A stretch of DNA of 64,000 nucleotides. Source: Microbacteriaceae bacterium (lineage in GTDB: Bacteria > Actinomycetota > Actinomycetes > Actinomycetales > Microbacteriaceae). Below the pieces are notes generated by a model. It had not been told where the DNA came from and ran no database searches. It saw nothing but the letters and a program-made list of their open reading frames with translations. Shown one piece after another: positions 1-64,000 of this stretch; the first letter of the stretch is position 1; every line of letters starts with the position of its first letter. The position numbers and the translations under genes were made by a program. Location of the stretch: NCBI GenBank assembly GCA_024639935.1, contig JAHEFZ010000007.1, forward strand, positions 1 to 64,000, written 5' to 3'.

Positions 1-116
1 TTTACGGACTGCGAAGGAACTTCGCCTTGTACGGCGGATGCGCTAGGTGCAAACGCAACTCCCGTGAGCAGGGTGATCGCCGCGGCGACTCCTACTACCT
101 TTGTGTTTTTCATCAT
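1..116 (-). CDS. N-terminal fragment of a secreted protein
   Basis: Only the first 38 codons lie in the window; the gene runs off the left edge. They read as a classic Sec signal peptide: Met-Met-Lys-Asn-Thr-Lys, then a hydrophobic core (VVGVAAAITLLTGVAFA) and a small-residue cleavage region (APSASA) near residue 27-28. An AAGGAG ribosome site lies 10 bases before the first of two adjacent ATG codons, so 116 is preferred over 113. The mature function cannot be told. It follows map on the same strand across a 172-bp gap. Confidence 0.7.
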   Translation of the reverse strand, partial: MMKNTKVVGVAAAITLLTGVAFAPSASAVQGEVPSQSV

Positions 117-142
117 TATGATGTTTCTCCTTGTTTAGATGG

Positions 143-158
143 GCAATCTTTCGATTGC
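143..158 (-). promoter_or_regulatory. Small hairpin in the leader of the secreted-protein gene
   Basis: A perfect 6-bp inverted repeat (GCAATC/GATTGC) closes a GAAA (GNRA-type) tetraloop on the minus strand. It lies about 25 bases upstream of the ATG at 116 and just before the ribosome site. It could be an mRNA-stabilising hairpin or a regulatory site. There is no U tract after it, so it is not a convincing terminator. Confidence 0.35.
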
Positions 159-288
159 GTTGTCTCCACGATACTTAACCCTTGTACGGAATGTGCAGGG
201 AATTGCCAGACGTTATCAAGTCGTTACACTTCGACATTCGTGAGATTTGCGGCCCATGTGCACACCAACACGGCCTTGGTTCGTTGCT

Positions 289-1059
289 TCAGCCGTCGCG
301 AGACGTGAGGACGATGGGTCCCTCTTCGGTGATGGCAATGGTGTGCTCGCTGTGTGCGCCGCGTGAACCATCTACCGACCTCAAGGTCCAACCGTCTGCA
401 TCGGTGAAGATTTGGTCGGTGTCGCGCATGAACCACGGCTCGATGGCGATGACGAGTCCGTCGCGAAGTTTGTAACCCCGACCGGGACGCCCGTCGTTTG
501 GGACGTGCGGGTCGCCGTGCATTTCGCGACCCACACCGTGACCGCCGAAATCTAAATTGACACCATAACCAAATGATTCTGCAACGTCTCCGATCGCAGC
601 CGAAATATCACCGATTGTTTTGCCGACTGTCGCTGCAGCGATTCCGGCGTCGAGGGCCTCCTCGGTTGCCGTGATCACTCGAAGGTCTTCGGGGTCTGGT
701 GTGCCGGCGACGAAGCTGACCGCAGAGTCACAAACCCACCCGTCGACACGTGCAGCAAAGTCAATGCTGACGACGTCGCCGTCTACGATGACGTAATCGT
801 GGGGGAGCCCATGGAGCACCGCGTCATTGACACTGGTACAAATCACCTTGCCGAAAGGTGAGCCACCGAACGACGGGTGGTAGTCGATATAACACGATTC
901 GGCGCCGGCTTCGCGAATCATGTGATGGGCCAGGGCATCAAGTTCGAGAAGGTTTACTCCAACTTTTGCCGCTTCGCGAACAGCGAGCAATACGGACGCG
1001 ACGAAACGACCGGCAGGTCGCATCGCGTCAATCTCAGCGGGGGTGCGAAGTTCAATCAC
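289..1059 (-). CDS. map: Methionine aminopeptidase type I
   Basis: Removes the initiator methionine from nascent proteins in the cytoplasm. All five metal ligands of the family are visible: two Asp spaced eleven apart (SIDFAARVDGWVCD), His in GGHGVGRE, Glu in IEPW and Glu in SEHTIAI. The length of 256 residues is normal. I start at the GTG at 1059, preceded by GGAAGAGG; a longer frame to 1143 adds 28 residues with no family resemblance. Divergent from rplS across a 189-bp region that should hold both promoters. Confidence 0.95.
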   Translation of the reverse strand: MIELRTPAEIDAMRPAGRFVASVLLAVREAAKVGVNLLELDALAHHMIREAGAESCYIDYHPSFGGSPFGKVICTSVNDAVLHGLPHDYVIVDGDVVSIDFAARVDGWVCDSAVSFVAGTPDPEDLRVITATEEALDAGIAAATVGKTIGDISAAIGDVAESFGYGVNLDFGGHGVGREMHGDPHVPNDGRPGRGYKLRDGLVIAIEPWFMRDTDQIFTDADGWTLRSVDGSRGAHSEHTIAITEEGPIVLTSRDG

Positions 1060-1248
1060 GTGGTGCCCTCTTCCTATCCGTGTCAGCCTAATTGGTAAAG
1101 TGTGGACGACTGTGGCAAGATTGGGGATTGTGCCAACTGGCACTCGCGATTAACGGGCCCTCTGCTTCGGGGGACGTGCCATGTTGATGACATCGCGACC
1201 AGAACCTCCCGCATCCGTCCCGAAGCGAGTGCAGAAAGCGAAAGAACA

Positions 1249-1596
1249 ATGCAGAAATTTGATGCAATTGATGCCGCGTCGCTGCGCAGCGATGTCCCCG
1301 ATTTCCGCGTGGGCGACACGGTGAAGGTTCACGTCAACATTATTGAAGGCAACCGAAGCCGAATCCAGGTATTTCAAGGCGTAGTTATCGGCCGCAATGG
1401 TCACGGAATTGGTGAGACGTTCACTGTTCGTAAGATCTCGTTCCAAGTCGGCGTCGAACGTAAGTTTCCCGTCCACTCGCCCGTCATCGATCACATCGAG
1501 CTCGTGAGCCGTGGCGACGTCCGCCGCGCCAAGCTTTACTACCTGCGCGCTCTTCGCGGCAAGAAGGCGAAAATTCGCGAGAAGCGCGATTCCTAG
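1249..1596 (+). CDS. rplS: 50S ribosomal protein L19
   Basis: Large-subunit ribosomal protein that lies near the 30S interface. The 115-residue sequence carries the family core ([14 protein letters not shown], then [15 protein letters not shown], and a C-terminal [20 protein letters not shown] tail). The start at ATG 1249 gives the usual N terminus [17 protein letters not shown]. It begins a same-strand run through lepB, rnhB, DUF2469, yraN, comM and dprA, a conserved actinobacterial order. Confidence 0.97.
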
Positions 1597-1631
1597 GGCT
1601 TCGCATCGCCGACTTTTTCGCCAAGGACGAC

Positions 1632-2321
1632 ATGCCTAACCCTTTTGTCAAAGGACTTCTCGGATTCCTTAAGGATTTAGTCATCATTGTCGTGGCCGCC
1701 CTGGTCATTTCGTTTGTAGTCAAGACTTTTTTGTTCCGCTCGTTCTTCATTCCCTCGGCATCGATGGAGGACACTCTCATCATCGATGACCGCATCATTG
1801 TGAACGAGTTGGTTCCCGACGTTTTCCCGTTGCAGCACGGCGACGTTGTGGTGTTTAGCGACCCAGGTGGCTGGTTGCCCAATTACGCGTCGCCCGACCC
1901 CGATCTCGTCACCGCGACGCTGGACCTTTTTGCGACGGTAGCCGGATTCGGAGGTTCGGATTCTCAAGACCATCTTGTCAAACGCCTGATTGGCCTTCCC
2001 GGCGACCACGTTGTGTGCTGCGATGCGAAAGGTTTGTTGCAGGTTAATGGAAAGTCCGTGATCGAGCCGTATATCGTCACCACTCCGAAACACTCGGCGT
2101 CAAGTGGCATGGAATTCGACGTCACGGTCCCGGCCGACGCGCTCTGGGTTATGGGGGACAACCGTTATGACTCAGCCGATTCGCGCTATAACCAGGACAA
2201 GCCGGGAAACGGATTTGTGCCACTTGACAAGGTTGTCGGGCGCGCGGTTGTCGTTTCGTGGCCAATTTCGCATTGGGCTTGGCTTGATAACCACTCGGAT
2301 AACTTCGCGAATGGCGAGTGA
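1632..2321 (+). CDS. lepB: Signal peptidase I
   Basis: Membrane serine/lysine protease that cleaves signal peptides from exported proteins. A single N-terminal membrane anchor (about residues 14-34) is followed by the catalytic Ser44 in IPSASMEDTL. The general-base Lys117 lies in VKRLIGLPGD, and the box-E region MGDNRYDSADSRY is present. The length is 229 residues. An AAGGA lies just ahead of the ATG. The 3' end overlaps rnhB by 11 bp, suggesting coupled translation. Confidence 0.95.
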   Translation: MPNPFVKGLLGFLKDLVIIVVAALVISFVVKTFLFRSFFIPSASMEDTLIIDDRIIVNELVPDVFPLQHGDVVVFSDPGGWLPNYASPDPDLVTATLDLFATVAGFGGSDSQDHLVKRLIGLPGDHVVCCDAKGLLQVNGKSVIEPYIVTTPKHSASSGMEFDVTVPADALWVMGDNRYDSADSRYNQDKPGNGFVPLDKVVGRAVVVSWPISHWAWLDNHSDNFANGE

Positions 2322-2967
2322 CCCGACACTTGACTTCGAACGCGAGTTGTTCGCGAAGGGCTGCGGGATTGTGGTCGGAGTCGACGAGGTCGGCCGAGGA
2401 GCAGTGGCGGGTCCCGTTGTTGTTGGTGTCGCAGTAATTCGCACGCCGACAGAGTTCCCCGTCGGGCTGCGCGATTCAAAATTGATCGCCGCCTCGAGAC
2501 GCGAGAAATTGTTGCAGCCCGTTGCCGAGTGGGTGGATGCAATAGCCACGGGTGAAGCGACGGCTGCAGAGATTGATGAATTTGGAATCATTTCCGCGCT
2601 TGCCCGGGCGGCCGAACGAGCGTTTGCCACCCTCGCAATCGACGGGCACGACCTGTCCGGCGCTTCGGTGATTTTGGACGGTTCGCACAATTGGCTTGCG
2701 GCGTCTCTGTTGCCTCCCGTTGACATCGTCGTCCGAGCCAAGGCCGATCGCGATTGTGCGGTTGTCGCCGCGGCCTCTGTCTGGGCAAAGGTCTATCGGG
2801 ATCGACTCATGGTTGCGTCGGCAGGAGACGACGACACCTACGGTTGGGTGTCGAACAAGGGATACGGTAGCGAAGGCCACTTCGCGGCAATTCGCCTACG
2901 CGGGGCGACCGACTTCCACCGTCGCACCTGGTTGTCGTCGGTATTGGCTTCGGCGCCGAAAGAATAG
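2311..2967 (+). CDS. rnhB: Ribonuclease HII
   Basis: Cleaves RNA in RNA-DNA hybrids and at embedded ribonucleotides. The type 2 RNase H active site is seen in GVDEVGRGAVAGP (Asp-Glu near residues 22-23), the Asp of ILDGSHNW and the Asp of DRDCAVVAAASVWAK. The protein has 218 residues. The start at ATG 2311 overlaps the end of lepB; the frame is open further upstream, but that stretch lies wholly inside lepB and lacks family character. Confidence 0.94.
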   Translation: MASDPTLDFERELFAKGCGIVVGVDEVGRGAVAGPVVVGVAVIRTPTEFPVGLRDSKLIAASRREKLLQPVAEWVDAIATGEATAAEIDEFGIISALARAAERAFATLAIDGHDLSGASVILDGSHNWLAASLLPPVDIVVRAKADRDCAVVAAASVWAKVYRDRLMVASAGDDDTYGWVSNKGYGSEGHFAAIRLRGATDFHRRTWLSSVLASAPKE

Positions 2968-2972
2968 GATGA

Positions 2973-3305
2973 ATGTCGATGAATGACGACGACCTTGACG
3001 CTTACGATCGTGACGCCGAACTGCAACTGTTCCGCGAATACCGTGACGTCGTGGGGCAGTTCTCCTTTGTCGTCGAAACTGAACGTCGCTTTTACCTCGC
3101 GAATGACGTTCAACAGGTCGTCAAGGAAACGGGCAACGATTTCTATTTTGAACTGACGCTCACCGACGTATGGGTGTGGGATGTCTATCGCGCCGACCGT
3201 TTTGTCAAGTCGGTCAAAATCCTGACTTTCAAGGACATCAATGTCGAAGAGACCGGAAAAAAGGAATTGAAGTTGCCGCGTGACCTCGCGATTGGCGACA
3301 ACTAG
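2973..3305 (+). CDS. DUF2469 family protein
   Basis: Small acidic protein (110 residues) of a family confined to actinobacteria and almost always found between rnhB and yraN, as here. Its function is unknown. The recognisable core runs from DDLDAYDRDAELQLFREYRDVV through YLANDVQQVV to VWVWDVYRADRFVKSVKILTFKDINVEE. Two in-frame ATG codons (2973 and 2979) are possible. A TAGGAT box at 2965-2970 would suit a leaderless transcript starting near 2979. Confidence 0.88.
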   Translation: MSMNDDDLDAYDRDAELQLFREYRDVVGQFSFVVETERRFYLANDVQQVVKETGNDFYFELTLTDVWVWDVYRADRFVKSVKILTFKDINVEETGKKELKLPRDLAIGDN

Positions 3306-3404
3306 GCTTTTTGCACAACCGCTCGTCGAGTCGAGTACTCCACGGTTTGGGCGGTCGCACTGCCATGCACTGGATTTCTGTCCGACCCTGTTGGGGGAGG
3401 GGCA

Positions 3405-3764
3405 ATGGCACGCAAAGACGAACTGGGCCGATGGGGCGAGACAGTTGCCGGTGAATATTTAATGGCGAACGGATACGAGGTTCTTGATCACGGTTGGCGG
3501 TGCCGCCAGGGCGAAATCGATCTCGTGGCGCGCAGCGCAGGAACCGTCGCTTTTGTCGAGGTCAAGACCCGCAGAACCCTGCGTTTTGGGCATCCGCTCG
3601 AGGCGATAACCCCAGCCAAGTTCACACGCTTGCGTGTTCTTGCCGGTGAATGGTGCCGAATTCATCGAGTTCACGCCGGAGCAATTCGAATCGATGCGAT
3701 CGGCATTATCGGCGACGGACAGGTGGTCGGCAACCTCGAACATCGGGTTGGGGTAATCGAATGA
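3405..3764 (+). CDS. YraN/UPF0102 family nuclease-fold protein
   Basis: A 119-residue member of the UPF0102 family, which has a PD-(D/E)XK nuclease fold but no firmly established role. The fold motif is clear: GEIDLVARSAGTVAFVEVKTR supplies Asp, Glu and Lys (D-x(n)-E-V-K). GGGGAGGGG precedes the ATG closely. The stop overlaps the comM start in ATGA fashion, and the comM/dprA neighbourhood links it loosely with DNA uptake and processing. Confidence 0.9.
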   Translation: MARKDELGRWGETVAGEYLMANGYEVLDHGWRCRQGEIDLVARSAGTVAFVEVKTRRTLRFGHPLEAITPAKFTRLRVLAGEWCRIHRVHAGAIRIDAIGIIGDGQVVGNLEHRVGVIE

Positions 3765-5275
3765 GCGTCGGCCGAACCCAGTCAATCGCTTTGTCGGGGC
3801 TCTCGGGACACCTCGTCGATATCGAGGCGGACATCGCGTCGGGATTGCCGGCTTTGGTTCTCATCGGACTTCCCGACGCCTCACTGGGCGAATCGAAAGA
3901 CCGCGTTCGGAGTGCCGTCACAAACTCGGGATGCGGGATGCCGCCCACTCGCGTGACGGTCAATCTTTCGCCCGCGAGCCTGCCGAAACAAGGCAGCGGA
4001 TTCGACCTGGCCATCGCGTTGGCGATTCTCGCCGGGACGAAGGACGTGCCGGCGGAATCTGTCGCATCGTGCGTTCACATTGGCGAACTCGCCCTCGACG
4101 GGCGGGTCCGGCCCGTTGCGGGAATCTTGCCCGCTGTCGTCGCCGCTCGCGATGCCGGGGCGACCCGCGTGATGGTTCCGGCGGGAAATCGAACAGAGGC
4201 TGAGCTCGTGCCCGGCATCGTCGTCGTCGCCGTGGCGAGCCTCGCCCACGCACTTCGAGAGCACGGCGCCGACATCACGGTGCCCGAAATCATTGCAATC
4301 GAATCCCCGCACCATTCCGAGCCGAGACGTCCGTCGCGCGATCTGTCGGACATCGTCGGCCAACCGGATGTCGTCGACGCTCTCGTCACTGCCGCTGCGG
4401 GTCGCCACCACATGTTATTGCTCGGCCCCCCAGGAGCGGGGAAGACCATGTTGGCGGAACGGCTCGTTGACATTCTGCCTGATCTGGGCCCCGGGGAATC
4501 ACTCGAGGTGACCAGCATTGCTTCCCTTGCCCGAATTTCTGAGACACGACGGTTGGTGACGCGCCCGCCATTCATTGCGCCACATCACACAGCCACGGCC
4601 GCCGCGATTGTGGGTGGCGGGTCGGGATTGGTACGCCCTGGGGCGGTGTCGAGGGCGAGTCGTGGCGTCCTCTTCCTCGACGAGGCCCCCGAGTTCGCGT
4701 CGACCGTTCTCGATTCGCTTCGCCAACCACTCGAGTCTGGCGACATCGAGATTCATCGCGCAAACTTCAGCGCGCGCTTTCCTGCGAACGTCCAACTAGT
4801 CCTCGCAGCGAACCCGTGCCCGTGCGGAAACGCCGGAGTTGCCGATTCGACGTGTGTGTGTACGCCCGACCGACGACGACGCTATCTGGCCCGCTTGTCC
4901 GGGCCGATCCTCGACCGAATCGACATTCAGGTTCCCGTCTCAAGGGTTTCGCGCGCCCACCTTTTTGATGACAACACACCACGGATGACGACCAAACGGG
5001 CGCGCGCCAAAGTCGTGGCGGCGCGGGCGATGGCGATTGAGCGGTGGGGGCACCACCGTATTGATGCGACGGAACTTCGGTCGGGCAAATTTCGGCTCGC
5101 TCCGAATGTCGTTCGCACTCTGGATGCCGCGCTGGATCGGGGTGCCGTCACCATGCGCGGGTATGACCGAGTCCTTCGCATCGCGTGGACGTTGTCCGAT
5201 TGCGATGGTTCAACCATGCCCAGCGCAGACCACATCGGCCGTGCGCTCTACCTAAGACAAGGAGTACCTGCGTGA
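3761..5275 (+). CDS. comM: ComM/YifB family Mg-chelatase-like AAA ATPase
   Basis: A 504-residue AAA+ protein. ComM homologues are helicases that promote branch migration during natural transformation. An N-terminal Lon-like domain (about 20-140) precedes the Mg-chelatase ATPase domain with Walker A GPPGAGKT near residue 223, Walker B VLFLDEAPEF, and a cysteine-rich finger (NPCPCGNAG...CVCTP). The C-terminal lid ends near 500. The start at ATG 3761 overlaps the yraN stop, and its own stop overlaps the dprA GTG. A transformation role here is an inference. Confidence 0.94.
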   Translation: MSVGRTQSIALSGLSGHLVDIEADIASGLPALVLIGLPDASLGESKDRVRSAVTNSGCGMPPTRVTVNLSPASLPKQGSGFDLAIALAILAGTKDVPAESVASCVHIGELALDGRVRPVAGILPAVVAARDAGATRVMVPAGNRTEAELVPGIVVVAVASLAHALREHGADITVPEIIAIESPHHSEPRRPSRDLSDIVGQPDVVDALVTAAAGRHHMLLLGPPGAGKTMLAERLVDILPDLGPGESLEVTSIASLARISETRRLVTRPPFIAPHHTATAAAIVGGGSGLVRPGAVSRASRGVLFLDEAPEFASTVLDSLRQPLESGDIEIHRANFSARFPANVQLVLAANPCPCGNAGVADSTCVCTPDRRRRYLARLSGPILDRIDIQVPVSRVSRAHLFDDNTPRMTTKRARAKVVAARAMAIERWGHHRIDATELRSGKFRLAPNVVRTLDAALDRGAVTMRGYDRVLRIAWTLSDCDGSTMPSADHIGRALYLRQGVPA

Positions 5276-6495
5276 CAACGACATGGAATCTTTCGGACAC
5301 CGACATCGACCGTGCGATGGCGCCCGTGAGGCCGGACGATGATCTCGCAGACCGACGCAGTGCGTTTGCGGAAGTGGCGTGGGGATTTGTGACCGAGCCC
5401 GGTGATCGGGTGGCCGGGGCGCTGATTCGACGGTGGGGCGCCCCGGATTCGCTTTCTCGAATCCTCTCCCGCCCCGCCGCGTCAAGCCTTGCGAATGACG
5501 ACGTCTCGGGGGCGGAAATGGCCGAGGCGCTCGCTCGGTGGCAGCCACGCATGGACGCACCCGCTCTGTTTCGTTCGTTGTCGACCGCTGAGTCAGTCGG
5601 CGCCACGGTCGTCCGTCCGAGCGACCCGGTTTGGCCATCGGGGCTATTCGACCTTGCCGATCACGCGCCGCGAGTCTTGTGGTGCCGAGGGGATTTCCGT
5701 GCTTTACCCGCTCGTGAGAACGCTGTCGCAATCGTCGGCGCCCGTGCGTCCACTGGTTACGGTGAACACGTCGCCATGGATTTTGCTGCCGGACTCACCT
5801 CTCGAGGCTTCACCGTCGTGTCGGGTGGCGCCTACGGTATCGACGGCATGGCGCATCGTGCGACGCTCGCGTGCGGTGGGTCGACAGTAGCGGTGCTCGC
5901 CGGCGGAATAGACCAGTTGTATCCGTCGGGTCACGACGAACTTCTTCGTCGAATCATCACGAGCGGTGTGGTCATCAGCGAGGTGAGTCCCGGCGGCGCG
6001 CCGACTCGCTGGCGGTTTCTGCAACGGAACAGGTTGATTGCCGCGATCGCCGGCGCGACCGTTGTCATCGAGGCGGGGAACCGCAGTGGCTCGTTGAACA
6101 CCGCGACACACGCCCGCGACCTCGATCGTCCGATCGGGGTGGTGCCCGGCCCCATTACGAGTGGCGCGAGCGCAGGTTGCCACCGGTTGCTGAGAACAAA
6201 TCCTGCGACGACCCTTGTCACCAACGTCGCCGACGTTGCAGAACTGTTCGGGCATGAGCCCGACTCGGGGGGATTCGACGCCCGCGACTCCGACACCGTG
6301 ATTCGGATTCTCGATTCGCTCTCGTCGACCTCTCCGCGCGCCATCGATGTGGTTGCGGCGAGGGCGGGAATCGAGGTAACGACAGTTACTGCAACCCTCG
6401 GTTCACTAGAGGCCGAGGGGCGGGCAGTTCGGTCGCTTGACGGATGGAAGCGTCGTACGACGGCGAACGGAAAAACTCGAATCGCAGGTGGGTGA
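5272..6495 (+). CDS. dprA: DNA-processing protein DprA
   Basis: Loads RecA on incoming single-stranded DNA during transformation. The 407 residues comprise an N-terminal helical part, the Rossmann-type DprA core with VGARASTGYGEH, VSGGAYGIDGMAH and NRLIAA, and the RSGSLNTATHARDL region. A C-terminal winged-helix-like segment occupies about residues 320-400. The GTG start at 5272 overlaps the comM stop and is preceded by AAGGAG. Confidence 0.95.
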   Translation: MTTTWNLSDTDIDRAMAPVRPDDDLADRRSAFAEVAWGFVTEPGDRVAGALIRRWGAPDSLSRILSRPAASSLANDDVSGAEMAEALARWQPRMDAPALFRSLSTAESVGATVVRPSDPVWPSGLFDLADHAPRVLWCRGDFRALPARENAVAIVGARASTGYGEHVAMDFAAGLTSRGFTVVSGGAYGIDGMAHRATLACGGSTVAVLAGGIDQLYPSGHDELLRRIITSGVVISEVSPGGAPTRWRFLQRNRLIAAIAGATVVIEAGNRSGSLNTATHARDLDRPIGVVPGPITSGASAGCHRLLRTNPATTLVTNVADVAELFGHEPDSGGFDARDSDTVIRILDSLSSTSPRAIDVVAARAGIEVTTVTATLGSLEAEGRAVRSLDGWKRRTTANGKTRIAGG

Positions 6496-6498
6496 CGG

Positions 6499-6504
6499 TA
6501 ATCT
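6499..6504 (+). promoter_or_regulatory. -10-like box, leaderless start for the phosphoesterase
   Basis: TAATCT ends exactly six bases before the ATG at 6511 and there is no ribosome site between them, as expected of a leaderless transcript. No clear -35 box is visible. Confidence 0.4.
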
Positions 6505-6510
6505 TGCGCC

Positions 6511-7437
6511 ATGCTCGAGTTTGAAACTCCGTCCCACGTAATCGCACACATTTCCGACACTCACCTTCTGGGTGGCGAACGCAAACTCTTCTCAACCGTC
6601 GATGTCGGCGCCAACCTCACGCGGGTACTCGACCGTCTTCGGGCGGGTGATCAGAAAATTGATGCTCTTGTATTTACAGGTGACCTGACCGATATTGCCG
6701 AAGCAGACGCGTACCGCTGGTTGCGAAGCCAGGTCGAGCCGGCCGCCGCCGAAATGGGTGCCGAACTTATCTGGGTGATGGGTAATCACGACGAACGAAC
6801 GGAATATTCGCGTGAACTGTTCGACGTCGAGAGTGATGGTGTTCAGGACCGCGTGTACACCGTCGGCGGCCTCAGAATCATTTCACTCGACACCTCTGTT
6901 CCGGGTTATCACCACGGTGAAATCGCCGAAGAGCAGCGGCTTTGGCTCGCAAACGAATTAGCAACCCCGGCACCGCACGGGACGGTTCTGGCGATGCACC
7001 ACCCGCCACTCGTCGCACATAGTCCACTGGTGAGGTTGATCGAGTTGCAAGAGATGTCACTCCTCGAAACCCTCGTGCGCGGATCGGACGTTCGCATAAT
7101 TCTTGCCGGGCACTTGCACTATTCCTCTTTTGGAAACTTTGCCGGGGTACCGGTTTCGGTCGCGAGCGCGACGTGCTACACCGTTGACGCGGGTGCCGAC
7201 AAGTCTCTTCTTCTCAGTGCGGTGAACGGAGCACAATCGCTTCAACTCGTCCACCTGTACGGCGACTCGGTGGTGACATCCGTTGTGCCGGCCGAGACCT
7301 ACGAGAACATTTCGGGTTACCCAGCAACGCTCCGTGCGATGGTGGACACCATGTCTTTCGCCGAACTTCGCGAAATGATTTCGAACAAAAAGTCCGATTT
7401 CAATTCGGCCGAACGCGAGCAGTCCGCAGACCTTTAG
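6511..7437 (+). CDS. Calcineurin-like metallophosphoesterase (CpdA/GpdQ type)
   Basis: A 308-residue dinuclear-metal phosphodiesterase. The whole motif set is present in order: ISDTHLLGG, FTGDLTD, MGNHDER, MHHPP and AGHLHYS. The closest well-known group is the class III cyclic-nucleotide phosphodiesterases (CpdA) and glycerophosphodiesterases, so cAMP hydrolysis is plausible but not shown. It is likely transcribed from its own promoter (box at 6499), separately from dprA. Confidence 0.88.
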   Translation: MLEFETPSHVIAHISDTHLLGGERKLFSTVDVGANLTRVLDRLRAGDQKIDALVFTGDLTDIAEADAYRWLRSQVEPAAAEMGAELIWVMGNHDERTEYSRELFDVESDGVQDRVYTVGGLRIISLDTSVPGYHHGEIAEEQRLWLANELATPAPHGTVLAMHHPPLVAHSPLVRLIELQEMSLLETLVRGSDVRIILAGHLHYSSFGNFAGVPVSVASATCYTVDAGADKSLLLSAVNGAQSLQLVHLYGDSVVTSVVPAETYENISGYPATLRAMVDTMSFAELREMISNKKSDFNSAEREQSADL

Positions 7438-7469
7438 CGCCGAACAGTCCGCTACTCTTAAAACGCGTT

Positions 7470-7486
7470 GTCACCGCGAAGGTGGC
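7470..7486 (+). promoter_or_regulatory. Hairpin before the MMPL gene
   Basis: A 6-bp stem (GTCACC/GGTGGC, one G-T pair) with a GCGAA loop is followed by AAAAATTT. It lies between the phosphoesterase and the MMPL exporter. It could be a weak terminator or part of the leader; the weak stem makes either uncertain. Confidence 0.3.
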
Positions 7487-7508
7487 AAAAATTTGAGGTG
7501 GTGTGATC

Positions 7509-9647
7509 ATGTTCTTGAACAATTCCTATCGATTCTGGGCTGCTCTGGTCGCGATGGTTCTGTCGACCGCCGTTGCCGGGGCGATGTTCCTCGTGTCCGC
7601 AACGGCGAATGAAGAGACCGCCCCCGAGAGCGGAGCACCGACCGCGTCGGAAGCCGCCGAGGTTGCTCGAATCAGCGCCGAGTTCCCGGACTCCGCCGGC
7701 ACATCACTTTTTCTCGTGTTCACCAAATCATCCAAGTTGACTGAATCCGAAATTTCTACAATCAACGACAACGTCGCCGACATCTATGTTGAGCACACTG
7801 ACATCGAGTTCGCGATTCCTGCACTTGTTTCGGACGATGGCACAACGGTTTCCGCGATTATTCCCCTGGACAAGACAAATGTCGTCGACGACCAAAAAGA
7901 GCGCTACGACGACATCCGTGCCACTGCCGAGACCGGTCTATCCGGGGTAGACCTTTACCTGTCGGGGCCCGAAGGCTTCGCCATCGACATTTCCAATGTG
8001 TTTGCCGGCGCTGATGTCACCCTTCTCATCGTGACCGCGAGCGTGGTCGTTGCGCTTCTTCTCATCACCTATCGTTCGCCCATTTTGTGGATTGTTCCGC
8101 TGTTGGTTGTCGGTCTTGCCGACGGCCTTGCCGGCGCGATGGCCAAAAAGGCGGCCGATATGCTGGGCGGCCAGTTGGACGCATCGACGACCGGAATTTT
8201 ATCTGTGCTCGTCTTTGGCGCGGGAACCAACTATGCACTCTTGATCATTTCGCGCTATCGCGAAGAATTGTTGAAATTCGAGTCACGAGCCGATTCCATG
8301 GCCAAAGCCGTTCGCGGAACGGCACCCGCGATCTTTGCGTCGGGCGGGACCGTTTTGGTCGTCATGGCCGTCCTACTGTTCGCGCAACTCGATTCGAGCC
8401 GAAATCTGGGTCTTGCTGGTTTCGTCGGCATCGCCGTGGCGATGATTTCTGGAATTGTGGTGTTGCCCTTTGCGCTCGTTCTCTGGCCGCGCTGGATCTT
8501 TTGGCCATTGACCCCCAAATTCGGAACGACCCCCAAGCGCGAAAGCCTGTGGGCACGCGCGGGGCACCTCATCGCCCGTCGTCCGGTGCTCTTCAGCATT
8601 GGCTCGGCGCTCCTCGCTCTCGGACTCGCTTTACCGGCGATGGGCATTCAGACCGGACTGACTGCGAACGAGCGATTCCTCACGAAGCCGGGTGCCGTTA
8701 CAGGAATCGAAATCCTGTCCGACAAGTTCGAGCAGTTTCAGGGTTCGGGATTCACCATTGTGGCCCCCGAGAGCGATGTCGACAAGGTTCAGGCGTATCT
8801 AGAGGACAACAAGGACCTCCTTGTCGAAATACCCGCGCCTCCGACCTTTGCACCTCCACCTATCTCAGGATTCGACATTACGCCGACTCCCGAGCCGGAA
8901 CCCACCTATTCGACGGTTGGAGAAACGAACGATGGCTGGACGCAGATTTCGGCCACGCTCGACTTCACTGCCGAATCAGACGCCGCGAAAAACGCCATCG
9001 CGACATTCCGAAGCGGGCTCGACACGGTCGGTGACGGACGGGCTATGGTCGGCGGAAACGACGCACAAGTTTTGGACACCGAACTCGCCATTGATGCCGA
9101 CCAAAAACTGGTCTTCCCCTCGGTCCTCGCGGTCGTGTTCATCATCCTGGTTCTTGTGTTGCGATCGCTCGTTGCCCCCGCGATTCTTCTTGCGACCGTT
9201 GTCGCATCGTATTTCGCAGCCATCGGCTCGTCCTGGGTGTTATTTCAGAACGTTTGGGGATTCCCTGCACTCGACGGAAACGTGATCGTGCTGTCGTTCT
9301 TGTTCCTTGTCGCGCTCGGCATCGACTACAACATGTTCCTCATGACACGAGTTAAAGAGGAATCCGAAATCGTCGTGAACGGAAAGCCCGTTGGCATCAA
9401 ACAGGGGATGGTGGCCGCCCTCGGGGCGACCGGTGGGGTCATCACCAGTGCTGGTGTGTTGCTCGCGGCCGTGTTCGCCGTTCTCGGAGTGCTGCCACTC
9501 ATCACTCTCACTCAGATCGGTGTCATCGTCTGCGTCGGTGTCTTGCTTGACACGCTTCTCGTCCGCACTGTCGTCGTTCCGTCACTCACCTTCCTCGTGG
9601 GCGAGCGCATGTGGCTTCCGCGCAAAACGGGTGTGTCCAGCCATTAA
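7509..9647 (+). CDS. MMPL/RND family membrane exporter
   Basis: A 712-residue proton-driven exporter of the MMPL branch, whose actinobacterial members export lipids or drugs. The layout is the usual duplicated one. TM1 is near residues 8-28, a soluble domain runs to about 165, and a cluster of five membrane helices follows (170-330). A second soluble domain with a Pro-rich stretch (about 440-470) leads to a final five-helix cluster (540-690) containing the GIDYNMF motif. I prefer ATG 7509 (AGGTGG seven bases ahead) to GTG 7503. It is not a usual neighbour of dprA and xerC. The substrate is unknown. Confidence 0.9.
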   Translation: MFLNNSYRFWAALVAMVLSTAVAGAMFLVSATANEETAPESGAPTASEAAEVARISAEFPDSAGTSLFLVFTKSSKLTESEISTINDNVADIYVEHTDIEFAIPALVSDDGTTVSAIIPLDKTNVVDDQKERYDDIRATAETGLSGVDLYLSGPEGFAIDISNVFAGADVTLLIVTASVVVALLLITYRSPILWIVPLLVVGLADGLAGAMAKKAADMLGGQLDASTTGILSVLVFGAGTNYALLIISRYREELLKFESRADSMAKAVRGTAPAIFASGGTVLVVMAVLLFAQLDSSRNLGLAGFVGIAVAMISGIVVLPFALVLWPRWIFWPLTPKFGTTPKRESLWARAGHLIARRPVLFSIGSALLALGLALPAMGIQTGLTANERFLTKPGAVTGIEILSDKFEQFQGSGFTIVAPESDVDKVQAYLEDNKDLLVEIPAPPTFAPPPISGFDITPTPEPEPTYSTVGETNDGWTQISATLDFTAESDAAKNAIATFRSGLDTVGDGRAMVGGNDAQVLDTELAIDADQKLVFPSVLAVVFIILVLVLRSLVAPAILLATVVASYFAAIGSSWVLFQNVWGFPALDGNVIVLSFLFLVALGIDYNMFLMTRVKEESEIVVNGKPVGIKQGMVAALGATGGVITSAGVLLAAVFAVLGVLPLITLTQIGVIVCVGVLLDTLLVRTVVVPSLTFLVGERMWLPRKTGVSSH

Positions 9648-9677
9648 TCTGTCGGTTCAACGCACACACTGGTTGAC

Positions 9678-10583
9678 ATGAGAGTTGACGAGTCTGTCGC
9701 GCGCTACCTCTTTGAGCTCGAGGCGGCACGCGACGCGAGTTCGCACACCGTGCGCGCGTACCGCGGTGATCTCGATTTGTTTGTTCAGTCGTTGACGACT
9801 GCCGAATCCACCTCGTTAGCCGAGATCTCGCTCGAGGACTGCCGGTCGTGGGTGTGGTCGATGTCGACCGCCGGGGATGCCGCCAGTTCCATCGGTCGCC
9901 GAGTTTCGGCGGTCAAGTCCTTCTTTCACTGGGCGCACGCCCGCGGGGATATCCCGACGAATGTTGCCACACGACTGTCCGCTCCGAAAAAACCGGCTCA
10001 CCTCCCGCGAGTGGTCTCGGCGTCGGTGATGGGCCGGGTTCTCAACGAGCTGGAAAATCGGGCCGCGACAGGAGATCCCATTGCACTTCGCGACCTCGCA
10101 ATCTGGGAATTGCTCTACGCTTCCGCGATTCGCGTCTCGGAACTCGTCGGAATCCGCCTGAGCGACATCGATTGGTCTGATTCGACGGTCCGGGTGCTGG
10201 GAAAAGGCGCGAAGGAACGGGTAGTGCCGTTCGGTGACCCCGCGCGAAAAGCGATACGGGTTTACTGCGATATCGCTCGCCCCGAACTTCCGGTTTCGGC
10301 GGACACCACGCACCTGTTTGTCGGCGCTCGCGGAAAACCGCTGACGACGCGGACGGTTTACGGAATCGTGAGTGCAATCATCGGTGCGATGCCGGGGGCC
10401 GGACCTAAGGGACCGCATATTTTGCGACACACCGCAGCGACACATCTCCTGGATGGAGGAGCGGATCTGCGGAGTGTGCAGGAAATCCTTGGGCATTCCA
10501 GTGTTGGCACCACTCAGATTTACACGCACGTCTCGAGCGAACGATTGAAGAAGGCCTACGCATCGGCTCATCCCAGGGCGTAG
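9678..10583 (+). CDS. xerC: Tyrosine recombinase XerC
   Basis: Chromosome-dimer resolution recombinase acting with XerD at dif. The 301 residues have an N-terminal SAM-like DNA-binding domain (about 1-95) and a catalytic domain with Arg152 (ASAIRVSEL), Lys176 (GKGAKER), His247/Arg250 (HILRHTAATH), His273 (LGHSS) and nucleophile Tyr282 (TTQIYTHV). Position next to dprA and ahead of rpsB is the standard actinobacterial place, so this is housekeeping XerC and not a phage integrase. It overlaps the convergent M23 gene by 16 bp. Confidence 0.93.
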   Translation: MRVDESVARYLFELEAARDASSHTVRAYRGDLDLFVQSLTTAESTSLAEISLEDCRSWVWSMSTAGDAASSIGRRVSAVKSFFHWAHARGDIPTNVATRLSAPKKPAHLPRVVSASVMGRVLNELENRAATGDPIALRDLAIWELLYASAIRVSELVGIRLSDIDWSDSTVRVLGKGAKERVVPFGDPARKAIRVYCDIARPELPVSADTTHLFVGARGKPLTTRTVYGIVSAIIGAMPGAGPKGPHILRHTAATHLLDGGADLRSVQEILGHSSVGTTQIYTHVSSERLKKAYASAHPRA

Positions 10584-11077
10584 GAATCGAGCCAAGAATC
10601 GTAAATGACGATTCGTGGCTGGAGGGGCAGGTACGGCGTCGGGTCGACGTATTCGCCGTCCACTCGCAACCCGAGGTGCAACGCGTTATCACCGAGGTGC
10701 CCGCCACGTACGAAACCCACGACGTCGCCAGAGTTCACGACGTCGCCGAGAAGAACCGCGGGGTCGACCGGTTCCAGTGTGACGTCGCCGTCCTCGAGCG
10801 TTCGAAGCACGATCACCCCACGACCGGCAACAGGCCCTACGAAGGTCACGCGACCCGCCACCGGTGCGCGAACTTCGGCACCGGGGGCCGCCTGAATGTC
10901 GATACCGCGATGCCCAGCCGACCACTCGTCGACCGGTCTCGCAAACTCGCGAATCACCTCTCCAACCACGGGCCACGACCAGCGGGATTCCGCGGTTGCT
11001 CGCCCCGTTGACAACAAGACCAACAGCGCAATCAACGCGGCAATCAGTGGGGGAGGAAGGCGCAGGGTTGACGTCAC
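10568..11077 (-). CDS. Secreted LytM/M23-domain protein, possibly non-catalytic
   Basis: A signal peptide (about residues 8-29, with ATA-ES at the cleavage site) leads to an M23/LytM domain of about 130 residues. The first zinc motif HRGID is intact. The second motif, normally H-x-H, reads ALHLG, so its first His is replaced by Ala. Such variants can act as activators of other cell-wall hydrolases instead of as enzymes. The start is GTG 11077. It is divergent from rpsB, as in related genomes. The domain is certain; peptidase activity is doubtful. Confidence 0.85.
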   Translation of the reverse strand: MTSTLRLPPPLIAALIALLVLLSTGRATAESRWSWPVVGEVIREFARPVDEWSAGHRGIDIQAAPGAEVRAPVAGRVTFVGPVAGRGVIVLRTLEDGDVTLEPVDPAVLLGDVVNSGDVVGFVRGGHLGDNALHLGLRVDGEYVDPTPYLPLQPRIVIYDSWLDSYALG

Positions 11078-11313
11078 GCCACCACTGTCGGCCGGCAGAG
11101 GACATCCCGCACGCTATTGAGAACCAGCAGGGGAGAAATCTCGGTACGCCCTCGCTGTGGACAGCCTGTACACTATAGACACGCTCATTTAGGTGAGCGA
11201 ATTCGCGTGTCCAACAGTTACACGAAACCAATGGTCCCTTCGGGGAGGAATCGGTACGGACACCAGGGCCAGACATCCGTCTGAGCGACAACCACAACAA
11301 AAGGAGAACGGCC

Positions 11314-12162
11314 ATGGCCGTCGTCACAATTCGCCAAATGCTCGACAGCGGCGTTCATTTCGGACACCAGACTCAGCGCTGGAACCCGAAGGTCAAGCGA
11401 TTCATTCTGACCGAGCGCTCGGGCATCCACATCATCGACCTTCAGCAGTCGCTCGCTCACATCGACGCGGCATATGAGTTCGTTCGCGAGACCGTCGCCC
11501 GCGGCGGCACCATTCTCTTTGTCGGCACTAAAAAGCAGGCACAGGAATCAATCGCAGCCGAAGCCGGTCGCGTCGGTCAGCCCTACGTCAACCAACGTTG
11601 GCTCGGTGGCCTCCTCACCAACTTCCAGACCGTCCTCGGCCGCCTCGAGCGCATGAAGGAACTGGAACAGGTCGACTTCGAGGACACCACCAAAGGTTTC
11701 ACCAAGAAGGAACTCCTCATGAAGCGTCGCGAGCTCGAAAAGCTCCACAAGTCGCTCGGCGGTATCCGAAATCTCACCAAGACCCCCAGTGCAATCTGGG
11801 TCGTCGACGCAAAGCGCGAGCACCTCGCGATGAGCGAAGCGGCGAAGTTGGGTATTCCTGTTGTCGCAATTCTCGACACCAATGCCGACCCGGACGAAAT
11901 CCAGTTCCCGATTCCCGGAAACGACGACGCGATTCGGTCGGTCGGTTTGCTCACTCGTGTGATCGCGGATGCTGTCGCCGAGGGACTCGTTATTCGTCAT
12001 GACAAGCCTGCTGCGGCCGGAAATGTTTCCGCCGTTGAGCCTCTTGCTGACTGGGAGCGCGAGCTTCTCGGTGAGGTTGCCGATGTCGCGGCCGAAGCGC
12101 CTGTGGCTGAAGTTCCCGCTGATGAGACACCGGTCGCCGACGCCGACCCTACCGACAAGTAA
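11314..12162 (+). CDS. rpsB: 30S ribosomal protein S2
   Basis: A 282-residue small-subunit protein. Family signatures include [23 protein letters not shown] near the start, [15 protein letters not shown] and [14 protein letters not shown] Glu/Ala/Val/Asp-rich C-terminal tail (about 245-282) is typical of actinobacterial S2. AAAGGAG precedes the ATG. The 236-bp upstream region is long enough for a structured leader, but I recognise no specific motif there. Co-transcribed with tsf. Confidence 0.97.
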
Positions 12163-12182
12163 TTGACACAGAAAGTACAGAC

Positions 12183-13010
12183 ATGGCTGATTTTTCTTTA
12201 GAAGACGTCAAGACTCTCCGTGAGCGCCTTGGGACCGGAATGGTCGACACCAAGAACGCTCTCGTCGAAGCCGGCGGGGACATGGACAAGGCGATCGAAA
12301 TTCTTCGACTCAAGGGAGCAAAAGGTAACGCAAAGCGTGCCGACCGCTCGACGAGCGAAGGCCTCGTTGCCGCCAAGGAAACCGCTGATGCGGTGTACAT
12401 GATCGAGCTCGCCTGCGAGACCGACTTCGTGGCGAAGAACGACAAGTTCATCGCCCTCGCCGATGTGGTTATTGACGCGGTTGCCACCGCTGGAGCCGAT
12501 TCGACCGAGGCCGCTCTCGCTGCCCAGGTAGGCGGTCAATCGATCGCAGACAGAATCGCCGACGATGCCGCCATCATTGGTGAAAAGGTCGAGCTTCGAC
12601 GCGTGGTGAAAGTTGCCGGCTCACAGTTCGCCGTCTATCTGCACCGCACCAGCAAGGACTTGCCCCCGCAGGTCGGTGTTGTTGTGGCCTACGCGGGTAA
12701 GGACGAAGAAACCGCCCGTGCGATTGCACAGCACATTTCGTTCGCTGACCCCCAGTATTTGACCAAGGACGAGGTACCCGCCGAAGCCGTGGAGGCAGAG
12801 CGCCGAATTGTCGAAGAGATCTCGCGTGGCGAGGGCAAGCCCGAGGCTGCGCTTCCGAAGATTGTTGAGGGTCGCCTCGGCGCCTTCTTCAAGCAGGTTG
12901 CTCTTCTCGAGCAGGACTACGCGCGTGACAACAAACTCACAATCACGCAGGTTCTCGCCCAGGCCGGACTCACTGTGTCGGGCTTTGCCCGGTTCAAGGT
13001 CGGCGCCTAA
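12183..13010 (+). CDS. tsf: Elongation factor Ts
   Basis: Guanine-nucleotide exchange factor for EF-Tu. The 275 residues show the N-terminal UBA-like domain (VKTLRERLGTGMVDTKNALVEA), the KGAKGNAKRADR linker, and the core with ELACETDFVAKND and AQHISFADPQYL. It lies 20 bp after rpsB, and the hairpin after it ends the rpsB-tsf operon. Confidence 0.97.
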   Translation: MADFSLEDVKTLRERLGTGMVDTKNALVEAGGDMDKAIEILRLKGAKGNAKRADRSTSEGLVAAKETADAVYMIELACETDFVAKNDKFIALADVVIDAVATAGADSTEAALAAQVGGQSIADRIADDAAIIGEKVELRRVVKVAGSQFAVYLHRTSKDLPPQVGVVVAYAGKDEETARAIAQHISFADPQYLTKDEVPAEAVEAERRIVEEISRGEGKPEAALPKIVEGRLGAFFKQVALLEQDYARDNKLTITQVLAQAGLTVSGFARFKVGA

Positions 13011-13021
13011 CACTCCGTGTC

Positions 13022-13064
13022 GTCGGGAGGTTCGTGGAAACGCGAGCCTCCCGACAGCATTTTT
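13022..13064 (+). terminator. Rho-independent terminator after tsf
   Basis: A 9-bp GC-rich stem (GTCGGGAGG at 13022-13030 with CCTCCCGAC at 13047-13055), with three more inner pairs, is followed closely by TTTTT. It would end rpsB-tsf and separate them from pyrH. Confidence 0.75.
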
Positions 13065-13103
13065 CCGGGCAACTCGATACGCTTGAGGGGAAAGAGAGGT
13101 TCC

Positions 13104-13808
13104 ATGTCGACGCGCCGAGTCCTTTTGAAACTGTCCGGTGAAGCGTTTGGGGCTGGAACCCTGGGAGTCGACCCCGACATCGTGAGTGGGATCGCCCGCG
13201 AAATTGCCGAGGCCGCTGCCTCTGTGCAGGTCGCAATAGTCGTCGGTGGTGGAAACTTCTTCCGTGGCGCAGAACTCAGCCAACGCGGGATGGATCGGTC
13301 ACGTGCCGACTATATGGGAATGCTCGGCACCGTCATGAATGCTCTCGCTCTTCAGGATTTCCTCGAACAAGCTGGTCAACCCGTCCGTGTTCAGTCGGCA
13401 ATCGAGATGACACAAGTCGCCGAGCCTTATATTCCCCTTCGCGCGATTCGACACCTCGAAAAGGGGCGCGTCGTAATTTTCGGTGCTGGTGCGGGTCTTC
13501 CCTATTTCTCGACGGACACCGTCGCGGCACAACGAGCCCTCGAAATCAAGGCGGTCGAAGTCCTCGTCGCCAAAAACGGAGTCGACGGCGTGTATGACGC
13601 CGACCCGCGCACACACAACGACGCGAAAAGAATCGAGACAATCACCTTTTCGCACGCCCTCGAACAGGAACTCAAGGTCATTGACGCGACGGCTTTCGCG
13701 CTTTGTCGTGACAACAACCTCCCGATGCGAATATTCGGCATGGAGCCGGGTGGCAACATAGCGAAGGCGATACGCGGCGAAGCCATCGGCACGGTGGTCA
13801 GCAATTAA
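13104..13808 (+). CDS. pyrH: Uridylate kinase
   Basis: Phosphorylates UMP to UDP. The 234 residues are of the amino-acid-kinase fold: [12 protein letters not shown] at the N terminus, [11 protein letters not shown]-type motif ([11 protein letters not shown]), and [11 protein letters not shown] near the C terminus. The ATG at 13104 is preceded by AGAGAGG. The usual actinobacterial partner frr follows, but here a DMT transporter gene is inserted between them. Confidence 0.95.
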
Positions 13809-14658
13809 TTCCCTTGTCCTCCTGCTGATTGCGGGCGGCGCGGTGGCACACGCGGGGTGGAACCTTCTTCTTAAGCGAATTGAGTCGTCAACCCCAACGG
13901 TTCTGTGGTGGATCAATCTGGTGGGTGCGGCGCTCATCGCCCCGCTCGGGATTGCGACGCTCGCAGCGGCCAACTTCGAATGGCACTGGGTGGTCCTCGC
14001 CGGTCTCTGCGGCGTGTTCGAGGTGGTCTACTTCCTGTTGCTTCAGCGGGGTTATCGCGACGGTGACGTGTCGCTCGTCTACCCGCTCGCGCGGGGGACA
14101 GGCCCAACTCTCTCGGTTCTCGGTGCGATCCTCATCCTCGGAGAGCGCCCTTCGCTCGTGGCACTAATCGGTGTCGCGGTAATTATCGCGGGCATCGGCG
14201 TGATCTCGACAGCCGGGTCCCGCACGGGAACTCGCGCACCGCTCAGTTCGGTGCTCTATGGTCTCGGCGTCGGCGTCATGATCGCGTGTTTCACGGTGTG
14301 GGATGGTTGGGCCGTCGGAACGCTAGGGCTTCCGCCGATCGGCTACTTTTGGATGGCTCTCGTCGTTCAGGCGATTTTATTCACACCGTTCGCGATCCGA
14401 GGCCGCAACAGCGTCGCCACTTTCCGCGCGCACCCGGCAGTTATCGTCGCAATTGGCCTGCTCGGGCCGGCGTCGTACATGCTCGCTCTCACGGCTGTTC
14501 AACTCAGTTCGGTGTCTCTCGTTGCTCCTGCCCGCGAATCGAGCGTCATTCTTGTCGCACTCGGCGGAGCGATTTTCTTCGGCGAGAAACATGTCGTTCA
14601 ACGCGTCCTGGGGTCACTCGTTGTTGTCGCCGGGGTCGCCCTCCTCGCCGTTGGCTGA
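13804..14658 (+). CDS. DMT-superfamily (EamA) transporter
   Basis: A ten-helix membrane permease with two EamA halves, for example [10 protein letters not shown] in helix 1 and [23 protein letters not shown] ending the first half. The substrate is unknown. The first standard start, GTG 13843, would cut helix 1 in half; the frame is coding back to the pyrH stop, giving [19 protein letters not shown]. The best site is an ATT at 13804 overlapping the pyrH stop with GGTGG six bases ahead; CTG 13822 is an alternative. The family call is firm, the start is not. Confidence 0.82.
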
Positions 14659-14689
14659 GGATTAGACTGGGAATAACACAGGAGGAAAC

Positions 14690-15244
14690 GTGATTGCCGA
14701 AACCATCACCGAAGTGTCCGACAAAATGTCGAAGGCTGTCGACGTCATCAAAGAAGATTTCCAAACCGTTCGCACGGGCCGAGCGAACCCTGCGTTGTTC
14801 CAGAAAATTATGGTCGACTACTACGGGACGCCAACTCCACTTGGCCAGCTAGCAAGCCTTCACAACCCCGAGGCGCGCTCGCTCGTCATCACCCCCTACG
14901 ACAAAGCGGCGCTCAAGGAAATCGAGCGCGCCATCGTGAACTTCCCGAATCTTGGCGCAACGCCGACGAACGACGGGAACCTCATTCGGGTAACGATGCC
15001 GGAAATGACGGAAGAACGTCGAAAGGAATACGTCAAGATCGTCAGAGCTAAAGCCGAGGATGGACGTGTTGCGGTGCGGAACATCCGGCGCAAAGGAATC
15101 ACCGATATCGATGCAATGAAGGCTGATGTCGGGGAGGATGACGTTGCGCGCGGCGAGAAGGAAATTGAAGGTTTGACGAAGCAGCACATCGACGCAATCG
15201 ACGACGCCCTGAAAAAGAAGGAATCCGAACTCCTCGAGGTCTGA
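14690..15244 (+). CDS. frr: Ribosome recycling factor
   Basis: Splits post-termination ribosomes with EF-G. The 184 residues are the expected length; signatures are [25 protein letters not shown] and the C-terminal [28 protein letters not shown] helix. The start is GTG 14690 behind a strong GGAGG. A TTAGACT box about 20 bases upstream may be its own promoter. The stop overlaps the cdsA ATG. Confidence 0.96.
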
Positions 15245-16104
15245 TGTCCGATTTCGAACATGCCATTCGTGACGCGGGAGCCGTCATCGAGGCCCGTACG
15301 GGCAGAAATTTGGTCGCCGCGCTCCTCATTGGGAGCGCTCTTGGCGCTGTCTTCGTATTTAGTCTGATCATCGACAAGCAATTCTTCATGCCGTTCATCG
15401 CGGGGTTTATCGGTTTTGGGTCTTGGGAATTGGCGACAATCTCGCGAACCGACAGTCGGCACGTCCCGCGTGTACCCATTCTCCTCGCCGCTCTCGCGAT
15501 GGTCCCTGCCACGTTTTATTTCGGCGCATTTGGGCAACTCGTCTCTCTTGCTGCGGGTATCGGGTTTGTCATCGTCTGGCACTCGATCCAGCGCGGTCTG
15601 TCAAAAGCGGTTGTCACCGACCGCGACATGTTGATGTCCGCCTTTGCGCTCGCGTATGTTCCTTTTCTCGCATCGTTCGCCCTCATCATGACCTCGCTGG
15701 ACGGTGGCGAGTGGTGGACGCTCGGAACGATGATCATCATTGCGAGCATCGATACCGGGGCATACGCGACGGGGCTCTTGTTCGGGCGGCACGCGATGGC
15801 ACCGAAGATTAGCCCCAAAAAGACGTGGGAGGGATTTGCCGGGTCGGTCGTATTTGCCGTCACCGCGGGGTTCATCATCGCGACCCAGATGATTCATATC
15901 GACTGGTGGTGGGGCATTCTGTTCGGTTTAATCCTGGTCGGGACCGCCACCGTGGGGGATCTGATCGAATCACTCATCAAGCGCGATATCGGCACAAAAG
16001 ACACTTCTCGTCTTTTACCTGGACACGGGGGCTTTCTCGACCGACTCGACTCGGTGTTGCCATCAATGTTCGTCGCGTCCGTTTTCGCCGCGCTGTTTTC
16101 CTAG
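15244..16104 (+). CDS. cdsA: Phosphatidate cytidylyltransferase
   Basis: Makes CDP-diacylglycerol, the precursor of anionic phospholipids, in the membrane. The 286 residues contain about eight membrane helices. The C-terminal CDS signature (SLIKRDIGTKDTSRLLPGHGG followed by DRLD) is complete. KKTWEG-type motif (SPKKTWEGFAG) is also present. Translation is coupled to frr through TGATG. Confidence 0.95.
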   Translation: MSDFEHAIRDAGAVIEARTGRNLVAALLIGSALGAVFVFSLIIDKQFFMPFIAGFIGFGSWELATISRTDSRHVPRVPILLAALAMVPATFYFGAFGQLVSLAAGIGFVIVWHSIQRGLSKAVVTDRDMLMSAFALAYVPFLASFALIMTSLDGGEWWTLGTMIIIASIDTGAYATGLLFGRHAMAPKISPKKTWEGFAGSVVFAVTAGFIIATQMIHIDWWWGILFGLILVGTATVGDLIESLIKRDIGTKDTSRLLPGHGGFLDRLDSVLPSMFVASVFAALFS

Positions 16105-16118
16105 GGCAGAATAGACGA

Positions 16119-16643
16119 GTGACCTTCTCACTCGTGCAAGCACCTGCTAGAGGCTACGACGTTGTTGCGGTCGACGCGTTCGTTGCCCGTGCTCAGGCCG
16201 ATGGATCCTCGGTTTCGAGTGCCGACATTCGCGCAACGACGTTCCCTGTTGTCAAAGGAGGCTATTCAACGGTCGAGGTCGATGAGGCGCTTGAGCGGTT
16301 TGAGGACACGATTGCCGAATACGAGATTGCCAACCTCATCAGCCGCATCGGTGCCGAAGGGGCAACGGCCGAAGTGCGCGCGCTGGCGCAAGAAATTCTC
16401 AACCGCATTGTTCGCGAACCGGGTAAACGTTTTCGTGCAGCGCCGATTTTCACTTACGGATACAACCGAAGCGATGTGGACGAGTTCACTGATCGTGTGC
16501 GGGCGTTTTATCTTGATAGAAGCCTCTTGTCGCGATCCGACGTGCGCGGTGCAACATTTCGTCCTCAACTCGGTGGGTACCACGAGGGGCAAGTCGATGT
16601 GCTGCTCGACGAACTCGTACGTGTAATGCTTGCGGCGAAGTAG
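16119..16643 (+). CDS. DivIVA (DivI1A) domain-repeat protein
   Basis: A 174-residue protein built from short DivI1A-type modules of the form G-Y-x(3)-V-D-x-F/L. Four are visible: ARGYDVVAVDAF, KGGYSTVEVDEAL, TYGYNRSDVDEF and LGGYHEGQVDVLL. The family is linked to cell-pole and septum organisation in actinobacteria, but the role of this small coiled-coil-poor member is unknown. The GTG at 16119 gives a start just before the first repeat. It overlaps the next gene by one base. Confidence 0.82.
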   Translation: MTFSLVQAPARGYDVVAVDAFVARAQADGSSVSSADIRATTFPVVKGGYSTVEVDEALERFEDTIAEYEIANLISRIGAEGATAEVRALAQEILNRIVREPGKRFRAAPIFTYGYNRSDVDEFTDRVRAFYLDRSLLSRSDVRGATFRPQLGGYHEGQVDVLLDELVRVMLAAK

Positions 16644-17185
16644 TGTCGGTCGGGTTGATTTTCGAATCCCGTCCCACCGTCACTCGCGTCGCTCTCGCGG
16701 GAGTGGCCGTTCTCTTACTCGGACCGGTCATTGCGCCATTCACGGCCTATGACCCCGGCTATGCACGCTCACGTTCCTTTTTCGGAAGCCAAACATTTCT
16801 GAACACCGACGCCGCGCAAAATTCGGTTGTCAAGGATTCCTGGTCGCTAACGTCGGGATTCTCTGCAGCCACCTCCGCAGAGGTCAGGCTGGCCCAACAA
16901 TTTGCTCGGACCGAATTGGTCTCACGCAACTGGAGCGAATCCGAATTCACGTGTCTCGTCGATCTGTGGAATCGCGAATCCCGCTGGAACTACCGAGCGG
17001 AAAACCCGTCGAGCGGAGCGTATGGAATTCCCCAGGCATTGCCCGGAAACAAGATGAGTGAGGCCGGCAACGATTGGCGAACCAATCCGAAAACTCAAAT
17101 AGTTTGGGGACTGAACTACATCGCAGAACGCTACACGACACCGTGTGATGCCTGGGTGCACAGCGAGATAAACGGGTGGTATTGA
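16643..17185 (+). CDS. Exported lytic-transglycosylase-like protein
   Basis: A 180-residue protein with an N-terminal membrane anchor or signal (about residues 14-35) and a C-terminal SLT-like domain. The catalytic Glu is in WNRESRWNYRAENPSSG, followed by AYGIPQALPG, matching the E-S-x-x-N / GAxGIxQ pattern of soluble lytic transglycosylases. A Cys pair (FTCLVDLW and TPCDAW) resembles the disulphide of actinobacterial resuscitation-factor-like enzymes. It is likely to act on peptidoglycan; overlapping genes on both sides suggest an operon. Confidence 0.85.
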   Translation: MSVGLIFESRPTVTRVALAGVAVLLLGPVIAPFTAYDPGYARSRSFFGSQTFLNTDAAQNSVVKDSWSLTSGFSAATSAEVRLAQQFARTELVSRNWSESEFTCLVDLWNRESRWNYRAENPSSGAYGIPQALPGNKMSEAGNDWRTNPKTQIVWGLNYIAERYTTPCDAWVHSEINGWY

Positions 17186-17466
17186 TGGGACGGCGCAATC
17201 GACCTAAGCGCGACGAACCGGCACCAATCGACGTTTTCCGCGCGTCGGGGGGTCGTCGCACCGAATCGAAGCGCGGTGAAGAATGGGTAGTTCAGGACAT
17301 TACCGAGGCGCGTGCGGTCAAAGAATACTCGTGCCCAGGTTGCGTTGTCACAATCGAGACAGGGATTCCTCACGTCGTAACGTGGCACTACGAGGGGTTG
17401 TTTGGTGAAGAGGCGGCCGTTCGCGATCGTCGCCATTGGCACACGTCGTGCTGGAAGATGTTCTGA
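17185..17466 (+). CDS. Small zinc-finger-like protein
   Basis: A 93-residue basic protein with a likely metal site made from CPGC (about residues 53-56) and a C-terminal H-x-H-x(2)-C (HWHTSCW). Homologous small proteins occur in many Microbacteriaceae next to this hydrolase, sometimes labelled ATP/GTP-binding without evidence; I see no P-loop. The N terminus (GRRNRPKRDEP) is basic and probably disordered. ATGA-type overlaps link it to both neighbours. Function unknown. Confidence 0.8.
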   Translation: MGRRNRPKRDEPAPIDVFRASGGRRTESKRGEEWVVQDITEARAVKEYSCPGCVVTIETGIPHVVTWHYEGLFGEEAAVRDRRHWHTSCWKMF

Positions 17467-18176
17467 TGAACGAGATTCGCAGCACCACGGAATTGCCGGC
17501 TTTCCGTCGAGACATCGAATTGCTCACCGAGGACGGCCATGTGCTCGTTGGTGAATTGTCCGTTCCGGAATCTGGCAGCCCTGTTGGGACGCTACTTTTC
17601 CTCCACCCTCTCCCGACCGCGGGTGGGTACATGGATTCGCACATTATTCGAAAGGCTGCGCTTCGACTTCCTGCCATGGCAGGGCTCGCGGTACTGCGTT
17701 TCAACTTTCGTGGGGTAACCTCACCGCGCGGTCAATCGGGAGGGGCGTTTGGGCACGGCGTCGACGAACGCCTCGATCTCGAGGCGGCTCTCGCGTTCAT
17801 CCGCGCAGAGGGGCTTCCCCTCCCGTGGGTCGTGGGGTGGTCGTTCGGTACTGAAGTTGCGTTGAATCACGCCATCAACCACGACATCGCAGGACTCATC
17901 CTCTTGGCCCCACCGCTTCATCGCACGACTCCCGCGACTCTCAAACGCTGGAATGACAACTCGACGCCGATTGTCGCAGTGATTCCGGAACTCGACGACT
18001 ATCTGAAACCAGACGACGCGCGCGAACGATTCGGCGTGGTGCCTCGAATCCAAATTGTTGAAGTCAAAGAAGGCAAACACCTTTGGGTGGGGGAAAAGCA
18101 GACGTATCGCGTGTTGAGTGAGATTGTCGAGCGCGTGAACCCGTCGGCGCTTCCGCTGCCCACGACGTATATCTAG
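17466..18176 (+). CDS. Alpha/beta hydrolase
   Basis: A 236-residue hydrolase of the YtmA/dienelactone-like type. The nucleophile elbow is GWSFG; a likely acid Asp is in IPELDDYL and the His in GKHLWVG. The oxyanion region reads FLHPLP, and RFNFRGVTSPRG marks the usual strand-loop after the lid. The substrate cannot be told. Its end overlaps the convergent AI-2E permease gene by 4 bp. Confidence 0.86.
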   Translation: MNEIRSTTELPAFRRDIELLTEDGHVLVGELSVPESGSPVGTLLFLHPLPTAGGYMDSHIIRKAALRLPAMAGLAVLRFNFRGVTSPRGQSGGAFGHGVDERLDLEAALAFIRAEGLPLPWVVGWSFGTEVALNHAINHDIAGLILLAPPLHRTTPATLKRWNDNSTPIVAVIPELDDYLKPDDARERFGVVPRIQIVEVKEGKHLWVGEKQTYRVLSEIVERVNPSALPLPTTYI

Positions 18177-19234
18177 CGCAGTTCCTGCGCCGGAATCATC
18201 ACCTGGCGAATGATGATGAGAACTGATGCTGCGATGGGAATCGCCACAATCGCTCCGAGGACTCCCATCAGTGCACCACCCGCGAGCGCGGCAATAATCA
18301 CGAGCACACCGGGAACCTTGACGGCCCGGTTCATGATGAACGGTCCGATGAGGTAGGCCTCGATCTGTGTGTACACGAGGTAATAGACGGCGACCCAGAT
18401 CGCGGTCGACGGCTCGGACGGATCGACGAGCCACTGGGTGACGATGATGATGACCGATCCGGTTACGGTACCGACAAGCGGTAGCAACGAGAACACCAAA
18501 GCAATCAACGCGAACAGGGCGGGGTACTCGGCTCCGATGAGTGTCATCGCGATAAAGCTCAGAATTCCATTCGCAAGCCCTTGGGTTCCTTGGCCGACGA
18601 CATACTTGCCGACGGCGTCCACGACCTGTTCCGCGATTCCGATAAATTCCGCGCGTTTGGACGCTGGCACAAGGTTGTAAGACGCCTGTTTGATTGAGGG
18701 CAGAGAAATAACGAGGTAAATCGTAAGCATCAGGGTGAGCAGGGCACCGATGACTCCGCTTGCGAACCCTGCGCCGACACTGAGAACTCCTCCCCCAATG
18801 CTGGCGAGGTTTGCTGGGTCGCTGAGGAAAGCAACAATCGTGTCAAGCGTTTTTTGAACATCCAATGCCTCGATGGGAATGATTGCTTGAACCGCCGAAA
18901 CCAATTCGCCGAGCGAGTTATAGGTTGTCAGAAAATCGAGAAGCGATCGGTAAAGGTTCGTCATTTGCTCGACGATGACAGGGATGAGGGCGAACACAAA
19001 TCCCACGAATAATCCGAGCACAGCGACAACGACCACGACGATTGCGATTGGCCGAGGGAACTTCAATTCCACAAGACGGCGGACGATGGGGTCGAGTCCC
19101 AACGCGATGAACAGGGCGAATCCCACATAGGTAATCACCGTCGCCAACGTTGCGACCGCATTTCCAATCAGCAGAGCGGTGAGCACCCCGAGTCCGCCGA
19201 GTAAGCCAAGCCGGAAGGCGCCGTTGATAGTCAT
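18173..19234 (-). CDS. AI-2E family (PerM/TqsA-like) membrane protein
   Basis: A 353-residue permease of the AI-2 exporter family, with two N-terminal helices, a helix pair near 60-90 and a C-terminal bundle of four or five helices. Family marks are GLDPIVRRL in the first loop and LLPLVGTVTGSVII then PFIMNRAVKVPGVLVIIAALAGG near the end. Members can act as Na+/H+ antiporters or efflux proteins; no transport role can be assigned. It lies 8 bp after the DivIVA-like gene, so the two form an operon. Confidence 0.88.
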   Translation of the reverse strand: MTINGAFRLGLLGGLGVLTALLIGNAVATLATVITYVGFALFIALGLDPIVRRLVELKFPRPIAIVVVVVAVLGLFVGFVFALIPVIVEQMTNLYRSLLDFLTTYNSLGELVSAVQAIIPIEALDVQKTLDTIVAFLSDPANLASIGGGVLSVGAGFASGVIGALLTLMLTIYLVISLPSIKQASYNLVPASKRAEFIGIAEQVVDAVGKYVVGQGTQGLANGILSFIAMTLIGAEYPALFALIALVFSLLPLVGTVTGSVIIIVTQWLVDPSEPSTAIWVAVYYLVYTQIEAYLIGPFIMNRAVKVPGVLVIIAALAGGALMGVLGAIVAIPIAASVLIIIRQVMIPAQELR

Positions 19235-19242
19235 GTGTGCGC

Positions 19243-20388
19243 TTATTTAGGTGAGGTTTTGGGCGCCGTTTTTGTTGTGGTTGTCGCTTTGGGTGTTGTC
19301 GGCGCCACAGCCTTCTTCGGAGCGAGAGATTTCGCCGCGAATGCGACGGCCGTGTTGAGGTCACCGATGTAGGCCGCAATCGCATCACGCTCGGCGGCAA
19401 TTTCGGCGAGACGTTGGGCGGCGTTGTCCAATTCCAGTTTTGCTTCGGTTCGGGCTGCGGCGACAAGCTGGCGAGCCTTCGCGTTGGCCGCGTCAATGGT
19501 CGATCGGGCCGCCTCTTTCGACTCAACAATCGCCATTTCTCGAATCTTGAGAACTTCGGGCTCGAGTCGGTTGTGTTCGCGCTTGAGCGCGGTCAGGTCC
19601 TTCTGCAGTTTCGTGAATTCCTCGTTTGCGGCTTTCAAATATGCCTCGTTTTGGGTCATCGTGTCGCGGTGTTGTTCGAGGAGTTGTTGTTCGAGTTCGT
19701 GGCGCCGTGCCGACACTTCGACGACGAGGTCTAGTTTCTGTCGATCCGCTTCACCGATGAGTCGAGCGATTTCTGCTCGCGCCGCGTGGGCTTCTTTGTC
19801 CATGACTAGTCGTTGTTCCGCCATCTCGCGATCGAGAAGTGCCAACTTTTCGGACATTTCTCGTTTGAGAGTTGCCCGCGCTGTAGCGGCTTCCGTTGCG
19901 GCATTTCCACGAACGCGGTTCGTCTCACGAATCGCTTCGGCACGCAGTGTTTCCACGTCCTTCTCGGCAATCGCGGTGATGTTTTCTGCGTCAATTCGGG
20001 CGGCGCTCGTCTCGTATCGCGCCTTTTCTTCGGCCGCTGCTACCAACGATTCAGCCCGCGACGTCGCTTCGCTGATGATCTGGTCCGCTTCGATCCGGGC
20101 GTCGGCGATTGTTCGTTGAGCTTGGATGTCTGCCTTGGAAATGAGAACTGTTGCTTGTTCTTCCGAGGTACGCAACACCATTTCGAGCTTGGTTCCTAGC
20201 CCCGAATATGTCGGCAAATCACCCTCGACGAGACCTTTTTTCCCTCCGAGTCGCGCGAGTTCAGTTGCGAGTTCGTTCCGTTCGGTCGTCGCCGCAATAA
20301 TTTCGCGTCGCATGGCGGCAATGGCCTTGTCAACTTCTTCGCGACTGTAGCCGCGCATAACGACAGGAAACTGTCCATCAGTAGCCAT
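19243..20388 (-). CDS. Long coiled-coil DivIVA-like protein
   Basis: A 381-residue acidic/basic coiled-coil protein. The N terminus (FPVVMRGYSREEVDKAI) is a DivIVA membrane-binding motif; residues 30-345 are almost all helical heptads rich in Ala, Glu and Arg; the tail is a Thr/Lys/Pro-rich stretch. This suggests a polar or septal scaffold related to Wag31 and Scy-type proteins. GGAGGT five bases ahead fixes the ATG at 20388. It is divergent from the bipartite lipoprotein gene at 20508. Confidence 0.87.
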   Translation of the reverse strand: MATDGQFPVVMRGYSREEVDKAIAAMRREIIAATTERNELATELARLGGKKGLVEGDLPTYSGLGTKLEMVLRTSEEQATVLISKADIQAQRTIADARIEADQIISEATSRAESLVAAAEEKARYETSAARIDAENITAIAEKDVETLRAEAIRETNRVRGNAATEAATARATLKREMSEKLALLDREMAEQRLVMDKEAHAARAEIARLIGEADRQKLDLVVEVSARRHELEQQLLEQHRDTMTQNEAYLKAANEEFTKLQKDLTALKREHNRLEPEVLKIREMAIVESKEAARSTIDAANAKARQLVAAARTEAKLELDNAAQRLAEIAAERDAIAAYIGDLNTAVAFAAKSLAPKKAVAPTTPKATTTTKTAPKTSPK

Positions 20389-20507
20389 TGTGACCTCCTC
20401 AAGGTACTGTGTCACTTTACCCGAGCGCACCCTTCCCGGGTAATCCGCGTTGGGGAAATCCTCAGGGTCGGTCGGCTAAACTAGCGTTTTGAGTCAAAGG
20501 GGGCGTT

Positions 20508-22271
20508 GTGCGTTTCATCGTGTCCGTCATCCTCTTCGGTATTGCCGCAGTCATGGTCGGTTCCGGAATTCTGATTCACACCGTCTTCTCATCGCCCGCA
20601 ACAACGGTTCAATCGGTCACAATTTCTGACCCGGCCCCAATCACGGTCATCGATTCGACCTCGTTGAACGAGATTTCTTCGACTCAGAACATATCAGTCA
20701 TTGGTGGGGCCCAAGGCACGATTTATGTCGAAGGCGCGAACGCGACGTCGACCGCAGAATCGGCGTCCAGCGAACGAATCGTGATGGCGTGGGGAAGGCA
20801 GGGTGATGTCCTCGCCTACATCGGAAATGTCCCGTATCAAATGATCAAAGCCAACGGTATCGAGGGTGAATTGACCGTCAAAGAATTCGCGGGGTCGGAA
20901 ACCTCAACCCCGGATCCGATCGGTTCCGACTTGTGGGCCGAAGAATTTGAAGGCCAAAAGATGTTGGCGCAGGACCTCACGACTCCCAAAGGTAATCTCA
21001 TCCTTATAGCGACGGACGGCGCGCTTCCCGCGCCGAAAGAAATCACCATCACCTGGAAGATGGATGTGGACCGGACCGTACCCACCACCTTGTTTTATGG
21101 CGGCCTTGGTGTCGCGTTGGTTGGTGGCGTCTTCTACTATTTGAGCTGGTGGGCAGACCGACGTAGACATCGACACCGCCAGGGTCGAATGCCGAAGGCG
21201 CCGCGACCTCCGAAGTGGCGACCCAGCAGGAAGGCTCTCGAGCCGAGGCGTCGCGGTGGACGTCGCGCGCTGGGGTTCGTCGCCTTGGCGTTTGCTGTAC
21301 CCGGGTTGCTTGCCGGCTGTTCCATTTTTCCTAACATTTCCCCCGAACCCGCGGCGGTCGTCAAAACCTCACCTCGAGGCGTCGCGGTCACGGCCTCACA
21401 ATTCGATCGCATCCTTGGGGAGATTGTCGCAACGTTGGCAACGGCGGACGAGCAGCGCGCAGAGGAAATCGCCGCAACTCGACTCGACGGAGCAGCACTA
21501 CGGTTTCGCCTCGCTCAATACAAGGTTCGAGCGCAGAGTGAAGCCCTAGCGGATCTTTTCGCAATCCCGGCGGGCAAGGTTCGCCTGCTGCTTCCCCAGA
21601 AAACCATTTCGTGGCCCCGGTCTGTATTTGCCGTCATCGACGATTCACAATACGTGGACGCTCCGTCGGTGGCCGTGGTGATGACGCAGAATTCGCCACG
21701 CGAGAACTACAAGGTGAATTACACGATTGCTCTTGAACCGGGGGCAAAGATTCCGTCAGTGTCATCACCGGAATCGGGAGCAGCCGTTCTTTACGGTGAA
21801 ACAGAGTTGCTCAGTGTAACTCCCGCACAGGTGGTTGAACGCTACGGCGACTTGCTGATTTCCGGGAAAGATAGCGAGTTTGTCAATGATTTCGCCAGTG
21901 ATTCATTACAGACACAGATTGGTGCTGCTGCGAAGGCAAAGAGAGTCGATCAGCTGGGGGAAACGGCAAAGTTTAGATGGAAAGATTCGATCACCGATGA
22001 CGTGCCACTGGTGTTCGCCACGGCCGAGTCGGGCGCATTGATGATGGTCACGCTCGAGGAAAAAGAGATTGTCCAGCCAGCGGTGCCGGGCGCCGCAATC
22101 ACCACGACCGGTGCGGTCAAAGTTCTTTCCACCATCACAAGCTCACTGACGGGTATCGAAGCGGATTATCAGTACCAATTGTTGTTTTATGTGCCGTCAC
22201 TCGGATCGACAGAGAAGATTCGTTTGCTCGGATATTCCTATGCGCTGACGTCTGCGCTTAAACTTCCCTAG
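20508..22271 (+). CDS. Bipartite membrane protein with an internal lipobox
   Basis: A 587-residue protein of unknown function found in many Microbacteriaceae before cysteine desulfurase. The N-terminal part has a signal-anchor (about 5-27), an extracellular domain and a second helix near 198-217. A strongly basic stretch (about 218-255) then leads to a hydrophobic segment ending LLAGC (about residue 275), which looks like an internal lipoprotein signal. The rest (280-587) is an exported-looking domain repeating an alpha-beta pattern. It reads like a membrane protein fused to a lipoprotein. The start is GTG with AAGGGGG ahead. Confidence 0.75.
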   Translation: MRFIVSVILFGIAAVMVGSGILIHTVFSSPATTVQSVTISDPAPITVIDSTSLNEISSTQNISVIGGAQGTIYVEGANATSTAESASSERIVMAWGRQGDVLAYIGNVPYQMIKANGIEGELTVKEFAGSETSTPDPIGSDLWAEEFEGQKMLAQDLTTPKGNLILIATDGALPAPKEITITWKMDVDRTVPTTLFYGGLGVALVGGVFYYLSWWADRRRHRHRQGRMPKAPRPPKWRPSRKALEPRRRGGRRALGFVALAFAVPGLLAGCSIFPNISPEPAAVVKTSPRGVAVTASQFDRILGEIVATLATADEQRAEEIAATRLDGAALRFRLAQYKVRAQSEALADLFAIPAGKVRLLLPQKTISWPRSVFAVIDDSQYVDAPSVAVVMTQNSPRENYKVNYTIALEPGAKIPSVSSPESGAAVLYGETELLSVTPAQVVERYGDLLISGKDSEFVNDFASDSLQTQIGAAAKAKRVDQLGETAKFRWKDSITDDVPLVFATAESGALMMVTLEEKEIVQPAVPGAAITTTGAVKVLSTITSSLTGIEADYQYQLLFYVPSLGSTEKIRLLGYSYALTSALKLP

Positions 22272-22303
22272 CATCTGCCGCCATTCGAAAGGGGTGATCC
22301 GCG

Positions 22304-23461
22304 ATCGCGTATTTCGACTATGCGGCCACCGCGCCCATGCACGACGCCGTCATCGCTGCGTGGACTCATGCCGTTCATTTGCGCGGAAACGCGTCCGCCA
22401 CACACCGCGATGGTCAAAAGTCGCGTTTGATGTGGGAGGAGGGTCGCGACAAGATTGCCGCGTCGATTGGCGCCGTACCGTTTGATGTCACAATCACGGG
22501 CAGTGGCACTGAGGCAATCAACCTTGCCATAAAAGGACTGTTCTGGGGTCGCAACGGCACCACCACGTCACGGGCGATGGGTGCACGGTTGCCGCGACCG
22601 CGCATTCTCACGACCGAGGCAGAGCACCACGCTGCTCTCGACACAATCCACTGGCTAGTTGAGTCGGAAGGGGCAATAGTTGACTTCGTTCGAGTCGACG
22701 ACACCGGAACAATCGACTTGAACGATCTCCAGTCAAAATTGGGCGACGACGTCGCCCTCGTGACCACACTGTGGACCAACAACGAGGTCGGAACGATTCA
22801 ACCGGTCTCCGAAATCGTGGCGCTCGCCGAGGCGGAATCAGTCCCCGTGCACCTCGATGCCGTCGCCACCCTCGGTTACACGCCCATCGATTTCGCGCGA
22901 AGTGGACTCGCCGCCCTCAGTGTTTCGGCTCACAAAATCGGCGGTCCGGTTGGAGTGGGGGCGCTCGCCATGGCTCGGTCGTGGCCGATCGTCCCTCTCA
23001 TTCACGGCGGTTCGCAACAACGCCTTCGCAGTGGATCCCTCGATGCGGCGGGAGTTTTCGCGGCCGGAATCGCCGCGGAGCGCGCCACCTCGGACATTCC
23101 AGCAAAGGCCGCTCGGCTGGCCGCGCTGCGGGACCGACTCGTCACCGGAATTCGGGAGACAATCCCGAAAGCCGTTGTTCGTGGGCACCTCGAGAATCGA
23201 ACCCCGGGGAACGCGCACATAACCGTGCCGGGCCTTGATTCCGTGTCGGCATTGTTTCTCATGGACGAAGCGGGTCACGCGGCGAGTGCGGGAAGCGCGT
23301 GCCAGGCGGGGGTGCAGTCACCGTCGCACGTGTTACGCGCCATGGGTGTCGCCGACTCGGAAGGTCCGTTGCGATTCACTCTCGGACTCGAAAATTCCGA
23401 AGCGGAAATTGACTCTTTGCTCGAGGTTCTGCCGACTATCGTCGCGCGCGCGACGCACTAA
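22304..23461 (+). CDS. Cysteine desulfurase (NifS/IscS type)
   Basis: PLP enzyme that moves sulfur from cysteine to Fe-S assembly or to MnmA for tRNA thiolation; the adjacent mnmA favours the latter. Lys211 (SAHKIGG) binds PLP and Cys333 (GSACQAG) is the persulfide carrier. An in-frame TGA at 22295 and the conserved YFDYAATAP motif leave ATC 22304 as the only start that keeps the N terminus, nine bases after AAAGGGG. ATG 22337 would delete the motif. The length is 385 residues. Confidence 0.9.
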   Translation: MAYFDYAATAPMHDAVIAAWTHAVHLRGNASATHRDGQKSRLMWEEGRDKIAASIGAVPFDVTITGSGTEAINLAIKGLFWGRNGTTTSRAMGARLPRPRILTTEAEHHAALDTIHWLVESEGAIVDFVRVDDTGTIDLNDLQSKLGDDVALVTTLWTNNEVGTIQPVSEIVALAEAESVPVHLDAVATLGYTPIDFARSGLAALSVSAHKIGGPVGVGALAMARSWPIVPLIHGGSQQRLRSGSLDAAGVFAAGIAAERATSDIPAKAARLAALRDRLVTGIRETIPKAVVRGHLENRTPGNAHITVPGLDSVSALFLMDEAGHAASAGSACQAGVQSPSHVLRAMGVADSEGPLRFTLGLENSEAEIDSLLEVLPTIVARATH

Positions 23462-23504
23462 CTCACTCGTGGGGATCGACGTGTGCGCGGGTTCGAACGG
23501 AACT

Positions 23505-23510
23505 TAGACT
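23505..23510 (+). promoter_or_regulatory. -10-like box, leaderless start for mnmA
   Basis: TAGACT ends six bases before the mnmA ATG with no ribosome site between, the arrangement of a leaderless transcript. Confidence 0.42.
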
Positions 23511-23516
23511 TACCCC

Positions 23517-24650
23517 ATGAAGATTTTAGCCGCGATGAGCGGGGGCGTTGACTCTGCGGTCGCCACGGCGCGCGCGGTCGACGCGGGTCACGACGTCACG
23601 GGCGTGCACCTGGCGCTCTCGCGAATGCCCGGATTGTTTCGTTCGGGTTCGCGGGGTTGCTGCACGGTCGAGGATTCCCTCGACGCGCGCCGAGCCGCTG
23701 GCTTGCTCGGAATTCCGTTTTACGTGTGGGACTTTTCGGCACAATTCACCGAAGCCGTTGTCGACGATTTCATCGCGGAATACGCCGCGGGCCGAACGCC
23801 GAACCCCTGCATGCGTTGTAACGAACGAATCAAGTTCGCCGCTCTGCTCGACAGAGCAATCGACCTCGGGTTCGACGCAGTGGTGACGGGACACTACGCG
23901 AACGTGACGACCGCGGCGGACGGCACCCCCGAACTTCACCGCGCGAGTGCCTGGGCTAAAGACCAGTCCTACGTGCTCGGCGTATTGACGACCGAGCAAT
24001 TGCGCCACTCGATGTTTCCTCTAGGGGACACCCCGAGCAAGACGCTCGTGCGCGAAGAGGCCGAGCGTCGTGGGCTCACTGTTGCCCACAAGCCGGACAG
24101 CCACGACATTTGTTTCATTCCCGAAGGTGACACCCGCGACTGGCTTGCTGACCGTATTCCGATGGAATCAGGCGACATTGTCGACCCCAACGGAAAGGTG
24201 CTCGGGCATCACGATGGCGCCCAGTCATTCACCGTCGGCCAGCGCAAGGGACTCGGTATCGGCGTCCCCTCTGCCGACGGTCGCCCGCGGTTCGTCCTCG
24301 AGGTCAAGACCGCCACCAACGAGGTTGTGGTCGGAATGAAAGAAGACCTCGATATTGCGGAAATTGCAGGCGAAAGATTTTCCTGGGCGGGCAACGACCC
24401 GATTACTTCCGGAATCACGGTTGCCACGGATGACGGTTTCGACGAGTTCACGTGCGAGGTTCAGATTCGCGCACACGCCGACCCCGTTCCTGCCCGTGCA
24501 CGAAATCGCGGGGGCGAAATAGTGGTGACCCCTGATGTCCCACTGAATGGCGTCGCCACGGGTCAAACCGCGGTGATCTATGTTGGCACTCGCGTTCTCG
24601 GTCAGTTCACCATCGATCGGACCGTCTCGGCGACGGCCTTAGTCAATTAA
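23517..24650 (+). CDS. mnmA: tRNA-specific 2-thiouridylase MnmA
   Basis: Thiolates U34 of tRNAs for Lys, Glu and Gln, taking sulfur from a cysteine desulfurase, here the preceding gene. The PP-loop [12 protein letters not shown] is at the N terminus. The catalytic cysteines are Cys98 (NPCMRCN) and about Cys199 (HDICFIPEG); the [10 protein letters not shown] motif is also present. The length of 377 residues is normal. Confidence 0.96.
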
Positions 24651-24670
24651 CGGCGTGACAGACTTTCTCT

Positions 24671-25753
24671 GTGCGTAACGTCATCATTCTGGGAAGTACC
24701 GGTTCGATCGGTACACAGGCGCTCGATATCGTGCGCGACAATCCCGACCGGTTTCGGGTGGTGGGGCTTGGCGCCGGCCGAAACCGTGAACTCGCCGAGG
24801 CACAAGCGGCCGAATTCGGTGTCACCAACGTGGCGTTCGGCGCGAAAGACGCGGTTACGCTCATCGAATCCACCCCTGCCGATGTCATTCTCAACGGAAT
24901 CACCGGCGCGGTCGGATTGGCGCCGACCCTCGCGGCGCTCGCGACGGATGCGACTCTCGCCCTGGCAAACAAGGAATCGCTGATCATCGGCGGCTCGCTA
25001 GTGAAGGACATGGCCAAGTTGGGGAAATTGGTTCCCGTCGATTCGGAACATTCCGCCCTCGCACAAGCGCTGTTAGCCGGAACCCGTTCCGAAGTCGCCA
25101 AACTCGTTGTCACCGCCAGCGGCGGACCGTTCCGCGGATTCACTCGTGAGCAACTCGCGGGCGTCACCCCCGCTCAGGCCGCGAAGCACCCGACCTGGAA
25201 CATGGGGTCGGTAATCACGACCAATTCCGCGACCCTAGTCAATAAAGGACTGGAAGTGATCGAGGCACACCTCTTGTTCGACATCCCGTTCGACCGAATC
25301 GAGGTCACGGTTCACCCGCAGTCGGTGGTGCACTCTTTCGTGGAATTCGTCGATGGTTCGACGATTGCGCAATGTTCGCCTCCCGACATGCATCTTCCCA
25401 TCGCGCTCGGACTCGACTGGCCGAACCGAATACCAGGGGCGACCGCCGCGATCGATTGGTCTCGTTCTCACTCGTGGACATTCGAACCTCTGGACGAGGC
25501 AGCGTTCCCCGCGGTGCGACTCGCACGTGAGGTCGGCCTCGCCGGATCCACTTTCCCCGCCGTATACAACGCGGCAAACGAAGTCGCGGTGGAGGCGTTC
25601 AATGCTGGTCGCATCGGGTTCCTCGACATCGTCGCGACAATTGAACGCGTGGTTCACGCACATTCTGGTCCCGCGCAACTCGACCTTGACAGCCTGCTCG
25701 CCGCGGATTCGTGGGCTCGCGTTTCGGCTCAGAGTTTTCTCACCCCCCACTAA
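24671..25753 (+). CDS. dxr: 1-deoxy-D-xylulose 5-phosphate reductoisomerase
   Basis: Second step of the MEP isoprenoid pathway: converts DXP to MEP with NADPH. The NADPH site [12 protein letters not shown] is at the N terminus. The metal/substrate motifs [14 protein letters not shown] and [10 protein letters not shown], and [13 protein letters not shown], are all present. The 360 residues begin at GTG 24671; a CAGACT box six bases ahead suggests a leaderless start. It belongs with the M50 protease and ispG, a conserved bacterial cluster. Isoprenoids here would also feed carotenoid and retinal synthesis for the rhodopsin. Confidence 0.96.
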
Positions 25754-25782
25754 ACCCGTCCGAGGCCGTCCGCGGTCGCGGG

Positions 25783-25788
25783 TAACCT
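25783..25788 (+). promoter_or_regulatory. -10-like box, leaderless start for the M50 protease
   Basis: TAACCT ends seven bases before the ATG at 25796, with no Shine-Dalgarno sequence between. Confidence 0.4.
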
Positions 25789-25795
25789 TGACTTC

Positions 25796-27109
25796 ATGGA
25801 GATTGTGCTGTGGATTCTCGGTGTGCTGGTGTTGGCTGTCGGAATCGCCATCTCGATCGGGCTCCACGAATTTGGGCACTACTATCCCGCGCGAAAGTTC
25901 GGCGTATTTGTCGGCTCGTTCATGATCGGATTCGGCCCAACGCTGTGGTCGCGCAAGGTCGGTGAGACGGAATTCGGGGTCAAGGCGATCCCGCTCGGAG
26001 GGTACGTTTCGCTTTCGGGGATGTACCCAACAACGGCCAATTCGCAAAGGCCCGGCTTCCGAATGTTCCGCAACCTCGTGCAAGACGCCCGCGACGCATC
26101 CGCCGAAAGCATCACCGACGACTCGCGAGCGTTCTATCGTTTGCCGGTTCTGCAGCGCATAATTGTGATGCTCGGCGGTCCGTTGATGAACCTCGTCATT
26201 GCGACAATTTTGTTCGTTTTCCTATTCACGGGGATTGGAGTCGTCGGAGCGACCACGACGATTGGGTCAATCTCGGAATGCGTTCTTCCCGTCACCTCGA
26301 CACAAACCTCGTGTGAATCGGGTGACCCGAAAGCCCCCGCGGCCGTGGCTGGGCTCAAACCAGGGGACCGAATCGTGTCCATCGATGCTCAGCCCGTCAC
26401 GACCTGGGAATCCGGAACAGGGATCATTCGCGATTCCGCCGGACGCGAAATTGACATTGTTGTCGAACGCGACGGTCACAACGTGAGTCTCGCGGTGACA
26501 CCGATCAATGCGATTCGATACGCTCTCGATTCGGCAGGAAACCCGGTGCTCGATAACGACGGAAATCCCGAAACCGCGACCGTTGGATTTGTCGGGATTG
26601 GGCACGCGATAGAACGGCAACAGCAGTCGCCGGTGGTCGCACTCGACGCAATGGGGAACAATATTGTGCAGGTCGGTGTGTTGATTCTCGATTTGCCCAA
26701 TCGCATGATTCAGGTTTGGAACGCCGCGTTCGGCGCCGAAACCCGCGACCAGAATGGGCCGGTGAGCGTCGTCGGCGTCGGTCGAATCGCCGGAGACATC
26801 GCGGCAGCCGATCAATTGCAAGTGGTCGATCGCTTCGCGGCTCTCGTCGGAATCCTGGCCAGCCTCAACGTCGCCTTATTCGTTTTCAACCTCATCCCAC
26901 TGTTGCCACTCGACGGTGGACACATCGCTGTCGCGTTATGGCAAGGAATTCGAAACATCGCGGCAAAGCTTCGCGGCAAACCGACACCCGGCCCGGTCGA
27001 TTCGGCCCGACTTGTCCCGTTCACGATTGTCATCACCGTCGTACTCATGGCCATGAGCGCACTTCTCATCTATGCCGACATCGTCAAGCCGATAACCCTC
27101 GGACTATAG
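25796..27109 (+). CDS. Site-2 (M50/RseP-Rip1 type) membrane protease
   Basis: Cuts membrane proteins within the bilayer, commonly anti-sigma factors; the mycobacterial counterpart is Rip1. The zinc motif HEFGH (His24, Glu25, His28) lies in the first helix, and the third ligand is in [12 protein letters not shown] near residue 373. One PDZ domain (about 180-235, [15 protein letters not shown]) lies between. The 437 residues and the dxr/ispG setting are typical. Its substrate here is not known. Confidence 0.93.
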
Positions 27110-27120
27110 CGCTATACGAT
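27105..27120 (+). promoter_or_regulatory. Palindrome overlapping the ispG -10 box
   Basis: A perfect 12-bp palindrome, TATAGCGCTATA (27105-27116), runs into TACGAT (27115-27120), which ends six bases before the ispG GTG. The -10 box and a possible operator therefore overlap. The palindrome also covers the last codons of the M50 gene. Confidence 0.4.
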
Positions 27121-27126
27121 AGTGCT

Positions 27127-28275
27127 GTGGCAGTAAACATCGGTCTTCCCCGCGTCGTCGAGACGCTCGCACCCCGCCGTAAGTCGCGCCAAATCAAGGT
27201 CGGTAAAGTTCTGGTCGGCGGCGACGCCCAGGTCTCGGTTCAATCCATGACGACCACCAAGACGACGGACATCAACGGCACCCTGCAACAAATCGCCGAG
27301 CTCACGGCTTCCGGCTGCGACATCGTTCGAGTGGCGGTTCCCACTCAAGATGACGCCGATGTATTGCACATCATCGCGAAAAAGAGCCAGATTCCGGTTA
27401 TCGCCGACATTCACTTTCAACCCAAATACGTCTTTCAAGCGATTGATGCGGGATGTGCCGCCGTTCGCGTGAACCCGGGCAACATCAAAGCGTTCGACGA
27501 CAAGGTTGGCGAAATCGCCAAGGCCGCCAAAGCCGCGGGTGTCAGCCTCCGAATCGGCGTCAATGCGGGTTCGCTTGATCCCCGCTTGCTGCAAAAGTAC
27601 GGTCGCCCGACTCCCGAGGCTCTCGTCGAAAGTGCCGTCTGGGAAGCAGGGCTCTTCGAGGAACACGATTTCCACGATTTCAAGATCTCGGTCAAGCACA
27701 ACGACCCTGTCGTCATGGTCAAGGCGTACCGCCAGCTCGCCGAGCGGGGCGATTGGCCCCTGCACTTGGGCGTCACCGAAGCCGGCCCCGCCTTCCAGGG
27801 AACAATCAAGTCCTCCACGGCCTTCGGAATCTTGCTCGGCGAAGGAATCGGTGACACGATTCGGGTCTCGCTTTCGGCTCCGCCTGCAGAAGAAGTCAAG
27901 GTCGGGCTCAAGATTCTTGAGTCTCTCAACCTGCGTGAGCGCAAGCTCGAAATCGTGTCCTGCCCGTCCTGTGGCCGCGCCCAAGTCGATGTGTACACCC
28001 TCGCCGAAGACGTGACCAAGGGTCTCGAGGGAATGACCGTTCCCTTGCGTGTCGCCGTTATGGGCTGTGTTGTGAATGGGCCGGGCGAAGCGCGCGAGGC
28101 CGATCTCGGTGTGGCGTCGGGCAACGGCCGCGGCCAAATTTTTGTCAAGGGCGAGGTCATCAAAACCGTCCCCGAATCCGAAATCGTGGCGACTCTCATT
28201 GCCGAGGCGAACCGTCTGGCAGCCGAGATGCCGGCGAGCGAAACAGGCACTCCCGTCGTCACCACCTCTGCTTAG
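27127..28275 (+). CDS. ispG: 4-hydroxy-3-methylbut-2-enyl diphosphate synthase
   Basis: Penultimate MEP-pathway enzyme; a 4Fe-4S protein that makes HMBPP from MEcPP. The cluster cysteines are Cys279 and Cys282 (SCPSCGR) and Cys314 ([10 protein letters not shown]). The TIM-barrel part has [11 protein letters not shown] and NPGNIK. The 382 residues start at GTG 27127; the same frame continues far upstream inside the M50 gene, but that part has no family likeness. Confidence 0.96.
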
Positions 28276-28358
28276 ACACCTGCGCGAGTCCAGCTGACGC
28301 CGACCAGAACCCTCACCGCGGGCGGCGTGACCTCATAACAGCCAACTCATCGCACACA

Positions 28359-28466
28359 CACCTGTTCCTGCAGACAAATCGCCAAAAAGTTGAGCTAGCG
28401 CGGATTTTTGCCCAAATGTCTGCAGGAACAGGTGGGGTGGGGTGTGAATGTCTGCAGGAACAGGTG
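28359..28466. repeat. Palindromic repeat, copy A (with a duplicated right arm)
   Basis: An 18-bp perfect inverted repeat, CACCTGTTCCTGCAGACA (28359-28376) and its complement (28417-28434), encloses a 40-bp spacer with GCTAGC exactly at its centre (28394-28399). A second copy of the right arm follows at 28449-28466, giving a direct repeat of 32-bp period. The flank outside the right arm is G-rich (GGGGTGGGG). It fills most of the ispG-proS gap. Copies B (51966-52061) and C (53026-53101) have the same geometry. Confidence 0.88.
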
Positions 28467-28502
28467 GGGCCGGGTGCGGAATGCCCGAGCAGGGCGAAAC
28501 GG

Positions 28503-28508
28503 TAGGCT
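28503..28508 (+). promoter_or_regulatory. -10-like box, leaderless start for proS
   Basis: TAGGCT ends seven bases before the proS GTG; no ribosome site lies between. Confidence 0.42.
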
Positions 28509-28515
28509 GACACCC

Positions 28516-30291
28516 GTGGTTACCCGACTCTCTCAGCTGTTCGTTCGCACTCTGCGCGAAGACCCCTCCGATGCGGAGGTAACGTCGCATCGCCTGCTGG
28601 TGAGAGCCGGCTACATACGTCGTCAAGCCCCTGGCATCTTTGCCTGGCTGCCTCTAGGACTTCGTGTGCGTCGTAAGGTCGAGAAAGTCATTCACGACGA
28701 GATGGAACGCGCCGGAGCCCAACAAGTTCACTTTCCCGCGCTGCTTCCGCGCGAGCCATACGAAGTCACCGGCCGCTGGACAGAATATGGCGATGGAATT
28801 TTTCGCCTGCAGGACCGCAAAGAGGCCGATTACCTGCTCGCGCCGACCCACGAAGAGGTTTTCACGCTCTTGGTGAAAGATCTTTACAACTCGTATAAGG
28901 ATTTGCCGCTCATGATTTACCAAATCCAGGACAAGTACCGCGACGAGGCGCGTCCCCGCGCCGGACTCCTCCGTGGGCGCGAGTTTTCGATGAAAGATGC
29001 GTATTCGTTCGACTACACCGACGAGGGTCTCGACGTTTCATACCAGGCGCAACGTGACGCATACGAACGAATTTTCACTCGCCTCGGGCTCGACTATGTG
29101 ATCGTCTCGGCGGATGCCGGGGCAATGGGCGGAAGCAAATCGGAAGAATTCCTGCACCCGACCCCAATCGGCGAGGACACGTTCGTCCAGAGCGAGAGTG
29201 GATACGCCGCCAATGTCGAGGCGTATCGCACTACCGTGCCCGACTCGTTACCCATCGATGGTCAACCGGCTGCGACGGTGTTCGATTCCCCCAACACGCC
29301 GACGATTGAAACGCTCGTGGCGCTCGTGAACGCGAACCACCCGCGAACGGATCGCCCGTGGACCGCGGCGGACACACTCAAAAACGTCATTCTTGCACTG
29401 ACGAATCTCGACGGTAGCCGCGAACTCGTGTCGGTCGGGCTTCCTGGAGACCGCGAGGTCGACATGAAGCGCGCCGAGGCCGCATTCGCTCCTGCGACGA
29501 TCGAGCCGGCGACCGAAGCCGACTTCGCGACGAACAAAGCGCTCGTGAAGGGCTACATCGGGCCGTGGGCATCCGCCGGCCCGGTTCTCGGCGAAAAGGG
29601 CGCCGCCAAGGTTCGTTTCCTTGTCGACCCCCGCGTCGTCGACGGTACTTCCTGGGTTACCGGTGCGAACGAAGTCCACAAACATGTGTTCAACCTCGTC
29701 GCCGGCCGAGACTTCACCGCCGACGGCGTCGTGGACATCGCCGAAGTTCGTGACGGAGATCCGGCTCCCGACGGCTCTGGCCCGATTCATTCTGCGCGCG
29801 GGATGGAAATTGGTCACGTGTTCCAACTCGGTCGCAAATACGCTGAGGCTCTCGATCTCAAGGTTCTGGACGAAAACGGCAAGCTCGTCACCGTCACCAT
29901 GGGGTCATACGGAATCGGTGTAACCCGCATCGTGGCAGTGATCGCCGAAACGAACAACGACGAGCGCGGGCTCATTTGGCCAATCGAAGTTGCGCCTTAC
30001 CATGTGCACGTGGTCGCAACCGGTAAAGACGATGACGCCCTGAACCTCGCTGAGGGCCTCGCGGCCGAGTTCGAGACAGCCGGGTTCGAGGCGTTGCTTG
30101 ACGATCGGCCGAAAGTTTCACCCGGCGTGAAGTTCGGCGATGCCGAGCTCATTGGAGTCCCGTACATTGTCATCGCCGGTCGAGGTGCGGCCGACGGGGT
30201 CGTCGAAGTGTGGGATCGCCGATCGGGCAAACGCGACGAGATTCCCGCGACGGAAGCGCTCGCGTGGCTCACTTCCGCCACCGTGCGGTAA
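28516..30291 (+). CDS. proS: Prolyl-tRNA synthetase (bacterial type)
   Basis: Charges tRNA-Pro. The class II core motifs are visible: [18 protein letters not shown] (motif 1 region), [31 protein letters not shown] (motif 2, given in parts) and GSYGIGVTR (motif 3). The editing INS domain lies between motifs 2 and 3 (about 225-385), as in bacterial-type enzymes, and the anticodon-binding domain ends the protein. The 591 residues begin at GTG 28516. Confidence 0.96.
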
Positions 30292-30322
30292 GTTAGGGCA
30301 GAACTGAATAGGGGGTGCGCTC

Positions 30323-31363
30323 ATGCACATCGACATCAAGAATTTACGGGACGTAGAGGTCGAGAAAGAGATTCCCTTTGAGGAACTCGCGCTCATTATT
30401 GAAGACGCGGTCGTCCGCGCCTACATTAAGCACATCACCCCGATTCCGAACGACGTTGATTACAAACCGACGGCGGTCAAGCTCGAAGACGAAAAAGGTC
30501 GCCCTCGCGCCCGCGTCGGCCTCGATCGCAAGACGGGCGACATCACGATTTTCGCTCCCGTCTATAACGACGAGGACGAGCGCACCGGCGAAGAGGTCGT
30601 TGATGCTTCTGATTTCGGTTACATTGCGGTCGCCGAGGCAAAGCGTGTCTTGTTCCAGAGCATTCGCGCACTCGATGACGAAAAGATTTTGGGTGAGTTC
30701 AGCCACAAGAAGGGCGACCTCATCTCTGGTGTTATCCAACAGTCATCCAACGCCAAGATGATCCACGTCCTCATCGGTAAGAACCTCGAGGCGGTCATGC
30801 CGTCACCCGAGCAAGTTGCAGGCGAAGATTACGCGCACGGAAAGCGCATCCGCGTTGTCATCACCGATGTGAAAAAGGGCATGAAGGGACCGTCGATCAC
30901 GGTAAGCCGCCACCACCCGGACCTCGTGCGTCGACTCTTCGAACTCGAGGTGCCTGAAATCGGACAGGGGCTGGTCAAGATTGCGGCGATTTCGCGTCAC
31001 CAGGGGCACCGCACCAAGATCGCGGTGTTTTCGACCGAACCGGGGTTCAACGCAAAGGGAGCCTTTATCGGCGAACTCGGTGCGCGTGTTCGCAACGTGT
31101 CCAAAGAATTGGGTGACGAAAAAATCGACATCGTTGATTACTCGCCCAACATCGCGGAATTCGTCGCCCACGCTCTCAGCCCAGCGAAGGTCACGAAGGC
31201 CGTTTTAGTTGACGCCAGCATCAATGCGGTTCGCGCTTTTGTGCCAGAGTACCAATTGTCGCTGGCAATCGGTAAAGACGGTCAGAACGCTCGCCTGGCG
31301 GCGATGTTGACTCGCGCCAAGATCGACGTAAAGAGTGACGCCCTGATGGACGAGTTACTGTAA
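30323..31363 (+). CDS. nusA: Transcription termination/antitermination factor NusA
   Basis: RNA-polymerase-associated factor that modulates pausing, termination and antitermination. The 346 residues match the short actinobacterial form without C-terminal acidic repeats: an N-terminal RNAP-binding domain (1-115), an S1 domain (about 125-195) and two KH domains (200-346) with VDASINAVRAFVPEYQLSLAIGKDGQNARLA split across the KH2 loop. It heads the nusA-ylxR-infB-rbfA operon. Confidence 0.95.
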   Translation: MHIDIKNLRDVEVEKEIPFEELALIIEDAVVRAYIKHITPIPNDVDYKPTAVKLEDEKGRPRARVGLDRKTGDITIFAPVYNDEDERTGEEVVDASDFGYIAVAEAKRVLFQSIRALDDEKILGEFSHKKGDLISGVIQQSSNAKMIHVLIGKNLEAVMPSPEQVAGEDYAHGKRIRVVITDVKKGMKGPSITVSRHHPDLVRRLFELEVPEIGQGLVKIAAISRHQGHRTKIAVFSTEPGFNAKGAFIGELGARVRNVSKELGDEKIDIVDYSPNIAEFVAHALSPAKVTKAVLVDASINAVRAFVPEYQLSLAIGKDGQNARLAAMLTRAKIDVKSDALMDELL

Positions 31364-31375
31364 CCGCAGGGTAGA

Positions 31376-31636
31376 ATGATTCCTGTCAGAACCTGCATCG
31401 GTTGTCGCGTGCGCGACGAACGAGACCTTCTCACGAGGGTTGTGCTGGCTGGGAACACGGTTGTGGTCGATTCTTCGGCAACAGCTCCCGGTCGCGGCGC
31501 ATGGGTCCACCCGACAACGGATTGTGTAAAAAGCGCAATTTCGCGGGGCGGTCTCTCTCGGTCATTTCGTCGCTCGGGCCCATTCGATTCGGGCGGGCTT
31601 CTTGCCCACATCACCACAGAAAAGGTTGAAGGCTGA
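31376..31636 (+). CDS. YlxR (DUF448/RnpM) family RNA-binding protein
   Basis: An 86-residue protein with the family mark RTCIGCRVRDERDLL at the N terminus and GRGAWVHPTTDCV in the centre. In Firmicutes YlxR binds RNase P RNA and affects its activity; the role in actinobacteria is less clear. Its place between nusA and infB is the standard one. No clear ribosome site precedes the ATG, which lies only 12 bp after nusA. Confidence 0.9.
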   Translation: MIPVRTCIGCRVRDERDLLTRVVLAGNTVVVDSSATAPGRGAWVHPTTDCVKSAISRGGLSRSFRRSGPFDSGGLLAHITTEKVEG

Positions 31637-31721
31637 TGGACCACTAATGAGCGGCTCGAAATGAGTTCCGTAACGCAGTAGTGGCGTGCCCTGTTCGGGT
31701 TACGCCTCGGACAGGAGAATT

Positions 31722-34316
31722 GTGGCTGGAAAACCACGCGTGCACGAGATTGCCGCTGAATTCGGCATCGAAAGCAAGCAGGTCATCGAGAAGCTGGGTA
31801 CGCTCGGCGAGTTCGTCAAGTCGTCGTCATCGACGATTGAACCGCCCGTCGCCCGCAAGCTTCGAGAGGCGTTTACTGCTGATGGCCTGACCAAACAAGA
31901 GGTCGCACCGGCGCCTGCGAAAAAGCCCGCGACCCGAGCCCGACCCACCGCACACGTCGATCTGCCCGACATTCCGTCGGCCGACGAAGCGGCGAAGGCG
32001 GCGACCAATGCCGCCGCACCAACGATCCCGACCGACGGCGACGCACCGGCCGCTCCGGCGATGCCTCGCCCCGGTGGCAACAACCCTTTTATGCCCGCGC
32101 CGACGATGCCGCGTCCGGTTCGCCCGGCCGGCAACAACCCGTTCATGCCTCGTCAGGGTGCGCCTCGCCCCGGTTCCGATGCGGCGGGCGGTCCCGTCGC
32201 GCGTCCCGGTGGTCGTCCCAATGCGCCGTTCCAGCAGCGCACGGGCGGGCCCGGTCGCCCTCCCGGCAGCCAGGGCGGTTTCCGTCCGGCTGGTGCCGGC
32301 GCGGCTCCGGGTAGTCCCGGTGGTGGCCCGAGTCGCCCCGGTGGTGGCCCCGGTGGTCGCGGTCGCGGAGGAAACACCGCCGGAGCCTTCGGCCGTGGCG
32401 GTGGTAAATCCAAGGCCCGCAAGTCCAAGCGCACGAAGCGCCAAGAGTTTGAAATGCGCGAGGCCCCGAGCCTCGGCGGCGTCAAAATTCCACGTGGAGA
32501 CGGCTCGACGGTCATCCGTCTTCGCCAGGGTTCGTCAATCAATGATTTCGCCGACAAGATCGAGACGATGTCGGGCATCCCCGTGCCCCCCGGCAACCTC
32601 GTGACGGTGTTGTTCCAGCTCGGCGAGATGGCAACGGCAACCGAGTCGCTCGACGCCGGAACGTTCGAAGTTCTCGGCGCGGAACTCGGGTACAAGATCG
32701 AGATTGTGAGCCCCGAGGACGAGGACAAGGAAATCCTCGACTCGTTCAACATCGACCTTGACGCGGAGGAAGACGAGGACGACCTCGTTATTCGTCCCCC
32801 GGTTGTCACGGTGATGGGACACGTTGACCACGGTAAAACTCGACTTCTCGATGCGATTCGTCGCGCCGATGTCGCGGCGGGCGAGGCCGGTGGAATCACC
32901 CAGGCCATTGGTGCCTACCAGGTCTGGACCGAGCACGAGGGAATCGAAAGGGCAATCACTTTCATCGACACCCCGGGTCACGAGGCGTTCACCGCGATGC
33001 GTGCTCGTGGTGCGCAGGTCACTGACATCGCGATTCTTGTGGTTGCCGCGGATGACGGCATTATGCCCCAAACAATCGAGGCGCTTAACCACGCACAGGC
33101 GGCGAACGTTCCGATTGTGGTCGCGGTCAACAAGATTGATAAGGAAGGCGCGAATCCCGCAAAGGTTCGCCAGCAGTTGACCGAATACGGACTCGTGACC
33201 GAGGAATACGGCGGAAACACAATTTTCGTCGACGTGTCGGCCCTCACCGGTGTCGGTGTCAACGATCTTCTCGACGCGGTGCTGCTCACCGCTGACGCGG
33301 GCCTCGACCTCGTCGCAAACCCGAACAGGGACGCGCGCGGTATCGCGATCGAGGCGAAACTCGACAAGGGACGCGGTGCTGTTGCGACGGTCCTCATCCA
33401 GTCGGGAACCTTGCGCGTCGGAGACGCCATCGTCGCCGGAACGGCTTACGGTCGAGTGCGCGCCATGGTCGATGAGCACGGTGACAAAATCGACGAGGCT
33501 TATCCATCGCGTCCGGTCCAGGTTCAGGGTCTTTCCAGCGTCCCGCGCGCGGGGGACTCGTTCATCGTGACAGACGATGACCGCACCGCTCGCCAGATCG
33601 CCGAAAAACGTGAAGCGGCAGAGCGCAACGCATTACTCGCCAAGGCGCGCAAGCGCATCTCGCTCGAGGACTTCTCGAAGGCTCTCGAAGACGGCAAGGT
33701 GCAGGCGCTTAATCTCATCCTCAAAGGAGATGTGTCGGGTGCGGTCGAAGCACTCGAAGAGTCGCTGCTCAAAATCGAGGTTGATGATTCGGTCACGCTG
33801 CGCATCATCCACCGCGGTGTCGGTGCGATCACCGAGAGCGACATAAACCTCGCCACGATCGACAACGCAATCGTCGTCGGATTCAATGTACGTCCCGACA
33901 CGAAGGCGCGCGAACGTGCTCAACGCGAAGGCGTCGACGTCCGTTTCTACAACGTCATCTACAACGCGATCGACGAGATCGAACAGTCGCTCAAGGGAAT
34001 GCTCAAGCCGGAATTCGAAGAGATCCAGAGTGGTGTCGCCGAAATCCGCGAGGTGTTCCGTTCGAGCAAGTTCGGGAATGTCGCTGGGTGTATCGTGCGC
34101 TCGGGAACGATCACGCGAAACGCCAAGGCGCGCGTCATTCGCGAGGGTGTCGTCATTGCCGATGGCCTCGCTATCGAGTCATTGAAACGCTTCAAGGACG
34201 ACGCAACCGAGGTTAAGACTGACTTCGAGTGTGGAATCGGCCTGGGCAAGTACAACGACATTCAAATCGGTGATGAAATCGAGACGATCGAGATGAAGGA
34301 GAAGGAGCGCGTCTAA
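31722..34316 (+). CDS. infB: Translation initiation factor IF-2
   Basis: GTPase that places initiator tRNA on the ribosome. The 864 residues have an N-terminal IF2N domain ([20 protein letters not shown]) and a long Pro/Gly/Arg-rich linker (about 60-240). The G domain has GHVDHGKT near residue 365, DTPGHEAF and NKIDK, followed by the beta-barrel and C-terminal domains. The start is GTG 31722 with AGGAG ahead. The stop overlaps the rbfA ATG by one base. Confidence 0.97.
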
Positions 34317-34753
34317 TGTCTGCTCCTGACCGCGCCCGCAAGATGGCCGAACGTATCAAGGAAATTGTTGCGCGTCGCCTCGACAAGGGTCTTCGGGACG
34401 ACCGTCTCGGTTTTGTCACGATTACCGATGTGCGCGTCACGGGCGACTTGCAACACGCGACCGTTTTTTTCACCGTCTACGGTACGGACGACGAACGACA
34501 GAACTCGTGGGATGCGCTCAAGTCGGCGACAGGAATGTTGCGCTCGGAAGTGGGGCGAAACATCACCGCGCGACTGACCCCGTCGCTCGAGTTCATTCTT
34601 GATGCTCTGCCCGAAACGTCGGCGCACATCGAAGACCTTCTGGCCCAAGCCAACCAGCGCGACATTCAGGTCGCGAAGGATGCCAAGGGCAAGGAATTCG
34701 CGGGGGACGCCGACCCGTACGTCAAGCCTCACGAGGATGACGACGAGGCATAG
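34316..34753 (+). CDS. rbfA: Ribosome-binding factor A
   Basis: Assists 30S maturation and cold adaptation. The 145 residues show the single KH-like fold: RARKMAERIKEIVARRL at the N terminus, VTITDVRVTGDLQHATVFFTV in the centre, and LTPSLEFILD. The acidic C-terminal tail is longer than usual and overlaps the mutY start. Confidence 0.95.
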   Translation: MSAPDRARKMAERIKEIVARRLDKGLRDDRLGFVTITDVRVTGDLQHATVFFTVYGTDDERQNSWDALKSATGMLRSEVGRNITARLTPSLEFILDALPETSAHIEDLLAQANQRDIQVAKDAKGKEFAGDADPYVKPHEDDDEA

Positions 34754-35627
34754 CGACCGCGAACGTGCCGCGATGACCATCGTGGCGCGGTGGTTCCGGC
34801 GTTCCGCACGTCCGTTGCCGTGGCGCGAACCCGGCACGACCCCGTGGGGCATCGTGCTGTCGGAAGTCATGGCGCAGCAGACTCCCGTCGCACGAGTTGC
34901 TCCGATGTGGCTCGAATGGGTCGAGCGGTGGCCCACGGCGACGTCGCTGGCCGATTCATCGGCGGCCGATGTGGTGCGAGCGTGGGGGAGGCTCGGATAC
35001 CCGAGAAGGGCTCTCAACCTTCACGCGGCTGCGACAACAATTCGTGACGAGTTCGGGGGAGTTGTGCCGAGCGACGTGGGATCTCTCGAATCTTTGCCGG
35101 GCATCGGTTCGTACACCGCGCGCGCGGTGGCCGCTTTTGCGTTCGGGCAGCGCGTTCCTGTTGTCGACACGAACATTCGCCGAGTTCTTTCGCGTGCGGT
35201 TCTCGGTATCGCCGAGCCGGGGCCGCCGCGCACGCGCGCCGACATGGACCTCATGGAGTCGGTCCTGCCGGCCGACCCCGCCGAATCCGTCGCGGTGAAT
35301 GCCGGCGTGATGGAACTCGGTGCGGTGTTCTGCACGGCCCGCACCCCGAACTGTGGGGAGTGCCCAATCGCCGAGGAGTGCGCTTGGGCTTTCGCGGGTT
35401 TTCCCGCCAACGCGGGTCGCACCCGAACCCCGCAAGCAAAATACGAGGGCAGCGTGCGGCAGGCGCGTGGAGCGATCCTCGCGCTCGCGCGCGCAAACCC
35501 CCGAGTCACGGCGTCAGACATCGCCGTCGCCGTCCCCGACTCGTCGAAGAGAGAACGAGCCCTCGAAGGTCTTTTGTCCGACGGCCTGCTCGTGAACTCG
35601 AGTCGAGGCTATGCCCTACCGGCTTAA
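34737..35627 (+). CDS. mutY: A/G-specific adenine glycosylase MutY
   Basis: Removes adenine mispaired with 8-oxoguanine. The HhH-GPD core contains LPWREPGTTPWGIVLSEVMAQQTPV with the catalytic Glu, LPGIGSYTARAV and VDTNIRRVL with the catalytic Asp. The 4Fe-4S loop follows the C-x6-C-x2-C-x5-C pattern (CTARTPNCGECPIAEEC). At 296 residues it lacks the C-terminal NUDIX-like 8-oxoG domain, as in many actinobacteria. Either ATG 34737 (17-bp overlap with rbfA) or ATG 34773 may be the true start. Confidence 0.92.
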   Translation: MTTRHSDRERAAMTIVARWFRRSARPLPWREPGTTPWGIVLSEVMAQQTPVARVAPMWLEWVERWPTATSLADSSAADVVRAWGRLGYPRRALNLHAAATTIRDEFGGVVPSDVGSLESLPGIGSYTARAVAAFAFGQRVPVVDTNIRRVLSRAVLGIAEPGPPRTRADMDLMESVLPADPAESVAVNAGVMELGAVFCTARTPNCGECPIAEECAWAFAGFPANAGRTRTPQAKYEGSVRQARGAILALARANPRVTASDIAVAVPDSSKRERALEGLLSDGLLVNSSRGYALPA

Positions 35628-35776
35628 ACGTCAGTAGGAGCGCGTTTTATTCAGGCCCAGATTTGGGCTAGACTCGATCTACGCCCGCCGCACTTTCGCG
35701 ACGTTCAGGGCAATTCTTCACCCTCGCAGTTCAGGGCTCCGGCCCGCGCGGGTGTGGTTGGTAATCAAGGAGAACA

Positions 35777-37888
35777 ATGGCCCAGACTGGCCGAAGCAAG
35801 ACGAACACTCGTTCGAAACGTCGTCGTCCCCTCGACGAAGAGGGCATCATCCCGATTCTCGCTCGCGCCGTGCGCGAGGTCGAGAATGCCGTCAACCGCG
35901 ATGGAAAAGTGAACGGGTCGAATCGAACCAAGTTTCATGCCGCGGGCCTGCTGATTCGCGAGGAAAAGCAGAGAATTGACGAAGACAAGACGATTCCACA
36001 AAAAGAGCGCGAGGACATCAACAAGCGCCTCGACGGCCTCGCGATGATCATGGTGAAGGCTCTCGCGCGCGACCAGTCGCTCGGGTCCCTTCTCGACCCC
36101 AACGCGCCGGTTTCGCAGGCGACTCAAAAGCTCAAGCGCGACATGCTCTTGGCGTCCGGTGCCGAACTCGACATCGACGACATTCTCGTTGTCGACGAAT
36201 CGCCCGCCGCATCCTCGGACGATTCCAGCAAGTCGGTTCTGCCTCACAGCGTCCGGCGCGCGGAACTTGCGAACCCGTTTCTTCCGCCCGTCTTCGCGCC
36301 GAACCCGCGTGTCACCGGACGACTTCAGAACTGGGAACTCATCGACCCGCTGTTTCGCGCGTTCGAGCAGGGCGGTCAGGCTGCCAGCATGGATTTGCCC
36401 GAGGCGAAGTCGCTGGAAACCCCCGGCGACCTTGACCTCATGCGTCACCAGGCGCGATTCGTTGAATCCGCCAAGGCGGGTCACCGTTCCTACCTTCTCG
36501 CCGACGAGCCTGGCCTGGGCAAGACGGCTCAGGCGCTCCTCGCCGCCGAGGCCACGAGTTCATTCCCGCTGCTCGTCGTGGTACCGAACGTCGTCAAGCG
36601 CAACTGGGAACGGGAAGTCGAGCGCTGGATTCCGCATCGTTCCGCGTCGGTCATTCACGGCGACGGAGACGACCTCGACGCCTTCTCGGACGTCATCATT
36701 ATCAACTACGACATTCTCGATCGCCACGCGGGTTGGGCGAGCCGATTCGGTTTCGCCGGAATGGTCGTCGACGAGGCGCACTTCATCAAGAACCGCGAGT
36801 CTCAGCGTTCCACGAACGTTCAGCGCATCGCAACGGCGATTCGCGGTCGTCACGGCAACCCGCTCATGATCGCATTGACCGGAACACCCCTCATCAACGA
36901 GGTCGAAGACTTCCGCATGATTTGGAAGTTCCTCGGCTGGATCGATGACGACAAGCCGACCACGGCACTCATGGCGTCTCTCGAGGGGCTCGAGTTGACT
37001 CCGGCCGATTCCAGCTTTTTCCCCGAGGCGCGCCAGTGCGTAATCGATATGGGTATCGTGCGCCGCCGCAAGGCCGATGTCGCCAAGGACATTCCCGCCC
37101 GTCGCGTTGCCGACATTCCGGTCGAACTCGATGATGAAATCGGCCGTTCGATTAGAGACTCTGAGTTGGCGTTGATGAAGAGGCTTCTCGAACGGTACGA
37201 CCGCATCATCGCGGGTCGTGGCGATCGCCATTCCGGGATCGACGAGGACATCGTTCGTTTGGTGGCGAGCTCGGAGGTCGAAGAATCCAAGAATTCAACC
37301 GCGCAGGACAACGTCTTTGCGATGGTGCGACGGATCGGCCAGGCGAAAGCAACCCTCGCGGCCGATTACACGGTGAACCTCGCGAACAGCGTCGGCAAGG
37401 TCGTGTTCTTTGCGAAACACATCGACGTGATGGATGCGGCGGAAGCACACTTCGCCAAGGCTGGATTCACAACGACATCAATTCGCGGTAACCAATCGGC
37501 CGATGCGCGAACGAAGGCAATCGACGATTTCATGAATGACCCTGCCGTCTCGGTGATCGTCTGTTCGCTCACCGCTGCGGGGGTGGGAATCAACCTGCAG
37601 GTCGCGTCCAACGTCGTTCTCGCCGAGTTGTCCTGGACGAGCGCCGAGCAAACACAGGCCATCGACCGCGTCCACCGTATCGGTCAGGAACTGCCGGTCA
37701 CGGCCTGGCGCATTATTGCCGCACAGACGATTGACTCGCGAATTGCGGAACTCATTGATTCCAAGGCGGGCATCGCGGCTCGAGCCTTGGACGGCGACGA
37801 CAGCGAACTCGAACAAAGCGTCTCGGTGCAGATGGCCGCGTTGATTGCGTTGCTGACGGACGCTCTCGAACAACGCCTCGCCGCCTAA
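35777..37888 (+). CDS. SNF2-family DEAD/DEAH helicase-like ATPase
   Basis: A 703-residue ATP-dependent DNA translocase of the SNF2 group. A basic N terminus and a helical extension (1-200) precede the ATPase core. Walker A is DEPGLGKTAQ near residue 244, the DEAH box is VDEAHFIKN near 331, and the motif VI region QAIDRVHRIGQ is near 625. Related stand-alone proteins are common in Microbacteriaceae, with no defined role. AAGGAG precedes the ATG; a TTTATT-17-TAGACT promoter is possible at 35646-35674. Confidence 0.88.
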   Translation: MAQTGRSKTNTRSKRRRPLDEEGIIPILARAVREVENAVNRDGKVNGSNRTKFHAAGLLIREEKQRIDEDKTIPQKEREDINKRLDGLAMIMVKALARDQSLGSLLDPNAPVSQATQKLKRDMLLASGAELDIDDILVVDESPAASSDDSSKSVLPHSVRRAELANPFLPPVFAPNPRVTGRLQNWELIDPLFRAFEQGGQAASMDLPEAKSLETPGDLDLMRHQARFVESAKAGHRSYLLADEPGLGKTAQALLAAEATSSFPLLVVVPNVVKRNWEREVERWIPHRSASVIHGDGDDLDAFSDVIIINYDILDRHAGWASRFGFAGMVVDEAHFIKNRESQRSTNVQRIATAIRGRHGNPLMIALTGTPLINEVEDFRMIWKFLGWIDDDKPTTALMASLEGLELTPADSSFFPEARQCVIDMGIVRRRKADVAKDIPARRVADIPVELDDEIGRSIRDSELALMKRLLERYDRIIAGRGDRHSGIDEDIVRLVASSEVEESKNSTAQDNVFAMVRRIGQAKATLAADYTVNLANSVGKVVFFAKHIDVMDAAEAHFAKAGFTTTSIRGNQSADARTKAIDDFMNDPAVSVIVCSLTAAGVGINLQVASNVVLAELSWTSAEQTQAIDRVHRIGQELPVTAWRIIAAQTIDSRIAELIDSKAGIAARALDGDDSELEQSVSVQMAALIALLTDALEQRLAA

Positions 37889-38088
37889 ACCTCGCCGAAT
37901 TCGTGACCGCAGCGGCGGCAACGATACGCCGGATTGTCGTCTTGGACGACGCATCCGCCCAGAGCGATTGACCCGGAACTCTCGGCACCGAACATTTCCT
38001 CGCTCGGGAATCCGTAAATGATTTCCAGCGGGTTGGAAGTCTCGCACTTCGGACACGCGATGTCTTCGGGGTTGTCGAACAGGGTCAT
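37885..38088 (-). CDS. Small zinc-ribbon protein
   Basis: A 67-residue acidic protein with two CxxC knuckles (ACPKCETSN near residue 12 and YRCRRCGHEF near 59) that would form one zinc ribbon. GGAAGGA lies just before the ATG at 38088, so I prefer it to the longer frame from 38133. It overlaps the end of the helicase gene by 4 bp in convergent orientation. Function unknown. Confidence 0.75.
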   Translation of the reverse strand: MTLFDNPEDIACPKCETSNPLEIIYGFPSEEMFGAESSGSIALGGCVVQDDNPAYRCRRCGHEFGEV

Positions 38089-38188
38089 GGAGGTCCTTCC
38101 GGCCAAGGTGAACTTCGTCAGGCTAAACGGCACCTCGGACGCGAAACCCCGCTCCGGACTCGAAACACCCCAACGATTGCGGACCCTC

Positions 38189-38194
38189 TAGGGT
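38189..38194 (+). promoter_or_regulatory. -10-like box, leaderless start for the NUDIX gene
   Basis: TAGGGT ends six bases before the GTG at 38201 with no ribosome site between. Confidence 0.4.
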
Positions 38195-38200
38195 AAGAAC

Positions 38201-38665
38201 GTGTACGACGTCTGTGTGGTCTATCTGGTGCGCGAGCGTCGCACCTGGTTCGGCCGTCGTACCGAGGTTTTGTTGGGCGAGAAACTCACCGGGCTCGGTG
38301 TCGGAAAGCTGGTCGGCGCCGGCGGCAAACTCGAATCGGGCGAGGCGCCTGTGACCGCCGCTGTTCGCGAAGTGGCCGAAGAACTGGGGGTGACGGTCGA
38401 GGCCGCACACCTCGAACCGATCAGCCGTATCACCTACCCGTTCGTCGACCGGCCCGACTGGAGCCAACGCTCGTTCGGTTTCGTCTCTCGAATCTGGACA
38501 GGAGAACCGACGGCGAGCGAGGAGCTCGCCCCGCGATGGTTTCCCGTCAACACAATTCCGTTCGACCGGATGTGGGCGGACGCCCGGCTCTGGTTGCCGC
38601 GGGCGCTGAAAGGCGAATTCGTCGAGGCGACATATTCTTTTAGGGCTGACGGAACGATGGTGTGA
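38201..38665 (+). CDS. NUDIX hydrolase, MutT/MTH1-like
   Basis: A 154-residue pyrophosphohydrolase. The NUDIX box is complete: G-x5-E-x7-REVAEELGV beginning at GGKLESGE. The overall layout, ending in a WLPRALKGEFVEATYSF region, resembles 8-oxo-dGTP diphosphatases of the MTH1 type. Sanitising oxidised dGTP would fit with MutY 3 kb away, but the substrate is an inference. Confidence 0.88.
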   Translation: MYDVCVVYLVRERRTWFGRRTEVLLGEKLTGLGVGKLVGAGGKLESGEAPVTAAVREVAEELGVTVEAAHLEPISRITYPFVDRPDWSQRSFGFVSRIWTGEPTASEELAPRWFPVNTIPFDRMWADARLWLPRALKGEFVEATYSFRADGTMV

Positions 38666-38666
38666 G

Positions 38667-39473
38667 TCACCAAACGTACAACTCGCCTTTGGCCAATCGC
38701 TCGGGATAGTCGGACTGAAAGGCCTTCTGCCGAGGACATGTCGTCAACACCGATTGCATCGCAATCTTTTCGTCCGGGGTCACCCACAAGTGGTATTCGC
38801 GCTTGACCGAAATCTGTCGGGCGACATACACGCACTGATAATCGCGTCGTGGCGGCAACCACCACGATGCATCTAAGTCGCTCTTGCGACTGTTCGTCGG
38901 ACCGTCAACGGCTTGCAGGTTGAGGGGGTCGTTCGCAAGAGCGACCCGCATTTCTTGGGACAAGGTGCGCGCGCCCGTCATCCACGCATTGTGCAGAGCT
39001 ACGACGTGATCGATTTGGACCGCGAGGGATGTGGTCTGTCCACGAGTGAAGTCGATTTGTTTGCCGGTGTAACGATCCCGGATGACACCTCGGTAAATCA
39101 GACAACCGTCGGCCTGTGTGATCGACGAGAAATCGCGCCGCAGAATGTCGTTCCGGGTGTCGCAACCGTTGCCGTCCACGTCGGTCCAGGGTGCACCAAA
39201 ACTGCCCTCGCGGTCGTATCCCGCGCTCGACGACATCGAACGGACCTTAAGCCGATTGAGCGCATTCAATGCCGAGCCGGCCCTCGCCGGAACGTCGGGT
39301 GCGTCCTCGGTGGGCGTGGGTTCGGGGCTCGCGGACGGGGCCGTCGATCCGCCGTTGCCGCCACCCAGAGAGTCGGTCGACGGCGAGTCGGGCATGAACG
39401 GCCCGACAATCGCGCCGACGATCAGGATGAATGCGATGCCACCGCACCCCAGTGTTGTTTTCTTCGCGGCCAC
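38667..39473 (-). CDS. Exported HNH endonuclease (DUF1524/GmrSD type)
   Basis: A 268-residue protein with an N-terminal membrane segment (about 8-27), a Ser/Pro/Thr-rich linker (30-65) and a C-terminal HNH domain. The nuclease motif reads QIDHVVALHNAW, followed by NDPLNLQAV and NSRKSDLDASWWLPP. Three further Cys (DGNGCDTR, DGCLIYRG, YQCVYVA) may form disulphides. It is likely a secreted or surface nuclease for DNA breakdown or nutrient use. The GTG at 39473 follows TACGCT by six bases (leaderless). Confidence 0.88.
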   Translation of the reverse strand: MAAKKTTLGCGGIAFILIVGAIVGPFMPDSPSTDSLGGGNGGSTAPSASPEPTPTEDAPDVPARAGSALNALNRLKVRSMSSSAGYDREGSFGAPWTDVDGNGCDTRNDILRRDFSSITQADGCLIYRGVIRDRYTGKQIDFTRGQTTSLAVQIDHVVALHNAWMTGARTLSQEMRVALANDPLNLQAVDGPTNSRKSDLDASWWLPPRRDYQCVYVARQISVKREYHLWVTPDEKIAMQSVLTTCPRQKAFQSDYPERLAKGELYVW

Positions 39474-39479
39474 GGGTAA

Positions 39480-39485
39480 AGCGTA
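39480..39485 (-). promoter_or_regulatory. -10-like box, leaderless start for the HNH nuclease
   Basis: On the minus strand TACGCT ends six bases before the GTG at 39473; no ribosome site is present. Confidence 0.38.
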
Positions 39486-39609
39486 TGCGGTGGGGGCGAC
39501 GCTATTCGCAGATTAGCGCAGAGATTTCTCGCATACGGGGTTGCTCGACGCTCACTCGAATCTCAAACCCTCAAAGCCCGCCCCAAGAAACTTGACCTAA
39601 CATTGAACT

Positions 39610-39972
39610 ATGACAACACCGAAGAACACGTCGCCTGCGACAACAACGACACCTACCGCCCCGACTAACCAGCTCTCACTCTGGTCGATGATCACCGGGA
39701 TCGCCGCGCTCACCGTCGGATGGGTCATCCCGCTTCCTTTTGGAATCGCGGCGGTCATCCTCGGACACATCGGCCTCGTCCAGGTCAAGAAAACCAGCGA
39801 GCAGGGGCGTACCTTCGCAATCACGGGACTCGTCACGGGATACGTGAGCATCGCAATTGGACTTATCGTCACAATTCTGGCAGTGCTCTTTTTCGGTGCT
39901 CTGTTCCTCGGCGGAATGGGTTACGGCTACGGCCACATGCCCGACTTCGGTGGCGGGATGATGTTCCCCTAA
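39610..39972 (+). CDS. DUF4190 small membrane protein
   Basis: A 120-residue protein with a Thr/Pro-rich N terminus, then two or three membrane helices in the DUF4190 pattern: SLWSMITGIAALTVGWVIPLPFGIAAVILGHIGL (in parts), a short basic loop (VKKTSEQGR), and FAITGLVTGYVSIAIGLIVTILAVLF. It ends in a Gly/Met/Phe-rich tail. Function unknown. TAACAT ends six bases before the ATG, suggesting a leaderless start. A strong terminator follows. Confidence 0.85.
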   Translation: MTTPKNTSPATTTTPTAPTNQLSLWSMITGIAALTVGWVIPLPFGIAAVILGHIGLVQVKKTSEQGRTFAITGLVTGYVSIAIGLIVTILAVLFFGALFLGGMGYGYGHMPDFGGGMMFP

Positions 39973-39992
39973 TTATTGGCTCCACGCTCCAG

Positions 39993-40020
39993 AAACGGCC
40001 GTCCTTCGGGGCGGCCGTTT
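39993..40020 (+). terminator. Rho-independent terminator after the DUF4190 gene
   Basis: AAACGGCCGTCC and GGGCGGCCGTTT form a 12-bp stem (one G-T pair) closed by a TTCG tetraloop. The AAA/TTT ends make it usable in both directions. Confidence 0.85.
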
Positions 40021-40079
40021 CACGTCCGAGCCGCCCCTTACGCTCGTCGAATGGACTTCTGCCCGGGTGACACACGCTA

Positions 40080-40259
40080 ATGCGCGCCGCCATTCTGATT
40101 GGGTTGGAATATCTCGGAATCATCGAATTCGACGAGTACCCTTTCGATCGCGAGGCGGTCGAAAGGGCGTTGCGCATTTGGACTTCAATCGGTCGTCTGT
40201 TTTTACTTGGCGTGATTGTTCTGGTTGAAACGAGGCTGGCATTGCTCTTCGGAATGTGA
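40080..40259 (+). CDS. Small hypothetical membrane ORF
   Basis: A 59-codon frame with acidic residues in the first half (YLGIIEFDEYPFDREAVERAL) and one hydrophobic segment in the second (GRLFLLGVIVLVETRLALLFG). The pattern looks protein-like, but there is no ribosome site and codon third positions are less GC-rich than in neighbours. It could be a true small membrane protein or the remnant of a larger gene. Confidence 0.35.
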   Translation: MRAAILIGLEYLGIIEFDEYPFDREAVERALRIWTSIGRLFLLGVIVLVETRLALLFGM

Positions 40260-40362
40260 CAAATGCCTTTACGCGAGGTTCCATGTAGGTGGTCGGCTTT
40301 ATGGTGGTCTTCCAGCCCACACCGAAGGAGTCCGCCATCGCTATCAGCGAATCCACATGAAA
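40260..40362. other. Low-coding gap between the small ORF and the glutaredoxin
   Basis: Together with the small ORF, the stretch 39973-40362 is the longest in the window without a confident gene. Apart from the terminator at its left end, I see no RNA gene, repeat or conserved motif. It may be decayed coding sequence. Confidence 0.4.
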
Positions 40363-40611
40363 CTACTGAACGAGGCCGTTCGTCTTTAACTGCTCTTCGA
40401 TCTGCGGGTTCGACGGTTCGGAAAGGAACTCGCCGTTCGGGAAGACAATCACGGGAATCTTCTGCAGACCGCTGATGTCGATGGCTTTGGCGCGCGCGTC
40501 CTCGTCCGCGTCGGTGTCAATCCAGTTGTACGTCACGCCGTGACGATCAAGCAACATCTTGGCGCGGGTGCAGTCGCCGCACCAATCGGCTCCGTAAACG
40601 TCGATTCCCAT
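40363..40611 (-). CDS. Glutaredoxin/mycoredoxin-like protein
   Basis: An 82-residue thioredoxin-fold protein with a CGDC active site (ADWCGDCTRAK, near residues 11-14), a cis-Pro in KIPVIVF and the C-terminal helix of the NrdH/mycoredoxin group. It would reduce mixed disulphides with mycothiol or serve as an electron donor; which one is not clear. GAAAGGA precedes the ATG. Confidence 0.88.
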   Translation of the reverse strand: MGIDVYGADWCGDCTRAKMLLDRHGVTYNWIDTDADEDARAKAIDISGLQKIPVIVFPNGEFLSEPSNPQIEEQLKTNGLVQ

Positions 40612-40694
40612 GGGAGTCCTTTCGGTCGGTTTCTATTGTAGTCACGACCATTGTCAGACCTAGAGTCTAAAATTTTCCTCAAGGGGGTGACAGT

Positions 40695-42113
40695 GTGGCC
40701 AATCGAATTCACGTGAACGGAACGGTCGCGTCCGTCACCGAAACAATGGCGATGGTGAAACCCGACGCCGCCGCTAAAATCTCGGCAACGGCGATGATGA
40801 TCGACGCGGTATCGCAATTCAACGGGATGCCCCTCGATTCGTTCCTCTCCGAGGGTCTCACGCTGTCTGGCGATTGGGACCCGACTGCGATGCGGTTCTT
40901 CCCCGATCTCGCCGAATGGAGCGAATCGCGGTTCCTCGAGCAGTTTCCAACGGGGACCGTCGTCCTCGGGTTGGTCGCCGCGGTGACACGTCAATCCGCC
41001 GAAGTGCGGTTACACCCGTCTTTGCCCGTCGAAATGAAACGCGACGACGTGTCGACTAACCCGAGAGACGTTATCGACCACCTGTGGTCGAAGGGGGATA
41101 TCGTCAGTGTTCGAGTTATCCGAGACCCGAGCGGCCGACTCCGACTCCGGCACACCGATGTTGACGATGACGAGCCCATCGCTATCGCCCCGCCCGTCAT
41201 CGACGGGGGTGAACCGTGGCTCACGAAATCCAAGATGGACCTCATCGACTCGACTAAAGAAATGTGGGAGCGCGAGCGTCGCGAGGCCGAAGAATTCACG
41301 AAGGCCCTTGATGTTTTGTCCGACCGCATGCAATTAGACATCGACGAACTTGAACGCGCACTCGGTTCTATCGGCACCGACACGGGCGAGATTCCGGTGT
41401 TTGGCGCCGCGCCGGCCGCCGACGGACTGAGCGCCCGAGAGCGATCGAACCAAGAATTCAGCGCCGCGCAGATTCGCCGCATGATCACCAACTACAAGGT
41501 CGAACTGAGCAAACTCGTTGAACAGAATCGTCGCCTTACCGATGCGCTGTCGGCCAAGGCTCGCCGCGAAAGTGACCTCGCCGAGCAGGCAGAAGCCCTG
41601 CGCGGTCAATTGTCGAGGGCGCGTCAAGAAATCCAAGACTCGAACAAGCGCGACCACAGCGGATCGTCCGAGTCTCTTGCGGTCGCCGACCGGCGCAGTC
41701 GATACGGCACGGTCGAGGAATGGATTCGCGAAGAAATCCGTGCCTTTTGGATCGGAAATTACACGCCGGACGATCGCACAACGTTCCCGCTCGATCGACA
41801 GCCGTGGCGAGTTTTGCCGTCATTCATTCTGACGTTTCAGGCGCTCACTGACGACGGGATGGACAAAGCAATCAAGATGGCGACTCACATCGTGACGGGT
41901 CGAAACGCCGTCGAACACATCACCGAAGACCACCCGCTTCGTGAAGGTGACGAAAACAGCAAGCCAGAAGTGGTGCGCGACGATGGTGCCCTGGCTCGAC
42001 GCGCTTACATTGAATCCCACACGGCGCAGTCTCGGCGCTTGCATTATTGGAAACTCAGAGACGGGTCCATAGAACTGTCGCGCGTTGGTTTGCACGACGA
42101 TTTCACGCCGTAA
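40695..42113 (+). CDS. Unknown protein with an S1-like domain and coiled coil
   Basis: A 472-residue protein that I do not recognise. Residues about 80-150 look like an S1/OB-type barrel (GTVVLGLVAAVTRQSAEVRL, then KGDIVSVRVIRDPSGRLRLRH). Residues 175-310 are charged and helical with a clear coiled coil (about 255-310). The last 140 residues form a separate alpha-beta domain starting RYGTVEEWIREEIRAFW. There is no signal peptide. The GTG follows AAGGGGGTGA. RNA or DNA binding is possible on the basis of the barrel only. Confidence 0.72.
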   Translation: MANRIHVNGTVASVTETMAMVKPDAAAKISATAMMIDAVSQFNGMPLDSFLSEGLTLSGDWDPTAMRFFPDLAEWSESRFLEQFPTGTVVLGLVAAVTRQSAEVRLHPSLPVEMKRDDVSTNPRDVIDHLWSKGDIVSVRVIRDPSGRLRLRHTDVDDDEPIAIAPPVIDGGEPWLTKSKMDLIDSTKEMWERERREAEEFTKALDVLSDRMQLDIDELERALGSIGTDTGEIPVFGAAPAADGLSARERSNQEFSAAQIRRMITNYKVELSKLVEQNRRLTDALSAKARRESDLAEQAEALRGQLSRARQEIQDSNKRDHSGSSESLAVADRRSRYGTVEEWIREEIRAFWIGNYTPDDRTTFPLDRQPWRVLPSFILTFQALTDDGMDKAIKMATHIVTGRNAVEHITEDHPLREGDENSKPEVVRDDGALARRAYIESHTAQSRRLHYWKLRDGSIELSRVGLHDDFTP

Positions 42114-42179
42114 TCACATCGCGACAAAAACCTGCGCGAACACGCACAATTTCTTCGGGCACGAACGAATTCGCCAGAG

Positions 42180-42185
42180 TAGTGT
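42180..42185 (+). promoter_or_regulatory. -10-like box, leaderless start for aspA
   Basis: TAGTGT ends seven bases before the ATG at 42193; this favours that start over GTG 42184, which would directly abut the box. Confidence 0.38.
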
Positions 42186-42192
42186 GAAAGTC

Positions 42193-43677
42193 ATGGTTCA
42201 TACGACTGGCCCGGCTCCGTCGTTCGGTTTATCTGACGGCGATGACCCCATCTTCGACCCCTCGGCGACAAGCACCTACATCGGTCCCACGCGGACCGAA
42301 ACGGACTCGCTCGGCGAGATGGACATCCCCGCCGAGGCCTACTGGGGGATCCACACCGCACGCGCGTTGCACAATTTCCCGATCACCCGTCGAGCCCTGT
42401 CGAACTACCCCGACTTCATCCGCGGTCTAGTGCGTGTCAAACAAGCGGCAGCTCTCGCCAACAAGGAAATCGGTGTTCTCGACGACGCGAAGGCCGACCT
42501 CATCGTCGAAGTCTGCGAAGAAATCTACAACGGAGCACTCCACAACGAATTCGTACTCGGGGTTTTGCAGGGTGGTGCGGGTACGTCGACCAACATGTCG
42601 ACCAACGAAATCATCGCGAACCGCGCCCTGGAAAAACTCGGGCACAACAAAGGCGAGTACCACCACTTTCACCCCATCGACGACGTCAATCGATCGCAAT
42701 CGACCAACGACGCGTACCCGACCGCGGTCAAAATTGCCATGGTGTTCGGGTTACAACGACTCTTGGTCGAACACGAATTGCTGACGCAAGCGTTTCGCAA
42801 CAAGGGCATCGAATTCCACGATGTCGTCAAGATCGGTCGCACGCAGATGCAAGACGCGGTCCCGATGACACTGGGTCAAGAATTCAACTCGTTTGGCACG
42901 ACCCTGTCCGAAGACCACGAGCGACTGTCGGAAATCATTCCGTGGCTGTGCGAGACCAACCTAGGTGCAACGGCGATCGGAACGGGAATCACCGCTGATT
43001 CGCGTTATGCCGAGGCCGCGAGTCGTCACCTCGCCAAACTGACCGGACTTCCCGTCGTGACCGCGCCGGACCTTATCGAAGCGACCAGTGACACCGGAAT
43101 CTTTATGACCCTGTCCGGAACGCTCAAGCGCGCGGCAGTCAAACTGTCGAAAATCTGTAATGACCTGAGGCTGTTGTCATCGGGCCCGCAGGCCGGTTTC
43201 GGTGAAATCAACCTTCCCGCGCGCCAAGCTGGCTCAAGCATCATGCCGGGGAAGGTCAATCCCGTCATCCCCGAAGTCGTGAACCAGGTCGCCTTCACCG
43301 TTATCGGTGCCGATGCAACCGTCACCGCGGCGGTCGAAGCCGGTCAGTTGCAACTCAACGCCTTCGAACCCGTCATCGCCTCGAGCATTCTGCAATCGCT
43401 CGCGTGGCTGACGAATTCGTTCCGCACCCTTCGCGTGAACTGCGTCGACGGAATCACGGCCAACCGCGATCGACTCGCCGCGATGGTCGCGAGCAGCGTC
43501 GGAGTGATCACCGCGCTGATCCCGGTCATCGGTTACGAGGAAGCGGCGAAACTCGCCAAGCAGGCTCTTGCGACCGGAGCACCGATTCGCGAACTCGTCG
43601 TTAGCGCCGGCCTCATGTCGGCCGACGATGTCGATGCCGCTCTGTCACCGGCCAAGCTGTCCAATTCACTGGATTAA
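42193..43677 (+). CDS. aspA: Aspartate ammonia-lyase
   Basis: Converts aspartate to fumarate and ammonia. The aspartase/fumarase superfamily signature GSSIMPGKVNPVIPE is intact. The N-terminal YWGIHTARALHNFPIT and C-terminal VGVITALIPVIGYEEAAKLAKQAL (in parts) favour aspartase over class II fumarase, whose corresponding N-terminal motif reads W-G-x-Q-T. The protein has 494 residues with a 40-residue N-terminal extension. It overlaps the convergent M56 gene by 4 bp. Fumarase cannot be fully excluded without alignment. Confidence 0.9.
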   Translation: MVHTTGPAPSFGLSDGDDPIFDPSATSTYIGPTRTETDSLGEMDIPAEAYWGIHTARALHNFPITRRALSNYPDFIRGLVRVKQAAALANKEIGVLDDAKADLIVEVCEEIYNGALHNEFVLGVLQGGAGTSTNMSTNEIIANRALEKLGHNKGEYHHFHPIDDVNRSQSTNDAYPTAVKIAMVFGLQRLLVEHELLTQAFRNKGIEFHDVVKIGRTQMQDAVPMTLGQEFNSFGTTLSEDHERLSEIIPWLCETNLGATAIGTGITADSRYAEAASRHLAKLTGLPVVTAPDLIEATSDTGIFMTLSGTLKRAAVKLSKICNDLRLLSSGPQAGFGEINLPARQAGSSIMPGKVNPVIPEVVNQVAFTVIGADATVTAAVEAGQLQLNAFEPVIASSILQSLAWLTNSFRTLRVNCVDGITANRDRLAAMVASSVGVITALIPVIGYEEAAKLAKQALATGAPIRELVVSAGLMSADDVDAALSPAKLSNSLD

Positions 43678-44453
43678 AGGTTTAGCCTCAAGCGAGCAAC
43701 ACGTTCTGCAACGCCCTTCGTTTCGGGATAGATCGTTTCGAGCGCGCGCGCCACGGATTCTCGGCCAACGCGTCTCGCAGCCCAGTCGTCGGCAACAAGT
43801 TCAATGGCGATGCGAATTGATTGGGTGAATCGCCGGCTGGCTTTTATACCGCCGGCGGCCGAAACTGCGAGTTGGCCGATATTGACGAGGACAGAATGTC
43901 GAAAAATAAGGTGGGCTCGTTCGTGCTCAATTCCTGCTCGAAGCAGAGCCTGCGGAACGCTGTCAACAATGTTTCGCGAAACAACTATTGAGTTGGCGAA
44001 CGGCACTGCAGCGAGAATGCGTTCTGGCGAATCAACGATATAGACATGGTGATCCGCCATCCTGGTCTGTCTCGCGCCGCGAAGCAGTGGAGCAAGTTTT
44101 CCGATTTGATCGGCACGTTCATTGGCCATCTTGATGCCTGCGTCACCAAACCGGAATAAAATGACGCCGAGTGCCGCGAGCGACAACCACGTGAGAATCG
44201 AACCAGCAACGGAACTTGCCCAATTCTCAACTTCTTCCCCGTATTGGATTCGTCGAATCCATTCGGCGATGATTAGTCCGGTCGAAGCCCACAAAAGTCC
44301 AATCGAAAGGGCTAGGGAGAATAGCCATAGCCCGATAGTAAGTTGAGGGTAATTAACGAGGTTTCGTGCGTTGTCCAACAGTCGGGGAGCCACAACGGTC
44401 ACCGCCATGTACGCGACTAGCAGCGAGAGAGCGACGATTGGGAGGTCGATCAC
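43674..44453 (-). CDS. M56 family membrane metallopeptidase (BlaR1-like)
   Basis: A 259-residue protein with three or four membrane helices before the zinc motif HERAH (in GIEHERAHLIFRH, about residue 177), and a downstream ELVADDWA that supplies the third ligand. It is like BlaR1/MecR1 but has no extracellular penicillin-binding sensor domain. It lies 7 bp after a BlaI-type repressor, and such pairs act by protease cleavage of the repressor. The signal sensed here is unknown. Confidence 0.88.
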   Translation of the reverse strand: MIDLPIVALSLLVAYMAVTVVAPRLLDNARNLVNYPQLTIGLWLFSLALSIGLLWASTGLIIAEWIRRIQYGEEVENWASSVAGSILTWLSLAALGVILFRFGDAGIKMANERADQIGKLAPLLRGARQTRMADHHVYIVDSPERILAAVPFANSIVVSRNIVDSVPQALLRAGIEHERAHLIFRHSVLVNIGQLAVSAAGGIKASRRFTQSIRIAIELVADDWAARRVGRESVARALETIYPETKGVAERVARLRLNL

Positions 44454-44460
44454 GGGACGG

Positions 44461-44814
44461 TTAGTCTACGTCGAGCGCTCGGCGCAGAATGTCGCGGTCT
44501 GCGTCGGTGAGGTTACCCGCAAAATTGAATAACGTGAGTGACCGGTCGGACGATTCGGTGAGGCTGCGAACCATCGAATCGACAATCGTTTCGTCGCGAG
44601 GGGTCGTTGCAAAGTACCGATAGCCGCGACTTTCAAATTTCTCGCGTCGGACGAGTCCTTTGTCGCGCAGGCGATCGAGAACGGTGAGCACAGTCGTGAG
44701 CGCCGGTCGAGGTTCGACGATGGCGTCACGAACCTGGTTTCCGGTCGCCCCATCGGGCGCGTCCCACAGGATGTTCATCACGCTCGTCCCTAGCGCACCA
44801 CGTTCTCGTTGCAT
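44461..44814 (-). CDS. BlaI/MecI family transcriptional repressor
   Basis: A 117-residue winged-helix repressor (ALTTVLTVLDRLRDKGLVRREK is the recognition region, given in full family form). The C-terminal dimer part contains LFNFAGN, with Asn97-Phe98 at the place where staphylococcal BlaI is cleaved between Asn and Phe. It has no cysteine, so it cannot bind copper as CopY does. The two operators between it and the divergent PCuAC gene suggest that it controls both directions. Confidence 0.92.
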   Translation of the reverse strand: MQRERGALGTSVMNILWDAPDGATGNQVRDAIVEPRPALTTVLTVLDRLRDKGLVRREKFESRGYRYFATTPRDETIVDSMVRSLTESSDRSLTLFNFAGNLTDADRDILRRALDVD

Positions 44815-44829
44815 CGCTCAATCCTTTGT

Positions 44830-44871
44830 TCTACGTCGTGTAGAAATATAGTAGGCTCTACATGTTGTAGA
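44830..44871. promoter_or_regulatory. Twin BlaI-type operators
   Basis: Two dyads of the form TCTAC-N5-GTAGA lie at 44830-44844 and 44857-44871, with centres 27 bp apart, between the divergent BlaI and PCuAC genes. They match the TAC-N(n)-GTA style of BlaI/MecI/CopY operators. A further half site, GTCTAC, lies at 44874-44879. The sites overlap the likely -10 regions, as expected for repression. Confidence 0.8.
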
Positions 44872-44901
44872 AAGTCTACAATTATAACCTGGAGGTAAAC
44901 C

Positions 44902-45423
44902 ATGTTCACACGTGTTGCAGCGATTGCAGTCGTCGCCAGCACCGCAATCCTCGCCAGCCTAACCGGCTGCGCAGGGACCCCCGTCGATTCGACAACACCC
45001 GTTGTCACCGACGTCTGGCTCCGCGCGATTCCTGACATCGAGGTCGACGGAGACATGACTGGAATGTTTATGACAGTCGAGAACACCACCGACGAAGACG
45101 TCTATTTGATTGGTGGGACCACCGACGGAACATATACGTCGGATGCGCTGGACGCACACGAAGTTGTCGAGGTTGACGGCGAGATGGTGATGCAAGACGC
45201 CGAAGGCGGAATTTTAATTCCCGCACACGGCACAACTCAATTAATGCCCGGTGGCTACCACATCATGTTCTGGAACCTCACCCAAAACATCCCCGTTGGC
45301 GCTGACGTCCACGCCACTCTCAACTTCTCAAACGGCACGAGTGTGGAAGTTCACGCTGCTGCGATGACGGTCGAGATGGGCCAAGAAACCTATGTCCCCA
45401 ATGGTTCGGGGATGACCCCGTAA
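44902..45423 (+). CDS. PCu(A)C-type copper chaperone lipoprotein
   Basis: A 173-residue periplasm-type copper carrier anchored by a lipobox (LASLTGC, Cys at residue 23). The copper motif is seen as MTGMFMTVENTT, then DAHEVVEVDGEMVMQDAEGG and HGTTQLMPGGYHIMFWNL, giving the Met/His pattern of DUF461. It would deliver Cu(I) to cytochrome oxidase or to a copper enzyme. GGAGG precedes the ATG. The DyP gene starts right after its stop. Confidence 0.9.
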   Translation: MFTRVAAIAVVASTAILASLTGCAGTPVDSTTPVVTDVWLRAIPDIEVDGDMTGMFMTVENTTDEDVYLIGGTTDGTYTSDALDAHEVVEVDGEMVMQDAEGGILIPAHGTTQLMPGGYHIMFWNLTQNIPVGADVHATLNFSNGTSVEVHAAAMTVEMGQETYVPNGSGMTP

Positions 45424-46644
45424 ATGGGCGAACGCGATTCTCGCTCCGACGCCGGCATCACTCGGCGTGATCTCTTTTGGGGAGCGGGGATCGCGGTCGG
45501 CTCAGCGGCAATTGGCGACAGAGTTGGCCAGGTTGTGCGGACCACCGAATTCGAGACAGTAGTTGGTTCCGCAATTGAACCGTTTTACGGCGAACACCAA
45601 GCAGGTGTGCGAACAGGAATGCAGGCACACGGTGTCTTTGTCGCGTACTCCTTCTCAACAAACTGCAATTCAGAAACTCTTGCAGGCGTTCTTCGAGTAG
45701 CGACGTCGGAGGCAGAACGTCTTACGCGCGGAGAACCAGGACTTTCGGATACGGACCCAGAACTCGCCGCCAACCCCGCGCGTCTGACAATCACGTTCGG
45801 GTTGGGGCACACGGTCTTTGCCGTCGACAGTGGCATGGGGTTGTCGTCACAACGCCCAATTGGATTTGACGAGTTACCGGCCTTTTCGTTCGACAGACTC
45901 GAACCCACGTGGTCGGAAGGCGACTTGCTCGTACACGTTGCGGCTGACGACCCGCTCACAGTGTCACATGCAGTTCGCCACATGACCCGAGTCGTCTCGA
46001 GCATCGCGAAACCACACTATGCACAGAGGGGATTCGTGCGCGCCCAGGGCGTTGCGCCACTCGCAGATGTTCCTCGAAACCTGTTCGGGCACGTCGACGG
46101 CGTCGCGAACCCGACTACCGACGCTGAATTTGATTCACACATCTGGGCGGGCGCTGATGCTGGATGGTTTGCCGGAGGAACGCAGCTCGTATTGCGACGA
46201 ATTTCGATGAAACTGCCTGAGTGGGACACGCTCGGTTCTAAAGATAAAGAGGAAGCGATCGGTCGCCGTTTATCGACGGGAGCTCCACTGACCGGAAAAT
46301 CTGTTCACGATCGACCCGACTTCGACGCGGTGAACTCCCGCGGGCTCGGTGTGATCCCCGAGTTTTCACATATGCGCCGAGCGCATACAGGGGAGGGACG
46401 ACAGCGATTTTTGCGGCGGCCCTTCAGTTTCGACGACGGATTCTTTCCCGATGGAACGCCCAACGTCGGGATGCTTTTCGCGGCCTACCAACAAAACACA
46501 ACGGAACAGTTTTTGCCCGTTCAGCAAACCCTCGCTGACTTCGACATCCTCAATTTGTGGACAACGCCGATCGGGTCTTCCCAATTCCTCATTCTGCCGG
46601 GGTGTGATGCCGGCGGCTTTGTTGGAGAGACGCTCCTCGGCTAG
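45424..46644 (+). CDS. Tat-exported DyP-type heme peroxidase
   Basis: A 406-residue dye-decolourising peroxidase. The N terminus carries a twin-arginine signal (TRRDLFWGAGIAVGSAAIG, about residues 14-35), so it folds with heme before export. The family motif G-x-x-D-G is GHVDGVANP, with the proximal His in PEFSHMRRAH. In Streptomyces lividans a DyP enzyme (DtpA) works beside Sco/ECuC copper chaperones, which fits the PCuAC partner here. EfeB-like iron release is the alternative role. Confidence 0.92.
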   Translation: MGERDSRSDAGITRRDLFWGAGIAVGSAAIGDRVGQVVRTTEFETVVGSAIEPFYGEHQAGVRTGMQAHGVFVAYSFSTNCNSETLAGVLRVATSEAERLTRGEPGLSDTDPELAANPARLTITFGLGHTVFAVDSGMGLSSQRPIGFDELPAFSFDRLEPTWSEGDLLVHVAADDPLTVSHAVRHMTRVVSSIAKPHYAQRGFVRAQGVAPLADVPRNLFGHVDGVANPTTDAEFDSHIWAGADAGWFAGGTQLVLRRISMKLPEWDTLGSKDKEEAIGRRLSTGAPLTGKSVHDRPDFDAVNSRGLGVIPEFSHMRRAHTGEGRQRFLRRPFSFDDGFFPDGTPNVGMLFAAYQQNTTEQFLPVQQTLADFDILNLWTTPIGSSQFLILPGCDAGGFVGETLLG

Positions 46645-46757
46645 AACGTTCCGATAAACGCTGATAAGGTTGTGAAGTTGCCGTGTAACGGCCGCGGAGT
46701 CAGAGCGCTTCACCAACCCGGTGCAGCACCGCGCAGCGAACCGAAAGGACTGAACAC

Positions 46758-47027
46758 ATGCCACTTGATCTTGCAATCAAGAACGACATCATCAAAGAGT
46801 ACGCAACGCACGACGGTGACACCGGTTCACCCGAGGTTCAGATCGCGATTCTCACGAAGCGAATCAAAGACTTGACGGAACACTTCCAGACGCACAAGCA
46901 CGACCACCACTCGCGTCGCGGTCTGTTGCTCCTCGTCGGACGCCGCAAGCGTCTTCTCGGTTACCTCGCCGGCGTCGATATCGCCCGCTACCGTTCGCTC
47001 ATCGAGCGCCTCGGTATCCGTCGCTAA
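46758..47027 (+). CDS. rpsO: 30S ribosomal protein S15
   Basis: An 89-residue primary 16S rRNA-binding protein. [23 protein letters not shown] and [20 protein letters not shown] are the family hallmarks. GAAAGGA lies ahead of the ATG. The 113-bp leader has several GC-rich inverted segments, which could form the autoregulatory structure often seen for S15. rpsO-pnp order is nearly universal. Confidence 0.97.
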
Positions 47028-47049
47028 CCGCGACCCCCTAAGTTCGAAG

Positions 47050-47080
47050 CCCCCGCCTCCACGCGGGGGTTTCGTCTTTC
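47050..47080 (+). terminator. Rho-independent terminator after rpsO
   Basis: CCCCCGC and GCGGGGG form a 7-bp stem with a six-base loop, followed by TTTCGTCTTTC. It partly separates rpsO from pnp. Confidence 0.8.
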
Positions 47081-47112
47081 TCCGCCCAAAAACGCCCCCA
47101 TCTGTTACCCTT

Positions 47113-47240
47113 GACAAGAGCACGGCGACCAGAAGTTGGTCCTCGGTGGTGGTTTACCGAATGAAAGTCGGTGAATTTCTACTGGTGGCCAGCGCAATGC
47201 CGGGACTCGATCCGCAGGGTCGCGTCCACGCGCACTGAAA
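47113..47240 (+). ncRNA. pnp leader, likely Actino-pnp RNA motif
   Basis: The 5' untranslated region of pnp contains consecutive hairpins: GACCA/TGGTC (47127-47141), ACCGA/TCGGT (47156-47172), and further GC-rich segments up to about 47240. Actinobacteria have a known conserved structure, Actino-pnp, at this place before PNPase genes, thought to take part in its autoregulation. I assign it by position and hairpin pattern; a covariance search was not possible. Confidence 0.5.
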
Positions 47241-47319
47241 TGCAAGCCGATTTGCTCAGCACGAAACGCACCCGCCCACACGGGGTGAGTGCCGTATGTA
47301 TAAAGAGGAGAAAGACCTA

Positions 47320-49572
47320 ATGGAAGGTCCTGAAATCAAGTTCGCCGAGGCCGTTATCGATAACGGCAAGTTCGGCAAGCGCACAATTCGATTCGAAGCG
47401 GGACGACTTGCGCAACAAGCGCAGGGTGCCGTCGCCGCGTATCTCGATGACGAAACCATGCTTCTCAGCGCCACGAGCGCGAGCAAGCAGCCCCGAGAAG
47501 GATTCGACTTCTTCCCGCTCACCGTCGACGTCGAAGAGCGTTCCTACGCCGCCGGCAAGATTCCCGGATCGTTCTTCCGCCGTGAAGGACGTCCCTCGAC
47601 TGAAGCAATCTTGGTGTGTCGACTCATCGACCGCCCGTTGCGTCCGTCGTTCGTCAACGGCCTTCGCAACGAGGTTCAGATTGTCATCACCGTGCTGTCG
47701 ATTGCGCCCGGTGAGTTCTATGACGCTCTCGCCATCAACGCCGCCAGCGCTTCGACCCAGATCTCGGGACTCCCGTTCTCTGGTCCGATCGCCGGTGTCC
47801 GCATGGTCCTCATCGACGGCAACTGGGTTGCCTTCCCCACTGTTGACCAGGTCGCACTCGCCGTCTTCGACATCGTCGTCGCCGGTCGAGTCGTCAAGGG
47901 CAAGGATGGCAAGGACGACGTCGCGATCATGATGGTCGAGGCGGAAGCCACCGAAGGATCGTGGAACCTCATTCAGGCCGGCGGAACCAAGCCCGACGAA
48001 GACATCGTCTCGCAGGGTCTCGAAGCGTCGAAGCCCCACATTATGGAACTCGTTCGCGCCCAAGAGGAACTGGCCAAGCAAGCAGCGAAAGAAATCCAGC
48101 CGTACCCCGTGTTCTCGGACTACACCGACGAGGTGTTCACCGCAGTGTTGAACGTGGCGCTCAAGGACCTCGAGACCGTCTACCAGATTGCGGACAAGGT
48201 CGCGCGTCAGAAAGCGGACGACGAACTGAAAGACAAAGCCAAGGTGGAAATCGCCTCGCAGGTTGAGTCGGGCAAACTGCCGGCCGATGCGATCGCGCAG
48301 GTTTCGGCCGCGTACAAGTCGGTCACGAAGAAGGTCGTTCGTGGCCGCATCCTCAAGGACGGCGTCCGTATCGACGGCCGTGGCATGAGCGATATTCGTG
48401 CGCTTTCCGCCGAGGTCGAGGTTCTTCCTCGCGTTCACGGCTCGGCGTTGTTCGAGCGCGGCGAGACCCAGATCTTGGGTATCACCACCCTCAACATGCT
48501 CAAGATGGAGCAGCAGATCGATTCGCTCAGCCCGATCACGAGCAAGCGCTACATGCACCACTACAACTTCCCGCCCTACTCGACCGGTGAAACGGGACGA
48601 GTTGGTTCGCCGAAGCGACGCGAAATCGGGCACGGCTTCCTTGCCGAGCGCGCACTCGTTCCGGTACTGCCGACCCGCGAGGAATTCCCTTACGCAATCC
48701 GTCAGGTTTCCGAGGCCCTCGGGTCGAACGGCTCCACCTCGATGGGGTCGGTGTGTGCGTCGACATTGTCTCTGCTCAATGCCGGTGTGCCGCTTCGCGC
48801 ACCCGTTGCCGGAATCGCCATGGGTCTCGTCTCAGACGAGGTCGACGGTGAAACTCGATACGCCGCACTGACCGACATCCTCGGCGCAGAAGACGCTCTG
48901 GGTGACATGGACTTCAAGGTCGCCGGAACGAAGGACTTCATCACCGCGATTCAGCTCGACACCAAGCTCGACGGTATCCCGGCATCAGTTCTTACCAGCG
49001 CGTTGACCCAGGCCAAGGCTGCTCGACTCGCAATCCTCGACGTCATCAACGAGGCCATCGACGGACCCGACGAAATGGCACCGACCGCGCCCCGCGTGAT
49101 CTCGGTCCAGATCCCGGTCGACAAGATCGGTGAACTCATCGGACCGAAGGGCAAGACGATCAACTCCATTCAGGACGAGACCGGCGCCCAGATTTCGATC
49201 GAAGAAGACGGAACCGTCTACATCGGATCGAACGACGGCCCGTCCGCCGAAGCGGCGCGTGACCGAGTCAACCAGATCGCGAACCCCATCAACCCCGAGG
49301 TCGGCGAACAGTTCCTCGGAACCGTCGTCAAGATCGCGGCGTTCGGTGCGTTCGTGTCGCTCATGCCCGGCAAAGACGGACTGCTGCACATCTCCGAGCT
49401 GCGCAAGCTCTCGGGCGGCAAGCGCGTCGAGAACGCGGAAGACGTGCTCTCGGTCGGACAAAAGGTCCTCGTCGAAATCGCCAAGATCGATGACCGCGGC
49501 AAGCTCTCGCTTGTTCCCGTCGTCGAAGGCGAAGACGGCGGCTCGGATGCGGCTGCGGCCGACACCGAATAA
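47320..49572 (+). CDS. pnp: Polyribonucleotide nucleotidyltransferase (PNPase)
   Basis: 3'-5' phosphorolytic exoribonuclease. The 750 residues have two RNase PH domains (about 10-145 and 330-560, with [14 protein letters not shown] and [18 protein letters not shown] in parts), a KH domain ([21 protein letters not shown]) and a C-terminal S1 domain ([20 protein letters not shown]). I choose ATG 47320, which has AGGAG ahead and gives the usual [12 protein letters not shown] start; ATG 47296 would place that ribosome site inside the gene. Confidence 0.97.
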
Positions 49573-49587
49573 CGCTACACAAAAGGC

Positions 49588-49620
49588 GGGGGCGGGCGTC
49601 GGCTCGTCCCCACTTTTTTT
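49588..49620 (+). terminator. Terminator after pnp (left twin of the rhodopsin pair)
   Basis: A 10-bp stem (49588-49597 with 49602-49611, two G-T pairs) closes a GTCG loop and is followed by seven T. The stem and loop are almost identical to the terminator after the rhodopsin gene at 50558. Confidence 0.9.
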
Positions 49621-49632
49621 GGTGTTTCGGGG

Positions 49633-49661
49633 TTCAAATCTGCCGACTGCTGGAGTAACAT
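49633..49661 (+). promoter_or_regulatory. Candidate promoter of the rhodopsin gene
   Basis: TTCAAA (49633-49638), a 17-bp spacer and TAACAT (49656-49661) would start a transcript near 49668 with a leader of about 88 bases. The preceding terminator makes an own promoter necessary. Confidence 0.4.
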
Positions 49662-49755
49662 TCTGAGTGCATGGGCAAAGGTGCCCGTGTTAGGGGATCA
49701 CCTCGACGGGATGAACGCCACGTGTGGTCAGCCCGTTTGAACCGAAAGGTTTTTC

Positions 49756-50541
49756 GTGAACACGCTGTCCGGTCTTTTAGACAACACCCAATTCAATTTG
49801 GTGTACAACATGTTCTCGCTGGGTATCGCGAGCATGCTGTTCACCTCGATTTTCCTCTTCATCGCACGTGAGCGCGTTGCAACTCGTTACCGCATGGCGG
49901 TCATGGTTTCAGCAACCGTTACGTCGATCGCTGCGTACCACTACTTCCGCATGTTTGACTCGTTCAACCACGCGTTTGCAGGGATGGCAGAGAACAACTC
50001 GGACGCCTACAACGTCGGCTACCGCTACGTTGACTGGCTCCTCACCGTTCCGCTCCTCTTGGTCGAAACCGTTGCCGTTCTTGGTTTGGCACGTATGCTC
50101 CAGCGTTCGCTCTTGAACCGCTTGGTGCCTGCAGCAGCAGCCATGATCCTGCTCGGATACCCCGGAGACGCAAAGATCGACCTCTTCGGTTGGGGTGCAG
50201 AAGTATGGTTGGTCCTCTCGACCATTCCGTTCCTATACATCCTGTTTGTCCTGTTCGTCGAACTCGGCAAGAGCCTCGCAAAGCAGTCCGCGGATGTGCG
50301 CAAGAAGGTTTCACTTCTTCGCCTCCTCCTCCTTGCGACGTGGGGCGTTTACCCCATCACGTACATCCTTGGCATGAGCGCCGACAGCTTCGACCCGTCG
50401 GCATTCGTTGCACGTGAGGTCGGATACACCATCGCGGACATCCTCGCGAAGTGTCTCTTCGGTCTCATGATCTTCTCGATTGCTCGTATCAAATCGGCAG
50501 AAGACGACAAGGAATTCGCAAAGTCGGAATTCCGCGACTAA
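49756..50541 (+). CDS. Proton-pumping rhodopsin (actinorhodopsin-like)
   Basis: A 261-residue seven-helix retinal protein that exports protons in light. The key residues are Asp93, Thr97 and Glu104 (the DTE pump motif in RYVDWLLTVPLLLVE), His62 (counter-ion partner) and the retinal Lys232 (ADILAKCLFG). Leu101 sits at the spectral-tuning site and predicts green absorption. The start is GTG 49756 with GAAAGG ahead. No carotenoid or retinal-cleaving gene is next to it, so retinal must come from elsewhere. Terminators on both sides make it a single-gene unit. Confidence 0.95.
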   Translation: MNTLSGLLDNTQFNLVYNMFSLGIASMLFTSIFLFIARERVATRYRMAVMVSATVTSIAAYHYFRMFDSFNHAFAGMAENNSDAYNVGYRYVDWLLTVPLLLVETVAVLGLARMLQRSLLNRLVPAAAAMILLGYPGDAKIDLFGWGAEVWLVLSTIPFLYILFVLFVELGKSLAKQSADVRKKVSLLRLLLLATWGVYPITYILGMSADSFDPSAFVAREVGYTIADILAKCLFGLMIFSIARIKSAEDDKEFAKSEFRD

Positions 50542-50557
50542 AAGTTGCACTGAAAGC

Positions 50558-50586
50558 GGGGGCGGGCTTCGGCTCGTCCCCGTTTT
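50558..50586 (+). terminator. Terminator after the rhodopsin gene (right twin)
   Basis: The stem 50558-50567 with 50572-50581 closes a TTCG tetraloop and is followed by GTTTTC. It matches the pnp terminator almost base for base across the stem. Confidence 0.88.
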
Positions 50587-50618
50587 CATTGTGCCGCGCT
50601 GTGTAGGCTCAAAGTCTC

Positions 50619-51935
50619 ATGGCACACGTCGAACTTCCGCTTTCCGCACCATCCGTTTCATTCACGTCGACTGGCGACTGCGAGGTCCGCCGTACTGTTC
50701 ATTCGAGCGGCCTGCGCGTGCTCACCGAACGCGTGCCGGGGTCTCGGTCAGTGACCATCGGATTTTGGATCGGCGCGGGCTCGCGTGACGAGGACGCAGG
50801 GCACCACGGGTCGACCCACTTCCTCGAACACCTCTTGTTCAAGGGAACGAGCACGCGCGGCGCGTTCGAGATTTCCGAAACCTTCGACGCGATGGGCGCG
50901 TTTCACAACGCCTTGACCGCGAAAGAGAGCACGTGTTATCTCGCGCGCGTGCGATCGAAGGATTTAGCCGTCGCTGTGCGCGTTTTGGGGGACCAGGTGT
51001 CGAACTCGCTCCTTCGTCCCGACGACTTCGAGATGGAACGCACCGTGATTTTGGAAGAGTTGGCCATGGCGGCCGACGATCCGGATGACGTGTGTGCGGA
51101 ACAGTTCTTCACCGCGATCTTTGGAGACTCTCCCCTCGCACGTCCCATCGGAGGAACGGTTGCGGACATCGAGGGGGCACAGCGCGACTCGGTCGTCGAG
51201 CACTACGCGGATCGATACCAACCGCGCGATCTGATTGTCACGGCGGCGGGCGATGTCCCACACGACGAGCTGGTCGCAATGGTTCTGGATTCGCTCGTGG
51301 GTTGGACACTCGACGAGGGTGAGCCCGAAGCGCGCCGCCCGCAAACGGAAGTCGCAATCGCGCAACGACGCGACGTCCTTGTAACTCATCGACCACTAGA
51401 GCAAGTTGTCATCATGATGGGCATTCCCGGGGTTGTTGCAAGCGATCCGCGCCGCAACGACCTCAATGTCTTGACGTCGATTTTGGGCGGAGGCTCGTCG
51501 TCACGATTGTTCCAAGAAATTCGCGAAAAGCGCGGGCTCGCCTACTCGGTCGACGCGTTCCCCGTAATGTATTCCGACGCCGGTGCTGTGGGTATCGCGG
51601 CGGGGTGCGCGCCACACGCGGTATCAGAGGTCGCGAAATTGATGCGCGACGGACTCGAGTCGATGGCGTCGGTCACCGACGCCGAGATGAGCCGGGCTCG
51701 GGGCCAAATCCTCGGGTCGTCGACCCTGTCCCTCGAATCGATGGACTCGCGCATGAACCGTCTGGCGCGATCGGAGTTCCTTGGTGAATATCGTGACCTC
51801 GACGAGGCCGAGCGCCTGCTTAACGCCGTCTCGAGCGAATCCGTTACCGCGCTTGCCCGCACACTCATCGCCGAACCGATGAGCATCTCGGCGGTCGGGG
51901 ACATCTCGCCCGACACTTTTGCTTTCCTGAGCTAG
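50619..51935 (+). CDS. M16 family zinc peptidase (PepR/processing-peptidase type)
   Basis: A 438-residue peptidase of the mitochondrial-processing-peptidase type. The inverted zinc motif H-x-x-E-H is in STHFLEHLLFKGT, with the third Glu about 75 residues on in VILEELAMA. The second, inactive half follows. Place directly after pnp is conserved in actinobacteria (pepR in mycobacteria). TAGGCT lies nine bases before the ATG. Confidence 0.93.
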   Translation: MAHVELPLSAPSVSFTSTGDCEVRRTVHSSGLRVLTERVPGSRSVTIGFWIGAGSRDEDAGHHGSTHFLEHLLFKGTSTRGAFEISETFDAMGAFHNALTAKESTCYLARVRSKDLAVAVRVLGDQVSNSLLRPDDFEMERTVILEELAMAADDPDDVCAEQFFTAIFGDSPLARPIGGTVADIEGAQRDSVVEHYADRYQPRDLIVTAAGDVPHDELVAMVLDSLVGWTLDEGEPEARRPQTEVAIAQRRDVLVTHRPLEQVVIMMGIPGVVASDPRRNDLNVLTSILGGGSSSRLFQEIREKRGLAYSVDAFPVMYSDAGAVGIAAGCAPHAVSEVAKLMRDGLESMASVTDAEMSRARGQILGSSTLSLESMDSRMNRLARSEFLGEYRDLDEAERLLNAVSSESVTALARTLIAEPMSISAVGDISPDTFAFLS

Positions 51936-51965
51936 TCCGCTTTCCTGAACTTGTCACCCCTCTCC

Positions 51966-52061
51966 CACCTGTTTCTGCAGACAAATCGCCCTCTCCCACC
52001 TGTTTCTGCAGACAAATCGAAGAATTCGGACGCTAGCGCGCGGTTTTTGAAAAATGTCTGC
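51966..52061. repeat. Palindromic repeat, copy B (tandem left arm, damaged right arm)
   Basis: The left arm CACCTGTTTCTGCAGACA occurs twice (51966-51983 and 51997-52014) as a 31-bp tandem duplication. A 40-bp spacer follows with GCTAGC at its centre (52032-52037), then a right arm that matches only over TGTCTGC (52055-52061) before it diverges. It lies 113 bp upstream of the DUF559 gene. Confidence 0.85.
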
Positions 52062-52173
52062 GTAATCAATCGAATCTGGCACCAAATTGTCCCAAGGTGC
52101 TGGGTATTCGGGATGACTCACTAAATCGCCGTCTACAGGAGAGAACCAGCCACGCAAATCTGAGAATAAACGA

Positions 52174-52998
52174 GTGGATCTGAACACTGCCCTCAGGAAA
52201 CTCGGTGGCGTTGCGAAGTTGAGCGAACTAAAGCGTCGCGGGGTAACCGTCGGACAGGTCGAGGCGGCTCTGGCCCGGTGTGAGGTTCTCCGCTTGCGCA
52301 AAGGTTGGTATTCGCTGACGCACATTTCGCCCATTGCGAAAAGAGCAATCATCGATCGAGGCCTTCTGACGTGCGTGAGCGCTGCGAGCGAATTGGGTTG
52401 GCCTTATCAACGAATGGAATATCACCTGCGTGCGCCACGTCCCGTTGAGGGCGTCCGGACTTCATGTCGCCGCATTGCGCCATCCAGGGCTGGGGCGAAC
52501 GTTGGGCCAATCGATGTGATTGAGGACTATCTGCACTGTCAGCCTCCCGCATGGAGTCTCGCGCTCGTTGACTTTCTTACTCGTCAACAAGGCCTGTCGG
52601 AATCGCAGTGGAGAGAACTCGAATCGCGGGTTCCTCAAAACCAACGCCAAATTCTCAATCTGAGGTCCGGTGTTCCCGAGAGTCCTCTCGAATCCGTTTT
52701 CCGCTACACATTGATAAAGACGCGCTTGAGGCACGAGATGCAGGTGAAAATTGGACGCTATCGCGTCGACTTTTTAATCAATGGCAAATTGGTCGTGGAA
52801 ACTCATGGTGCTGAATTTCACGCCTCGCATCATGCGTGGGAGAAGGATCGCGAACGGGTTTTGTGGCTCCGCAGTCAAGGTTGGGATGTGATCGAACTGA
52901 CTTTTAAACAAGTTGAGGACTGGGGCGGCTTGGAACGATTGATTCGGAATGCACTGAAGAATCCCCGCTACCGCACTCGTTCGTTTGTGGGGCCATGA
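52174..52998 (+). CDS. AbiEi-like/DUF559 (Vsr-type nuclease fold) protein
   Basis: A 274-residue two-domain protein. Residues 1-50 form a winged-helix of the AbiEi antitoxin type (LRKLGGVAKLSELKRRGVT, then LRLRKGWYSL). Residues 168-245 are a DUF559 domain, a relative of Vsr endonuclease: Glu173 (SPLES), Asp199 (VDFLI) and Glu209 (LVVETHG), where the usual E-x-D-G has His for Asp. Many paralogues exist in actinobacteria, without a known role. Palindromic repeats B and C lie on either side, and no toxin gene is adjacent. The start is GTG with only a weak ribosome site. Confidence 0.85.
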   Translation: MDLNTALRKLGGVAKLSELKRRGVTVGQVEAALARCEVLRLRKGWYSLTHISPIAKRAIIDRGLLTCVSAASELGWPYQRMEYHLRAPRPVEGVRTSCRRIAPSRAGANVGPIDVIEDYLHCQPPAWSLALVDFLTRQQGLSESQWRELESRVPQNQRQILNLRSGVPESPLESVFRYTLIKTRLRHEMQVKIGRYRVDFLINGKLVVETHGAEFHASHHAWEKDRERVLWLRSQGWDVIELTFKQVEDWGGLERLIRNALKNPRYRTRSFVGP

Positions 52999-53025
52999 GC
53001 TCTCGTTCGCGTGCGCGGTTCCCAA

Positions 53026-53101
53026 CTCTCGTTTCTGCAGACATGTTCAGGAAAAGTCGTGCTAGCAGCGGAAAATCCAGAGATGTCTGCAGGAACAGGT
53101 G
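53026..53101. repeat. Palindromic repeat, copy C
   Basis: The left arm (53026-53043, matching over GTTTCTGCAGACA) and the perfect right arm TGTCTGCAGGAACAGGTG (53084-53101) enclose a 40-bp spacer with GCTAGC at its exact centre (53061-53066). It begins 28 bp after the DUF559 stop. The G-rich flank outside the right arm extends into a long G run. Confidence 0.87.
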
Positions 53102-53121
53102 GGGTGGGGTGGGGTGGGGGG
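53101..53121 (+). repeat. G-quadruplex-type GGGGT tract
   Basis: Four runs of four or more G separated by single T bases directly continue the right arm of repeat C, followed by a further purine-rich stretch up to about 53150. This satisfies the strictest G-quadruplex pattern. It lies about 65-85 bp upstream of the next gene on the coding strand. Confidence 0.8.
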
Positions 53122-53172
53122 AGATGGAGGGAGGGGCGAGGGGGGATGGCGCGTGTGGGTACGGCGCGAGAA

Positions 53173-53178
53173 TAGGCT
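53173..53178 (+). promoter_or_regulatory. -10-like box, leaderless start for the gene at 53185
   Basis: TAGGCT ends six bases before the GTG at 53185, and AGGGGC between them is too close to serve as a ribosome site. Confidence 0.38.
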
Positions 53179-53184
53179 AGGGGC

Positions 53185-53613
53185 GTGAAGACAACGCGCA
53201 CGATCATTGGTGTTGCCCTGATGTCGGCACTGCTCGCGTTGTATCTCGTGTTTGCCGTATACCAAGCCGCGTTGCTGGTTTCCTCTGGTCAACCGCTCAC
53301 TCTTGTCTATGGGCTAGCGCTGTTCGTTGCCCCCGTTATTGGCATGTGGTCGCTGGTCCGAGAATTGGTTTTCGGTCGCCAGGCCGGCCGCCTCCTGGAC
53401 AGATATACCGCCGCGAACGGCGAACCTCGAATTCCGATGATAGACCGCCACGATCGCGCCGCTGTCGACGCACTGCTCGCGGCCCGGATTCCCAATACTT
53501 GGCAGGCGGCTCTGCTACACGGATTGACGTTGGATACCGTTGGGCGTCGGCGCGAGGGGCGTGCCGCGGTGCGAGTAGCCATCACATTGGGAGCGATAGA
53601 CTCGCGTTCATGA
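53185..53613 (+). CDS. Small membrane protein with a helical cytoplasmic domain
   Basis: A 142-residue protein with two N-terminal membrane helices (about 7-27 and 39-57) and a helical C-terminal part (RHDRAAVDALLAARIPNTWQAALLHGLTLDTVGRR in parts) that resembles a short TPR-like pair. Related proteins lie near dapB and thyX in other Microbacteriaceae. Function unknown. The stop overlaps the next ATG. Confidence 0.72.
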   Translation: MKTTRTIIGVALMSALLALYLVFAVYQAALLVSSGQPLTLVYGLALFVAPVIGMWSLVRELVFGRQAGRLLDRYTAANGEPRIPMIDRHDRAAVDALLAARIPNTWQAALLHGLTLDTVGRRREGRAAVRVAITLGAIDSRS

Positions 53614-54644
53614 CGACGGCGAAGCGTGGCGCGAGCGCGTTGTCTATCGCCTATGTCATGCCGGTGCGTAATGACGCGCGATACCTGCGAACGGCCGTAG
53701 AGAGCATTGTTGCCCAAAAGAATCCCAAGGGCACGCGAATCGTCGTGGCTATCGGTCCGTCCGAGGACAAGACGCGAGAGATTGCCAACAAGTTAGCGGA
53801 AGAGTTCCCCCTCGTTATCGTCGAGAACCCTTCGGGCAGCACGCCCGCCGCGCTGAACATCGCGATCGTGTCGACTAACGCCGACGTGGTTTTTAGGGTC
53901 GACGCACACTCCGAGCTTGAACCCGGTTACGCGAAACTGGCTGTGTCGATTTTGCAGAGCACGGGCGCGGCAAATGTCGGGGGAATCATGGAGGCGCGGG
54001 GTCACTCCTCTATCCAGAAGGCTGTCGCGTGGGCGTACGGGAACGTCATCGGGCTGGGCGGTGGCCCGATCCACACGGGTGGCGTTGCGGGCCCGGCGGA
54101 TACGGTGTACCTCGGGGTTTTCCGACGCGAGGACGTGCTCGCCGTCGGTGGTTTCAACGAACTGCTCGCGCGCGGTCAGGATTGGGAACTCAACGCCCGG
54201 CTTCGTGAGAAGGGCAAGGTCGTGTGGTTCGACCCGCGACTGAAGGTCGGGTACTACCCGCGACGAGATATCGTTTCGCTCGCGCGTCAGTTTCTCACAA
54301 CGGGTACGTTCCGTGCCTACATTCTGCTGGCAAACCCGAACCGCACGCGAGTGAAGTACCTCGTCCCGCCGACTTTCATTCTCGCTTCGGTCGCTGCCGT
54401 GATGGGATTCGCATCAACCCTTAACTGGTGGTGGCTTTTGCCGCTCTACGCGTATGCCGCGGTCGTTCTTGGTGGTGCATGGCTGTCGAAGGGACTCAGC
54501 CTGAAGTCCCGTATCGCCCTCATGGCTGTGCTGCCGACAATGCACCTCTCGTGGGGCATCGGCTTCTGGCGTGGCGTCCTCACGTTCCGAGGCCGCGACA
54601 CCGACGTGCCACTCAATACCGCGGCCATCTCGGTGCACTCTTAA
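53610..54644 (+). CDS. Family 2 glycosyltransferase (ExoA-like)
   Basis: A 344-residue membrane-linked GT-A enzyme. SIAYVMPVRNDARYLRTAVESIVAQ opens the nucleotide-sugar domain (in parts), FRVDAHSELEPGY replaces the plain DxD motif as in succinoglycan ExoA enzymes, and RGQDWELNARLREKGKVVWFDP contains the acceptor-site Asp. Two or three helices follow from about 245. It likely extends a surface glycan on a lipid carrier. First gene of a four-gene glycan cluster. Confidence 0.88.
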   Translation: MTTAKRGASALSIAYVMPVRNDARYLRTAVESIVAQKNPKGTRIVVAIGPSEDKTREIANKLAEEFPLVIVENPSGSTPAALNIAIVSTNADVVFRVDAHSELEPGYAKLAVSILQSTGAANVGGIMEARGHSSIQKAVAWAYGNVIGLGGGPIHTGGVAGPADTVYLGVFRREDVLAVGGFNELLARGQDWELNARLREKGKVVWFDPRLKVGYYPRRDIVSLARQFLTTGTFRAYILLANPNRTRVKYLVPPTFILASVAAVMGFASTLNWWWLLPLYAYAAVVLGGAWLSKGLSLKSRIALMAVLPTMHLSWGIGFWRGVLTFRGRDTDVPLNTAAISVHS

Positions 54645-54696
54645 CCATTCGCGCAGGTGGGTAAACTGAACCGTTAGCTGGACGGGGAAGGAATCC

Positions 54697-56448
54697 ATGA
54701 GCTCGATTGTGGTGTGTTCGTTTTATACGGATGACGAGTATTACCGAAACGAAGCGAAGGCCCTACAAGCTGACCTCGACAAGCTCGGCGTTGATTATGT
54801 TCTCGAAGAAATCGCCAAGCAGCCGGGCCAGGACTGGGCGGACATGTGCCGGCAGAAAGTCCCGTTTCTTCAGTCGGTCTGCGAACGTTTCCCCAAGAAA
54901 AAGGTCTTCTGGATCGATGTTGATTGCCGCTTGTTGTCGTTGCCTGATTTCGTTCGAGAGTCGAGTGCGGACATCATCGGTTTCCAACGCGGCTTCGGGT
55001 CGTCGCTGACGATCGGTTATCAGAATCGCACACGTTTTTGGGAACCCTGTTTTTGGGGTGTCGGCACTGGCGAGAACGCGCGAAAGATGATCGCCGACGC
55101 CGCCGCGTTGGAGGCGCAATCGGAACTCAAAGCAACGGACGACTATTTCTTCGAGGACGGCTGGCGCCAGAACGCGGATTCACTCACGTTCCAGGTCATC
55201 CCGTCGGTGGCAGTTGTTGGCAAGGGCGACCCTTCGCTCAACGTCGAGTCGTTCTTCGTGTTCGGGTCGTCGGGTAACGTCGCAGAATTCAAAGGGAAGG
55301 TCGAACAGCACAAATCGGCGTCACAGCAGTCGTTGCGAAAACGCGTCACGATGTTCGGCAAAAAGGTTCTCCAGCGTTTCCCCAAGCCGGTTGCGCGGCG
55401 ACTCGTGAACATCGCCGACCGCATCGGGGTCACCGCGATTCTCACCGGTGGGGGTTCGGTGGGAGACACGCTTTCTCGCCGCGCAATCACTCAAAAAATC
55501 TTGCGTGCCGGCTTTGACGGAAATCGAACGGAACTTGCCACGCTTTCGGTTGAACTTAACTCGACGGGTGTGACGACAAACGACGAGCGCGCGACCATTG
55601 TCGCCGCGAATACGTTTGCTCACTATTCCTCGCGTGAATCAGAGGGACATGTCACCCTGACCTGGTGGGCTCGACCGTTCCCGGGAAACTTTGGAGACTG
55701 GCTCAGCCCGCTCATCGTCGGCAATTACACGAGTGACCGAATTCTGTATCACTCGCCGACGGCACCGATCGCAGGGCATCACCTCATCTCGACGGGCTCC
55801 ATCGGACGCTTCATCACGCCATCGTCCATAGTGGTTGGTACCGGAATTTCCGCCGACGATGTTGAACTTCACCCGAAGGCCGAGTACATCTCGGTTCGTG
55901 GTCCGATCACCGCAAAACTGGTGAAGGAGTGTGGAGGCCCTGATGTTGAATCTTTCGGAGACCCCGGAGCGATCATGTCACGCATCATCCCGCTGGATCG
56001 TCCGAAGAATACAAACGGCAAGACGGCCTTCGTTCGCCACTTCACGCACGGCAGCCTGGCGATGCGATTGCCCGACCATTTCGAGGAACTGTCGGTGCTC
56101 ATGTCGGCGCCGGACAAGATCGCCGAATTCCTCGGTAGGCTCATCGCCTACGACCGTGTGGTGACCAGCGCGATGCACGTTTTTATCGTCTGTCAGTCCT
56201 ATGGCATTCCGTGTTCTCTCGTCACGTTCGAAGGTTCCGAAGACGCAGTTCACGGAACGGGACTCAAATACGGGGACTATGCAATGGGGGTCGGGCTCGA
56301 GACAATCAGCCCTGTCAGTGTTCCACTCGATTTGCGCAAATTCTCGTTCGCCAACATCGAGCGTGACGACACCGTCTCGGAAACAAAAAAGGACGAAATC
56401 GTCGATGCGATCAAACGTGGTCTCGCGGCCGAGGCGCGATACCGTTAG
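54697..56448 (+). CDS. Fusion of a GT-A-like domain and a polysaccharide pyruvyl transferase domain
   Basis: A 583-residue protein of two parts. The first (1-230) looks like a nucleotide-sugar transferase fold, with VFWIDVDCRLLSLPDF carrying an Asp-x-Asp and a C-terminal DDYFFEDGW. The second (about 320-560) is a polysaccharide pyruvyl transferase type domain: GNFGDWLSPLIVGNYT, STGSIGRFI, YISVRGPITAKLV and GDPGAIMS are in family order. It may attach and then modify a sugar on the same glycan. GGAAGGA precedes the ATG. Confidence 0.8.
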   Translation: MSSIVVCSFYTDDEYYRNEAKALQADLDKLGVDYVLEEIAKQPGQDWADMCRQKVPFLQSVCERFPKKKVFWIDVDCRLLSLPDFVRESSADIIGFQRGFGSSLTIGYQNRTRFWEPCFWGVGTGENARKMIADAAALEAQSELKATDDYFFEDGWRQNADSLTFQVIPSVAVVGKGDPSLNVESFFVFGSSGNVAEFKGKVEQHKSASQQSLRKRVTMFGKKVLQRFPKPVARRLVNIADRIGVTAILTGGGSVGDTLSRRAITQKILRAGFDGNRTELATLSVELNSTGVTTNDERATIVAANTFAHYSSRESEGHVTLTWWARPFPGNFGDWLSPLIVGNYTSDRILYHSPTAPIAGHHLISTGSIGRFITPSSIVVGTGISADDVELHPKAEYISVRGPITAKLVKECGGPDVESFGDPGAIMSRIIPLDRPKNTNGKTAFVRHFTHGSLAMRLPDHFEELSVLMSAPDKIAEFLGRLIAYDRVVTSAMHVFIVCQSYGIPCSLVTFEGSEDAVHGTGLKYGDYAMGVGLETISPVSVPLDLRKFSFANIERDDTVSETKKDEIVDAIKRGLAAEARYR

Positions 56449-56454
56449 GTCATC

Positions 56455-57225
56455 ATGATCACCTTGGTGTCGAAGTTCCGGTCGGCGATGGCTGACCTCT
56501 TCCGCACGCAACGTGACCGATTCATCGTCGTCGGGTTAGTGACGTTCGGTGCTCTCGTTTCAGCGGCGGAACTTTTGTCTGCAAAATTGTTTTCGAACAT
56601 CATCATCCCCGATGCAGGGGTGACGCGAACGACGAACGACATCGTTGTTCTCGCTGTCGTATTCCTGCTGGTGTTTGGCGGACTCCGTGTTTTGAACTAC
56701 GGGCAAAGCCTGTATCGGGTCAACGTGTTTGAAAAGGCGTTCCACGGCAACTCGGCGTCGCGCGCGGGAGAATCATGGCGCTGGGCGACAGCGATGGAAT
56801 TGACCTCGATTCTGACGATGGGGGCGCGAATCGTCGTCATCACCGCGGCGCTTTTCTTTTTGTCACCCGTGTTCGGTCTCGCGAATCTGTTCATCGCCGT
56901 CGGAATCATCCAGGTGTTCGGAATTTCACTGCGGCGCCAGTTTGTCACCCAACAGGGATTCCGCGACCAGCAAAAAGCGAAAGATCCCGCGTCGAGCGCC
57001 GACAAGGTGCGCGCGCGAATCAAGGCGGGTGAGCTCGCTTCGCTGATTGCGAGTGTTGGCGTCATGATTCTCATGGCGGCACTTATCGCGCTGACCGTCC
57101 TCGGCGACATCACTGCGGGCGCCGCTCTCGTGTCGTTCCTCGCCGTCCGTATGATTGGGCAAATGTATTCGGGAATAGCGTCGGGGCTCATGCGATTTGC
57201 CCGAGCGAGAGTGAACAGTGACTAA
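56455..57225 (+). CDS. ABC-exporter transmembrane domain without ATPase
   Basis: A 256-residue membrane protein with about six helices in the spacing of a type I ABC exporter (pairs near 22-60, 65-100, 120-160 and 195-240) and a charged cytoplasmic loop (RRQFVTQQGFRDQQKAKD). The last part, LGDITAGAALVSFLAVRMIGQMY, is very like the final helix of ABC_membrane domains. No nucleotide-binding domain follows; the frame stops and the next gene overlaps. It may use an ATPase encoded elsewhere, or be a reduced relic with a new role. Confidence 0.68.
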   Translation: MITLVSKFRSAMADLFRTQRDRFIVVGLVTFGALVSAAELLSAKLFSNIIIPDAGVTRTTNDIVVLAVVFLLVFGGLRVLNYGQSLYRVNVFEKAFHGNSASRAGESWRWATAMELTSILTMGARIVVITAALFFLSPVFGLANLFIAVGIIQVFGISLRRQFVTQQGFRDQQKAKDPASSADKVRARIKAGELASLIASVGVMILMAALIALTVLGDITAGAALVSFLAVRMIGQMYSGIASGLMRFARARVNSD

Positions 57226-57997
57226 GCCAGCCCTCACCATTGCCTATTCGGTTTTGGCCGACGGGGTTTCACGCGTTGTGTTGCCGCGTGCCCGACAGGA
57301 CACCGAAATTCTGATGTTGGTTCAGGGTTCGGGGGATGTCGCGCCACAACGACAGGACGTTCGCATTATCCGGCTCAAATCCACCGGAGTTGCCGTCAGC
57401 CGCAACGCGGCCATCCGCGAGGCTGCCGGCGAGGTGCTGGTTTTCGGCGAAGAAGACGTGGCCTGGCTGACTAAAGGACTCGCGGCAGTTCTTGCGACGT
57501 TCGAGGACAACCCGAGACTTGCGGTGTTGCTTGGTCGCGCGAACGACGAGACGGGTGCACTGCGTAAGCGCTACCCCGCTGTTCGCGAAGCGGCGACGAT
57601 CTGGAACTCTGCCCGTGTCGGGACGATTGAACTTGCGATTCGCCCCGAGTTGATTCGTCGAGCGAACGTGACCTTCGACGAGGGCTTCGGAGCGGGAACG
57701 GAAAACTTTCTCGGTGACGAGTACATTTTTGTCGCCGATGCGAACCGTGCAAAGCTCAAGTGCGACTATTTCCCGATCACATTTAGCCAGCACCCCAAGG
57801 ATTCGTCGGGTAACCGATTCGGCACCGACGCTGACGCGCGAGCTCGGTCCACGGTGTTCGACCGCGTCTTCGGGAGACTTGCGCCTGCGGTTCGCGTTGC
57901 GATGTGGCTACGAAACCCCGGTCGGTTCGGCTCGTTAGCCCGCGGTGTTCGCTTTGTTACGGGCGCTTTCCCGAAACTGCCCACCGAAGTGCGGTGA
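57218..57997 (+). CDS. Family 2-like glycosyltransferase
   Basis: A 259-residue protein with a GT-A layout: ALTIAYSVLADG at the start, STGVAVSRNAAIREAAGEVLVF in the donor-site region, EEDVAW in place of DxD, and FDEGFGAGTENFLGDEYIF ahead of the acceptor helix. It has no membrane anchor. The GTG start overlaps the previous gene by 8 bp. The 3' end overlaps the convergent SDR gene by 41 bp. Donor and acceptor are unknown. Confidence 0.78.
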   Translation: MTKPALTIAYSVLADGVSRVVLPRARQDTEILMLVQGSGDVAPQRQDVRIIRLKSTGVAVSRNAAIREAAGEVLVFGEEDVAWLTKGLAAVLATFEDNPRLAVLLGRANDETGALRKRYPAVREAATIWNSARVGTIELAIRPELIRRANVTFDEGFGAGTENFLGDEYIFVADANRAKLKCDYFPITFSQHPKDSSGNRFGTDADARARSTVFDRVFGRLAPAVRVAMWLRNPGRFGSLARGVRFVTGAFPKLPTEVR

Positions 57998-58853
57998 TGA
58001 CGGTTCGGTGTTCGAAAACGAACCCATCATTCTCTAGCACGGTCGCTCGAATTTTTTGAGAGGCCAAGAGCAACTCGCGACCTGCGTCGCCGATAAGCCC
58101 AATCGCCCACGACGGGATCACAAACAGGTGCGGGCGCTTCATGATGTTTGCGAGTTCGCGCGTTACGTCGACCGAACGCGCGGGGGTTGGCCCGACAAGA
58201 TTGATGGCACCGTGAAGTTTCGAATCGATGAGATGCACGATGGCGCGCACTTCGTCGCGGTGACTGATCCACGGCCACCACTGTCGTCCGGACCCGACGC
58301 GCGCACCGGCGAAGCACAACGTCGCGAGTCGAAGTGGCGCGAGTGCGCCGCCGTTACCCAGAACCAATCCGGTCCTCAGGAAAACGGTTCGGCATCGGGC
58401 TTGTGATGCGTGCGTTTCCCACTCCTCGACGACGTCCGCGAGAAATCCAGCACCCCTCGAACTGGTCTCGGTCAATTCCGTGTCCCCGCGATCGCCGTAA
58501 ATTCCGACGGCCGAACCCGACAGGAAAACGTGTGGTGTGATCGAAGCGTCGTTGATTGCCGCCACAAGGGTCGTCGTTGCCTCGCGTCGTGACGCGGTAA
58601 TCGACTCGCGAATTTTGCGCGTCCACGGCATTCGCGAGATGCTCGCTCCCGAGAGATTGATGACCGCGTCTGCACCGGAAAGCACCGCGGGATTGAGAAG
58701 GCCATGGGCTGGATCCCAGGATGCCTCGTCAGCCCGAGTCGCCGGGCCGCGCACGAGGCGGGTGACCGCCCACCCCGCGGCCGTCAGTTCCGCGACCAGC
58801 GCTCGCCCAATGAATCCGGATGCACCGGCGATGACCGCATGACGACTCGACAT
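57957..58853 (-). CDS. NAD(P)-dependent epimerase of the TIGR01777/YfcH family
   Basis: A 298-residue SDR-type protein. The nucleotide site is AGASGFIGRALVAEL, and the family signs are VINLSGASI, RKIRESITASRREATTTLV, SGSAVGIYGDRGDTELTE and RTGLVLGNGGAL (each given in part). The C-terminal DUF1731-type region includes VPSWAIGLIG-like VIPSWAIGLIGDAGRELLLASQ. GAAGGAAG precedes ATG 58853, which I prefer to an earlier in-frame codon at 59033. The substrate is unknown. Confidence 0.9.
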   Translation of the reverse strand: MSSRHAVIAGASGFIGRALVAELTAAGWAVTRLVRGPATRADEASWDPAHGLLNPAVLSGADAVINLSGASISRMPWTRKIRESITASRREATTTLVAAINDASITPHVFLSGSAVGIYGDRGDTELTETSSRGAGFLADVVEEWETHASQARCRTVFLRTGLVLGNGGALAPLRLATLCFAGARVGSGRQWWPWISHRDEVRAIVHLIDSKLHGAINLVGPTPARSVDVTRELANIMKRPHLFVIPSWAIGLIGDAGRELLLASQKIRATVLENDGFVFEHRTVITALRWAVSGKRP

Positions 58854-58881
58854 TTCGATTCTTCCTTCGTTGTGTCGAAGT

Positions 58882-59403
58882 CTAGATGTTGTGGTCAGTC
58901 CCGACGCGTGCGGTCCGCGGGGTTCCGGCCTTTTCGAGCCCGAAGGTGATGCCGCGCCGTGCGAACAGCAAGTAGATTTCGCAGCCGAGGCAGTACCCAA
59001 AGGCGGCGTTGAGGAATGCCGCAACGAACGCAATCGCGGCGGCGACGGGAACGGCCGCAGTCATGCCAGCGAGGTACAGTACGACGCCACTGATGGTCAC
59101 GATAAATCCGATGGCTTGAGCGAATGTCGGACCCGCAGGACTTTCCACATACGTCGCCGCGGTGAGACGTGGGCGAATGAATTTGGCAAAGAAGAGGCCG
59201 TAGGGCGACTGTTGGACGCCGCCGACCGCGCCCCATAGGAAAATCCCGGAAAGCACGACGAGCAAAACGTACCCGGGTGCTTCGACGTCGATGGGAGAGT
59301 TTGCAAGGTGGATCGAGATGAACACATCGACGAGCAGGAGCACGGCCGTGATGCTGGCTCCGAAACGCGGCCCTCGCGGGTCGATCCCGGTTGGTTTGTT
59401 CAT
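58882..59403 (-). CDS. DUF4395 family membrane protein
   Basis: A 173-residue protein with about four membrane helices and the family hallmark NAAFGYCLGCEIYLL, containing a CxxC in or near a helix. DUF4395 proteins commonly pair with thioredoxin-like proteins, as here: the thioredoxin gene upstream overlaps by 4 bp. A thiol-redox role across the membrane is likely but not shown. Confidence 0.85.
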   Translation of the reverse strand: MNKPTGIDPRGPRFGASITAVLLLVDVFISIHLANSPIDVEAPGYVLLVVLSGIFLWGAVGGVQQSPYGLFFAKFIRPRLTAATYVESPAGPTFAQAIGFIVTISGVVLYLAGMTAAVPVAAAIAFVAAFLNAAFGYCLGCEIYLLFARRGITFGLEKAGTPRTARVGTDHNI

Positions 59404-59831
59404 ATGATGGGCTCCTCGGTTGCAGTGACAGATCGGACGGGAATAGTGCCGTCTATGGCGTTGATGAACGTTTCTGCCGGGGCTATGCCGTTGATTCGCG
59501 CGCGAATCTCGCCGTCCGGACTCACGATCAGTGTTGTCGGTGTCGAGCGAATCGACAACCGAATCGCCAAGTCGAGGTGGTCAATCGCGTCGATGTCACG
59601 GTAGGCGACGTCGCTGCGAAAGTTTGCAATCTTTTCGAGGCGCGGTTTAAGTTGGGCACACGGCCCGCACATCTGGGTGGTGAACTGGAGGATTGTGATT
59701 TTGTCCGTTTCGCGATAGTCGAGCGAGATGGTCGAACCGCTTTGTGCAACGACGTCTCCTTGGCGACTTTTCCACATCACGCCGAGCAGCGTCGAGACGA
59801 CGAGCAACCCCGCGACAATTCCCAGCTCCAT
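59400..59831 (-). CDS. Membrane-anchored thioredoxin-like protein
   Basis: A 143-residue protein with an N-terminal anchor (about 3-19) and a thioredoxin fold carrying a CGPC active site (QMCGPCAQLK, near residues 55-58) and cis-Pro in RSTPTTLIV. It likely passes electrons to or from the DUF4395 partner. On the minus strand TACCGT ends six bases before the ATG and GGAG lies between them, so either a leaderless or a normal start is possible. Confidence 0.87.
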   Translation of the reverse strand: MELGIVAGLLVVSTLLGVMWKSRQGDVVAQSGSTISLDYRETDKITILQFTTQMCGPCAQLKPRLEKIANFRSDVAYRDIDAIDHLDLAIRLSIRSTPTTLIVSPDGEIRARINGIAPAETFINAIDGTIPVRSVTATEEPII

Positions 59832-59880
59832 GGCTCCACGGTATTCGCGACCGCTCGATACGTCGAATTTCGACCGCTTT

Positions 59881-59892
59881 TGTTACGTAACA
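59881..59892. promoter_or_regulatory. Palindromic operator candidate between trx and rrf2
   Basis: TGTTACGTAACA is a perfect 12-bp palindrome in the divergent gap between the thioredoxin and Rrf2 genes. It could be the binding site of the Rrf2 regulator, controlling itself and the redox pair. Confidence 0.45.
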
Positions 59893-59956
59893 TCCGAATT
59901 GTCCGCATTGTCGGGGGAAATAGGGGAATTTAAGGAGGGTCGGGCAGAATAGAGCG

Positions 59957-60424
59957 ATGTACATCTCTGCTCGAGTCGACTACGCGATGCGCGCGTTGCT
60001 CGAACTCGCTGCCGCTCAACGCGAAAACCCGCGGGCGCTCCTCAAAGGTGATGCGATTGCAGAGACGCACGACATTCCGACCAAGTTCCTCGTCGGGTTG
60101 CTGACCACTCTTCGTACCGCGGGCATCCTGCACAGCATGCGCGGTCGTGACGGGGGATTCCGACTCGCCAAACCGGCGGCGGACATCTGCGTCGCCGATG
60201 TCATGCGCGCGCTCGAGGGCCCGCTCGCCGAAGTTCGGGGCGAGCGCCCCGAGGAAACCGAGTATCGCGGTGCGGCGATTCACTTGCGCGATGTCTGGAT
60301 CGCCACCCGCGTAGCGCTTCGAAGCGTCCTCGAAAACATGAGCCTCGCCGACATCGAAACCGGAAACCTCTCTCGCGAGGTGGCCGCGCTCCTCTCGGCG
60401 CCCGGGGCGTGGACTCGACGCTAG
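59957..60424 (+). CDS. Rrf2 family transcriptional regulator
   Basis: A 155-residue winged-helix regulator with the usual N terminus YISARVDYAMRALLELA and the wing GILHSMRGRDGGFRLAKPA. The three-cysteine Fe-S cluster loop of IscR/NsrR is absent (the single Cys is in ADICVADV), so sensing must be by another means. AAGGAGGG lies about 15 bases upstream of the ATG, farther than ideal. It is divergent from the redox pair and followed by thyX. Confidence 0.88.
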   Translation: MYISARVDYAMRALLELAAAQRENPRALLKGDAIAETHDIPTKFLVGLLTTLRTAGILHSMRGRDGGFRLAKPAADICVADVMRALEGPLAEVRGERPEETEYRGAAIHLRDVWIATRVALRSVLENMSLADIETGNLSREVAALLSAPGAWTRR

Positions 60425-60439
60425 AGCGTTCGCACTCGA

Positions 60440-60445
60440 TAGGCT
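60440..60445 (+). promoter_or_regulatory. -10-like box, leaderless start for thyX
   Basis: TAGGCT ends seven bases before the thyX ATG with no ribosome site between. Confidence 0.42.
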
Positions 60446-60452
60446 GAACGGC

Positions 60453-61172
60453 ATGAGTGATGTCCAGTTTCGTAGCGACGTGACGGTCGAACTCGTTCGC
60501 TCGACGGCGAACGACCGTGACGTCTTGTTCGCCGCTCGAGTCTCGACGCAGGGCGAGCAGTCTCTCGAGGGAAATGCCGACGATGCAACCGACCGCGACA
60601 AGGGACTCATCAATTACTTGATGCGCGACCGTCACGGTTCGCCGTTTGAACACAACTCGATGACGTTCTACGTGCAAGCGCCAATCTTTGTTTTCCGTGA
60701 ATTCATGCGCCACCGAATCGCGTCCTACAACGAAGAAAGCGGTCGATACCGCGAGCTGCGTCCCGTATTTTACGTTCCCGGTCCTGACCGAAACTTGGTT
60801 CAGGTTGGCAAGACGGGCAGTTACGAGTTCACGCCGGGAACACCCGAACAGACGCAACTCGTCGAAACTGAAGTTCGTGCCGTCTGCACCGAGGCATACG
60901 CCTCGTACCAAAGAATGTTGGACGCTGGCGTCGCACGCGAGGTCGCCCGGATGGTGCTCCCCGTCACCATTTATTCGTCCATGTACGTGACGATGAACGC
61001 GCGTTCGCTCATGAATTTCCTTAGCCTCCGAACGATGCGCGAAGGAACACATTTTCCCTCGTTCCCTCAGCGCGAAATTGAAATGGTGGCGGAAAAGATG
61101 GAACAATTTTGGGTCGATTTGATGCCCATGACGTCGGCGTCGTTCAACGCCAACGGCCGCGTAGCACCTTAG
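60453..61172 (+). CDS. thyX: Flavin-dependent thymidylate synthase ThyX
   Basis: Makes dTMP from dUMP using FAD and methylene-tetrahydrofolate. The ThyX motif R-H-R-x7-8-S is seen as RHRIASYNEESGRY (residues 86-99). The 239 residues are of normal length. In actinobacteria dapA usually lies between thyX and rnj; here rnj begins 15 bp after the thyX stop. Confidence 0.96.
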   Translation: MSDVQFRSDVTVELVRSTANDRDVLFAARVSTQGEQSLEGNADDATDRDKGLINYLMRDRHGSPFEHNSMTFYVQAPIFVFREFMRHRIASYNEESGRYRELRPVFYVPGPDRNLVQVGKTGSYEFTPGTPEQTQLVETEVRAVCTEAYASYQRMLDAGVAREVARMVLPVTIYSSMYVTMNARSLMNFLSLRTMREGTHFPSFPQREIEMVAEKMEQFWVDLMPMTSASFNANGRVAP

Positions 61173-61187
61173 GACGAAGGAGGCACG

Positions 61188-62864
61188 ATGCCTCGAATCA
61201 TCAGTGAACCGCAACCGCTCGAAACGGGTGCGCTTCGAATCATCCCTCTCGGCGGAATTGGCGAAATTGGCCGAAACATGACCGTCTACGAATTCGACGG
61301 CCGCCTCTTGATCGTCGACTGCGGCGTGCTCTTTCCCGAGGAAACCCAACCTGGGGTTGACCTGATCCTTCCCGATTTCACCCCGATTCGAGACCGCCTC
61401 GACGACATCGTCGGAATCGTGCTGACCCACGGACACGAGGATCACATCGGTGCCGTTCCGTATCTTTTGCGTCTTCGTGACGACATCACGTTGTACGGTT
61501 CACGACTGACGCTTGCGCTGATGGAAGCGAAGCTCAAGGAACACAAAATTACGCCGGAGCTCCGGGTGGTGTCCGACGACCAACGGCTCACAGTCGGTCC
61601 GTTCGACCTCGAATTTGTCGCGGTGAATCACTCCATTCCTGACGCACTGGCCGTCGCAATTCGCACCCCGGCGGGGCTCGTCCTTGCCACGGGCGATTTT
61701 AAGATGGACCAGCTACCTCTCGATGGTCGTCTGACCGACCTGCGCTCGTTCGCTCGCCTCGGCGAAGAAGGTGTGGACATCTTTATGACCGACTCCACCA
61801 ACGCCGATGTTCCCGGCTTCACCCCGCTCGAGCGTGATATCGGACCCGTCATCGAGCAGGTCATGCACCGCGCCAAGGGCAAGGTCGTCGTCGCGAGTTT
61901 TGCCTCGCACGTTCACCGCGTCCAACAAATCGTTGATGCGGCCGTGGCGAACGGACGCCACGTCGTGTTCGTCGGTCGGTCAATGGTCCGCAACATGGCC
62001 ATCGCGTCCGAACTGGGGTACATGACAATTCCGCCAGGGACTGTCGTTGACCTCAAGGACGCCGTCGAAATGCCCGACGACCGGGTTGTCTTTATGTCGA
62101 CGGGGTCGCAGGGCGAACCGATGGCCGTGCTCTCGCGCATGGCGAATCAAGAACACCAGATCGAAGTCGGCAAAGGCGACACCGTCATCCTCGCGTCGTC
62201 CTTGATTCCCGGAAACGAGAACGCCGTCTACCGTGTCATCAACGGGCTCATCGCCCTCGGGGCGAACGTCGTTCACAAGGGCACTGCCAAGGTTCACGTG
62301 TCCGGTCACGCGGCGGCCGGCGAACTCTTGTACTGCTACAACATCGTCAAACCCAAAAACGTTTTTCCGATTCACGGCGAAGTTCGCCACCTTCATGCCA
62401 ACGTGGCGCTCGCCATCGAGACAGGAGTACCCGCCCAGAACACGCTCATTCCCGAGAACGGCACGGTCGTCGACCTCAAAGATGGGCGGATGACGATCGC
62501 GGGACAACATGACATCGGTTTCGTGTATGTCGATGGTTCGAGCGTGGGCGAAATTACCGACGCCGACCTTAAAGATCGACGCATCCTCGCGGAGGAGGGC
62601 TTCATCTCGATTTTCGTCGCCATCGACCCACGGACGGGTGCCGTCGTGGTGGGGCCCGAGATCCACGCACGCGGCTTTGCCGAGGACGAATCAGTCTTCG
62701 ACGACGTCAAACCACAAATCGTCAAGGCGCTCGCAGAGGCGGCCGCGTCGGGAACGAACGACGCCGGTCAGTTCCAGCAGGTCGTTCGACGCGTTGTCGG
62801 CCGCTGGGTCAATACCCAGCATCGCCGCCGCCCCATGATCGTTCCGATCGTCATCGAGGCCTGA
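61188..62864 (+). CDS. rnj: Ribonuclease J
   Basis: Beta-CASP metallo-hydrolase with endo- and 5'-3' exoribonuclease activity in mRNA decay. The 558 residues contain the zinc motif THGHEDHIG near residue 82, HSIPDAL, the beta-CASP motif TDSTNAD and the C-terminal HVSGHAAAGEL. AAGGAGG precedes the ATG. With pnp in the same window, two main RNA-decay enzymes are encoded here. Confidence 0.96.
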   Translation: MPRIISEPQPLETGALRIIPLGGIGEIGRNMTVYEFDGRLLIVDCGVLFPEETQPGVDLILPDFTPIRDRLDDIVGIVLTHGHEDHIGAVPYLLRLRDDITLYGSRLTLALMEAKLKEHKITPELRVVSDDQRLTVGPFDLEFVAVNHSIPDALAVAIRTPAGLVLATGDFKMDQLPLDGRLTDLRSFARLGEEGVDIFMTDSTNADVPGFTPLERDIGPVIEQVMHRAKGKVVVASFASHVHRVQQIVDAAVANGRHVVFVGRSMVRNMAIASELGYMTIPPGTVVDLKDAVEMPDDRVVFMSTGSQGEPMAVLSRMANQEHQIEVGKGDTVILASSLIPGNENAVYRVINGLIALGANVVHKGTAKVHVSGHAAAGELLYCYNIVKPKNVFPIHGEVRHLHANVALAIETGVPAQNTLIPENGTVVDLKDGRMTIAGQHDIGFVYVDGSSVGEITDADLKDRRILAEEGFISIFVAIDPRTGAVVVGPEIHARGFAEDESVFDDVKPQIVKALAEAAASGTNDAGQFQQVVRRVVGRWVNTQHRRRPMIVPIVIEA

Positions 62865-62913
62865 ATCAGCGGGCGGTGGGGTGTCGCACCCGAGTTTTCG
62901 GGGTGGTCGCGGG

Positions 62914-62919
62914 TAGCCT
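62914..62919 (+). promoter_or_regulatory. -10-like box, leaderless start for ftsK
   Basis: TAGCCT ends six bases before the ftsK ATG with no ribosome site between. Confidence 0.4.
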
Positions 62920-62925
62920 CAAACC

Positions 62926-64000
62926 ATGGCTGGACCGTCGCGCTCGAAACCGAGTAACGCGCGGAAAGCGGCACCCACTCGTCGACTTCCGCCGGCGACT
63001 GCGCGCCCGGTGCGTCCGGCAGGCCCCAATTTTTTCGTGGTGATCTGGATGGCATTCGCCCACGTCGTAGGCGCGACCTTCCGTTTATTCCTCTCGACCA
63101 AGGTTGACAAAGAGGAACGACGAGACGGACTCCCGTTTTTCCTCCTCATCCTGTCCGGTGTCGGTGCGTCAGTGGAATGGTTCGTCCCGACAGTTGAATG
63201 GGTTCGCCGCGTCGAAGAATTTACGGTCGGAGGGCTGTTTGGTCGCATCGCGTTCGGGCTTCCCGTTGTACTAGTCCTTTTCGCCGCGTGGCTTTTTCGT
63301 CACCCAACGATCGATGCCGACAATCGCCGCATCGCGGTCGGCCTCGGTTTGTTCATTCTGTCGTGCTCGGCGCTCGCGCACGTTGCGGGCGGTTCGCCGC
63401 AGCCTTCAAACGGAATCCCGGGGATTGCCGCAGCGGGTGGGGCAATGGGCTGGTTGGTCGCGAACTGGTTGACCGAAGTCGCCACCGCGTGGGTCAGCGT
63501 CCCGTTGTTCTCCGTGTTGATCCTCGTGTCGGCGCTCATTGTGACGCGAACATCTCCGTCGCGAGTCATCGAGCGCATTCGCGAACTGGGTGAATATCTC
63601 TTCGTGCACGCACCCCGTGCGACGACACCCGAGACGGGCACTGTTCCCACCGGTGACCTGTCGAGTGTCACAAGCCACAGCGACCTCGGCGACGGACGCC
63701 CGTGGTGGACGATTCGCAAGAACGCCAAACCGAAACCATTCGACACCCCCGTCGAGTCGGAAGCGTCGGCGACCGATCTAATCAAGGACATGTTCGCCGC
63801 CGAAGAAGCGGCTCGTCAGTTCAACGGGACGAGTTCCGCCGCAGGGGAGATATCGGATGACGTGGCGACCGCCAAGATTCCTGTGACCGAGACCTCGGCA
63901 CCAATCGACAACGTGGCGACGGGCGACCACCCGCGCGCCACGCCCGTTCGTTCCGGTAGGCCCTATTCGCTCCCCAGGGACACCATTCTCGTCAAGGGCG
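62926..64000 (+). CDS. ftsK: DNA translocase FtsK, N-terminal part
   Basis: The first 358 residues of the septal DNA pump that clears chromosomes and activates XerCD. A basic N terminus precedes four membrane helices (about 35-55, 72-92, 105-125 and 165-208), as in FtsK/SpoIIIE, followed by the start of the acidic/Ser/Thr-rich linker. The motor domain lies beyond the right edge. The rnj-ftsK order supports the call. XerC at 9678 is its functional partner. Confidence 0.9.
   Translation, partial: MAGPSRSKPSNARKAAPTRRLPPATARPVRPAGPNFFVVIWMAFAHVVGATFRLFLSTKVDKEERRDGLPFFLLILSGVGASVEWFVPTVEWVRRVEEFTVGGLFGRIAFGLPVVLVLFAAWLFRHPTIDADNRRIAVGLGLFILSCSALAHVAGGSPQPSNGIPGIAAAGGAMGWLVANWLTEVATAWVSVPLFSVLILVSALIVTRTSPSRVIERIRELGEYLFVHAPRATTPETGTVPTGDLSSVTSHSDLGDGRPWWTIRKNAKPKPFDTPVESEASATDLIKDMFAAEEAARQFNGTSSAAGEISDDVATAKIPVTETSAPIDNVATGDHPRATPVRSGRPYSLPRDTILVKG

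Follow-up and report, generated by a model that had tools for sequence, protein, structure and literature searches.

REP elements and their RAYT proteins are the standard example of dispersed palindromes to which a domesticated enzyme is tied. In these REPtrons the gene is flanked by its own inverted repeats, with one repeat family for each gene and several families in a genome; the elements are dispersed in intergenic DNA and can persist without the gene, and REPINs have invariant ends of about 16 bp around a less conserved spacer, which measures 71 bp in P. fluorescens (PMC3116915, PMC6006769, PMC8049555). A second related system is the AbiEi antitoxin of type IV toxin-antitoxin systems, of which two monomers bind two 23-bp inverted repeats cooperatively and bend the DNA (PMC7319586).

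We analysed a stretch of 64,000 nucleotides (hereafter the window) of contig C14 from a draft Microbacteriaceae genome (G000, 1.31 Mb). We identified in it a nuclease gene lying between two inverted-repeat elements, a cassette that looks like an undescribed counterpart of REP/RAYT in many Actinomycetota. The literature that we covered, mainly open papers, with subscription papers and preprints largely outside its scope, contained no description of DUF559 proteins with repeats, palindromes or mobility.

A nuclease gene between two inverted-repeat elements

The initial annotation had placed the gene inside a cassette, 113 bp after one copy of a palindrome (B) and 28 bp before another (C); these distances are correct to a few bases (Table 1). 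Element B is worn: its left arm is duplicated (TGTTTCTGCAGACA, tandem period 31 bp), its right arm has decayed (TGTCTGCGTAATCA), and its interior has a central GCTAGC. We counted about six sites with the window arm, TGTTYCTGCAGACA, in its own genome, nearly every one having an inverted partner; a further element lies just beyond the window (C14:67843-67994). The repeat exceeds chance: genome-wide, we counted 17 + 16 matches with up to two mismatches and 12 + 7 with up to one, versus 7 + 8 and 0 + 0 for the reversed pattern.

Table 1. Positions of the cassette, its elements and its marker gene in the window.
Feature	Position	Strand	Remarks
AbiEi-DUF559 gene	52174..52998	+	GTG start 52174, stop 52998, 274 aa
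Element B	51966..52068		left arm 51970-51983, tandem second left arm 52001-52014, decayed right arm 52055-52068
Element C	53026..53103		left arm 53030-53043, right arm TGTCTGCAGGAACA 53084-53097
G-rich low-complexity tract	53098..53152	+	outward of element C right arm; missing from relatives' empty sites
Element A, ispG-proS gap	28359..28466		arms 28363-28376 and 28417-28430, extra right arm 28449-28462
M16 peptidase	50619..51935	+	conserved neighbour marking the cassette locus in relatives; outside the cassette

The gene is preceded by the M16 peptidase and followed by a 142-aa ORF without Pfam match and then by a glycosyltransferase; no DUF1814 toxin gene was found among these neighbours. 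Directly upstream of the M16 gene lies a bacteriorhodopsin-like gene (49756-50541; PF01036, E 3e-38), as is expected in a small-genome aquatic actinobacterium. Two 51-bp copies of a very stable hairpin, 78% identical to one another (49571-49625 and 50541-50595), each stand directly past a stop codon, of the PNPase and rhodopsin genes respectively, the first being followed by a T-run; the pair is probably a duplicated terminator.

The encoded protein has Pfam matches to DUF559 and MTES_1575, and an AbiEi_4 match was found in 17 of 26 homologues; the likeness of its own N-terminus to AbiEi is weak by sequence and clear by fold. In an AlphaFold2 model (pLDDT 91, pTM 0.85), residues 1-165 match the AbiEi antitoxin 6y8q_A (Z 9.5, rmsd 5.0, 161 residues aligned), and residues 166-266 match the Vsr class of nucleases (I-Bth0305I, 3r3p, Z 11.9; Vsr-DNA, 1cw0, Z 10.7; TnsA, 1f1z, Z 7.8), a nuclease fold with which a profile search agrees (3hrl, 1.4e-9; 3r3p, 1.5e-5). 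By this model, the protein joins an AbiEi-like DNA-binding module (1-165) to a Vsr/EDxHD-type nuclease domain (166-266), which bears out the domains that the initial annotation had assigned to it. All 79 homologues compared have the four predicted catalytic acidic residues (E173, D199, E209 and D225), H216 is near-invariant (90% or more), and dN/dS is 0.10-0.20, so that the nuclease gene is under purifying selection with its catalytic residues conserved. Homologues are nearly absent from plasmids (3 of 72,556 records), and a phage search for them gave no match; RAYTs are likewise reported to be nearly absent from plasmids (PMC8049555). Because AbiEi binds inverted repeats and bends DNA, the N-terminal module likely recognises the arms by analogy; when the correlation between arm and protein was split by protein region, the winged helix was not singled out as the specificity part.

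Bracketing and private repeat families in Actinomycetota

The association of repeat and nuclease is well supported. We examined 80 named loci from draft genomes, one per species, in Salinibacterium, Microcella, Microbacterium, Agromyces, Arthrobacter, Gordonia, Arachnia and others, a set drawn from the closer-homologue subset and biased to that clade. A common inverted repeat brackets the homologue in 63 of the 80 loci, versus 8 of 539 other genes of the same loci, by a lenient test that takes an inverted repeat of span 50-120 and one arm common to both sides of the gene; when both sides are required, in a stricter test, the counts are 40 of 80 versus 1 of 539. Flanking repeats, for which the initial annotation had proposed to test homologues across genomes, are thus the rule. 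Orthologues without repeats, which it had held would count against its reading, are a minority: 17 loci fail the lenient test, several of which still have a long repeat common to both gene sides, and no brackets were found at some homologues in mycobacteria and Gulosibacter. Any bracket is missing from the mycobacterial homologues at three loci (L101, L113, L121), which may be domesticated members of the family or ones with another organisation.

Arm sequences vary between genes, in step with the relatedness of the proteins. Homologues within the genus of the window, 40-48% identical and lying at the same site after the M16 gene, are bracketed by different sequences: CACCTGTTTTTTCACACA in G009, TTTTTGGAAACCAA in G014 and G005 (in G008 the upstream side is lost at a contig end), and CGAAAAATTACAAC in G011. 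Arm similarity grows with protein identity, from common arms in about 2% of pairs below 35% identity to six of six pairs above 80%, and the mean arm similarity observed for pairs above 40% identity was reached in none of 500 permutations. Distal arm copies within the 20-kb named loci show a modest enrichment (14, versus 3.6 expected).

Each gene owns a private element family dispersed in intergenic DNA. This is clearest in G062, of which 2.0 of 2.88 Mb were read, so that its copy numbers are lower bounds. We identified at least five paralogues in the part read, four of the five bracketed, by four different arms, and one without brackets. Family 1 (arm CCGAAATGCAGGA) forms at least 11 inverted pairs, all of exactly 83 bp, with 20 elements recovered by a pattern scan; family 2 (arm TCGGAAACTCAGGA) forms at least 17 pairs, all of 84-85 bp, and every one of its sites lies within about 112 kb of its gene, in a cluster around it. 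The other two bracket arms form few inverted pairs, and shuffled arms form none in the 2.0 Mb. These elements are intergenic in 27 of 28 cases, versus 18.6% of random windows. Similarly, the arm of G011's own gene has 65 matches in that genome versus none in 14 congeners.

The initial annotation had also proposed to test whether the repeat tracks the gene, and it largely does. The pair CGAAATGCAGGA...TCCTGCATTTCG is present in 10 of 299 family genomes, in none of which its reversed form was found, nor in any of the others; eight genomes have at least two such elements, and in seven of these, among them G203 with a truncated gene and the arm on one side only, a homologue lies next to that arm. 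None of 11 congeners without elements has a gene beside an element of that arm, one of them holding a single loose arm match on one gene side. The exceptions are G345, which has ten elements of this pair and no gene match at the cut-off, and G010, which likewise has intact elements without a detected gene. We rejected G010 as a counter-example because its sequence, like those of G002, G004 and G013, also gave no match to the M16 gene that marks the cassette locus, and the cassette gene may therefore be absent or undetected there.

Fixed arms, free interiors and exchange at fixed sites

In each element a pair of inverted arms, about 14-18 bp long, stands at a fixed distance, and additional arms in tandem are frequent. 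Arms and spacing are fixed, and the interior is free and often unrelated between copies. In G062, the arms of family 1 are exact in 22 of 23 matches, and the interiors (55-57 bp) are not palindromic and show identities between copies of 0.42 and 0.39, versus 0.34 expected by composition. At orthologous sites in the genus of the window, arms are 95% identical, interiors 68% and flanks 70%; compared with G010, the arms agree at 26-27 of 28 bases and the interiors about as well as shuffled sequence. Several interiors in this genus are semi-conserved, with a GCTAGC centre in common, and because of this centre we consider the copies there to be related by descent or copying.

The initial annotation had pictured a REP-like element with its own unrelated enzyme. 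The bracketing, the private families and the co-variation of arm and protein uphold that picture; its simple palindrome does not stand, since with a free spacer the element is not one copied whole. For G062, we rejected copy-and-paste of the whole palindrome, the interiors being unrelated between copies. As these interiors are nearly unrelated, recent copying of whole elements is not visible in that genome, and old copies maintained by selection fit equally well.

Tandem arms are spaced at 31 bp in the window and TTTTTGG families, and mostly at 42 and 52 bp, also at 31 and 63 bp, in G011; these spacings are steps of about one helical turn. Because they are helically phased, the arms are probably double-strand sites; the spacings suggest binding sites whose number and phase matter, and the element sites may be places of recurrent local DNA synthesis. 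The element could also form a hairpin via its arms, and this hairpin could be recognised as a single strand, but double-strand binding agrees better with the free interior, the tandem arms and the phasing. The G011 arrays have 42- and 52-bp units with up to five right arms consecutively (L230, 161500-172500, and other loci), and are possibly fast-evolving loci.

The sequence outward of the arms is G-rich on the outward strand, with GC skews of 0.49 and 0.16 for the G062 families and 0.22 in G011, compared with 0 (sd 0.03-0.04) at random; these tracts are missing at empty sites, and may be traces of repair or something that the element requires. Long strand-asymmetric tracts of this kind (GGGGTGGGG, GGAGAGGGGT) stand beside right arms in the window (the tract of Table 1), upstream of proS at L145 and after the gene at L013.

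We identified gains, losses and exchanges at fixed sites. The M16 locus is empty of both gene and element in three congeners (G012, G007, G001). Between G000 and G014, the M16 proteins are 94% identical and the DUF559 proteins 47%, with different brackets, and therefore gene and brackets change as a unit; by this comparison of sequences, the cassette is exchangeable at this one locus. At this locus in G009 (L010), cassette and M16 gene point in opposite directions, and the next gene is dapB-like where the usual one is a small membrane gene.

The ispG-proS gap is empty in six congeners, holds the arm family of the window in G000 and G010, the TTTTTGGAAACC family in G005, where these are also the arms of the genome's own gene, and both families in G002. 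In the nifS-mnmA gap, the two families adjoin in G012, G013 and G004, and the site is empty in the window. Two arm families directly adjoin at the same intergenic sites in several congeners (L183, L197, L161 at nifS-mnmA, L182 at ispG-proS), as if one attracted or marked a place for the other. No target-site duplication could be defined, the empty sites being too diverged.

Proposed mechanism, alternatives and known systems

That this is an independent system of repeat and nuclease we state with good confidence; that the nuclease would act on the arms, and thereby spread or maintain the elements, with moderate confidence. The reading that we favour, and consider somewhat probable, is a repeat-plus-enzyme cassette in which the AbiEi-Vsr-type protein, encoded between two cognate elements, binds and nicks the arms, and repair spreads the elements, independently of REP/RAYT. 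Through the AbiEi module, monomers would attach to the arms in the way in which AbiEi binds inverted repeats, cooperatively and with bending of the DNA, and would assemble on one DNA face; the nuclease would then nick or cut at the element, and repair of the break would duplicate arms in tandem, rarely plant new elements near the gene or elsewhere, and also let the whole cassette be exchanged. Such a system would resemble the REPtron, having arisen independently with another enzyme. The initial annotation had suggested that the enzyme nicks near the repeat and spreads or polices it, and it may do so. Weighing against this reading are the nearly unrelated interiors in G062, the failure to define a target-site duplication, the homologues without brackets, and the intact elements of G010 and G345, where no gene was detected. 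We see an even chance that it forms an independent class throughout Actinomycetota, in which AbiEi-Vsr-fold enzymes recognise helically phased arms around an arbitrary interior, and create, copy or maintain them by a double-strand-site rather than a single-strand HUH mechanism.

The main rival, which we hold possible and on balance doubtful, is a regulator or chromosome-organising factor: the elements would be host-selected binding sites, the brackets would serve autoregulation and insulation, and the nuclease would act on rare damaged or foreign DNA, without spreading. Exact arms and spacing around random interiors (as at the orthologous sites above), and helical phasing typical of cooperative binding arrays, speak for this rival, as does the known action of AbiEi as a cooperative autorepressor on inverted repeats (PMC7319586). 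A host regulon would not, however, be expected to place complete elements on both sides of the gene, to conserve catalysis so strongly, to give each paralogue a private family, to cluster elements locally around one gene, or to exchange the gene with both brackets at one locus. The regulatory or architectural role and the spreading one may both hold. Both roles at once are debated for REPINs too.

A homing-like selfish gene, of which the nuclease would cut elements or empty sites and repair from the cassette would insert gene and brackets, as for EDxHD homing endonucleases, we judge improbable. Its nearest solved fold is indeed that of a homing endonuclease, I-Bth0305I, and cassettes of different specificities occupy the same locus in congeners, but there is one gene copy for each element family with its many elements, and recognition sites intact on both gene sides mean that the cassette would keep cutting itself. 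Still less probable is a restriction or defence nuclease with the elements as self marks or decoys: AbiEi and Vsr-like domains are found in defence genes and there are weak PADLOC profile matches, but the homologues are near-absent from plasmids and without phage match, recognition of 14-18 bp arms is too long for restriction, and the window cassette has no partner gene. Finally, coincidence, with repeats and gene as unrelated passengers of permissive intergenic sites, has next to no probability even though congeners repeatedly have element sites in the same intergenic gaps, and is already contradicted by the controls, with control genes unbracketed and arms co-varying with the protein and with gene presence.

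Under the repeat-plus-enzyme reading, an unrelated enzyme with the layout of REP/RAYT, in several private versions per genome, would be an independent replicate for asking why such pairs persist, with many natural specificity variants for testing this. It would additionally suggest a possible role for a widespread uncharacterised group of DUF559 proteins, whose annotations read AbiEi-family antitoxin or hypothetical protein, and would supply many natural protein-site pairs from which DNA recognition could be learned.

Compared with known systems, the protein shares the fold of residues 1-165 with the AbiEi antitoxin, which binds inverted repeats cooperatively and bends DNA (PMC7319586), but is here fused to a nuclease, has dispersed sites rather than one operator, and in the window has no adjoining DUF1814 toxin gene. 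The nuclease domain shares its fold and invariant catalytic acidic residues with I-Bth0305I and Vsr; in contrast to EDxHD homing endonucleases, the gene is not in an intron or intein and does not interrupt its recognition site, and complete sites lie on both its sides and at many places per genome. TnsA of Tn7 shares the nuclease core fold and is a precedent for such a fold in transposition, although no transposase partner was seen here and the low score may reflect the shared core alone. Set against MITEs and insertion sequences, the elements have interiors that are unrelated in G062 and semi-conserved in the genus of the window.

The closest likeness is to the REPtron, in the gene flanked by its own inverted repeats, the private families, several to a genome, the intergenic dispersal with elements that can outlast the gene, and the conserved ends around a less conserved spacer. 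The enzyme here is an AbiEi module with a Vsr-fold nuclease, whereas that of REPtrons is a Y1 HUH transposase; we rejected a RAYT hidden elsewhere, as no Y1_Tnp (PF01797) was found in 15 genomes of the genus, with the control found in 5 of 14 genomes. On inspection, the arms lack a GTAG/CGTC foot and have no common foot, the arms are helically phased, and the interiors are unrelated in the best studied genome, G062. The cassette thus works like a REPtron in its layout, and is not one by homology.
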